DNA of 38,597 bases from contig CAJQQM010000029.1 in assembly GCA_905480485.1 (NCBI GenBank), forward strand, positions 1 through 38,597. Reading direction: 5' to 3'. The translations under genes were made by a program, and so were the position numbers. Shown one piece after another: positions 1 through 38,597 of the stretch (position 1 is its first letter; each line of letters starts with the position of its first letter). The notes under the pieces were generated by a model, which made no database searches, had not been told where the DNA came from, and saw only the letters and a list, made by a program, of their open reading frames with translations. Source of the DNA: an uncultured Aureispira sp. (lineage in GTDB: Bacteria > Bacteroidota > Bacteroidia > Chitinophagales > Saprospiraceae).

Positions 1-119
1 TGAGTTACATGATTCATTTCAACGGTAAGGCTACGGTCAAAACAGGTGCTATGAAAGAACTTAAACCAATTAAAGAAGCTTTATCGGACCGCGGACTATC
101 TGCTGTTATCGAGTCTTAA
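1..119 (+). CDS. C-terminal end of an unidentified protein (partial)
   Basis: An open frame enters from the left edge (first full codon at base 3) and stops at TAA 117-119, giving 38 residues that end in the sequence DRGLSAVIES. A strong terminator begins 25 bases after the stop, which supports this being a real gene end. The only in-frame ATGs are at 9 and 51, and either would leave a very short product, so the gene most likely starts outside the window. I do not recognise the family from this fragment. Confidence 0.6.
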   Translation, partial: SYMIHFNGKATVKTGAMKELKPIKEALSDRGLSAVIES

Positions 120-143
120 GTTTACCACGATATTTGAACCCCA

Positions 144-178
144 AAAAAGGATTTTCTGTTAGACAGAAAATCCTTTTT
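144..178. terminator. Bidirectional intrinsic terminator
   Basis: A perfect 16-base inverted repeat (arms 144-159 and 163-178, loop TAG) has an A-run on its left and a T-run on its right, so it can end transcription in both directions. It sits between the stop of the leftmost plus-strand gene (119) and the stop of the minus-strand tamB-like gene (179). Confidence 0.9.
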
Positions 179-3100
179 CTAATTGTCTTCTCTTTTTTTG
201 TGTAGCTTTAATTTCTTTTGAAAGTTCGACCTTTTTCTGGTTAATTGTTCAAGCGTTTTGGTATATTTCTTTAGTTGTACCGACCCTACATTTACTGCCT
301 TTGTTTGTAGGTCTATTGCATCAATTTTTTTACTTAGTTCAGTAATATTACGCTCCCATCGCTGCACCCGATTTTTTTTAGACTCTTCCATTAAATCTTT
401 GAGGGAATTGAATTCTTTTTTGTAGGAAAACCCAATTCCTGTTCGAACTGACCGCCCTAAAATAGTCGATTCAGTACGGTTATAAGCCTTGATTTTGAGT
501 TGCCCATCATTTGTAATTGCATACTCGACTCTAAAGTCTCCTCCAATATAGTTATTTCCTTGTTCGTCGGTAGAAAGTGTTTGATTTTCACTGGCAATAT
601 CCATATTCGCTCCAGCATAAACAGTTAATTTATCATTCAAAAACTTAACATCTGACCCCACACGAACATTAGATGTGCGTGAATTAATCGTCTGATTGTC
701 GCTGTCCCGAACATTGAAATTAAAATCAAATTCTAAACTAGATATAAAGCCAACATCTTTAATGACACCTTCAAGAAGGTCATTAATATACAAAGTAAGT
801 TGTTGAGATACCAATTCCGAAACGGTACTGATTCCTGTATTTAAAACTGAATTGCCTAAATCTACATTGTTTTCTAAGGGAAGAAACTGCTGTAAAGCGA
901 TTACCCCAAAGACCTGTCGATTCAATTCATTTTTGTCGGCCTTTATAGTTCTTAAGGCCAAATTAACAGGATTTTGCAATCGAGCAGGAACATCCGAAAT
1001 TTTAATGTCAAAATTAATATCTGGCTGAAACAATTCGCCCCTCAACAACATCAATAAATCTACATTACAAGGCTGATTTGCCAAACTTGACAATTCAGGG
1101 TTACCTAGGGTATAACTACTCACAAGGTTGCTGACTCCTAATCCTTTTTGATAGGCAGCTTGTATATCTAATTGGGCACGATAAGGGTCTCCATCATTTT
1201 CGCCCCAAGAAATAGTCCCTCCTGGAATAACTTTGAAAGGTTTGTTGATTAGGTTTTTGTAGGTAAAAAGATAATTGCCCTCGGTGATTTCAAAATCACC
1301 AAACATTTGAAGCTCGCCTGTGGGACTATAATTAATACGCAAGTCACTTTTGCCAGATCCTTCTATGATATCCCCAGCTTTTTCATCGATGATAAGCCTT
1401 GCGACAGCAGAGGGCTTGATGTGCGCAATTATTTGTATATCTAACCCTGCCAAGACTTGATCTTTTACTGATTTGATGGTAGAAGAATCAATGGTTTGTG
1501 TTTTGTCTACAAAAGATATGTAATTGGTCTCGGAAACCTCTAAAGGCCCTCCGACTGGCAAATTGAACGTAGTGTTTGGCTCGGTTGTGGCGTCAACTTT
1601 AAGTTTTAGTTTTTCGAACGGTCCACTGAAAGAGGCGGTGCCGGTAGCGTAAACAGTTCCATAAAATGTACTGTTGTCGTCTATTGTGGTATTCATTGCT
1701 AAGTTATTTTTCATAACTGCAGTGATGTCTAAACCAAAATTTTTGAGATTTTCGTGCACCAAACGACCTCCAATATACGCAGTATCCAAGGGTTTGGAAG
1801 CCTCTACAACAGGAACACCTCCACTAAAATACTCTTTCCCATTTGTCAGAACAAGCGGAGGGTCGACATGAAACCCACTGTTGTCAATTTTTACGTTTCC
1901 TTGAGATAAAACATAGGTCGTTTGCAAAAAATTGACCGTCGTGCGTACTTTGCGTACTGATCCATCTCCCTCGATATTTAATTTAGTCTTTTTACCTTCT
2001 ATTTTGCCAAAAATACGAGCTTGAGCGTCGGCAAATCCTTCTGTGGCGGATATTTGCTCCTTTAAGAAATATTCTAAAATAGACGCTTTAGCACCTTCTA
2101 CAGTAATATCCACATCCAATAAATTCTGCAGATAAGTATCGTTGGTGGCTATAGTAGGAGTAAAATTGGCCCCTACATACAGGCTGTCTACAAAATCTGA
2201 ACTATGCGTAAAGAGGCCCCTAAAGGTCGACTTGATACTATCCGCACGAACCAAGAAGCGTGAATTAGCTCCCCAAAAATCACGATTAATAATTAGCGTA
2301 TCGATTCCAAAGTCCGCAAAAATAGTTTTTTGATTAAATACATTTTGAATGGAAGCTATACCGGAAAAACGCCCATCAATTTCAACTTTCGGTATGGGCT
2401 TCATAAGGCTATACAACCAGCCTAAATCCATATTTTCTACTTTAACTTCCGCTCCCAAATTATCATTAATGCTTTTTAATTCAATTTTTTTGTTGCCACT
2501 GTACATATTGACATTGCTAATGTCCAAAACCTTGTCACCAACTTTGACATAATTATCATCATTAATTACCCACGATTGGTCTAAAATATTCAAACTAGAA
2601 GTATCTAACCGCAGGACCACAAGTTTTTCATTGATTTCTAACTTACCTTTGATATCGAGCTTAGAGGCAAACTCCCCTACTGCATCTGCTTTGGCTACAA
2701 AAAGGACTGAATCACCGATAGCATCTAAAGCCAATTCTATCCCTGGAATAAAAGGGTTACCTTGAATATTAAGTGCTTTAACTACACTATTGACGACAAA
2801 TTCAGGCCCTTCAGCATTACCACTTAGTTTAATGTCGCTAAAGCCAATATCTCCTATTTCCAAGGTGCCAATTTTACCTTCCAATTCTAGATAGCCATCC
2901 ATTCCGTAGTAATGCCCCGTGAGTTCAATATCCTTTAGCGATTTAAATTGTTTGTCGAGTAATTGTGTAAGATTTTTAGAATCTTTAAGGTCGAGACGAA
3001 TGTCGAACTCTTGATGCGGTATCGTATCTAAACTGACTATGCCTGCTTGAAGCGCCACATCTGCAATCGAAACAGGTTCGGAATTGGCGAAATTCTGGTT

Positions 3101-5266
3101 ATATTGTAACTCTTTGAAAAGATTAGGATGGTTTATTTTGAAAAAATTCTCGAGTGATCGCACTAAATTAACCACGTCGTATTTCCCCCATATACTTACA
3201 TCCATTACATCCGACCTTAGATTAAAAACACGTGTATCGGCGGCTAGACTATCAGGTATATTATTCGCTTTTACGATAATACTGTTGATCGTAGAGCTAA
3301 TAGTTTCGCGTCTTGCACGAATTCCTCTTACTGAAAGGTCTCCCGTAAAATTATCTAAATTGGACCCCCTTGCATTAATATCAAAAGTATCTAAATGTAA
3401 AGCAATATCATCTTTGCTAATATTTACCCGTTCAAAATTTATATTATCAACGGTCCCCCTGATATTGACGCGTGGAATTGATTCGTTTAGATCGACAATA
3501 CCGCGCACAAACACAGCCATATTTGAATCCCTAGATACAATATCACCATCAAATTGTTTTTGGTGAAACATCCCATCAATCAAAATATCTTTGTATTGGT
3601 ATCCTTTGTAGTCAAAGCTATCAATTTTAGCATTTTCCAGTTTGGCATTCAATGTTTCAATAGTCAAACCTACCCCTGATACTTTAGAATTAATGGTTAT
3701 TCGACCAAAGTCTTCCTGATTTAGGTAGCTGCCAATATCAAAATTATTAAATATAAGTCCTCCGTTATAGGCTGCCGCTTTTTTACCTTTTCGGATATTA
3801 AGCTGTAAATCTGACCGAATACGCCCTAATTTGGTATCGAGTTGCCCATACGCTACAAAGTCTTGAAAAAAACCAGTATAAGACCCCTTAAAGCGCATCT
3901 GTCCTAGGGTTGAAAGATTAGGAGGCAACTTTAAAAAAGGAAGCATTGCTTTTAAGTCTTGATTATTAGTGGCTACTTCTTTTAAATTTAAATCCATAAA
4001 CGCAGCATCCGGATAACTAATATCATTCATACTGAGATTGCCAGCTAAATGTGAATGCTTACTAATCCGGATATCTACATCCCGAGCCCTAAAATTATTA
4101 ACTTTACCTTTAAATTTGCCTTGAATAGCAATTGGACGATCTAAATTAGAGCGAATGAATATATTTTGCTTAATTGCAGGACCAAAGGCAGCAATATCTC
4201 TAAAAGTAACCACCGTTGTGCTATCAAGCGTAGCCCATATTTTTACTTTATTGGAAAAATCATAAAAATCTCGGTACCTGCTATACTCTAATTTTAGGGC
4301 ATGTCCAAGAGTGCTGTTATTCGTTTCGAGAAGAAAGTTAGATACGGCAATTTGTTTAGGGCTGATTAGTGCATCACCCTGCATCGATTTAAGTTCAAAG
4401 CCACCGTGGTCAATTCCATGCAATTGACGAACCTTACCGGTAAACACTTCTTTTTGCAACCTAAAAGTATCGACATCAAGGTTTATATTGGTAAAATTAA
4501 GGTTATTAAAATCTAAAAATCGGCTACTATCTATTCCGTTGCGATCGTTTCTTAGGCTGAAAGAAACATCGTTGACCAATAGTTTTTCACAACCGACATC
4601 CCAATAAGGAATCGTACTATCTACCGGAATCAAATCAAGGGTGTCGGGATGTTCGCTAGCCAGGGGTAATGCATCGTATACATGAACATCGATTTTGGTG
4701 CCCGCTAAGTGCGCCTTATCAGCCCATACCTTTTTGCCAATCATATCTACTCCCATTTCACCATGACTATGAACATAAGCGGTATCACAGGTGATGATGG
4801 CAGTCGTTCCGATTGCTGCATCCGACAAATGAATTCGGGCACGAACTAGGTCGGCACCGCCCATGTGAAATTCAAACTTTTTTGGCCTTGGGCCACCATC
4901 ATGATTACCTTCAAAAAAAGCGATTAGAAAATGGATGTTAAAAAACGCTGCATTGGGTTGACGTTGTACTTTAAAAACGGCGTCTTTTACAATGACCTTT
5001 CCAATATCAATTTTTTTCTTAAACAACGAAAAAACATTATAGTTTTCGGCCTCGGCATATTCTGCAAAAATTAGAGTATCTTGCTGATGATCCTGAATAA
5101 AAAAATTGTGAAATTTGAAATTCGAAAGCGGTGTAATTTCTACCCGGTCGATTCGCACAGTAGTATCCCAAAGATTAGACATCGTCCGGGCAAAGAAATG
5201 ACCAATTTGGGTTTGGACCCAAGGAATCCAAAGCAAGATATACAACAAGACCAACAAGATGGTCAA
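179..5266 (-). CDS. tamB: TamB-like translocation/assembly module protein (DUF490)
   Basis: A giant AsmA/TamB-type protein of about 1,700 residues. TamB proteins are anchored in the inner membrane and span the periplasm as a long beta-rich groove, helping outer-membrane protein insertion or lipid transport. Seen here: an N-terminal hydrophobic segment (residues 2-17, ending LLWIPWVQTQIG), a long beta-rich repeat body, a C-terminal DUF490-type region (about 1150-1560, with the GNYLFTYKNLINKPFKV stretch), and a basic coiled-coil tail (about 1630-1690). The coordinates use a TTG start at 5266, but the frame stays open to 5401 with no ATG and encodes a plausible cytoplasmic lead (KSWTRRLIKGFFKG) before the membrane segment. 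The true start is therefore probably upstream, at a non-ATG codon such as ATT 5389 or ATC 5392. It is divergent from tsaD, a common Bacteroidota arrangement. Confidence 0.9.
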   Translation of the reverse strand: MTILLVLLYILLWIPWVQTQIGHFFARTMSNLWDTTVRIDRVEITPLSNFKFHNFFIQDHQQDTLIFAEYAEAENYNVFSLFKKKIDIGKVIVKDAVFKVQRQPNAAFFNIHFLIAFFEGNHDGGPRPKKFEFHMGGADLVRARIHLSDAAIGTTAIITCDTAYVHSHGEMGVDMIGKKVWADKAHLAGTKIDVHVYDALPLASEHPDTLDLIPVDSTIPYWDVGCEKLLVNDVSFSLRNDRNGIDSSRFLDFNNLNFTNINLDVDTFRLQKEVFTGKVRQLHGIDHGGFELKSMQGDALISPKQIAVSNFLLETNNSTLGHALKLEYSRYRDFYDFSNKVKIWATLDSTTVVTFRDIAAFGPAIKQNIFIRSNLDRPIAIQGKFKGKVNNFRARDVDIRISKHSHLAGNLSMNDISYPDAAFMDLNLKEVATNNQDLKAMLPFLKLPPNLSTLGQMRFKGSYTGFFQDFVAYGQLDTKLGRIRSDLQLNIRKGKKAAAYNGGLIFNNFDIGSYLNQEDFGRITINSKVSGVGLTIETLNAKLENAKIDSFDYKGYQYKDILIDGMFHQKQFDGDIVSRDSNMAVFVRGIVDLNESIPRVNIRGTVDNINFERVNISKDDIALHLDTFDINARGSNLDNFTGDLSVRGIRARRETISSTINSIIVKANNIPDSLAADTRVFNLRSDVMDVSIWGKYDVVNLVRSLENFFKINHPNLFKELQYNQNFANSEPVSIADVALQAGIVSLDTIPHQEFDIRLDLKDSKNLTQLLDKQFKSLKDIELTGHYYGMDGYLELEGKIGTLEIGDIGFSDIKLSGNAEGPEFVVNSVVKALNIQGNPFIPGIELALDAIGDSVLFVAKADAVGEFASKLDIKGKLEINEKLVVLRLDTSSLNILDQSWVINDDNYVKVGDKVLDISNVNMYSGNKKIELKSINDNLGAEVKVENMDLGWLYSLMKPIPKVEIDGRFSGIASIQNVFNQKTIFADFGIDTLIINRDFWGANSRFLVRADSIKSTFRGLFTHSSDFVDSLYVGANFTPTIATNDTYLQNLLDVDITVEGAKASILEYFLKEQISATEGFADAQARIFGKIEGKKTKLNIEGDGSVRKVRTTVNFLQTTYVLSQGNVKIDNSGFHVDPPLVLTNGKEYFSGGVPVVEASKPLDTAYIGGRLVHENLKNFGLDITAVMKNNLAMNTTIDDNSTFYGTVYATGTASFSGPFEKLKLKVDATTEPNTTFNLPVGGPLEVSETNYISFVDKTQTIDSSTIKSVKDQVLAGLDIQIIAHIKPSAVARLIIDEKAGDIIEGSGKSDLRINYSPTGELQMFGDFEITEGNYLFTYKNLINKPFKVIPGGTISWGENDGDPYRAQLDIQAAYQKGLGVSNLVSSYTLGNPELSSLANQPCNVDLLMLLRGELFQPDINFDIKISDVPARLQNPVNLALRTIKADKNELNRQVFGVIALQQFLPLENNVDLGNSVLNTGISTVSELVSQQLTLYINDLLEGVIKDVGFISSLEFDFNFNVRDSDNQTINSRTSNVRVGSDVKFLNDKLTVYAGANMDIASENQTLSTDEQGNNYIGGDFRVEYAITNDGQLKIKAYNRTESTILGRSVRTGIGFSYKKEFNSLKDLMEESKKNRVQRWERNITELSKKIDAIDLQTKAVNVGSVQLKKYTKTLEQLTRKRSNFQKKLKLHKKREDN

Positions 5267-5416
5267 GCCTTTTATTGTTTGTAAAACCCCCTTAAAAAAA
5301 CCTTTTATCAGGCGCCTAGTCCATGATTTTTGAGGTGGCGGAGCATCCGCACTTTCCTGAGTTTCGTTATGTTGGGGTTCTTTAGGAATGATTGTAAAAT
5401 TTTATCGTTTAATTTT

Positions 5417-5424
5417 TAACTTTG
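5417..5424 (+). promoter_or_regulatory. Bacteroidota-type -7 element (TAACTTTG), candidate for tsaD
   Basis: TAACTTTG matches the Bacteroidota -7 consensus TAnnTTTG exactly, with a TTG at 5392-5394 about 22 bases upstream as a possible -33 element. It would give a leader of about 200 bases before tsaD. The length of that leader and the loose spacing keep confidence moderate. Confidence 0.4.
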
Positions 5425-5634
5425 CAGGCTATTGTTTATGTTATGCTAATATTGTGCGAGACTTAAATTTTGAACCGTATTAACACATAAATAACAGAAA
5501 AATCTATCTTTATAAACGGTGAAAAAGTATAAAGTTTAAAGATACCAAATTATATGCTTTTCATTTCGTTAATCATTATAATTTTTGCTGACCGAGTAGT
5601 ATTAATTTCTGCTGCAGTATTAAAGTAATTTGTT

Positions 5635-6645
5635 ATGGCTAAAAAACCCGTAATTCTATTAGCAATTGAGTCCTCCTGCGATGACACTTCTGCCGCTGTC
5701 CTCAAAGATGGAAAGATTTTATCCAATTGCGTGGCCTCTCAATCAATTCATAAAGCCTATGGTGGAGTGGTCCCTGAAGTAGCCTCAAGAGCGCATCAAA
5801 TCAATATAGTTCCGGTTGTACATGCTGCACTCGAACAAGCTGGAGTAGCCAAAGAATCGCTTTCGGCAATCGCTTTTACCCTTGGCCCTGGATTAATGGG
5901 GTCTTTATTAGTGGGGGTTTCTTTTGCCAAATCGATGGCGCTCAGTTTGAATATTCCAATGATTGAGGTGCATCATGTTCAAGCACACATATTAGCACAT
6001 TTCATCGAAGCCCCACGACCTGAATTTCCCTTTTTGTGCCTGACTGTATCAGGAGGTCATACGCAAATAGTACAAGTAAATGATTATTTACAAATGGATA
6101 TCTTGGGAAAGACCATCGATGATGCTGCAGGCGAAGCCTTTGACAAAACAGGAAAACTGCTTGGCTTAGACTATCCTGCGGGCCCTATTATTGACCGTTT
6201 AGCAAAGCAAGGCAAGGCTATTTATGAATTTACTGAACCAAATATTCCTGGGTTAGATTTCAGCTTTAGTGGCCTCAAGACAAATATTCTGCGTTTTCTA
6301 CAAAAAAACCATCGAAAAGATCCTCTATTTATTCAAGAAAACCTCAACGATATTTGTGCATCTGTTCAAGATAGAATTGTTTCTATACTCATCAATAAAT
6401 TAAAAAAAGCACATCAACAGACAGGTATTCAACGCATTGCTATTGCAGGGGGTGTTTCAGCTAATTCTGGATTAAGGGCTGCCCTAAAAGCATGTGAAGG
6501 CAGTGAAAACTGGACCATTTATATTCCTAAATTTGAATATTGTACCGACAATGCTGCCATGATTGCCATGACCGCATATTATAAATTTTTGAATGCTGAT
6601 TTTTGTGGTCAGGAGGTTGCTCCATTGGCCCGCTATCATTTCTAA
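5635..6645 (+). CDS. tsaD: tRNA N6-adenosine threonylcarbamoyltransferase TsaD
   Basis: TsaD transfers the threonylcarbamoyl group from TC-AMP to A37 of ANN-decoding tRNAs, together with TsaB and TsaE. The 336-residue length is normal for the family. Visible motifs: AIESSCDDTSAAV at the N-terminus (ASKHA fold), the metal-binding histidines in HHVQAHILAH (around 112-117), VSGGHTQ, the LDFSFSGLKTN block (around 204-214), IAGGVSANSGLR, and the terminal DNAAMIAMTAYY. The ATG at 5635 gives the standard N-terminus. The exonuclease gene follows after 9 bases, so the two are probably one operon. The partner gene tsaB lies 2 kb away on the other strand. Confidence 0.97.
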   Translation: MAKKPVILLAIESSCDDTSAAVLKDGKILSNCVASQSIHKAYGGVVPEVASRAHQINIVPVVHAALEQAGVAKESLSAIAFTLGPGLMGSLLVGVSFAKSMALSLNIPMIEVHHVQAHILAHFIEAPRPEFPFLCLTVSGGHTQIVQVNDYLQMDILGKTIDDAAGEAFDKTGKLLGLDYPAGPIIDRLAKQGKAIYEFTEPNIPGLDFSFSGLKTNILRFLQKNHRKDPLFIQENLNDICASVQDRIVSILINKLKKAHQQTGIQRIAIAGGVSANSGLRAALKACEGSENWTIYIPKFEYCTDNAAMIAMTAYYKFLNADFCGQEVAPLARYHF

Positions 6646-6654
6646 AATACCACC

Positions 6655-7206
6655 ATGAATTATATCGTTTACGACTTAGAGGCCACTTGTTGGGAAAATG
6701 AATTTGAAGCCAGGGGCAAACGCCGTGAGGTGATCGAAATAGGAGGTGTTTTGATAAATAGTGAAGGGGAAACCCTAAGCAGATTTGAGAGTTTTGTGCA
6801 GCCTATTGTTCATCCAATGCTCTCTGGTTTTTGCAAAAACCTTACTTCAATTTCGCAGGTAGATGTTAATCAAGCAGATACTTTCCCGGATGTAATTGAA
6901 GATTTTAAAGAATGGATTGGATGTTTGCAAGGAGAAGAATATTTGCTATGTTCATGGGGCTTTTACGATCGTTCAGCACTTATCAAAGATTGCGATTTGC
7001 ACCAATTAGAAAATAAATGGGTCAAAAAACACATTAGCTTAAAAGACCAATACCCCCGTATCATTAATAGTGGCCGAGCATTAGGTTTGAAAAAAGCACT
7101 ACACAAAGAGGGATTTGAATTTGAGGGTATAGCACACCGTGCAATTTATGATGCCATTAATACGGCCAAAATTTTTAAGCGATACCTCAATCTTTGGAGG
7201 TATTAG
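6655..7206 (+). CDS. DEDDh-family 3'-5' exonuclease (ERI1/KapD-like)
   Basis: A 183-residue single-domain exonuclease of the RNase T/DnaQ fold. The Exo I motif is YDLEATCW (residues 5-12, with D and E as metal ligands), followed by EVIEIGGVLI. The Exo II region contains the SWGFYDRSALIKD stretch, and Exo III is HRAIYDAINTAKIF with the DEDDh histidine and aspartate (around 161-169). This pattern fits the ERI1/KapD group of small RNA/DNA exonucleases better than DnaQ, but the substrate cannot be told from sequence. It starts 9 bases after tsaD and is probably co-transcribed, which hints at a role in RNA metabolism (inference only). Confidence 0.85.
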   Translation: MNYIVYDLEATCWENEFEARGKRREVIEIGGVLINSEGETLSRFESFVQPIVHPMLSGFCKNLTSISQVDVNQADTFPDVIEDFKEWIGCLQGEEYLLCSWGFYDRSALIKDCDLHQLENKWVKKHISLKDQYPRIINSGRALGLKKALHKEGFEFEGIAHRAIYDAINTAKIFKRYLNLWRY

Positions 7207-7493
7207 AAACCCTTAAAAAAGCTGAGAGAAATTGTTGCCTTTTCGAAAAAATGTAAATTATATTCTGTTTATTATGGGTACGCTTAGCCTCTTTCATTTC
7301 TAACATTAGTTTTGTACTACTGAGCAAAAGCTGCTAAAAATACGGTTTTTGTTTCTTAATGAATCTGAATAAATTATTTCTAAACGAAGCACTTTTTGAG
7401 GCATACTAAAGGGTGGTTCTTATAGACGGCCTTATCAAAACCATCGCTTAAACTAGAAACAAGATTTAGCTGCGCCAAAAAACAAGTAAAATA

Positions 7494-8594
7494 TTACTTT
7501 TGGGCTTTGAAGATAATAAACAAAGCTATAAAACTAAAGATAATGTTAGGAACCCAAACGCCTACAATAGGAGGTAATTCTCCATTAATTGAAAAAGTGG
7601 TAGAGAACTTTGCCATAAATATATAAACCGCACACAAAAGCACCCCTAAAACTAAATGCCAAGCCATACCACCGCGCATTTTTCGGGAAGCAATAGAAAA
7701 TCCGATTAATGTTAAAATGAAAATAGAAAAGGGGTCTGCTGTACGTCGATAGCGCTCAACTTCAAAAATCAGCGTCCCGCCTAGCCCTCTTTCTTTTTGC
7801 TTGTTAATGTACTCGATGAGCTCTTCGGTCGTCATATTATCTTTATGATTATCTCTTTTAATCATATCAGATATAAATAATCCAATCGTTGTATCAATAA
7901 ACGTTTGCGGCGGCTTAAGATCAATAGCATCTCTGTAACCGTTGACTTTCGTTCTTTTTTTTATGCCCGATAATCGCCAACGATTAGGTGCCTTTAATAA
8001 TTTTATTTTGGAGGCGGTCAATACTGATTTGCGATACATGCCTGTACTATCGTGTTGAATCCAAGCAAACTGACTTCCCGAGCTATCATAACGGCTAAAG
8101 CCCTGCAAATAAAATTCTTCAGTGGGGCTTACTGCAGCATGAAAATGCGCTGATTTACCCACAAAATTGTGTTTCCAGATATAGGTATTTTCGAAAGTTG
8201 TTCGGGTCACATTCGATTGGGGAATTAAGTAATGATTGCCATAATAATGAATACTTGCAATAAAAGTCGCGCCTATAAGGTAAGGTATTAGCAAACGGTA
8301 ATGATTGACGCCATTGCCAATCATAGCTATAAATTCGGAATTTGCAGCAAGCCGAGAAGTAAAGAATATAACTGCGATTAGATTGTATAAAGGAAAAATT
8401 AAACTATTGATAAATGGAATGAAATTAAGATAATAATCAAAAAACACTTCCCCGGCCGTGGGGCCACTTTCTTCTAAGAAGTCTTCAATTTTTTCGGCGG
8501 AATCTACAACAACTGAAAGCATTGAAAACAACAATACAATGAAGAAAAAACTTCCCAAATAGCGTTTTAAAATATATTTATCAAGTATTTTCAC
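7494..8594 (-). CDS. LptF/LptG family lipopolysaccharide export permease
   Basis: A YjgP/YjgQ-family permease of 366 residues. Family members form the membrane part of the LptB2FG transporter that extracts lipopolysaccharide from the inner membrane. Seen: MKILDKYILKRYLGSF at the N-terminus (typical of LptG/LptF), three N-terminal membrane segments, a periplasmic beta-jellyroll region (about 115-265, containing FYLQGFSRYD), and three C-terminal segments beginning near SIFILTLIGFSIASRK. The start is GTG at 8594, since no ATG precedes it before the upstream in-frame stop. It lies 29 bases after tsaB and probably shares its transcript. Which of LptF or LptG it is cannot be decided with certainty; the N-terminus looks more like LptG. 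Confidence 0.9.
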   Translation of the reverse strand: MKILDKYILKRYLGSFFFIVLLFSMLSVVVDSAEKIEDFLEESGPTAGEVFFDYYLNFIPFINSLIFPLYNLIAVIFFTSRLAANSEFIAMIGNGVNHYRLLIPYLIGATFIASIHYYGNHYLIPQSNVTRTTFENTYIWKHNFVGKSAHFHAAVSPTEEFYLQGFSRYDSSGSQFAWIQHDSTGMYRKSVLTASKIKLLKAPNRWRLSGIKKRTKVNGYRDAIDLKPPQTFIDTTIGLFISDMIKRDNHKDNMTTEELIEYINKQKERGLGGTLIFEVERYRRTADPFSIFILTLIGFSIASRKMRGGMAWHLVLGVLLCAVYIFMAKFSTTFSINGELPPIVGVWVPNIIFSFIALFIIFKAQK

Positions 8595-8623
8595 AAACAG
8601 AATATTGGTACATTAAGGTAATA

Positions 8624-9328
8624 CTAAAATTTAGGTTTAGGCTTAGTGATATTCGGTGCTTTGAGATAAAAAGGCTCAAAATAAGCAACATCAACGAATT
8701 CTTGTTGTTCGAACTTAGCCTGAGACAAACCCGCCATATATTTGGCTGAAGGGTGTACCAGTTGATATTCGGACGGTTGATTATAATTAAACGCTGATAG
8801 GTATTTTGGCAATGCGTCTCCAGCAATTAAATATTGGCTTGCCGCTTCTTGTGCTAACATCATATCGAAAGCCCCTTGGCTAAGGGTACAAAAGTAAGGC
8901 GCTCGAAGTACAGCAAGATTGTGCCCATACACCCCAACATAAGCATCCATTCTACGGGCATCTATCATCGAAACAAATAGTGTGTCAGAACCTGCGTATC
9001 GCTGCTGTTGACCGGCTGCTAAAGCTTGTAGGGTATCTATAGCAACTAATGGTTTGTCGAGCGAAAAAGCTAGACCTTTGGCTACCGAAACACCGATTCT
9101 TAGCCCGGTATAAGAACCAGGTCCTTGACTGACCGCTATGGCATCTAAATCCGCTAATGAACGCTGTGCAGTACGCATTACTGCTGCTACATAAAGTGTA
9201 AGATTGGCTGCATGACCTGCTGCTGTATACGACTCTTTAATCACCCAAGGATTGCCATTTTTTGACAAACAGACTGAACAACTCTTTGTAGAGGTTTCAA
9301 TATTTAAGATCAAAGTATCCATGTTCAT
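8624..9328 (-). CDS. tsaB: tRNA threonylcarbamoyladenosine biosynthesis protein TsaB
   Basis: TsaB is an inactive ASKHA-fold paralogue of TsaD that dimerises with it to make the t6A37 modification of tRNA. The 234-residue length and the motifs fit: LILNIETSTKSCSVCL at the N-terminus, AVSQGPGSYTGLRIGVSVAK (residues 64-83, the TsaB signature), then DTLQALA and SMIDARRMDAYVGVY. The start could be the first ATG (9328) or the second, two codons on; either keeps the domain intact. The C-terminal part is variable, as usual in this family. It sits upstream of the lptG-like gene on the same strand. Confidence 0.95.
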   Translation of the reverse strand: MNMDTLILNIETSTKSCSVCLSKNGNPWVIKESYTAAGHAANLTLYVAAVMRTAQRSLADLDAIAVSQGPGSYTGLRIGVSVAKGLAFSLDKPLVAIDTLQALAAGQQQRYAGSDTLFVSMIDARRMDAYVGVYGHNLAVLRAPYFCTLSQGAFDMMLAQEAASQYLIAGDALPKYLSAFNYNQPSEYQLVHPSAKYMAGLSQAKFEQQEFVDVAYFEPFYLKAPNITKPKPKF

Positions 9329-9398
9329 TTACTATATTTCTGTGTTTGATTTTTGCTCAGCCTAGGCTAAGGGTCAAAACCTAGCTTTGTAGCATCAG

Positions 9399-9406
9399 CA
9401 AAACTA
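9399..9406 (-). promoter_or_regulatory. Candidate -7 element for tsaB-lptG
   Basis: Read on the minus strand this is TAGTTTTG, an exact match to TAnnTTTG, about 70 bases before the tsaB start. A clear -33 TTTG at the right spacing is not visible. Confidence 0.4.
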
Positions 9407-9496
9407 CCATTTTTATTGCTATGGCACGGTTTTTTTGGTATAAAAATTATTAGATTTTAAAGACAATTTCTAAGGCTTATTAATCATAAAAATTAA

Positions 9497-9504
9497 TATA
9501 TTTG
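9497..9504 (+). promoter_or_regulatory. Candidate -7 element for the leucine-rich-repeat gene
   Basis: TATATTTG matches TAnnTTTG exactly and lies about 100 bases before the start at 9604. No good -33 element is seen at the expected distance. Confidence 0.4.
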
Positions 9505-9603
9505 CTGCCGATTACCATTTAACAAAATTACCATCGCCTTTATTGACAGCTACTGTAGCAACCATCAAAAATTCGACCTTAATCAACTAAATTATATTTT
9601 TTT

Positions 9604-11373
9604 ATGCGCTTAGTTACATTTATTGGATTATTCATTGTTTCATTCACACTTTTTGCTCAACAAGATAGCATCTATACCTCTTTAGCAGATAGCAGCTTAA
9701 ATCCTGATCAAATTATACAATTAGATTTAAGTGACAACAATCTGAGTGAATTGCCAGCTGTTTTGTTTCAATGCCTTAACCTTGAGCAATTAAACCTTAG
9801 TCAAAATCAGCTTAGTGAACTCCCTGAAGCATTAGGACGTTTCATAAAATTGCGCCATTTAAATCTAAGTCAAAACAATTTGGAGGGGCTGCCCAAATCG
9901 TTCAAAGAACTAAACAGTTTAAAAGAATTGAATCTGAGCGGCGGTATACGTGCCAATGCAATCAATGGCATTATTGCCACCTTAGCCAAAAACACCGCCT
10001 TAGAAAAGCTAAATTTAAGCCAAAACAAATTAGTTGCTATTCCCTCCGGAATTAAATCAATCAAGCAGCTCAAAGTACTTGATTTGAGTGATAATCTTTT
10101 GGTTTTATTGCCAAAATCATTGGCCAAAGCACCTGCATTACAATCTATAATTTTATCAAAAAACAAAAACTTAGATTATGGAAATGCCATTTTGCCTTTG
10201 TGCGAACTGAGTTCTTTGCGACACATAGATATCTCAGAAAATGCTTTAAAAGCGATACCAAAAGAAATAATGGATGCGCGCTACATACGCTCTCTCAATA
10301 TTTCGAACAATTTAATAAGTAGCTTGCCCGATAGAATGACTCAATTAATTAGGCTTCGAACACTTGATGCCTCTAATAATATTATCGAAGATATTTCGCC
10401 TGCTTTTTCGTTGCTTGAAGCCCTCGAAAACTGGAACATCAACAACAATAAATTAAAGGCACTGCCACAAAGCATTGGCGAAATGTACGAGCTTAGGTCC
10501 TTAAAAGTACACAATAATGCGCTACAAAAATTACCGGAAAGTCTCTTTGAACTTAAAGACTTAGTACACCTTGACTTGGGGAACAATCAGCTAGAAACAT
10601 TGGATAATTCAGTGGCTACCCTAAAAAAATTAACCCATCTAGACCTCGGGGGCAATCGTATCAAGAAAGTAGAAGATTTGTCGTTGTCTAACTTAAAAAA
10701 CTTGCAATATTTGAACCTTTCGGATGTACCTGAAATTGATTGGGATAATCTTTTGGAACAGATTTTTACTTTTAAAAAACTTCAAACGCTATTTATCGCT
10801 AACAACAACATAGCCAAGGTTTCGCCGAGTATTAAACAGTGTCAACAAATCGCCAACTTAGACATTTCTGGAAACAAACTCGCAGCGGACAAACAAGAAT
10901 TTTGGGAGCTAATGGCGGCATTACCGCTTTTAAAGTCTATTAACTTGGCTAATAACAACTTACAAAATGTATCTAATCAAATCAAAGCATGCTCAAAGCT
11001 TGAACGGATTAATTTAGATAATAATTCGATCGAAGTTGTTTCAGATGCCTTTGGAGAATTGAGCAATTTGCAGCAACTAAGCCTCAACCAAACAGCTATC
11101 AAAACGATTCCTACAAGTATGGTCAAGCTTAAGCGACTCAAAAAAATATCTTTAGAACAGTGTGCCTCTTTAGACATCAAAGAACTATTAAACTGCCTAA
11201 AAAACAATACCTTAGAGGAGTTGAATCTTTCGAATGCTAATATCGAATCCTTCCCTGAAGAAATACCAAATATCAAGGTTCGTCAGTTAATACTCAAAGG
11301 CAATGCCTTGAAAAAATCTGAGATAAAACGACTTATTAAATTATTACCCAATTCAACCATTTTGTTTGAATAA
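9604..11373 (+). CDS. Secreted leucine-rich-repeat protein
   Basis: A 589-residue protein with a signal peptide (residues 1-19, MRLVTFIGLFIVSFTLFAQ) followed almost entirely by leucine-rich repeats of about 22-24 residues from roughly residue 38 to the end. The repeat pattern is LxxLxLSxNxLxxLPxxL, with repeated blocks such as LNLSQNQLSELPEAL. Such solenoids usually bind other proteins. There is no T9SS sorting domain at the C-terminus (it ends LLPNSTILFE), so the protein is probably periplasmic or exported another way. Some repeats deviate (WDNLLEQIF, KQEFWELM), forming longer loops. The specific partner is unknown. It is transcribed divergently from tsaB and followed 59 bases later by the thioesterase fusion gene. 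Confidence 0.85.
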   Translation: MRLVTFIGLFIVSFTLFAQQDSIYTSLADSSLNPDQIIQLDLSDNNLSELPAVLFQCLNLEQLNLSQNQLSELPEALGRFIKLRHLNLSQNNLEGLPKSFKELNSLKELNLSGGIRANAINGIIATLAKNTALEKLNLSQNKLVAIPSGIKSIKQLKVLDLSDNLLVLLPKSLAKAPALQSIILSKNKNLDYGNAILPLCELSSLRHIDISENALKAIPKEIMDARYIRSLNISNNLISSLPDRMTQLIRLRTLDASNNIIEDISPAFSLLEALENWNINNNKLKALPQSIGEMYELRSLKVHNNALQKLPESLFELKDLVHLDLGNNQLETLDNSVATLKKLTHLDLGGNRIKKVEDLSLSNLKNLQYLNLSDVPEIDWDNLLEQIFTFKKLQTLFIANNNIAKVSPSIKQCQQIANLDISGNKLAADKQEFWELMAALPLLKSINLANNNLQNVSNQIKACSKLERINLDNNSIEVVSDAFGELSNLQQLSLNQTAIKTIPTSMVKLKRLKKISLEQCASLDIKELLNCLKNNTLEELNLSNANIESFPEEIPNIKVRQLILKGNALKKSEIKRLIKLLPNSTILFE

Positions 11374-11432
11374 AAAAACATAAAAACTACAGCGTTTTAT
11401 TAATAACTATGTAGCTAAATACTTCCTTTTTT

Positions 11433-12035
11433 ATGCTAAAATCTTGCCCAATTTGCAGCAACAATTTTGAATGCAATCGTACAGATATAAGCAATTGTGC
11501 ATGCAATTCAGTACCCGTAAAAAATAAGGAATTCGTTCAACCATCAGATACTATCAAAGATTGTCTGTGCAATCGATGTCTCCAAACGATATCGGCGCAG
11601 AATACATCTTTAGTTTCCCATCAAAAACAAACCAAAAAAATGACTTTAGAAGAAAGAATCGAAAGAGCCACCACCAAAACATTCAAAGCTGTACTACCGA
11701 ACACCACCAATCATTACAATACACTATTTGGAGGCACGGCCCTACAGATGATGGATGAGGTTGCTTTTATTTGTGCTACGCGATTTTCAAGGAAAAGAAT
11801 GGTAACTATTAGTTCGGAGAAAGTTCATTTCAAACAAGCTATTCCTGCTGGCACACTTATAGAATTAATAGCAAAAATAGACCGAGTAGGAACCACTAGC
11901 CTTGAAATAAAAGTAGATATTTTCCTAGAAGAAATGTACGCCAACAACCGTCAGAAAGCCATTAGTGGCAAATTTACGTTTGTGGCTATTGATATTAACC
12001 GAAACCCTATGAGGGTATTGGATACCGAAGAATAA
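11433..12035 (+). CDS. Cysteine-rich CWC domain fused to hotdog acyl-CoA thioesterase
   Basis: Two parts are read in one frame of 200 residues. Residues 1-55 have the cysteine spacing of the Cys-rich CWC family (CPICSNNFECN, then CAC, then DCLCNRCL), probably a metal-binding module that usually occurs as a small separate protein. Residues 71-200 form a hotdog-fold acyl-CoA thioesterase of the YciA/BACH type (NHYNTLFGGTALQMMDE, then VTISSEKVHFKQAIPAGT). An ATG at 11641 could start the thioesterase alone, so two products are possible. The link between them (SLVSHQKQTKK) looks like an ordinary linker. The gene ends 11 bases from the convergent exonuclease III gene. The thioesterase call is firm; the fusion is seen directly, its purpose unknown. 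Confidence 0.85.
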   Translation: MLKSCPICSNNFECNRTDISNCACNSVPVKNKEFVQPSDTIKDCLCNRCLQTISAQNTSLVSHQKQTKKMTLEERIERATTKTFKAVLPNTTNHYNTLFGGTALQMMDEVAFICATRFSRKRMVTISSEKVHFKQAIPAGTLIELIAKIDRVGTTSLEIKVDIFLEEMYANNRQKAISGKFTFVAIDINRNPMRVLDTEE

Positions 12036-12046
12036 TGTGAGAGTAC

Positions 12047-12829
12047 CTAACGCTTGATCTCTAGATAACAGGGACAGTGATCGGAATGAACAGCATCGTT
12101 GAGTATCTCCGTATCGATAATACGACTTTCGAGCGGGTTTGAAACGGCTTGGTAGTCAATTCTCCAACCTTTGTTGCGGGCCCTTGCCGCTGCTCTATAA
12201 CTCCACCAACTGTACTTTTCTTCGCTAGGATGTTGGTGGCGATAGCTGTCCACAAAACCTGCTTTTTCAAACCATTTAGTCATCCAAGCTCTTTCCTCTG
12301 GCAAAAAACCGGAAGTTTTCTTATTACTTTTAGGATTGTGGATATCCATTTCGGTATGTGCAATATTGTAGTCTCCTTGAATTATTAAATTGGGACGTTC
12401 TTGCTTTAATGCTTCAATCCAGGTGTAAAAACTATCCAAAAAATCGTATTTCACTTCTTGTCGTACATCACCAGAAGTGCCCGACGGAAAATAACAATTT
12501 AGGACAGTGAGATCGCCAAAATCAGCACGAATAACCCGACCTTCCTGATCGAATCGATCAATCCCCATGCCTAGTACCACTTTGTCGGGAGCAACCCTTG
12601 AAAAAATTGCCACACCACTATAGCCTTTCTTTTCGGCCGAATGCCAATGCAGGTGTTCGTATCCTAATGCTTTAAGCGCATCTAAGTTAACTTGGCTTTC
12701 CTGTGCTTTTGTTTCCTGCACACCAATTACATCAAAATCATTTTGTTCTATCCAGCCAACCCAATCTTTTTTAATAGCGGCACGAATTCCATTTACATTG
12801 TACGATATTATTTTTAAAGATTGACGCAT
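12047..12829 (-). CDS. xth: Exodeoxyribonuclease III (AP endonuclease)
   Basis: An exonuclease III/APE1-family enzyme of 260 residues that cleaves abasic sites and trims 3' ends during base-excision repair. Motifs: ISYNVNGIRAA (metal-site Asn), GVQETKAQ (catalytic Glu around residue 38), HSAEKKGYSGVAIFS, the QGDYNIAH motif (Asp/Asn pair around 150), WWSYRAAARARNKGWRIDY, and SDHCPCYLEI with the terminal catalytic Asp-His. All key residues are present. It is the last gene of a same-strand run after the SpoIIE phosphatase and DUF4834 genes, with an 81-base gap before its start. Confidence 0.96.
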   Translation of the reverse strand: MRQSLKIISYNVNGIRAAIKKDWVGWIEQNDFDVIGVQETKAQESQVNLDALKALGYEHLHWHSAEKKGYSGVAIFSRVAPDKVVLGMGIDRFDQEGRVIRADFGDLTVLNCYFPSGTSGDVRQEVKYDFLDSFYTWIEALKQERPNLIIQGDYNIAHTEMDIHNPKSNKKTSGFLPEERAWMTKWFEKAGFVDSYRHQHPSEEKYSWWSYRAAARARNKGWRIDYQAVSNPLESRIIDTEILNDAVHSDHCPCYLEIKR

Positions 12830-12910
12830 GATGTTTGAATTGTATAAAATTTAAAAAGAGGCTCAATATATAAATTATTACTAGAATAGATTGCCACAAC
12901 AATAAAAGAT

Positions 12911-13150
12911 TTATAGTTCCTCGTAGTCGATGTATTCTCCGCCTTGAAAACCCTGTGGTTTTTGGGTCGGATTAGTATAAGATTTTCGTTTTGCAAACTT
13001 AAAATTACGGTATTTGTTCTCCGTTTGGTCAAAAAATGCCTCTACCTTCGTTTTGTGGTTAATAGTACTTTGGGCATCTAATGATAATGCAGGTTTAACG
13101 AGCATCTGATAGAAGACATAACTAAAAAAAATCAAAAAAAGCGCAATCAT
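12911..13150 (-). CDS. Small membrane protein, DUF4834 family
   Basis: A 79-residue protein with one N-terminal membrane helix (IALFLIFFSYVFYQMLV), a polar middle, and the C-terminal sequence GGEYIDYEEL. That layout, especially the acidic DYEE end, matches DUF4834, a small Bacteroidota-restricted family of unknown function. The start is the ATG at 13150. It lies between the SpoIIE phosphatase gene and the exonuclease III gene on the same strand. Confidence 0.7.
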   Translation of the reverse strand: MIALFLIFFSYVFYQMLVKPALSLDAQSTINHKTKVEAFFDQTENKYRNFKFAKRKSYTNPTQKPQGFQGGEYIDYEEL

Positions 13151-13209
13151 AGTGATGGTTTTAAGTGAATAATATAATGACTATATACCAAATAGTAAAC
13201 CAAACAAAT

Positions 13210-13232
13210 GAATATGCCAAAAAGACATATTC
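13210..13232. repeat. Short inverted repeat between phosphatase and DUF4834 genes
   Basis: GAATATG (13210-13216) and CATATTC (13226-13232) flank a 9-base spacer. On the minus strand it could be a weak terminator or attenuator after the phosphatase gene, but the following T-run is poor. Confidence 0.3.
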
Positions 13233-13279
13233 GTATCTAGATTCGATGCCAAAAAAGGAAAAAAATGTTAAGATAATGT

Positions 13280-14566
13280 TTAGGAGGCAGAGGTTTCGTT
13301 TTGCTTAGGATCGAAAAACAACTTACCAGTCAATACAGAAATATCATCAGGAAAACTGCGTTCCCCTCTAAATGCATTAACATCTTCCATCAATTTATTA
13401 TTAAAATCTTGAGCAGAGAGTGCGTGATTTGCTAGTATAAAAGATTCCACTTTTTCATCGTCAAAATATTCATCCTCTGCATTCTGAAGGTCTGTTAAAC
13501 CGTCGGTATACAGAAGAAATAAAGCATCATCTTCCAGAAAAATTTCTCCAAATTCTATTTCTGGTAACTGAGGAAAAATCCCAAGGATTGTGCAGCCCTT
13601 ATCCAAGCGTTGTATCTTTCCTTTGGTATACATAAAAGGCGGATTGTGTCCTGCACAAAGATATCGAAGGCGTCTTTTGCGTTTGTGATAACGGGCAAGA
13701 AAAAAGGTGATAAATTTGTCGCCTTTTGTTGTGCGTAGCACTAAAGTGTTTAGACGATTCGCAAACTTTTTGACACTAAGGTATTTACGGTGCACCAAGG
13801 TTTGCAAATTAGCTTGAAAATTAGACATTAACAAGGCTGCTGCCATACCTTTTCCTGAAATATCAGCAATACAAAAAGCTACTTCCCCTGCCCCTACTTC
13901 AAAAAAATCATAATAATCACCCCCTACCCCTTCGTGTGGCTGATAAATGCCCGAAAATTCGTAGTTATCGTCGTTAGGTAATTGACTTGGAATAAGCATA
14001 TTTTGAACCTGTGCCGCTAGTTCGATTTCTCTTTTTAATCGTTCCTGACTGAGCTGTCGCTTAAACAGTCGTTTGTTTTCGATGGCAACGGCAATAATAT
14101 TAGTTATGGCAGAAATCAGGCTTACAGGATCGTAGGCATGTGCATCCGTGTCATCTAGTGCATCCGACCCGATAAAGGTATAGGCAATTGCATAATCTTT
14201 GTGATATACTGGAATAACAACCGAAAAATGTTTTAACAAAGGATGTTTAGGTTCATCTACAGGCTGCCTACGCTGATAGGATGGAAAATAAGATTCTATG
14301 TTGATCGAGACTTCATCATCATCAATACCGGAAGAAGTAACACATTCCCATGCATCTTCGTTACGCGTGTACAAGGCAAATTTATCCACACGCATTTCCC
14401 AAGTTAGCATACCTTTGTAGAGATTAAACAAATCTGCTATTGGTATATTGTTGTTGATGGCCTGCGTAATTTCGAGCAAACGGTTAAACTGCAGCTTTTG
14501 AAGGGAAAGCTTCGTTTCCAGAATCTCTTCTCTGGAATTGGAATCTATGTTCTGAGAAGTATCCAC
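13280..14566 (-). CDS. SpoIIE-type PP2C serine phosphatase with N-terminal sensor domain
   Basis: A 428-residue regulator of the RsbU type. The N-terminal part (about 1-180) is GAF-like, with the block VAIENKRLFKRQLSQERLK forming a helical linker at about 175-195. The phosphatase domain follows: GVGGDYYDFFEV (about 207-218), CIADISGKGMAAALLMS (metal Asp around 234), LLYTDGLTD (about 353) and FPDDISVLTG (about 405). These aspartates are the metal ligands of PP2C phosphatases. The family usually dephosphorylates anti-anti-sigma factors; no such partner is seen in the window. No membrane helix is visible, so it is probably cytosolic. The start is GTG at 14566; no ATG lies between it and the upstream stop. 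Confidence 0.9.
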   Translation of the reverse strand: MDTSQNIDSNSREEILETKLSLQKLQFNRLLEITQAINNNIPIADLFNLYKGMLTWEMRVDKFALYTRNEDAWECVTSSGIDDDEVSINIESYFPSYQRRQPVDEPKHPLLKHFSVVIPVYHKDYAIAYTFIGSDALDDTDAHAYDPVSLISAITNIIAVAIENKRLFKRQLSQERLKREIELAAQVQNMLIPSQLPNDDNYEFSGIYQPHEGVGGDYYDFFEVGAGEVAFCIADISGKGMAAALLMSNFQANLQTLVHRKYLSVKKFANRLNTLVLRTTKGDKFITFFLARYHKRKRRLRYLCAGHNPPFMYTKGKIQRLDKGCTILGIFPQLPEIEFGEIFLEDDALFLLYTDGLTDLQNAEDEYFDDEKVESFILANHALSAQDFNNKLMEDVNAFRGERSFPDDISVLTGKLFFDPKQNETSAS

Positions 14567-14941
14567 AGATAATGGTTTATTGTATTGGGTTTTATTTAAA
14601 AAAAATCATCTTTGTCTCGTAGCTGTAGGGAGTAAAGACAAAAATTTAGCTTGGGGATTTGTTGCGTCTTTGTGTTATTATAAAGGTAATAAAAAAAGTC
14701 GGTTTCTTTAAAGGAATGTAGTATTCAGTTTCTGACCGCTTGTTTTATATTTCTACTTCTTAGATTCTTTTGGCAACAAATTATCCGTCTAAGCCTTTTG
14801 GGACGGTTTAATTGAATTTTTAGTTGTATATTTGTATTGAATCCAATCTATTATATTTTAGGAGAAGATTCCATTGTTGTTTAGTTTGTTTATTTTTTAT
14901 TCAAACACTTTTCAGTTACCTTCCAAAAGCAATTTCATTTT
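14567..14941. other. Divergent intergenic region, SpoIIE phosphatase / DUF2480
   Basis: A 375-base AT-rich spacer holding the divergent promoters. The only clear element is the plus-strand TATATTTG at 14827-14834. No coding frame or RNA gene is evident. Confidence 0.6.
14827..14834 (+). promoter_or_regulatory. Candidate -7 element for the DUF2480-mltD operon
   Basis: TATATTTG is an exact TAnnTTTG match, with TTTG at 14797-14800 upstream (26-base spacing, rather long). It would give a leader of about 100 bases. Confidence 0.45.
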
Positions 14942-15451
14942 ATGAATGATCCAAAACCACTGGTCAATAGAGTCGCTAAAAGTGGCATCATAACGCTTAA
15001 TCTAGAAGATTACTTTCCTACCGAAACCCTTTTCGTTTTCGACCTTGCCGATTATTTATTTAGAGGATTGATTTTGCGCGAAAAAGATTTTAGAGAAGCA
15101 CTATCTACCCACGATTGGTTGCAATACCAAGACCAAAATCTAGCGATTTGCTGTACCGCTGAAGCAATTATCCCGATTTGGGCCTTTCAATTAGTTAGTA
15201 TCAAAGCAGCGCCGTTTGCCAAACATATTTACATGGGTTCCGAAAAAGCATTTTTGGAGGCCTATTACTACCAAACCTTACAAGCAATAGACTGGTCAAT
15301 TTACCATGATAAGCGCGTCGTTATCAAAGGTTGTGGCGAAAAGCCTGTGCCTGTTTCTGCCTATACTGAATTGGCAAGATTGCTGAGCCCTGTTGCCAAA
15401 AAAATCATGTATGGCGAACCTTGTTCAATGGTTCCTTTATACAAAAAATAA
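14942..15451 (+). CDS. DUF2480 family protein
   Basis: A 169-residue cytosolic protein whose sequence fits DUF2480, a Bacteroidota family of unknown function. Conserved-looking blocks: LVNRVAKSGIITLNLEDYFP near the N-terminus, RGLILREKDFREAL, WLQYQDQNLAICC, EAIIPIWAFQLV, VVIKGCGEKPVPVSAYTEL, and the C-terminal YGEPCSMVPLYKK. The conserved cysteines (CC, GCGE, EPCS) suggest metal or cofactor binding, which is only an inference. It is the first gene of a plus-strand operon; the lytic transglycosylase starts 31 bases later. Confidence 0.85.
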   Translation: MNDPKPLVNRVAKSGIITLNLEDYFPTETLFVFDLADYLFRGLILREKDFREALSTHDWLQYQDQNLAICCTAEAIIPIWAFQLVSIKAAPFAKHIYMGSEKAFLEAYYYQTLQAIDWSIYHDKRVVIKGCGEKPVPVSAYTELARLLSPVAKKIMYGEPCSMVPLYKK

Positions 15452-15482
15452 GCCCCTAAAATCGTCAAAATACCTACTATTT

Positions 15483-16427
15483 ATGCAAGCGACCCTTAAA
15501 TTGTTTTACGGCTTACTTGGAGCCTTTTTTGTTATAGTTTTGATTGTGTTAAGTGCTTATTCTGGGCCCAATCAATCGACTAAAGATACAACTGTTCAGC
15601 AATCTTTACAGCAAGATAGCCTAAAGAAACCCGTTCAGAAAGTTCAGGCACCACCATTCCCTCAAAATGTCCATTTTGCCGGCGAATACCTACCTGTTGA
15701 TAATTTTGATGCTTGCGAACGCTTAGACCGTGAAATCCTTGCCAACACATTTAGGCACTCAGCAACCTTTCTTTACCTCAAACGAGCCAAGCGATATTTC
15801 CCCATCATCGAAAAAATACTTAAAAAAGAAGGCGTTCCTGACGATATCAAATATCTATCGGTTGCCGAATCAGGACTCTCTAATGCAGTTTCACCAGCAG
15901 GCGCTAGAGGGTTTTGGCAATTTATGTCGAGCAGTGCACGCGAAAGAGGCTTAGAGGTCAGTTCAGAGGTTGACCAACGGTATCACCTCGAAAAAGCAAC
16001 CGTTGCAGCTTGCAAATACCTAAAAGAAGCGCATAAAAGTTTAGGTTCTTGGTCGTTGGCAGCAGCAGCCTATAATATGGGTAAGGCAGGCTTGCAAAAA
16101 AGAATTCGGGAACAAGGCGCTAAAAGCTACTTTGACCTTAACCTTAATGCCGAGACTTCTCGTTATTTACTACGCATTATGGCTTTAAAAGAAATCATGC
16201 AAGCCCCTCAAAAATATGGCTATTATCTTGAAGATCAAGATTATTATCCTGCCCAACCTGCCTACAAAATTGTTGAAGAAAGCGGAAGTATTTCTGATTT
16301 ATCAGCCTACGCCCAAAAGCATAAAATTAGTTACAGGATGCTTAAGGTATACAATCCTTGGCTCAGAAAAACCAGCCTTACGAACAAATACAAAAAAACC
16401 TACCGTATCAAAATACCCACGATATAA
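15483..16427 (+). CDS. MltD-like membrane-bound lytic murein transglycosylase
   Basis: A 314-residue SLT-fold enzyme that cleaves peptidoglycan glycan strands to give 1,6-anhydro ends. An N-terminal membrane/signal segment (about residues 5-24, LFYGLLGAFFVIVLIVL) exports it. The SLT domain runs from about 90 to 235: YLSVAESGLSNAVSPAGARG holds the catalytic Glu (around 129), followed by GFWQFM, then AAAAYNMGKAGL. The C-terminal stretch (about 265-312, ending TYRIKIPT) resembles a single LysM. The frame is open back to 15393 inside the DUF2480 gene, but the ATG at 15483 places the membrane segment at the N-terminus and avoids the overlap, so I chose it. The next gene begins 3 bases after the stop. 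Confidence 0.9.
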   Translation: MQATLKLFYGLLGAFFVIVLIVLSAYSGPNQSTKDTTVQQSLQQDSLKKPVQKVQAPPFPQNVHFAGEYLPVDNFDACERLDREILANTFRHSATFLYLKRAKRYFPIIEKILKKEGVPDDIKYLSVAESGLSNAVSPAGARGFWQFMSSSARERGLEVSSEVDQRYHLEKATVAACKYLKEAHKSLGSWSLAAAAYNMGKAGLQKRIREQGAKSYFDLNLNAETSRYLLRIMALKEIMQAPQKYGYYLEDQDYYPAQPAYKIVEESGSISDLSAYAQKHKISYRMLKVYNPWLRKTSLTNKYKKTYRIKIPTI

Positions 16428-16430
16428 GGC

Positions 16431-17360
16431 ATGATGGACATTGAACGTATACAACAAATCGTGCATGAACATATCGAACAATCACTGATGGACCTCGATA
16501 AGGAGAGTCTCAAATTTGACTTCAAATATGAATGGTATCCGCTTAATAGCTTGAAAGGTATCAATGAATACCTGAAAGATGTAACCGCTATGGCCAATAC
16601 CTATGGATTGGATGGCTTTATTGTAATAGGCTTTGATGAACGTAGAAAACAATTCAAACCGGCTAAATTTGATAATTCAGGCCTTAAAGACACCAACGAA
16701 CTTAACAAAATAATCATCAAACGTGTTAGTCATCTATTTGAAATCAATAGTTATGATTTAATTATAAATGGCTCCGCTTTGAGTGTTTTGCATATTCCAC
16801 CTGCCTGGGAAAAACCGTTTTTTATCCGCAACTATCAAACTTTTGACAAGCAAAATATAATAAAAAAAGAGTACCATCAGAAGGTTTTCGTCCGAAAGAA
16901 TACCGGTACCTTTGCAGCAAGCAAATACGATATCGACCTAATGTATTATGACCGAAAAAACATTGAACCTGATTATCGTGTTTTTATGAATGTTTTTAAC
17001 GTTGCATTTGAACCTTTTGAGGGTGTCGTATCGATTAAATTCACCCTTGAAAATGCAGGGAAACGTCCAATAGCAATTGTCGATTACCAGTTGGTCTTAG
17101 AGTTATCCGCCAAAGAAGAATGCAGTTGTCCTGCATCAAAAATTTGGGGACAGCAAGGAAGCTATACGCCCAAGCATTCGAGTGAAATAGTCCAGGCTTC
17201 GCACATCAAAAATTTCAATATTGAGTTTCAACTCCCTAAAGCGAATCGAGAAAGAATCAAGCAGACAATGTATGATTCTACCATCAAAAAAAGCCTATTA
17301 CTACAACTCAGTAACCACAAGACTATCCTGCTTGCGTTCCACCCAAGTTCTACATCTTAA
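16431..17360 (+). CDS. AlbA_2 (Schlafen-like) domain protein
   Basis: A 309-residue protein. Residues 18-150 resemble the Schlafen AlbA_2 domain: an LKFDFK strand where the family usually has an EFK motif, LKDVTAMANTYG, DGFIVIGFDERRK, and ending in QKVFVRKNTGTFAAS. AlbA_2 domains bind nucleic acid or nucleotides and occur in regulators and some defence proteins. The rest (about 160-309) is a beta-rich domain I do not recognise, with a CSCP motif. Two ATGs overlap at the start (16431 and 16434). It follows the transglycosylase gene by 3 bases, so it belongs to that operon, and ends 5 bases from the convergent hydrolase gene. Function is unknown. Confidence 0.7.
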   Translation: MMDIERIQQIVHEHIEQSLMDLDKESLKFDFKYEWYPLNSLKGINEYLKDVTAMANTYGLDGFIVIGFDERRKQFKPAKFDNSGLKDTNELNKIIIKRVSHLFEINSYDLIINGSALSVLHIPPAWEKPFFIRNYQTFDKQNIIKKEYHQKVFVRKNTGTFAASKYDIDLMYYDRKNIEPDYRVFMNVFNVAFEPFEGVVSIKFTLENAGKRPIAIVDYQLVLELSAKEECSCPASKIWGQQGSYTPKHSSEIVQASHIKNFNIEFQLPKANRERIKQTMYDSTIKKSLLLQLSNHKTILLAFHPSSTS

Positions 17361-17365
17361 GGGCC

Positions 17366-18628
17366 TTATTGACGGCCTTGCCTGCGCTTGCGGGCCTTGC
17401 CTGCCACCTGCGATTTTCCGATACCCAACAAAAAGCGTTTCGACAAAGGTCCTAAATTTCCTTTTTTACTCCCTTTTCGGAAGCTATCGAAAAACATTTT
17501 AGCATGCATTACTGCAAACATAGCGCAATCGTTGTGGCCCAAATCTTTATTGACGTGTTTTAGACGAACCTGCTTCGCCCCATTTTCTTTCATGGTTTGA
17601 TGTGCAACTAAGGCATTTTCATAATTTACCTGTTCATCGGCTTTACAATAACATAAAAGCATAGGGCTTTCTGGTTTCCAGTCGTGTACAGAATTTTCGC
17701 GTAATGCTTTTTTAAACGGAAAATCATCATTTTCTAGGTATTGTTGAACCACTTCGGGACGAACAACATCTTTAGGAACACTTGGTATAAGACGATTGAT
17801 ATGGTTCATCGAATGCAAACCCTTGTACAAGGGCGGCAAAATAGAATCGTAAGGGTGTTTAAATACTTCTGAAACGTGATTGTAAAAATTATACACTTCA
17901 TGAAAGGAAAAAAACAGATAGGGTAAATAACCAGGATGTGAGTATTCTTCAAACATGGTTTTTTCTTGGACCCCTGCCAAATCATAGGCCCCGGACATAG
18001 GTGCTGAAGCAGTTATTTTAAATTCGTTTGCATGATTTTCCTGGACAGTTTTGTGAAAGCCCATAGCAGCATGTCCACCTTGTGAATAACCTGTCGAGAA
18101 GAGTAAGTCATTTTGTTTGACAGCAAGTTTCAGATTCAACTCTTTTATAGCCCTCAACATATCCATAGAAGCAGCAGCCTGCGTAGGTACATGGTGATAT
18201 AAATGTTTTTTTTCACCTTTCCCCAAACCAATATAATCTGGTCTAGCGACCAAATAGCCATCCGCAGCAAAACCAATGCAAATAGCTTGTTCTCCGCCCA
18301 TTTTTACTTGACGTTCTACCTTAATCTGTGTTCCATGATGGTAACAAACCATCGGCATCGGGACCATTTCTTGTACTTTTTTGTCAACTGGCACAAAATA
18401 CAAACCCGAAGCTTTGACGGGGGTACCATCGTGCCAACTACTTAGGTAGATGATTTCATACACATCAATATCAAAACGAACAGGGGCAATCATTTCTGGA
18501 ACGCCTTGTTCTTTCCATTGTTGCTGCAACACTTCTTTAGGCCAAGTTTTGACTAATTCGTAGCTTATTAATTTGTTCTGCGCTTGTGTAAGGGTTGTTA
18601 ACAATAAAAAAAACAGGGAAAGACGCAT
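17366..18628 (-). CDS. Secreted alpha/beta hydrolase (lipase/esterase-like)
   Basis: A 420-residue exported serine hydrolase. Signal peptide: residues 1-16 (LSLFFLLLTTLTQAQ). The nucleophile elbow is GYSQGGHAAMG (Ser around 184), the likely acid is the Asp in KADEQVNYENA (around 327), and the likely His is in DLGHNDCAMF (around 358), giving a full Ser-Asp-His triad. An oxyanion-side block CYHHGTQ is also present. It resembles the secreted-lipase (LIP-like) branch of alpha/beta hydrolases; substrate unknown. The last dozen residues (GKARKRRQGRQ) are strongly basic and come from a GC-rich repeat unlike the rest of the gene. The start is the ATG at 18628. The promoter probably lies in the palindrome-rich spacer beyond. 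Confidence 0.85.
   Translation of the reverse strand: MRLSLFFLLLTTLTQAQNKLISYELVKTWPKEVLQQQWKEQGVPEMIAPVRFDIDVYEIIYLSSWHDGTPVKASGLYFVPVDKKVQEMVPMPMVCYHHGTQIKVERQVKMGGEQAICIGFAADGYLVARPDYIGLGKGEKKHLYHHVPTQAAASMDMLRAIKELNLKLAVKQNDLLFSTGYSQGGHAAMGFHKTVQENHANEFKITASAPMSGAYDLAGVQEKTMFEEYSHPGYLPYLFFSFHEVYNFYNHVSEVFKHPYDSILPPLYKGLHSMNHINRLIPSVPKDVVRPEVVQQYLENDDFPFKKALRENSVHDWKPESPMLLCYCKADEQVNYENALVAHQTMKENGAKQVRLKHVNKDLGHNDCAMFAVMHAKMFFDSFRKGSKKGNLGPLSKRFLLGIGKSQVAGKARKRRQGRQ
17374..17404. repeat. GC-rich direct repeat in the hydrolase 3' end
   Basis: GGCCTTGCCTGC occurs at 17374-17385 and again at 17393-17404. The stretch is far richer in G and C than the surrounding AT-rich sequence and codes for the basic C-terminal tail of the hydrolase on the minus strand. 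Confidence 0.7.
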
Positions 18629-19079
18629 GATTTGAAATTGATTTAGTGATTTATAAAAATTATGTAATTAGCTCAAAACAAATTCTATTCCACCTACGTA
18701 GAAAGTATACTTTAAATAAAAATTAATTTGCCAAGATAATAACGCAACCAATAACAATTTTAAAATTATACTTACAACGCGTTATTTTAAAAAACGGATT
18801 TCACTATTTCACTGATTGTTTATTAATAAACGTTGGGGAACAAATACATAGATTTAGTTCTAAATACAATCTAACAAAAGCTTCAATTATTCTTTAATTT
18901 TCTATCTTATAAGATGCCAATTCAATTGCTTCAATCCTATATTCAACTCTTTAAAAACTTCTAACTTGAAAATAATATATACATCCAAAAGGAGAATTAA
19001 ATTTTAGAAAGTAGACTAGAATTTAGCTACCTTGTCTGGATAATTATCGCACTTTCTGTCAAGCCAACAACAAGTATTC
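18629..19079. other. Divergent, palindrome-rich intergenic region (hydrolase / Dna2-like gene)
   Basis: A 451-base AT-rich spacer with no coding frame. It holds perfect palindromes: AATTTTAAAATT (18756-18767), AACGCGTT (18776-18783) and GTTTATTAATAAAC (18818-18831). The last is 14 bases and operator-like. No exact TAnnTTTG element was found on the plus strand; TACCTTGT at about 19028 is a near match. Confidence 0.5.
18818..18831. promoter_or_regulatory. 14-base perfect palindrome, possible operator
   Basis: GTTTATTAATAAAC equals its own reverse complement and lies between two divergent genes, a usual place for a repressor or activator dimer site. In such AT-rich DNA a chance palindrome is possible. 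Confidence 0.3.
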
Positions 19080-22000
19080 ATGAAAAACCCCGGATTAGCA
19101 CATGTTCTATACAGTGCCCTATTTAAATTGCATCATACAGAAGCTACCAATGACGAAAGAACCATAGAATTAAGCCGCTTACTCAACAAACTTTTTGTAG
19201 AATTAACGAATAGCGAAAATATTAAGTTTACCACTATGTTTGCCCGTATTGCTTATTTGTGCCATCAAATGAACATAGGCAAAGCACAGCAGTGGCGCAT
19301 ACATCGCTTGCGGAAACGTGCCCGTATTGCTTTACACAGCCCGAATGAATTAAGTGATTCCGATTATTTATCGAGTCTCAAAACAGTTTGCTACGGAATT
19401 GCCGCTTTGTGCCAGACTACAGTGCCTGAACGTCTTAAAATACTGCTGCCAAGCAAAGAAGAAACTCCAGAAAGACCTTTGCTAAAAGTAGCCCAAAAAA
19501 TAGATATCTTAAGAGTTTTGTTGGTAGACATTATGGTCGATAAGGAATTTTTGGTTTGTAAACCCGAAAATAATCCCAGTCAAACTATTTATGTAAAATA
19601 TAATGTCACCGCCTTCAATGAGCAATTCAATGCTACCATCAATTTGCTAAAAACCTATTTTGCCGGTACCGCAAGTCTGCATCTTATCGATATTATCGTT
19701 AACGACAAAGGTGTTTACTACGCTAGACAGATAGTGATAGAACCCGATTTTATGGTAGATGTTAGTGCCATTTCTGAATGTTTCCAGAGTTTTGGCACCT
19801 CTTCAATTTTGTACACCATCAAAAAATTTCTACCCTTTCAACAATCAATACCCCTTATGTTAGGGAATATTGCTAATTTCTTTTTGGATGAATTAATGAG
19901 CCAACCTGAAGTGACCTTTAAAGCTACTTTTCCAAAGGTATTTGCGCTCAACCCCCTAGCATTCGTCAGCATGAGTGACCGGGACATAAAAACCATACAA
20001 CAAAAAAGTCAAAAACATTTTAGTACCCTAAAGGCTACCGTTCTAAAAACCTTGGAAGATAATGCAATAGAAGTAAAGGATTGTTACCTAGAACCTTCCT
20101 TTTTCTCAGAGAAGTACGGTATTCAAGGCCGACTAGATATTTGGTACAAAGATCCTAAAACCAAAGAAGCTGCAATTGTAGAATTAAAAAGTGGAAAACC
20201 TTATGCGCCCAATCGTTTCGGTTTGAGCCAAAGTCATTATACACAAACTATTTTGTACGATTTACTCGTTCGGTCGGCTTTTGGTCAGGCGGTAGACCCC
20301 AAAATGTATATTTTATACTCTGTTTTAGATGTTGACCAACTCAAATATGCCCCTCCTCTAAAAGTGCAACAAGACGAAGCAATTAAATTAAGAAATGCTA
20401 TAATCGGTGTAGAAAAAAAGTTGGCTGACTTGGATACTCAAAACCTTATCCACCCTACTTTTTTAGATCAAATAAACGCCGATTCACTTCCAAAAGCACG
20501 TGGATTTACGGCCTCAGACTTATCCTCCTTTGCACAAACCCTAAAATCTGCATCAAGTCTCGAGCGTTTATACTTTTTGAGTTTTGTTAGTTTTACAGCT
20601 AGAGAACATCAACTTTCAAAGACAGGAGTCGCAGGCAAAAATAATGTAAACGGCTTAGCCGCTTTGTGGTTAAATAGCCTAGAAGACAAAGAAGCTTCCT
20701 TTGAGGTTTTGGCCTTTTTGAAAGTTAAAACAAATCAATGCAGCGAGGATGACCCCAAAATAATCTTTGACCGCAGTGAAAAAACCAACCCTTTGGCTAA
20801 TTTCAGGCAAGGTGATATTGTTGTTTTTTATCCTTACTTAAAATCAGGAGACAATGCCCTTACCAATCAAATGTTTAAAGGGTCTATTACGGCTATTGAC
20901 AATCAACAGGTAGAAGTGCGGTTGTATTACAAACAATTCAACGACCAATTGTTTACACAAGACTATTATTGGCATGTCGAACGCGACATGATGGATAGTA
21001 GTTATCGTACACAATATCGATCTCTTTTTGAATTTTTAAACGCCGATGCCACGCACAAAAACCGTTTACTTTGTCAGACAGCCCCCGAACAAAGTGCTCC
21101 TCAAAAACTTTCTTTTAGCAATCCTAACTTGAGTAGCGAGCAGCAAAAGGTCTTACAAAAAGCCTTGAGTAGCCATGATTATTTTTTGCTTGTTGGCCCT
21201 CCAGGTACCGGCAAGACTAAATTCATGTTGGCTGAGATGGTGCATTATCTATTAAATCACAGCTCAGAGCAAATCCTATTAATGGCCTATACCAATCGAG
21301 CCGTAGATGAAATTTGCGAAGCGATTCACGAATTTGCGGCTGATGATTTTATCAGAATCGGTTCGAGCCAATCGTGCGCACCTGCTTATCATGCTCAATT
21401 ATTCACCCAAAAGACAGCCGCGACCAAAACCAGAATCGGGCTTCAAAAAATTATTCAAGAACACCGCATATTCGTTTCCACGATAGCCTCTATGATAAAT
21501 AAGCCAAGCTTACTTAAAATGAAAAAGTTTGACACAGCGATTATAGACGAAGCTTCTCAAATTTTAGAGCCCATGCTTGTAGGCATGTTACCTAATTTCA
21601 AGCGCTTTGTTTTGGTAGGCGACCACAAACAACTTCCAGCAGTAGTTTTACAAGACAAAGAAAAATCAGCGGTTAAAGAAGCCGATTTGCAAGCAATAGG
21701 TTTAAAAAACCGACGCAACTCACTCTTTGAACGGCTGTATGAACAGGCCGAGAAAAATCAATGGCATTGGGCTTACGACCGTTTGTCGCATCAAGGCAGA
21801 ATGCATGAAGATATATGCCAATTTCCAAGTCATTTTTTTTATGACAAAAAATTAGGCTTATTGCCTCAAGAAGTACGAATTGGAGCTTGGCAACGGGCTG
21901 CGCTTGATTATGACATAGCGTCGATCAAAGACAGCCTTAGTTTGCAACTAGCTCAATCTAGGGTCTTATTTTTTGATTGCCCTGCCAATCGATTCCGCAA

Positions 22001-22439
22001 CCCCAAAACCAATTTGCAGGAAGCAGAAATGATTGGGAAAATAATGGCTTGCTTTGAAGAGATCTACCGAGCGAATGGTCAAATTTTAAGCCCGGAATCT
22101 GTAGGTGTCATCACCCCCTTTCGTGCACAAATTGCACAAATTAGGGCCACCCTTAGCCTATACCAAAAAAGGTACGAAGCTTGCACCATCGATACCGTTG
22201 AACGCTATCAAGGAGGTGCTAGAGATATCATTCTAATTTCTGTTTGCCTTAACAATAGTTTTCAGCTCGATAGTCTGATATCGCTCTCAGATGACGAGAC
22301 CGTTGATAGAAAGCTCAATGTAGCACTCACTCGTGCACGCAAACATTTAGTTTTGGTAGGAAATGAAGCACTAATGCGGCAAGACAAACGCTACAATCTA
22401 CTAATCGATTGGATTCAAAATAAGCAAAATAAAGCATAG
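19080..22439 (+). CDS. Dna2-like nuclease-helicase (PD-(D/E)XK nuclease plus SF1 helicase)
   Basis: A 1,119-residue two-enzyme protein. The nuclease part (about 335-400) reads GIQGRLDIWY, VELKSGKPYAP, and then HYTQTILYDLLV, i.e. the D, ExK and QxxxY motifs of Dna2/Cas4-type PD-(D/E)XK nucleases. I see no obvious four-cysteine iron-sulfur site. The helicase part (about 690-1110) is superfamily 1: Walker A GPPGTGKTK (about 705), Walker B AIIDEASQI (about 821), motif III VLVGDHKQLPA, motif V TVERYQGGARD and motif VI NVALTRARKHL. This domain order fits Dna2-type replication/repair proteins that process 5' flaps or DNA ends. The N-terminal 330 residues are not recognised. The PhoD-like gene follows after 24 bases. 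Confidence 0.88.
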   Translation: MKNPGLAHVLYSALFKLHHTEATNDERTIELSRLLNKLFVELTNSENIKFTTMFARIAYLCHQMNIGKAQQWRIHRLRKRARIALHSPNELSDSDYLSSLKTVCYGIAALCQTTVPERLKILLPSKEETPERPLLKVAQKIDILRVLLVDIMVDKEFLVCKPENNPSQTIYVKYNVTAFNEQFNATINLLKTYFAGTASLHLIDIIVNDKGVYYARQIVIEPDFMVDVSAISECFQSFGTSSILYTIKKFLPFQQSIPLMLGNIANFFLDELMSQPEVTFKATFPKVFALNPLAFVSMSDRDIKTIQQKSQKHFSTLKATVLKTLEDNAIEVKDCYLEPSFFSEKYGIQGRLDIWYKDPKTKEAAIVELKSGKPYAPNRFGLSQSHYTQTILYDLLVRSAFGQAVDPKMYILYSVLDVDQLKYAPPLKVQQDEAIKLRNAIIGVEKKLADLDTQNLIHPTFLDQINADSLPKARGFTASDLSSFAQTLKSASSLERLYFLSFVSFTAREHQLSKTGVAGKNNVNGLAALWLNSLEDKEASFEVLAFLKVKTNQCSEDDPKIIFDRSEKTNPLANFRQGDIVVFYPYLKSGDNALTNQMFKGSITAIDNQQVEVRLYYKQFNDQLFTQDYYWHVERDMMDSSYRTQYRSLFEFLNADATHKNRLLCQTAPEQSAPQKLSFSNPNLSSEQQKVLQKALSSHDYFLLVGPPGTGKTKFMLAEMVHYLLNHSSEQILLMAYTNRAVDEICEAIHEFAADDFIRIGSSQSCAPAYHAQLFTQKTAATKTRIGLQKIIQEHRIFVSTIASMINKPSLLKMKKFDTAIIDEASQILEPMLVGMLPNFKRFVLVGDHKQLPAVVLQDKEKSAVKEADLQAIGLKNRRNSLFERLYEQAEKNQWHWAYDRLSHQGRMHEDICQFPSHFFYDKKLGLLPQEVRIGAWQRAALDYDIASIKDSLSLQLAQSRVLFFDCPANRFRNPKTNLQEAEMIGKIMACFEEIYRANGQILSPESVGVITPFRAQIAQIRATLSLYQKRYEACTIDTVERYQGGARDIILISVCLNNSFQLDSLISLSDDETVDRKLNVALTRARKHLVLVGNEALMRQDKRYNLLIDWIQNKQNKA

Positions 22440-22463
22440 GTTTTCTTATCAATAAATCATACT

Positions 22464-23528
22464 ATGAAATCCATTATATACCTTTCAATTTTATGTTGTA
22501 CTTGTTGGTTTTGGGCTTGCATAAGCAACAACACAACGAACCTTTCAGCGACTAAAGTCAAAAAAAAATCGTATACCATCGCCATTGGTTCTTGTAGTAA
22601 ACAAACTAAAAATCAAAAGATTTTAGATACGGTACTCTTATATCAACCCGACTTGTTTATTTATTTGGGCGACAATATCTATGGTGATACAAGAGACATG
22701 TCTGTATTGAAAAAAAAATACCAAAAGCTGGCCGATAAGCCAGAATTTCAACGCCTACGCCAAAACACTAAAATTTTGGCAACTTGGGATGACCATGATT
22801 ATGGTGAAAATGATGCTGGAAAAGAATATCCCTTCAAGAAAGAATCCAAAGAAATATTTTTAGATTTTTGGAACGAATCCAAAGATTCGGAACGGCGACA
22901 ACATCCCGGCATCTACTACAGTGAAATCATTGACATCGAATCCTTCCAACTTCAAATTATTTTGTTGGACACCCGCAGTTTTCGCGACGGACTCATTCCT
23001 CGAAATGATAGCAGCGCCTTTAAAAATGACTATCGACCTAATCCTTCACCCGACTCAAGCTTTTTGGGGGCGGCACAGTGGAAATGGCTGGAAACAAAAC
23101 TAAAGCTAAAAGCGGACCTTAGAATTATTGCCTCAAGCAATCAATTTGCGCACGAATATAATGGTTGGGAATCTTGGACAAACGTTCCTCATGAACGACA
23201 AAAAATGCTTCGTTTAATCGAGACAACAAAAGCGGAAGGCGTTGTTTTCATTTCCGGTGATGTTCATTGGGGAGAATTATCCAAACTAGCAGCAACCGCC
23301 AATCGCTACCCTATTTACGACCTTACTTCGAGTGGCTTGACCCAAAACTGGGATAGTACCGAACCCAATAGGAATAGACTTGGCTCGGTTGTCCGTAAAA
23401 ATAATTTTGGCATTATTGAAATCACTACTGCAGCTAAGACGCTGCTAGATTTCAAATTAATTAACAAACACAATGAAATTGCCCTGCATCACCGTGTTCC
23501 GTTAAATGATTTAAAATTTAAAAATTAA
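22464..23528 (+). CDS. PhoD-like alkaline phosphatase family protein
   Basis: A 354-residue metallophosphatase of the PhoD type, which hydrolyses phosphomono- or diesters outside the cytoplasm. Metal-binding motifs are visible: AIGSCSKQT (around 42-50), YLGDNIYGD (around 71-79, metal Asp and Asn), WDDHDYGENDAG (around 111-122), SSNQFAHEY, and ISGDVHWGEL (around 268). The N-terminus (LSILCCTCWFWACISN) is a signal sequence; the cysteine in WACIS could be a lipoprotein site, though the lipobox is atypical. It starts 24 bases after the helicase-nuclease gene and is probably co-transcribed, but no functional link is obvious. Substrate unknown. Confidence 0.88.
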   Translation: MKSIIYLSILCCTCWFWACISNNTTNLSATKVKKKSYTIAIGSCSKQTKNQKILDTVLLYQPDLFIYLGDNIYGDTRDMSVLKKKYQKLADKPEFQRLRQNTKILATWDDHDYGENDAGKEYPFKKESKEIFLDFWNESKDSERRQHPGIYYSEIIDIESFQLQIILLDTRSFRDGLIPRNDSSAFKNDYRPNPSPDSSFLGAAQWKWLETKLKLKADLRIIASSNQFAHEYNGWESWTNVPHERQKMLRLIETTKAEGVVFISGDVHWGELSKLAATANRYPIYDLTSSGLTQNWDSTEPNRNRLGSVVRKNNFGIIEITTAAKTLLDFKLINKHNEIALHHRVPLNDLKFKN

Positions 23529-23630
23529 GTAAGAAGGCAGCTCATATCTACTTTGAAGATTCAGTAATTTAGCGTACATTAGGCACATTCAACCCTATCG
23601 AATTGCATTCATTCATCAAATTACTTTTTT

Positions 23631-24989
23631 ATGAAATTTGCGCACAGCACACTTGTAAGCAATGATTGGCAAAGCTTAGCGGCTTTCTATATTCAAGTTT
23701 TGAACTGCAAAATGGTTTTGCCCAAGAGACAGTTTAAAGGGCCGTGGCTTTCTATGGGAACAGGGCTTGATAAAGCAGCACTGAAAGGAGCCCACTTACG
23801 GTTGCCAGGCTACGAGAAAGAAGGCCCTACACTCCTAATTATCCAATTTGAAATCATGAAAAAAAAGGCAGCTGCCAGCGCTAATCGCATAGGATGGAAT
23901 GCCTTGTCGTTTGAAGTGGAAGACATACAGAAAACTACAGATAAAGCCTTAAAATTTGGCGCAAAAATGCAGGGTGAAATGAGTCGTCATTATATCGAAG
24001 ACCTAGGGCTATTGCACTTTGTGTATTTGCAAGACCCTGAAGGAAACTTGATTGAACTGCAACAAATAGAGGCAACCGCTACAAACCCAGACAAAACTGA
24101 ATCGGTTAAAACAAGCAAAGAAAACCCAGCAAAACTATCGGAAGCTGCAAAACGTTTGGCCAAAAAGACCAAGAAACCTGTATCTAAACGAGAACTACTA
24201 GAGGAATTGCACAACGACCTTGATGAATCATCTAAAGCGCTAAAAGAAGCAAAAGATACGATTAAAGCCTCTAAGGAAACCTTAAATAAAAAAAACACCT
24301 TACAAGAACCACCCCTTTCGACAAAAGAAAAAGCCTATCTAGATGATTTTTTGGCAGGTAAAAAAACAAAAGCAACGCTTTTGAAAGAACTAAAAGAAGA
24401 AATGGAACAAGATAAATCGACCACTGTTGAGGGTGCTGAAACAAATACCCCTTCCATTAAGAAGATTATCAAAACAAATACTGCTAAAACAAAGGCGCCC
24501 TTGCAAGGTTTGAAAAAAGCTGCAAAGCAGCCTGCAAGCTTGACCGTTGAAATCAAAAAAGGCGCACAGGTTTCAACCCTTGACCTTTCCTCTCTAAAAC
24601 TCGACTTAGCCCCAGATATTTTAGCTGCTAATTTAAGAGCGATTACTACCTTGGCTAGACCCGATGATTATCAATATCTTTTTATTGAGTGGGTTGGTAA
24701 GATATACAAAGCAGATTTGGTGCCCCTCGTCAAGTTTTTTGACCCGGACAAAAATAAAGCGTCTCAAGAGGCAGCCTGGGCAATCAAAGATCGATTGAGG
24801 GATAGCTTACGGCATCTATTGGGCCGTTGTTCTACCGACAGAACACTGCTTGAAGACTTGCATCTCAATTCGATTGACAAGAACATTGATGATTTTATTC
24901 TGAGCTACAAAAGCTATTTGACTATTGTAGAAATGGCAGAAAAAAAGGGCGCTGAATTTATACGGATTAGCTATAGCCCCCACCGCTAA
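23631..24989 (+). CDS. VOC (glyoxalase-like) domain fused to lysine-rich linker and unknown C-terminal domain
   Basis: A 452-residue three-part protein. Residues 1-143 form a vicinal-oxygen-chelate domain (MKFAHSTLVSNDWQSLAAFY, then FEVEDIQKTTDKALKFGAK, then DPEGNLIELQQ); His and Glu positions suitable for metal binding are present. Residues about 145-310 are a Lys/Ala/Glu-rich, probably helical or disordered linker. Residues about 310-452 form a separate folded domain (KLDLAPDILAANLRAI through RISYSPHR) that I cannot assign. VOC enzymes include glyoxalases, dioxygenases and resistance proteins; the reaction here is unknown. The gene is 102 bases after the PhoD-like gene, same strand. Confidence 0.75.
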   Translation: MKFAHSTLVSNDWQSLAAFYIQVLNCKMVLPKRQFKGPWLSMGTGLDKAALKGAHLRLPGYEKEGPTLLIIQFEIMKKKAAASANRIGWNALSFEVEDIQKTTDKALKFGAKMQGEMSRHYIEDLGLLHFVYLQDPEGNLIELQQIEATATNPDKTESVKTSKENPAKLSEAAKRLAKKTKKPVSKRELLEELHNDLDESSKALKEAKDTIKASKETLNKKNTLQEPPLSTKEKAYLDDFLAGKKTKATLLKELKEEMEQDKSTTVEGAETNTPSIKKIIKTNTAKTKAPLQGLKKAAKQPASLTVEIKKGAQVSTLDLSSLKLDLAPDILAANLRAITTLARPDDYQYLFIEWVGKIYKADLVPLVKFFDPDKNKASQEAAWAIKDRLRDSLRHLLGRCSTDRTLLEDLHLNSIDKNIDDFILSYKSYLTIVEMAEKKGAEFIRISYSPHR

Positions 24990-25036
24990 AACATTCCCAA
25001 GCCTTTGTTTAATTATAATCTGTGCTCGCGTCGCTA

Positions 25037-25070
25037 TTTTTCAGTATTCAACTAAAAAATCGTACCTTTG
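25037..25070 (+). promoter_or_regulatory. Promoter for icmF
   Basis: TACCTTTG (25063-25070) exactly matches the Bacteroidota -7 element. The upstream TTTTTC (25037-25042), 20 bases away, is a reasonable -33 element. Transcription would start about 70 bases before the gene. Confidence 0.65.
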
Positions 25071-25148
25071 TGCAGCCCAAGTATGTGCTACTTGCATGAT
25101 TTTTATTTGATCACTGTAGAATTAAAATAATTCACAAAATTACACAGC

Positions 25149-28100
25149 ATGGAACAAACAATGCCCTATCAAGCAAAAAACAAAATTAGAATCGTTACTG
25201 CAGCTTCATTATTTGATGGTCACGATGCTGCAATCAATATCATGCGTCGTATTATGCAACGCTCGGGTGCTGAAATTATTCATTTGGGCCACAACCGATC
25301 GGTGCAAGAAATTGTTGATACTGCCATTCAAGAAGATGTGCAGGGTATTGCGATTACCTCCTATCAAGGTGGTCACAACGAATTTTTTAAATACATGCTC
25401 GATTTGCTTAAAGAAAAAGGAGCTGGACACATCAAAATATTTGGAGGCGGAGGCGGTACTATTTTACCCTCTGAAATAGAGGTTTTGCACGACTATGGGA
25501 TTACGCGTATTTATTCGCCGGACGATGGTCGTTCGATGGGCTTGCAAGGAATGATCAATGATTTGCTAAGCCAATGTGATTTCCCAACAGGTCAGCATAT
25601 TAACGGGGAGTTATCGACCTTCAAAAAGAAAAATAAATATGCTATTGCTCGCCTAATCTCAGCGGCAGAAAACACCGGTGAAAAAGCAGATGCATGGCTG
25701 GAACAAATAAGAACTCAAGTCCCTGACAAAAAAGTACCGGTATTAGGCATCACTGGAACAGGTGGCTCGGGTAAATCAAGCTTAGTAGATGAATTAGTTC
25801 GTCGTTTTTTAATCGACTTTGAGGATAAAACAATCGCGGTTATTTCGGTTGATCCATCCAAGAGGAAGACGGGTGGTGCCTTATTAGGAGATAGAATTAG
25901 AATGAATGCTATTCGTAACCCTAGAGTCTACATGCGATCTTTAGCAACAAGGCAATCTAACCTTTCTGTATCAAAATACATAGCTGATGCTGTAGATATC
26001 CTCAAGGCGGCTGCTTATGATTTAATTATTCTCGAAACATCAGGTATTGGGCAATCCGATACGGCAATTACCGACTTTTCGGATGCGTCCTTGTACGTTA
26101 TGACGCCCGAATACGGCGCAGCATCTCAGCTTGAAAAAATAGACATGTTAGATTTTGCCGATGTTATAGCCTTAAATAAATTTGACAAAAGAGGGGCTTT
26201 AGATGCTCTTAGAGATGTAAAGAAACAGTACAGACGTAATCATAATTTATGGGATATTAACGATGAAGCTATCCCTGTTTACGGTACTATTGCCAGTCAA
26301 TTTAACGATCCTGGCATGAATCAGCTTTATGTGAAGATTATTAAAACCATACAGCAACGTACTCATGTAGCCCTTGATTCTTCTTTTAATTTAACGGAGG
26401 GCATGAGTGAAAAAATCTATATTATTCCACCAAAACGTACCCGTTATTTATCAGAAATAGCCGAATCGATTCGTAATTACAACCAAAAATCGGCAAATCA
26501 AGCATCTATTGCTGGAAAATTATATGGCATCAAACAGACAATAGCTGTTCTCGAGCAACAAGGGGTCTCTGATGAAAAAGTACTGCAGGCCGTCCAAAAA
26601 GCGTATGAGGAACTAGAGTTAAGCCTTGACGGACAAAACAAAAAAATATTAGCCAATTGGGCTGAAAAAGTAAAAGCTTATGCTGCAGACGAATATATTT
26701 ACACGGTAAGAAATCGGGAAATTAGAGTACCTACCTATACCACTTCTCTATCTCATACACGTATACCAAGGGTTTCTCTACCTAGTTTTCAAAGTTGGGG
26801 CGAAATCCTAAAGTGGGTTTTACAAGAGAATGTACCTGGAGAATACCCTTTTACTGCTGGTGTTTTTCCCTTCAAAAGAAAAGGAGAAGATCCGACTCGT
26901 ATGTTTGCAGGAGAAGGTAACCCGGAACGAACCAATCGACGCTTTCATTATGTATCTCAAGATATGCCTGCCCATCGTTTGTCTACTGCTTTCGATAGTG
27001 TAACGCTGTATGGAGACGACCCCGATCATCGACCTGACATTTATGGAAAGGTTGGAAACTCAGGTGTCAATATTTGTTGTTTGGACGATGCCAAAAAACT
27101 TTATTCTGGATTTGACCTTTGTGCGGCCACTACCTCCGTATCGATGACGATCAATGGCCCCGCTGCTGCCATGTGTGCTTTTTTTATGAATGCGGCCATT
27201 GACCAACAATGTGAAATCTACATCAAAGAAAATGGGTTAGAACATCTGGTCGAGGCTAAAAAGAAAGAAAAATACGATGACAAAGGATTGCAGCGACCCA
27301 ACTATATCGGTGCGCTACCTCAGGGGAACACAGGGTTAGGATTGCTATTGCTTGGCCTAACCGGTGACGAGGTACTTGATCCGCAGGTATATGCTGAATT
27401 AAAACAAAAGGCCCTTTCTTCTGCTAGAGGAACGGTGCAGGCAGATATCCTAAAAGAAGATCAGGCGCAGAATACTTGTATTTTTTCTACTGAATTTTCG
27501 TTGCGGTTGATGGGTGATGTACAACAATATTTTATCGATCATAATGTGCGTAACTTTTATTCTGTTTCTATATCGGGCTACCACATAGCAGAAGCCGGGG
27601 CCAATCCGATATCCCAACTTGCTTTTACCCTTGCTAATGGTTTTACCTTTGTGGAATATTATTTATCTAGAGGAATGGACATCAATAAATTTGGGCCAAA
27701 CCTATCCTTTTTCTTTTCGAATGGTGTCGACCCTGAATATGCGGTAATTGGACGTGTAGCGCGAAGAATCTGGGCAAAGGCGATGAAAGAAAAATATGGA
27801 GCTAGCGAACGCGCCCAAAAGCTCAAATATCATATTCAAACATCCGGACGATCTTTGCACGCTCAAGAAATATCCTTCAATGACATCCGAACAACCTTAC
27901 AGGCACTGTATGCTATCTACGACAATTGCAACTCTTTGCACACCAATGCTTACGATGAAGCGATAACAACACCGACGGAAGAATCGGTACGTAGGGCTAT
28001 GGCTATTCAGATGATTATTAACCACGAATTTGGCTTGGCTAAAAATGAAAACCCTATGCAAGGGTCTTTTATCACTGAAACATTAACTGATTTGGTCGAA

Positions 28101-28526
28101 GAGGCCGTTATGATTGAATTTGATAGAATAACAGAACGAGGGGGTGTATTAGGGGCTATGGAAACAATGTATCAGCGCGGAAAAATTCAAGAAGAAAGCC
28201 TTTATTACGAAACGCTAAAGCATAATGGTACCTTTCCTATTATAGGTGTAAACACCTTTCTTTCTAAAGAAGGTTCTCCTACTATCATACCCGATGAAGT
28301 GATTCGGGCTACTACCGAAGAAAAAGAAGCTCAGATTAAAACACTCGAAAACCTAAAACAAACCAACCAGAAAAAGAATACGGAGGCTTTAACTAAGCTG
28401 CAGCAAACGGCGGTTGAAAATGGGAATTTATTTGATGCTTTAATGGAGGCTGGTAAAATATGTTCTCTGGGCCAAATTACGAATGCCTTGTATGAAGTGG
28501 GAGGACAGTATCGGAGAAATATGTAA
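25149..28526 (+). CDS. icmF: Fused isobutyryl-CoA mutase IcmF
   Basis: A 1,125-residue adenosylcobalamin enzyme that interconverts isobutyryl-CoA and n-butyryl-CoA, with its own GTPase chaperone. Domain order is that of IcmF: B12-binding domain (1-140; SLFDGHDAA with the cobalt-ligand His25), a MeaB-type G-protein (about 195-420; Walker [10 protein letters not shown], then [17 protein letters not shown], and NKFD), then the mutase barrel (about 560-1110). The barrel has [20 protein letters not shown], the version typical of IcmF, rather than the YPTMY form of methylmalonyl-CoA mutase. The family length is about 1,090-1,130. It has its own promoter and stands alone, with a terminator about 185 bases after the stop. 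It points to branched-chain or butyrate metabolism and a need for cobalamin. Confidence 0.95.
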
Positions 28527-28877
28527 AACTCAAATTTAATAGTATTGTCTATCAGAGAAACTAGCTACTGTATTTACGACAAACAGTGAAAGATAAGTAT
28601 TTTTACGATTTAAAGGATTTAAAGGCTTCTATCACGGATATTCTGCTTAAAATTTTGTAGTTTATACGCATAGCACGCTAACAAAATCATAAATTATCCC
28701 ACCATAGAAACGGTTGTCAATTCATTTTGACAACCTTTTTTTTGTCCTAAATTCAGCTGTTTGATATCATTTAAAACTTAATTCTGTACAATTAAAAAAA
28801 TAATGTAACTTTAACCTTCAATTTAAATACATTACTCACATTCTCTCAATCCCAATAAAGAGGAAAAACTATATTCT
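28527..28877. other. Intergenic region between icmF and the T9SS protein gene
   Basis: A 351-base spacer. It holds a long 3' region, a tandem GATTTAAAG repeat (28607-28624), the icmF terminator (28712-28743) and a weak promoter for the next gene (TAACTTTA at 28806-28813, one base off TAnnTTTG). No coding frame is seen. Confidence 0.6.
28712..28743 (+). terminator. Intrinsic terminator downstream of icmF
   Basis: Perfect 9-base stem GGTTGTCAA (28712-28720) and TTGACAACC (28727-28735) with a 6-base loop, followed by eight T residues. Confidence 0.9.
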
Positions 28878-30206
28878 ATGAAAACAAATTTAATCACTAC
28901 GCTTGGGCTAATTAGTTTTATTTTTGCGCTAAGCTTCGGCATTAATGCCCAAACAACAATCCCCAACGGAACCTTCGAAACCTGGCAAAATATAGGTGCA
29001 TCAGACGAAGAACCTACTAATTGGAATGGCAATAAAACGGGTGGAGGATTTGCTAATTTAGGTCCACAAACCTGTTTTAGAGAAAGCGGCAATGTCCATT
29101 CAGGAAGCTATTGTATGCGTCTAGAAAATGGTTCTTTTTTTGGTACGCCTGTTAATGCAACCGGTACTACTGGTAAAATTGAAGCACCATCTACGCAGGC
29201 CTCCGATGGCTATATTCATACTATTACCAGCGACCCTGATTTCAGTTCCCCCTTCAACGGCAGACCTGACAGCTTGGTTGGTTGGTTTCGATTTACACAA
29301 GGAGGAAGCGACATAGGACGCGTACAAGCTATTTTGCACGATAGTTTTGATGTATCCAACCCAGACCAAGGCAATTCTGCTTCTCACATAATTGCAGAGG
29401 CTTTATACGATGTACCAAGCGGTTCAACATCCAACTGGACTCGTTTTTCAGTTCCCTTTGCTTACAATAACGGCACTGTTCCGAGCTATATCTTATTGAT
29501 TGCTACGGCAAGCACTTCTATTGGGAATGCTAACTCTAGCACCATTTTTTGGGTGGATGACTTAGAGGTAGTTTATTGTTCAGATGCAATTGCTAGTGTA
29601 ACGGATACGGCTTGTAATAGTTATATTAGCCCTAGTGGCAACCTCCTAACTTCTACCGGCATTTACAACGATACCCTCGTAGGGGCTAATGGTAATTGCG
29701 ATAGTATTTTTAGCATCAATTTAACCATTAATAATGTAGATACCTCTGTTACGGACAACGGTAGTACACTCACATCAAATGCATCTACAGGTGCAAGCTA
29801 TCAATGGGTGGATTGCGACAATGGCAATAGTAGTGTGAGTGGAGAAACGAATGCAAGCTTTACACCAACCGCTTCCGGTAATTATGCGGTGGAAGTAACA
29901 CAGAACGGTTGTACTGCTGTTTCTTCTTGCTTCAACATTACCCTATCAAGCATCGAACAATGGAGTGAGTTTGGCAACTTGAGTTTATTCCCTAATCCGA
30001 ATACAGGTACATTTACTATAGATTTAGGTTCTGTTCAGGAAGTCATTGAAATACGTATTTCAGACATGAATGGTCGATTGATACAAACACACTTGTCTAA
30101 TAACGACCAGAAAGTGGCTATTCAATTAGACCAACCTGCCGGTATGTATGTTGTTTCTATTATATCGGAAACAAAACAAGCACACATTAAAATGATCAAA
30201 CAATAG
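28878..30206 (+). CDS. Secreted protein with T9SS type A sorting domain
   Basis: A 442-residue exported protein. The signal peptide is residues 1-24 (ending FGINAQ). Residues about 25-235 resemble a carbohydrate-binding-like beta-sandwich of the PCMD type (IPNGTFETWQNIG at the start, FWVDDLEVVY at the end). A middle region (about 236-355) holds short Ig-like repeats rich in Asn, Ser, Thr and Gly. The C-terminus (about 366-442) is a type A T9SS sorting domain: LSLFPNPNTGTF, DMNGRLIQ, and PAGMYVVSI. The T9SS would export it and attach it to, or release it from, the cell surface. The binding target is unknown. Confidence 0.88.
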   Translation: MKTNLITTLGLISFIFALSFGINAQTTIPNGTFETWQNIGASDEEPTNWNGNKTGGGFANLGPQTCFRESGNVHSGSYCMRLENGSFFGTPVNATGTTGKIEAPSTQASDGYIHTITSDPDFSSPFNGRPDSLVGWFRFTQGGSDIGRVQAILHDSFDVSNPDQGNSASHIIAEALYDVPSGSTSNWTRFSVPFAYNNGTVPSYILLIATASTSIGNANSSTIFWVDDLEVVYCSDAIASVTDTACNSYISPSGNLLTSTGIYNDTLVGANGNCDSIFSINLTINNVDTSVTDNGSTLTSNASTGASYQWVDCDNGNSSVSGETNASFTPTASGNYAVEVTQNGCTAVSSCFNITLSSIEQWSEFGNLSLFPNPNTGTFTIDLGSVQEVIEIRISDMNGRLIQTHLSNNDQKVAIQLDQPAGMYVVSIISETKQAHIKMIKQ

Positions 30207-30224
30207 AATATTTCTTATTTCTTT

Positions 30225-30260
30225 AAAAAAGCGATTAATCAATGATTAATCGCTTTTTTT
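30225..30260. terminator. Intrinsic terminator after the T9SS protein gene
   Basis: A stem of 16 pairs (A6 plus GCGATTAATC, 30225-30240; GATTAATCGC plus T-run, 30244-30259) with an AAT loop. It has A- and T-runs on both sides, so it could work both ways, although only the plus-strand gene needs it. Confidence 0.9.
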
Positions 30261-30434
30261 ATGCATTTATACATCAATATCGCTCTTGCGCTTTAAAGAA
30301 TAATAAAAAAAACTAAAAAATAATTTCCTGTCGTATTCACAAAACTATATAATCTGCATTAATATATAGCATCCCCGCGCAGACCGAATATTATAAAGTA
30401 ATTTACTTTATTTATTTTATTATTGATTGCCATT

Positions 30435-30875
30435 ATGAAAACAATTACCTACCCCCTAGTTTCATTCTTTTTGATTAGCATCTTCATTATTGCGGTTAAT
30501 CCATTAATGAATCATTTACAACAACCTTTGGCAGCTTTACCGGCCCTTTTAATACTATTTATTTTATTGTTGATACAATGCAGTTCACTATTTGCAGCTA
30601 TTAATTATTATAATAAAGGGGGTGTGAAATCTTTGCTATTAGGCCTAATTCCAACGGTCATAACGTGCATCGTTAATACAGGTATCCTGTTACTTCAATA
30701 TTTTAGTAACGATGCCCATACAGATTTTGTTTTCTATTTTGAAATATACCTTATTTGCATTTTTATAATTTTGGCTGCCGGCAGGCATAAACATACCCTT
30801 CGTTCTTACCCCCAAAAAAGAGCGTTTAGAAATGCACCCTTCGAACAGCTACCCGAATCTGAACTTCGATTTTGA
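30435..30875 (+). CDS. Hypothetical small membrane protein with about four helices
   Basis: A 146-residue hydrophobic protein with roughly four membrane segments (about 8-22, 34-56, 66-88 and 98-114) and a basic, polar C-terminal tail ending SELRF. I do not recognise the family. The start is taken at the ATG at 30435; a TTG four codons upstream is also in frame. The last 27 bases overlap the end of the convergent VanZ-like gene, so the two transcripts would be partly antisense. Its own terminator is not seen. Confidence 0.65.
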   Translation: MKTITYPLVSFFLISIFIIAVNPLMNHLQQPLAALPALLILFILLLIQCSSLFAAINYYNKGGVKSLLLGLIPTVITCIVNTGILLLQYFSNDAHTDFVFYFEIYLICIFIILAAGRHKHTLRSYPQKRAFRNAPFEQLPESELRF

Positions 30876-31538
30876 AATATGTTTGTACAAAATTATTCCA
30901 GCGATCAGCCCAATTGCATTCAATAGCATATCTAGTAACTCTTTATCACGTCCGGGGATATATTCAAACTGTAGGTACTCTATAGTTACACCGATAAATG
31001 TACCAATGCAAAGGACTAAGATACCTTGAATAGCAAAAGAAAAGGGACTATAACGGTCTAAAACCAGCAAAAAAAGTAAGGCCAAACAAGCATAGGCCAA
31101 AAAGTGTTTTAGTTTATCTTTTCGGAAAAAGGCCTCTGTAAAGGACATTTGAAAACTTTTTTGATGATACTTTAAAGCGACTCCACCTGGTTGAAAGGGC
31201 ATAAAATCACCCATTGGAATTGAGAAAACAATTGCTTTGTCACAAATTAAGATGCCCCCAGATTCGTAAGGAGTATCGAAAGGAGGGTTCGATGGGTAAT
31301 TATAAAAAGATGTATCGGAGGTATATTTTCTGCGTTTCCCATTTTCATATTTATAGACGGCTGGCATATTCATCAGCTTAAAATTATCCCCTTCCTTGGG
31401 AAAAACACCTGCACTTATCTCACCCTCTTGATAGTGTCGCGAAAGTTTAGGCCACAAAGAACCTACAAATAGAAGACAAAGATAAAGCATTAGAAGGGGG
31501 AGACTATACTTCGAAACAAGGGAGCTTAATAAATTCAT
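30849..31538 (-). CDS. VanZ-like membrane protein with extracytoplasmic insert
   Basis: A 229-residue membrane protein. The C-terminal half has the VanZ pattern (RKDKLKHFLAYACLAL, IGVTIEYLQ, DMLLNAIGLIAG), with the conserved EYLQ and D-x-x-x-N blocks. VanZ proteins are small membrane proteins, some linked to glycopeptide tolerance; most have no known biochemical role. Unusually, about 110 residues (about 30-140, including SGGILICDKAIVFSIP) lie between the first and second membrane helices, probably outside the cytoplasm. Its start codon directly follows the stop of the DinB-like gene, so the two are surely co-transcribed. Confidence 0.8.
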   Translation of the reverse strand: MNLLSSLVSKYSLPLLMLYLCLLFVGSLWPKLSRHYQEGEISAGVFPKEGDNFKLMNMPAVYKYENGKRRKYTSDTSFYNYPSNPPFDTPYESGGILICDKAIVFSIPMGDFMPFQPGGVALKYHQKSFQMSFTEAFFRKDKLKHFLAYACLALLFLLVLDRYSPFSFAIQGILVLCIGTFIGVTIEYLQFEYIPGRDKELLDMLLNAIGLIAGIILYKHISKSKFRFG

Positions 31539-32024
31539 TTATCGATGTTTAGTAAAGCTTGAGTCTTGGCTCAAATTAAACTGATATAAATGATGGTGAC
31601 TGTGTGCATAATGTATATATTCCCACTCAGAGAATTGGAGTAATCCAGCAGCAGGATGTAATGTTTTTTTGCTCAAATCATCTTTAAAAAAAGCATAAAA
31701 GGCATCGACCAACGACTTTAATGCCGTAATTGAGTCATCTAGGTTAGCATATCTTAGGGCTAATGGTTTTTCAAGACCTGGCAATCGAACATTTGTATGA
31801 AAAGGTTGTTTGTTTTGAATTAAATATTGATAGTTACGCAGTAGTTTTTCTGGACTAAAGAATGCTTTTAATTTAGTTTTTCCGAGTGTAAAAACATATA
31901 GAGAACCAAGATGTTCTACCATATGTTGTGCTGTCATTATACCCCATTGCGCTTGGGTATCCGTCTCTAATTTGTTGAGCAAACGAAACTGTTCTTCTTG
32001 TAAAAACTGAGTATATTTTGACAT
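31539..32024 (-). CDS. DinB/DUF1569-like protein
   Basis: A 161-residue protein with the four-helix DinB-like layout. WGIMTAQHMVEHL (around 27-39) and the C-terminal EWEYIHYAHSHHHLYQF (around 132-148) provide the histidines that bind metal in this superfamily; the intervening HPAAGLLQFSEWE also matches DUF1569. DinB-like proteins often act as thiol-dependent transferases or hydrolases, but many are uncharacterised. The TAA stop is immediately followed by the ATG of the VanZ-like gene (no gap). Confidence 0.75.
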   Translation of the reverse strand: MSKYTQFLQEEQFRLLNKLETDTQAQWGIMTAQHMVEHLGSLYVFTLGKTKLKAFFSPEKLLRNYQYLIQNKQPFHTNVRLPGLEKPLALRYANLDDSITALKSLVDAFYAFFKDDLSKKTLHPAAGLLQFSEWEYIHYAHSHHHLYQFNLSQDSSFTKHR

Positions 32025-32124
32025 TTATGTGCTATTTTAAACTAAAATCAATAGTTGAATATAATGACTATTTTTAGAATTAAAGTGTATTCAACATTCA
32101 AAGTTCATTAGAAAATTAATTTGA

Positions 32125-32140
32125 TAGGTATACATACCTA
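32125..32140. promoter_or_regulatory. Palindrome upstream of the DinB-VanZ operon, possible operator
   Basis: Arms TAGGTAT and ATACCTA separated by AC, about 100 bases before the DinB-like start. The symmetry is typical of a dimeric regulator site. Confidence 0.35.
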
Positions 32141-32505
32141 CCAGCCTTAAAATTATAAAAGTTGAGACTTGGTCTAAATGAACTAATTTTGAGTATTGAA
32201 AATGCTGCAAAGCTTATCAAAAACCCGAAAGATGGATTTTGATTCAAATAACATAGACTACCTAAATCAACTAAAATTTAAGTTGATATTATAAAACGAT
32301 AAAACCGAATTATAAAATCATTTATATACAACAAACGCAATAGCTAACAGAGCGAGAATGCTTGAATTAAAATTATGCGAAAACAATCGAAAATCGAAAA
32401 GAAGACAGCTTCATATTTATCGATAAGAATTCTAGAATTAAAATTGTCAGATTACCATAGGGTTTAATAGGCGAATCATGCCTTGATATGAAGCAAGGCT
32501 AAGCC

Positions 32506-32538
32506 CAAAAAAAACCGACAAACAAAAAGCTTGTCGGT
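32506..32538 (-). terminator. Intrinsic terminator for the tail-specific protease gene
   Basis: Arms ACCGACAA (32514-32521) and TTGTCGGT (32531-32538). On the minus strand the stem is followed by a run of eight T residues (A-run 32506-32513). It begins 5 bases beyond the stop codon. Confidence 0.88.
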
Positions 32539-32543
32539 ATTTT

Positions 32544-34658
32544 TTAGTGCCAATCGGATACAATTTGTACCGCTTCTTCTAAGTAAGGATCTTTCTTTAG
32601 GTTCTTGTGCCAATTCTCAATACTTTTGGCTCGAATTGTATCCGATTCTAAAGTTGATCTATCTGCCGCAGGTGGCAAGATAGTTAAGAACGGACTATCC
32701 TTGTTTAAATCCTTGTATTTCTCCGAAGCCTCATTGAAATCATCCTGCTGTTCTTTGTATTTATCCAAACTTAAAGAGACTTCAGTATCTTCTTGTAAAG
32801 ATAATAACCATTTGGCACGCTCATCAATCATCGAAAACATGGCATTATCTTTTACTCTTTTTTCGCTTTTTTTAATGATTTTGTCCAGTTTCTTAATCTT
32901 ATTTTGCTTAAAATAAACTGGCTCTATTTCTGTCCAAGGCATGGGGAAGTCTTCCTTTTTTTCGCCTATATCTGTGTAGCTGTAGACGCCTGGCAAAATA
33001 ATATCAGGAATAACGCCTTTTAATTGTGTTGAACCTCCGTTAATTCTAAAGAATTTTTGAATGGTTATTTTCATAGAACCTAGGGCACCTAAATCTTTAT
33101 AACGTTCGGGAACAACAGCATCTAAATCAAAAAAGCGTTGTACAGTACCTTTTCCAAAGGTAGATGGAGATGTCCCAACAATAATCGCCCTTCCATAATC
33201 TTGCAAAGCTGCGGCCATAATTTCAGAAGCAGATGCAGAAAAAGAATTGACTAAAATAACTAAAGGCCCCTCGTACAAAACACTAGGGTCTCTGTCTTCA
33301 AGAGAACGAGGTCGTCCATCCCTGCTTTTGACTTGTACAATTGGCCCTGTAGGAATAAAAAGACCACTCATATCTACTACATCCCTTAAAGAACCACCGC
33401 CGTTAAATCTTAAATCAATAATAATTCCGTCAATGCCTTCTGCTATCAATTTTTGAACTTCTCGTTTTACATCTCTCGAACAACGTCTTCCTCTAGGATC
33501 CTGAAAATCAGCGTAAAAAGATCTCAAATCAATAAGACCAACTTTATTTTTATTTTTCTTGTGTTCAATAACTGCTGACTTAGCATAGCTTTCTTCTAGT
33601 ACAACAATATCTCTGACAATAGGAATTACCTTGATGGTGCCATCCGACTTTTTAACAGTCAAGCGCACTTCAGTTCCCTTTTCGCCTCGAATAAGTGGCA
33701 AAACATCATCCATTTTCATGTCAACGATATCTACCGGCTCTTTTTCTTTTTGACCTACTTTGATGATTAAATCGTTTACTTCCAAATCTCCTTGCCTAAA
33801 AGATGCTGACCCAGGCACAATACGGACAACTTTGGTATACCCATCTTCTTGTCGTAGTTGCGCACCAATTCCCTCTAACTTACCCGAAATACGAATGTTG
33901 AAATTTTCTTTTTCCAGCGGTGGGAAATAACCTGTGTGCGGTTCCATAACATTAGCAATAGTATTAACATAGCCTGCTATCTTATCATCCCTATCCTCCA
34001 TTTCTATATCCTTGTACAAACGATCGAATTGCTTTAGAATATTCTCACGAGAACTCTTTTCGAGTAACTCATAAGATTTATGATTAAAGGAGGTATCGTT
34101 TTCTTCTTTGGCTTTATCTTGTCGTTTAATCTTGGTGTACAAATCAAGCATTACACGGTATTTTAACATCTCTTCCCAACGATCTTTTAAATCAGCGTCT
34201 GTTGTTGCATACTTAATTTTATCGGTATTGGTTTCAAAATCTGTAGTCTCAGCCTTAAAATCCATCGGCTTTGACAAAATTTGTTGATAATATTTTTTTG
34301 TCTGTGCTACTCGTTTGTCTCTAATTTGATTGAGTTGATCAAAAAAGCTAAAATCTTTATTTTTAGCATAATCGTCTAAATTCTTTTTGTGTTTAGAAAA
34401 AGCATCTATATCTTTTTGCAAAAAATAACGCTTACCTAAATCCACTCTCTTTAGGTAAATATCAAAAGCTCTTTCGGATAGGGCATTATCTACTTTAGCT
34501 TCTGTATAATGATTGTATTCGAGGCTTTGTAAAACTACATCCATCAAAAGTGATTCTTTGTTAGGGTAATCAGGATTAGCTTTTTGAAAGGCTAAAAAGA
34601 GAACACATGATATAGCTAATACAAAGGTGTATTTTTTATTAAAAATCATTTTTGCCAT
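32544..34658 (-). CDS. Carboxy-terminal processing peptidase (Tsp/Prc, S41)
   Basis: A 704-residue periplasmic tail-specific protease. N-terminal signal/anchor (about 8-24, FVLAISCVLFLAFQ), an N-terminal helical domain (about 40-230, YLKRVDLGKRYFLQKD), a PDZ domain (about 245-335, with GIGAQLRQEDGYTKVV and RGEKGTEV), then the S41 catalytic core: GLIDLRSFYADF, IIDLRFNGGGSLRDV, SFSASASEIMAAAL (catalytic Ser around 474) and TFGKGTVQ (catalytic Lys around 501). The DUF3340-like C-terminus extends from about 590. Length and layout match E. coli Prc. Such enzymes trim periplasmic proteins and control murein hydrolases. It is monocistronic with its own terminator. Confidence 0.95.
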   Translation of the reverse strand: MAKMIFNKKYTFVLAISCVLFLAFQKANPDYPNKESLLMDVVLQSLEYNHYTEAKVDNALSERAFDIYLKRVDLGKRYFLQKDIDAFSKHKKNLDDYAKNKDFSFFDQLNQIRDKRVAQTKKYYQQILSKPMDFKAETTDFETNTDKIKYATTDADLKDRWEEMLKYRVMLDLYTKIKRQDKAKEENDTSFNHKSYELLEKSSRENILKQFDRLYKDIEMEDRDDKIAGYVNTIANVMEPHTGYFPPLEKENFNIRISGKLEGIGAQLRQEDGYTKVVRIVPGSASFRQGDLEVNDLIIKVGQKEKEPVDIVDMKMDDVLPLIRGEKGTEVRLTVKKSDGTIKVIPIVRDIVVLEESYAKSAVIEHKKNKNKVGLIDLRSFYADFQDPRGRRCSRDVKREVQKLIAEGIDGIIIDLRFNGGGSLRDVVDMSGLFIPTGPIVQVKSRDGRPRSLEDRDPSVLYEGPLVILVNSFSASASEIMAAALQDYGRAIIVGTSPSTFGKGTVQRFFDLDAVVPERYKDLGALGSMKITIQKFFRINGGSTQLKGVIPDIILPGVYSYTDIGEKKEDFPMPWTEIEPVYFKQNKIKKLDKIIKKSEKRVKDNAMFSMIDERAKWLLSLQEDTEVSLSLDKYKEQQDDFNEASEKYKDLNKDSPFLTILPPAADRSTLESDTIRAKSIENWHKNLKKDPYLEEAVQIVSDWH

Positions 34659-34786
34659 ATTGGATCAGATAGTATTGATTGTGAATAAAGGGGCGCTTAA
34701 AAAAGATGCTTAAAAGACATTGATTGAATATTATACCACTATTAAAAATAATACACAACAAACTGTTGTATTTAACGTGCATTTAA

Positions 34787-34794
34787 CAAAAATA
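34787..34794 (-). promoter_or_regulatory. Candidate -7 element for the protease gene
   Basis: On the minus strand this reads TATTTTTG, an exact TAnnTTTG match, about 130 bases before the start. No clear -33 element accompanies it. Confidence 0.35.
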
Positions 34795-34907
34795 CCATTA
34801 AACTTGTGTAATTGGAATTAAAAATAGAAATTTATTTCGGAATTCAAAGAAGCTGAAACAAGCATCATTAATATAAAATTATTTATAAAATTATTCATAA
34901 CAAAGGC

Positions 34908-35213
34908 ATGATTATTTATAACGTTACCGTAAAAATAAATACGGAAGTACAGGAAGATTGGTTACAATGGATGCGAACGATTCATATTCCCGACGTGATG
35001 AATACAGGTAAATTTACAAGCAATCAAATAGCTAAAGTATTGGGACAAGACGAAAGCGACGGCATAACCTATGCCATCCAATATACTTGCAAAGACATGA
35101 AAACATTGCATCAGTATACCGTCAATGATAGTCCGTCTTTACAAAAAGAACACAATAGCCGTTATCAAGGAAAATACGTTGCATACCGCACACTACTCGA
35201 AATAATTGACTAA
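34908..35213 (+). CDS. DUF4286 family protein
   Basis: A 101-residue cytosolic protein that fits DUF4286, a small Bacteroidota family of unknown function with a ferredoxin-like (dimeric alpha/beta barrel) pattern. Blocks: IIYNVTVKINTEVQEDWLQW at the N-terminus, HIPDVMNTGKF, TYAIQYTCKDMKTLHQY, and the closing GKYVAYRTLLEII. The start is the first ATG. It is divergent from the protease gene and ends 20 bases before a bidirectional terminator. Confidence 0.8.
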   Translation: MIIYNVTVKINTEVQEDWLQWMRTIHIPDVMNTGKFTSNQIAKVLGQDESDGITYAIQYTCKDMKTLHQYTVNDSPSLQKEHNSRYQGKYVAYRTLLEIID

Positions 35214-35232
35214 TACTATAGATGTAAATAAT

Positions 35233-35267
35233 AAAAAAAGCTATCTCTTTTGGAGATAGCTTTTTTA
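35233..35267. terminator. Bidirectional intrinsic terminator
   Basis: Stem AAAAAAGCTATCTC (35234-35247) and GAGATAGCTTTTTT (35253-35266), loop TTTTG. It serves the plus-strand DUF4286 gene and the minus-strand pyrE-pyrF gene, whose stop is at 35268. Confidence 0.92.
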
Positions 35268-36689
35268 CTAAGCTTCGTTATATCGCTTCAAATAACTTTC
35301 CCATCCAATTTTACGATATATCTCAGATTGCAATCTTGGATTTTGTGCCTGGTAAATACCTCTACCCACAATCATGATGTCTACTCCTCTTTTAGAAAAA
35401 GCCTCGTCTGGGTGGTTATAAGTTTGACCCATGCCGTCTTTTTTGCGATCGGTATTAATACCAGGTGTTAACATCATGATACCTGGGTTATCCGATCGAT
35501 AGTTTTGAGAAACAGTTCCAAGAACTACATCCTTGTGGTCCTCTGCTATATCTATAGCTTTCAATGTATACTTTTTGCTCGTTAGAGTATCTTTTGTCGA
35601 CATTTCTGCGACAACAATTAGAGCTGTTGTGTCTAGTTTCCCTGTCGCTTTCAGGGCTTCTATACTCGATGACCCGGCAACAACATGCACCGTAACAGCA
35701 TCAGCCCAATCTGATATACTTAAGGGCGCTGCTGTAAATTGTTGCATAACGATGTGCCCGATATCTGCAAATTTACGGTCTTCAAAAATCAAAAAATTAT
35801 GTTTTTCAGAAAGTGATTTTAACTCTTTAATGACTTCAGGAGAAATATCCGCTAAGTTATCAGTATGCGTCTTTAGCATGCATATATTGGGCCCAACTGC
35901 ATCAGCTAATTTTAACAACTCTGCAGCTGTTTTGACATCACCCGAACAACATAAATTTGTTTTTTTAGATTGCACAATTTTAGCCAATCTTTTGGCAACA
36001 GGGTGCATCGCTTCTTTTCCAATTTTTTTGTAGCTGTAAGAAACGGCCTGTTCTCTACGGGCTCTAACTTGTTCGAAATCAATACGGTTGGTTTCGATAA
36101 AAACTAAAGTATCGGTATATTGTTTGGCGTTAATTTTACCGCCCTCTTTCATATATTCTAAAATTTCTCTTATGGTATAAACGGTATGTACTTTATATCC
36201 ATAATCGTTCAATAGCAATGCCCCTCCCTGCATACGGTCAACAATTGACAAAACATGCTTAATTTCAAGGCCTTCTACTTCTAGGGCCTCTAGTGTTTCT
36301 TTCATCGAAATACCGCTACTAATTACATCGTCAATGACTAAACAAGAATCTCCTTGTTTGTAGATACCTTCCACCATTTTCTTTGTCCCATGACGTTTCT
36401 TTTCTTTTCTTTTGACAATCATCGACTTAGAGTTAAGGACAGCCATTGTTGAACTTATTGATAAAGCCGCATAAGGCACCCCACATAAGTGATCAAACTC
36501 AAGCTTGGATGATATGTCCCAAAGTTGCTCACTGATACTTTTCAAAATATCGGGATAGGCTACAATACGTCGAAAATCAAGGTAAAATGGGGATTGAAGA
36601 CCACTCTTAAGCGTGAATTCACCAAATTGTAATACTCCAAGGTCAAACAGTCTGAGTGCTAAATCTTTTTTATTCATCATTTGATTCAA
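35268..36689 (-). CDS. Fused orotate phosphoribosyltransferase and OMP decarboxylase (UMP synthase)
   Basis: One 473-residue polypeptide carries the last two steps of UMP synthesis. Residues about 5-200 are OPRT (FTLKSGLQSPFYLDFRR, then the PRPP loop CLVIDDVISSGISMKE around 110-128). Residues about 225-470 are OMP decarboxylase of the eukaryote-like subtype: IFEDRKFADIGHIV (catalytic Asp/Lys around 302-306), VVAEMSTKDTL, MMLTPGIN, and VGRGIYQA. Bacteria usually have separate pyrE and pyrF; the OPRT-first fusion is the arrangement of animal and plant UMP synthase. Two near ATGs exist (MNQMMNKK); the first is used. It has a clear promoter and terminator and stands alone. Confidence 0.93.
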   Translation of the reverse strand: MNQMMNKKDLALRLFDLGVLQFGEFTLKSGLQSPFYLDFRRIVAYPDILKSISEQLWDISSKLEFDHLCGVPYAALSISSTMAVLNSKSMIVKRKEKKRHGTKKMVEGIYKQGDSCLVIDDVISSGISMKETLEALEVEGLEIKHVLSIVDRMQGGALLLNDYGYKVHTVYTIREILEYMKEGGKINAKQYTDTLVFIETNRIDFEQVRARREQAVSYSYKKIGKEAMHPVAKRLAKIVQSKKTNLCCSGDVKTAAELLKLADAVGPNICMLKTHTDNLADISPEVIKELKSLSEKHNFLIFEDRKFADIGHIVMQQFTAAPLSISDWADAVTVHVVAGSSSIEALKATGKLDTTALIVVAEMSTKDTLTSKKYTLKAIDIAEDHKDVVLGTVSQNYRSDNPGIMMLTPGINTDRKKDGMGQTYNHPDEAFSKRGVDIMIVGRGIYQAQNPRLQSEIYRKIGWESYLKRYNEA

Positions 36690-37297
36690 GTTAGGTACAT
36701 TAAAAAAACCTTTATCGGATTCTAATTAGCTGCCGCAAAGGTAATTCAATATTATTTAAATCAAAAAATTACCCTCCCAACTTTTTAATAATCGCTGCTA
36801 TTTGTAAACATACTCTTACAAAAAACACTAATAATCTAAAATCTTTTTGAAAATCGTAAAATAATCTGAAAAAAAATTGATGCTTTTGAATAAATCTCTA
36901 AAACTACTTTTTAAAAAACAAAAAATAAACCTAAAAAAAATAATAAAACAATTAGCCTTTATAATAAATTAAATAATTTCAAATTATATCCGATGGAATT
37001 GAACTTTTCAAAGTAATTAATTTTTTTTATATACATATAATATATAACAAATATATATAATGCTATTTATTAGTACTATATAATTTAATTGAACGTTAAA
37101 AACAAGAATAAACAGATGTAGTAAAAAGTGATATTTAGAAATAATAATGAATAATTAATAGTACACATGACATATATATCTATTTGTTAAATAAATGTTA
37201 ATAAAATTATTAAATTCTTTTAAATCTAAATCTCCACCCTACATTGCGTCCAATTTAGTCGAAAACAAATATTTTTAACACTTAAATTTACACTATC
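36690..37297. other. Extremely AT-rich divergent spacer
   Basis: A 608-base non-coding region. Beyond the UMP synthase promoter (36736-36766), 36780-37235 is almost only A and T, with long A- and T-tracts and TATATA runs at about 37027-37083. No coding frame, RNA gene or clear repeat array is seen. A weak plus-strand -7 (TATTTTTA, 37270-37277) may serve the next gene. Confidence 0.6.
36736..36766 (-). promoter_or_regulatory. Promoter for the UMP synthase gene
   Basis: On the minus strand: TTTTG (36762-36766), 18 bases, then TACCTTTG (36736-36743). Both elements and the spacing match the Bacteroidota consensus. The transcript would start about 40 bases before the ATG. Confidence 0.7.
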
Positions 37298-38194
37298 ATG
37301 GTTGAGAATCCGCCTCTGGCAATCTTAGAGAAGAAACGAACCGAATCTTCATTATTTCCACTCATTGAGCCTCATTTATTTTCGCAAGTCGTTAACAAAA
37401 TGAGGCTCTTTTTTTTGGAAAAAGGTTTCCTAGAAGTCCACACACAAAACCGTTTGAGTATCATGGCGGCTTGTGAAGATCCAAAAACAATTGCAAGTTA
37501 CAATTACCATGGTCAGGTTTGGCCACTACCACAAACAGGACAAATGTGGTTAGAGTACGAACTACTATGCAAGCCAGATGTGCCTGGTTATTTTTGCGTA
37601 TCTACATCTTATCGTAATGAACCAAATCCTGTAGACGGTCGTCATTGTATTATTTTTCCTATGTTTGAATTTGAATTACCCGGTGGAATCGACGCTTTGA
37701 TTAAAATTGAAGCTGAACTTTTGGAATACCTTGGGTTTGGGAAAGCTGATAATTTCCCTAAAGGCAAGTACGAGGAAGTCGCTAAAATGTACGGTGTAAA
37801 AGAACTTGAAAATTCTGACGAAGAACAGATTGGTAAAGATTACGGTGCAGCCTTTTTCTTAACTGATTTCCCGGAATACACTAGTCCATTTTGGAACATG
37901 AAGCGTAATACTGAAAATCCTGAGATTTCTGAAAAAGTAGACGTATTAATGCACGGAATGGAAACTATAGGTTCGGCAGAAAGAAGTTGTAGTCCAACAG
38001 AAATGAAAGAAACATTTTACAGTATCGAGGACGGAAAATATGCCCAACGTTTGTTTGATATGTTTGGACAAGAACGTGTTGAAGCCGAATTAGAGGAATT
38101 TTTAAACCTAGATTTTTTCCCACGCTCAGGCGGTGGAATCGGAGTTACAAGAATGATTAGAGCTATGCAACTCTCTGGCTTAATCGAAAAATAG
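37298..38194 (+). CDS. Class II aminoacyl-tRNA-synthetase-like core protein (asparagine synthetase-like)
   Basis: A 298-residue protein with only the catalytic core of a class II synthetase of the AspRS/AsnRS/AsnA type. Motif 2 region: CVSTSYRNEPNPVDGRH followed by FPMFEFELPG (around 100-128); a substrate-pocket-like LPQTGQMWLEYELL precedes it; motif 3 is RSGGGIGVTRMIRAMQL (around 272-288). There is no N-terminal anticodon-binding OB domain, so it should not charge tRNA normally. Known relatives of this build are the archaeal AsnRS-derived asparagine synthetase and AsnA, which make asparagine from aspartate. That reaction is a plausible but unproven guess here. It is followed by two terminators and is transcribed toward the rRNA operon end. 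Confidence 0.8.
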   Translation: MVENPPLAILEKKRTESSLFPLIEPHLFSQVVNKMRLFFLEKGFLEVHTQNRLSIMAACEDPKTIASYNYHGQVWPLPQTGQMWLEYELLCKPDVPGYFCVSTSYRNEPNPVDGRHCIIFPMFEFELPGGIDALIKIEAELLEYLGFGKADNFPKGKYEEVAKMYGVKELENSDEEQIGKDYGAAFFLTDFPEYTSPFWNMKRNTENPEISEKVDVLMHGMETIGSAERSCSPTEMKETFYSIEDGKYAQRLFDMFGQERVEAELEEFLNLDFFPRSGGGIGVTRMIRAMQLSGLIEK

Positions 38195-38227
38195 ATTGCG
38201 ATAACCTCGTATCAAGGCTAATTTTAA

Positions 38228-38257
38228 AGGTTGACTGTGTGCAAACACGGTCAACCT
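38228..38257 (+). terminator. Long stem with GCAA tetraloop, first terminator
   Basis: A 13-pair stem (38228-38240 with 38245-38257, one G-U pair) closed by a GCAA loop, 33 bases after the stop. The following T-run is weak (ATTTGCCTTTT), so it may also be a protective 3' hairpin. Confidence 0.7.
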
Positions 38258-38308
38258 ATTTGCCTTTTATTAAAGTTATTGCAAAAAAATCAACCATGAC
38301 TAAACAAT

Positions 38309-38344
38309 AAACTATTCAGCTCTTAGAGTTGAATAGTTTTTTTT
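38309..38344 (+). terminator. Second intrinsic terminator
   Basis: Arms AAACTATTCA (38309-38318) and TGAATAGTTT (38330-38339), followed by T-run to 38344. Confidence 0.8.
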
Positions 38345-38436
38345 GGGGATCCTATTAAATAGTTAGCAAGCAAAAAGCCACTATTAATTAATTAAACTAG
38401 AATCTACAATTATACAGTAGTGTCGTAAATACTCCT

Positions 38437-38480
38437 AAAAAAAAAGAGCGATACTACCCATACGGATACTATCGCTCTTT
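38437..38480 (-). terminator. rRNA operon terminator
   Basis: Arms AAAGAGCGATA (38443-38453) and TATCGCTCTTT (38470-38480). On the minus strand the stem is followed by a run of T residues (A-run 38437-38445, partly within the stem), just beyond the 5S rRNA. Confidence 0.88.
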
Positions 38481-38502
38481 AAAGATATTGTAATAAAAAA
38501 AA

Positions 38503-38597
38503 GAAGGCAGTGACCTACTCTCCCACCCTAGGGCAGTACCATCGGCGCTGAAGGACTTTACTTCTTTGTTCGGAATGGTTAAAGGTGTGACCCCTTC
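38503..38597 (-). rRNA. rrf: 5S ribosomal RNA (3' part; 5' end beyond the window)
   Basis: Read on the minus strand the sequence contains the 5S hallmarks CCATTCCGAAC, AGCGCCGATGGTACTGC, GGGAGAGTAGGTCACTGCC and the 3' end GCCTTC. About 95 bases are present; the usual length is about 110-120, so some 15-20 bases of the 5' end lie outside. The 23S and 16S genes are expected further right. Confidence 0.95.

Follow-up and report, generated by a model that had tools for sequence, protein, structure and literature searches.

A compact AsnRS-like protein without an anticodon-binding domain as a candidate supplier of dihydroorotate

A class II synthetase-like protein beside PyrEF

The window, by which we mean the whole 38,597-nucleotide stretch of Aureispira DNA that was analysed, carries at 37298-38194 (+) an open reading frame with an ATG start, 298 residues and no internal stops. 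Its open frame, Pfam match and homologues mark the product as a compact class II synthetase-like protein, which we propose as a supplier of dihydroorotate. The divergent upstream neighbour at 35268-36689 (-) encodes a fusion of orotate phosphoribosyltransferase and orotidine 5'-phosphate decarboxylase (PyrEF), as indicated by Pfam (PF00215, E 1.7e-50; PF00156, E 7.9e-8) and by the NCBIfam pyrF and pyrE models, both over cut-off. Directly 3' of the gene lies a very stable stem structure (38196-38284, +; z -7.5; inner hairpin 38228-38257), probably a terminator, and a similar, conserved inner hairpin of the AGGTTGRCT type follows the gene in the Aureispira relatives (L024-L027). A tRNA-like RNA at this position was considered and rejected, as the stable hairpin does not look like a cloverleaf.

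The single Pfam domain of the protein is PF00152 (tRNA-synt_2, residues 27-290, E 8.6e-20), and its 71.4 bits against a gathering score of 25 bits place the protein in the class II (D, K, N) superfamily. The Pfam scan revealed no anticodon-binding (OB) domain, only 26 residues precede the PF00152 match, and PF03590 (AsnA, E. coli type) was not matched. An earlier note on this DNA had described a 298-residue protein that keeps class II motifs 2 and 3 and has no anticodon domain, and this description holds. All NCBIfam matches were weak and far under their cut-offs: AspRS(Asn) gave 43.7 bits (cut-off 368), LysRS 28.7 bits (468), the asnS model TIGR00457 26.8 bits (342.6) and genX (EpmA/GenX) 20.8 bits (286.9), and on this last score an EpmA-like role was rejected. 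No archaeal AsnA model (PRK06462-series) reached its cut-off; only NF005055 was reported, at 20.4 bits against 389. When the family profile was compared with the PDB, the best match was an AsnRS (2xgt, E 2e-12); an AsnRS reached 50 bits, the solved archaeal AsnA 3p8t 22 bits. The protein strongly matches phrog_29758, whose function is not annotated (E 4.6e-113, 377.9 bits).

Three ordinary synthetases are encoded elsewhere in the genome from which the window comes (4.2 Mb, 96% complete), namely AspRS (592 residues), LysRS (543) and AsnRS (513), each in an open frame; AsnRS was confirmed by its NCBIfam model, and AspRS and LysRS were distinguished by alignment. Since all three are full-length, the 298-residue protein is a fourth, accessory relative. 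Whether asnB and asnS are present, a question raised by the earlier note, can be answered for both: AsnB is found at 462 bits (cut-off 267), and the full AsnRS is encoded too.

We further aligned the family with AsnRS, AspRS, LysRS and EpmA around the active site. Glu60, in an ACEDP loop (37475-37477, +), aligns with the glutamate that binds the alpha-amino group in AspRS and AsnRS. QTGQMWLE (residues 79-86; 37532-37555, +) corresponds to the amino-acid pocket, and GSAERS (residues 225-230; 37970-37987, +) brings Arg229 to the position of the side-chain-binding arginine of AsnRS and AspRS. Motif 2 reads SYRNE (residues 104-108, with Arg106 and Glu108; 37607-37621, +), and Arg115 and His116 are counted with it; motif 3 reads GGGIGVTR (residues 278-285, with Arg285; 38129-38152, +). 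The acidic residues Asp215 and Glu222 are kept as well. The roles of Glu60, Arg229 and the other ligands are presumed from the AspRS/AsnRS literature. All 113 aligned family rows are identical at E60, Q79, T80, Q82, E86, R106, E108, R115, H116, E124, E126, N200, D215, E222, R229 and R285, and 112 keep L85. The ATP- and amino-acid-binding residues, whose loss the earlier note would have counted against its reading, are retained. At the site that discriminates Asp from Asn, the family sequence QTGQMW-Leu85-Glu86 resembles QSGQLYAE of AsnRS, unlike QSPQLYKQ of AspRS with its Lys-Gln; the glutamate of QxGQxxxE (E86) and the arginine of GxxxR (R229), both typical of the AsnRS pocket, are invariant. 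With these motifs kept, the family enzyme should still form an adenylate, and the Leu85-Glu86 pocket suggests that its ligand is asparagine, not aspartate.

Distribution of the family and its pyrimidine context

Close homologues (E < 1e-100) were found in 9 of 298 genomes of the order, the window's own genome counted; the eight others are 59-82% identical, and one match (L005) continues across the terminal stop of the open frame. A further 13 order genomes gave weak matches only, in open frames of 393-607 residues that are presumably ordinary synthetases. Scanning two short patterns over 84,980 species genomes yielded 134 relatives, of which 80 were kept as genome loci. These belong to Bacteroidota, Myxococcota, CPR groups, DPANN archaea, Dependentiae, Alphaproteobacteria and Pasteurella atlantica, with single MAGs of other phyla. 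A viral scan gave at least 581 relatives among at least 600 stretches, and 80 of them were kept as viral loci; a plasmid search for the gene gave no match. Identity is 52-87% across the 113 aligned rows, CPR, DPANN and viruses included, and falls as low as 42% in uncultured phages. The homologues in the eight other order genomes and in CPR, DPANN and viruses indicate that the open frame is not a chance one. The cyanophages P-SSM2, P-SSM5 and P-SSM7 carry the gene as well, annotated as a tRNA ligase. In a quick tree that held six AsnRS/AspRS rows and in which long branches meet at the root, the family formed one clade on a long branch (SH-aLRT 100), within which the window protein groups with Aureispira.

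The gene recurs beside pyrimidine genes. Neighbour ORFs at 163 family loci were grouped by BLAST with single linkage, a loose procedure, and the clusters were identified in part by Pfam and NCBIfam scans of ten neighbours, elsewhere from the ORFs and the grouping itself. PyrEF, as in the window, stands beside the gene in relatives too. A dihydroorotate dehydrogenase (DHODH) cluster was found at 23 of the 80 genome loci and a PyrEF cluster at 22. Five clusters are related to pyrimidine synthesis, and 30 of the loci have one or more of these in the flank that was fetched; a rough estimate that assumes one DHODH per 3 Mb genome predicts chance proximity, to within 10 kb, at about 0.5 of the 80 loci. 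At the remaining 50 loci the flank, a short one in some cases, contains no pyrimidine gene. In Candidatus Bandiella the cluster reads gene-pyrF-PRTase-DHODH-like-prs, and the scan confirmed OMP decarboxylase, a DHODH-like protein and PRPP synthetase. On the complete chromosome of Pasteurella atlantica the order is gene-pyrF-PRTase next to a divergent pyrD; here a class 2 DHODH and OMP decarboxylase were confirmed beside the gene, and the small PRTase scored slightly below its Pfam cut-off. A phage homologue of this PRTase (L123), 44% identical over 89 residues, has no Pfam match. A Dependentiae locus (L269) has a convergent pyrF-pyrE-DHODH-like set, Aureispira CCB-QB1 has a DHODH beside the gene that the scan confirmed, and a tRNA-bearing locus (L095) has a weaker DHODH-like match (5.9e-12). 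In the window's own genome the strong DHODH match lies away from the gene (G000:C148:13192-14064). The DHODH-like proteins beside the gene at L075 (the Bandiella locus; 2251-3012), L095 (1276-1962) and L269 (6851-7948) are divergent, with Pfam E values of 5.9e-12 to 1e-15, and are possibly a matching PyrD variant.

To examine the upper pathway, profile searches were run over 46 handles, namely 35 distinct carriers (36 handles, with G284 the same as G299) and 10 non-carriers of the same families. Aspartate transcarbamoylase (pyrB, TIGR00670) was over its cut-off in 2 of the 35 carriers, G320 and G301 (in the latter as a fragment that a contig end cuts off), versus all 10 non-carriers; the sub-cut-off TIGR00670 matches in G317 and G319 are ornithine carbamoyltransferases. 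The carB model TIGR01369 was passed in 4 of the 35 carriers (G300, G301, G319 and G320; in G319 the gene adjoins an ornithine carbamoyltransferase), again versus 10 of 10 non-carriers. Both families were detected in 14 of 14 control genomes. The carB/pyrB pattern is seen in isolates, not in MAGs alone, as Aureispira CCB-QB1 (G298) and Pasteurella atlantica (G317) illustrate. Across the order, TIGR00670 matched none of the 9 carriers, against 272 of the 289 non-carriers, in 263 of which it passed its cut-off (Fisher p 6.9e-11, with no correction for relatedness); the status of one genome (G150) was taken from the carrier-set search. The 26 of 298 order genomes that have no match are all 9 carriers plus 17 non-carriers, several of these more than 97% complete, which shows that pyrB can be lost where this gene is not present. 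Six of the nine order carriers fall in one family (f12), where several gene-less genomes also have no pyrB. The gene-less genomes G258, G011, G028 and G054 are 98-99% complete and gave no aspartate transcarbamoylase match.

For PyrC, TIGR00857 was over cut-off in one carrier of 35 (G301) versus 6 of 10 non-carriers, in a search with this one model, which is not that of the E. coli-type (homodimeric) enzyme; 20 of the 35 carriers gave no match whatever, and the remainder bar G301 stayed below cut-off. Thirteen PyrC-like stretches from nine genomes were read, a selection that leaves out, for example, two partial G300 matches and the matches of G065, G076, G085, G150, G301, G309, G318 and G320. 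The sub-cut-off stretches of carriers G000, G092, G110, G284, G298, G300 and G302 carry what we take to be allantoinase- (PHVHINEPGR) or hydantoinase-type motifs, and gene-less G017 and G093 have one stretch each with a motif that we take to be of dihydroorotase type (DQVHFR[ED]PG). As far as examined, pyrC thus seems to be missing from most carriers too.

The lower pathway is better represented. A DHODH match was found in 27 of 35 carriers (24 over cut-off, 17 at E < 1e-60, eight without) and 24 of 31 carriers matched OMP decarboxylase (seven did not). Those without one or the other are mostly small, possibly incomplete CPR or DPANN genomes, and some of them could use the gene otherwise. AsnB was over its cut-off in 18 of 33 carriers, the window's own genome among them, indicating that asparagine is made in many carriers, not in all.

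A type II tRNA beside the gene in phages

A tRNA with a long variable arm (type II) follows the gene in 63 of the 80 kept viral loci, at a median gap of 7 bases and in 62 loci within 60 bases. Three of the other 17 end less than 100 bases past the gene; the remaining 14, some of them near-copies, lack the tRNA. All 32 aligned tRNAs have the anticodon GUU, G73 and a U1-A72 pair, and 29 of the 32 have U37, which is odd in a tRNA reading ANN codons. In the cloverleaf drawn for the alignment 99.9% of cells pair, and 19 of 23 pairs covary. ARAGORN assigned other anticodons to some of the longest tRNAs, whose aligned anticodon loop is GUU. This tRNA family spans viral and phage loci from L111 to L186 (for example L185, 12797-12881). 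The gene and tRNA pair is present in the named cyanophages P-SSM2, P-SSM5 and P-SSM7, which together with the 80 kept viral loci make up 83 viral and phage loci; 16 of the 83, all tRNA-bearing and some near-copies, have a PRTase-like or PRPP synthetase neighbour.

Outside the viral loci the pair is rare. With a model of the tRNA (R1), neither the window nor 77 of the 80 genome loci showed one adjoining the gene, and ARAGORN scans of the window and of L001-L009 gave no tRNA at all. The three exceptions with a type II tRNA after the gene, L076, L095 and L098, have proteins that nest among viral rows. On the tree, the tRNA link changes three times and is confined to viral rows and to MAG contigs nested among them; with none at the other 77 genome loci, the pair looks like a viral trait. 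Elsewhere in the window's own genome, R1 gave 11 matches among up to 150 scored candidates, and the ten that were read are tRNA-Leu, tRNA-Tyr and other ordinary tRNAs. In 27 other carriers (up to 102 candidates each), the scores, taken without reading the identities individually, revealed no clear partner tRNA; the best reach about 73 bits and overlap the weakest viral matches, at 68-75 bits. The phage enzymes may also charge the type II tRNA(GUU); alternatively, the tRNA might aid decoding while asparagine is drained, or serve as a cofactor.

Proposed role and alternative explanations

The gene stands beside pyrD, pyrE and pyrF genes, and the genomes concerned lack carB and pyrB and, for the most part, a recognisable pyrC; unless something unseen does the work, this leaves one candidate supplier of dihydroorotate. 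We consider it probable, with ample room for doubt, that the gene encodes an AsnRS-derived stand-alone enzyme that supplies this compound. Replacement of the upper pathway steps is inferred from the genomes: the enzyme would take the place of CarAB, PyrB and PyrC and hand dihydroorotate to PyrD, PyrE and PyrF. The earlier note had offered adenylate chemistry on another target as its second option, and this was the better half of it, since pyrimidine synthesis is where both the neighbours and the absent genes lead.

Given a core expected to bind asparagine and ATP, we suggest a route from asparagine and bicarbonate, in which L-asparagine, HCO3- and ATP would give dihydroorotate, AMP and PPi. 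The alpha-amino group of asparagine would take up CO2, the class II ATP site would adenylate the resulting carbamate, and ring closure would come from the nitrogen of the side-chain amide, which Glu86 would hold in place. Asparagine would thus supply N1, C4-C6, the carboxylate and, from its amide, N3; only C2 would be needed from elsewhere, from bicarbonate. This specific reaction is a tentative suggestion that we rate as rather less than an even prospect. Our fuller proposal, held only slightly more firmly and still short of even, is an AsnRS-derived dihydroorotate synthase that works from asparagine, bicarbonate and ATP via an N-carbamoyl-adenylate, without carbamoyl phosphate, and that has spread horizontally among bacteria, CPR, DPANN and marine phages, the phages coupling the enzyme to a type II tRNA(GUU) of its own. 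That tRNA would be a separate attachment outside the dihydroorotate scheme; the scheme does not explain it, and we count this against the dihydroorotate reading, together with the carriers in which carB, pyrB or pyrC is over cut-off, the carriers that gave no DHODH or no OMP decarboxylase match, the 17 gene-less order genomes without a pyrB match, the limited presence of AsnB among carriers and the 50 of 80 genome loci with no pyrimidine neighbour.

It is also conceivable, if unlikely, that the protein is a compact AsnRS that charges a dedicated tRNA through its long variable arm and acceptor end and so needs no anticodon domain. The AsnRS-type pocket and the tRNA(GUU) after the gene in 63 of 80 viral loci and at L076, L095 and L098 would fit such an enzyme. 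However, a partner tRNA was found neither beside the gene in the window and at 77 of 80 genome loci nor clearly elsewhere in the 28 carrier genomes, where part of the candidates were scored and the scores were lower; 14 viral loci with sequence past the gene do without it as well, and the link is limited to viral rows and nested MAG contigs. A normal AsnRS is already present in the window's own genome, and the pyrimidine neighbours and the missing carB, pyrB and, as far as examined, pyrC would be left unexplained. The same neighbours and missing genes would agree with a partial replacement, in which the protein forms carbamoyl-aspartate, or cyclises it through adenylation of the beta-carboxylate, and another enzyme does the rest. 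AsnA-type enzymes adenylate the beta-carboxylate of aspartate and provide a precedent. Yet the pocket is Asn-type, most carriers are without carB and pyrB and, to the extent examined, without pyrC at the same time, and the few clusters read held no obvious second ligase, so that we regard this possibility, too, as improbable.

The earlier note had favoured a tRNA-independent asparagine synthetase of the archaeal AsnA type. The domain build is equal, and weak matches to NF005055 and 3p8t exist, but the 20.4 bits lie far under the 389 required, the pocket is AsnRS-type, the genome has AsnB and AsnRS, and the pyrimidine context and the mutual exclusion with pyrB both speak against it; we therefore think this role very improbable. 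A truncated or decaying AspRS/AsnRS copy, for which length alone would argue, is refuted by the separate long-branch clade, by core residues that do not vary in any of the 113 rows and by the complete AsnRS and AspRS that the genome encodes at other sites. The protein is thus synthetase-derived without being a fragment, as the earlier note had supposed.

Known systems share parts of the proposed arrangement. AsnRS resembles the family in motifs 2 and 3, the QxGQxxxE pocket and the GxxxR arginine, whereas the family has no OB anticodon domain, falls under the TIGR00457 cut-off and, in cells, showed no partner tRNA. Archaeal asparagine synthetase A (AS-AR, 3p8t) is likewise an AsnRS-type class II core of about 300 residues with no anticodon domain, and functions as a small-molecule ligase. 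It differs in that the two match at 20-22 bits only, and the family has a pyrimidine context with loss of carB, pyrB and, as far as examined, pyrC rather than a need for asparagine; in the tree of AsnRS/AspRS rows, which held no AS-AR row, the family lies on a long separate branch. TsaC/YrdC (threonylcarbamoyl-AMP synthase) converts an amino acid, threonine, with bicarbonate and ATP into a carbamoyl-adenylate, which is the chemistry proposed here, on an unrelated fold; its product goes to tRNA A37. With CarAB-PyrB-PyrC, the family would share the end product dihydroorotate and the downstream PyrD, PyrE and PyrF, although the protein is unrelated and one 298-residue enzyme would stand in for three to four. 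According to PMC13260591, Thermococcus kodakarensis obtains carbamoyl phosphate from arginine and makes pyrimidines without carbamoyl-phosphate synthetase. As described there, that route still makes carbamoyl phosphate (PMC13260591), whereas the family carriers are also without pyrB.

In the titles and abstract openings of the open-licence PMC papers that our searches listed, we found no description of the family in pyrimidine synthesis and likewise none of a compact synthetase paired with a type II tRNA(GUU). To our knowledge, the steps through carbamoyl phosphate, carbamoyl-aspartate and dihydroorotate are generally taught as universal. If the proposal is true, an enzyme of protein synthesis was recruited to make dihydroorotate by a route not yet described, which would give this core pathway a second origin, in an enzyme scattered over bacteria, archaea and many marine phages. 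CPR, DPANN and intracellular bacteria with pyrE and pyrF and without carAB and pyrB would then have a way to make UMP, and a role could be assigned to a viral family whose annotations so far are just tRNA ligase or unknown (phrog_29758).

Three other features of the window were recorded. A 589-residue protein at 9604-11373 (+) has only sub-cut-off NCBIfam matches, several of them to leucine-rich-repeat models, and is probably an ordinary LRR protein. TsaD, the tRNA t6A37 transferase (409 bits), is encoded at 5635-6645 (+), about 30 kb from the gene, and we claim no link between the two. A partial 5S rRNA occupies the contig end (38502-38597, -), where an rRNA operon probably breaks the assembly.
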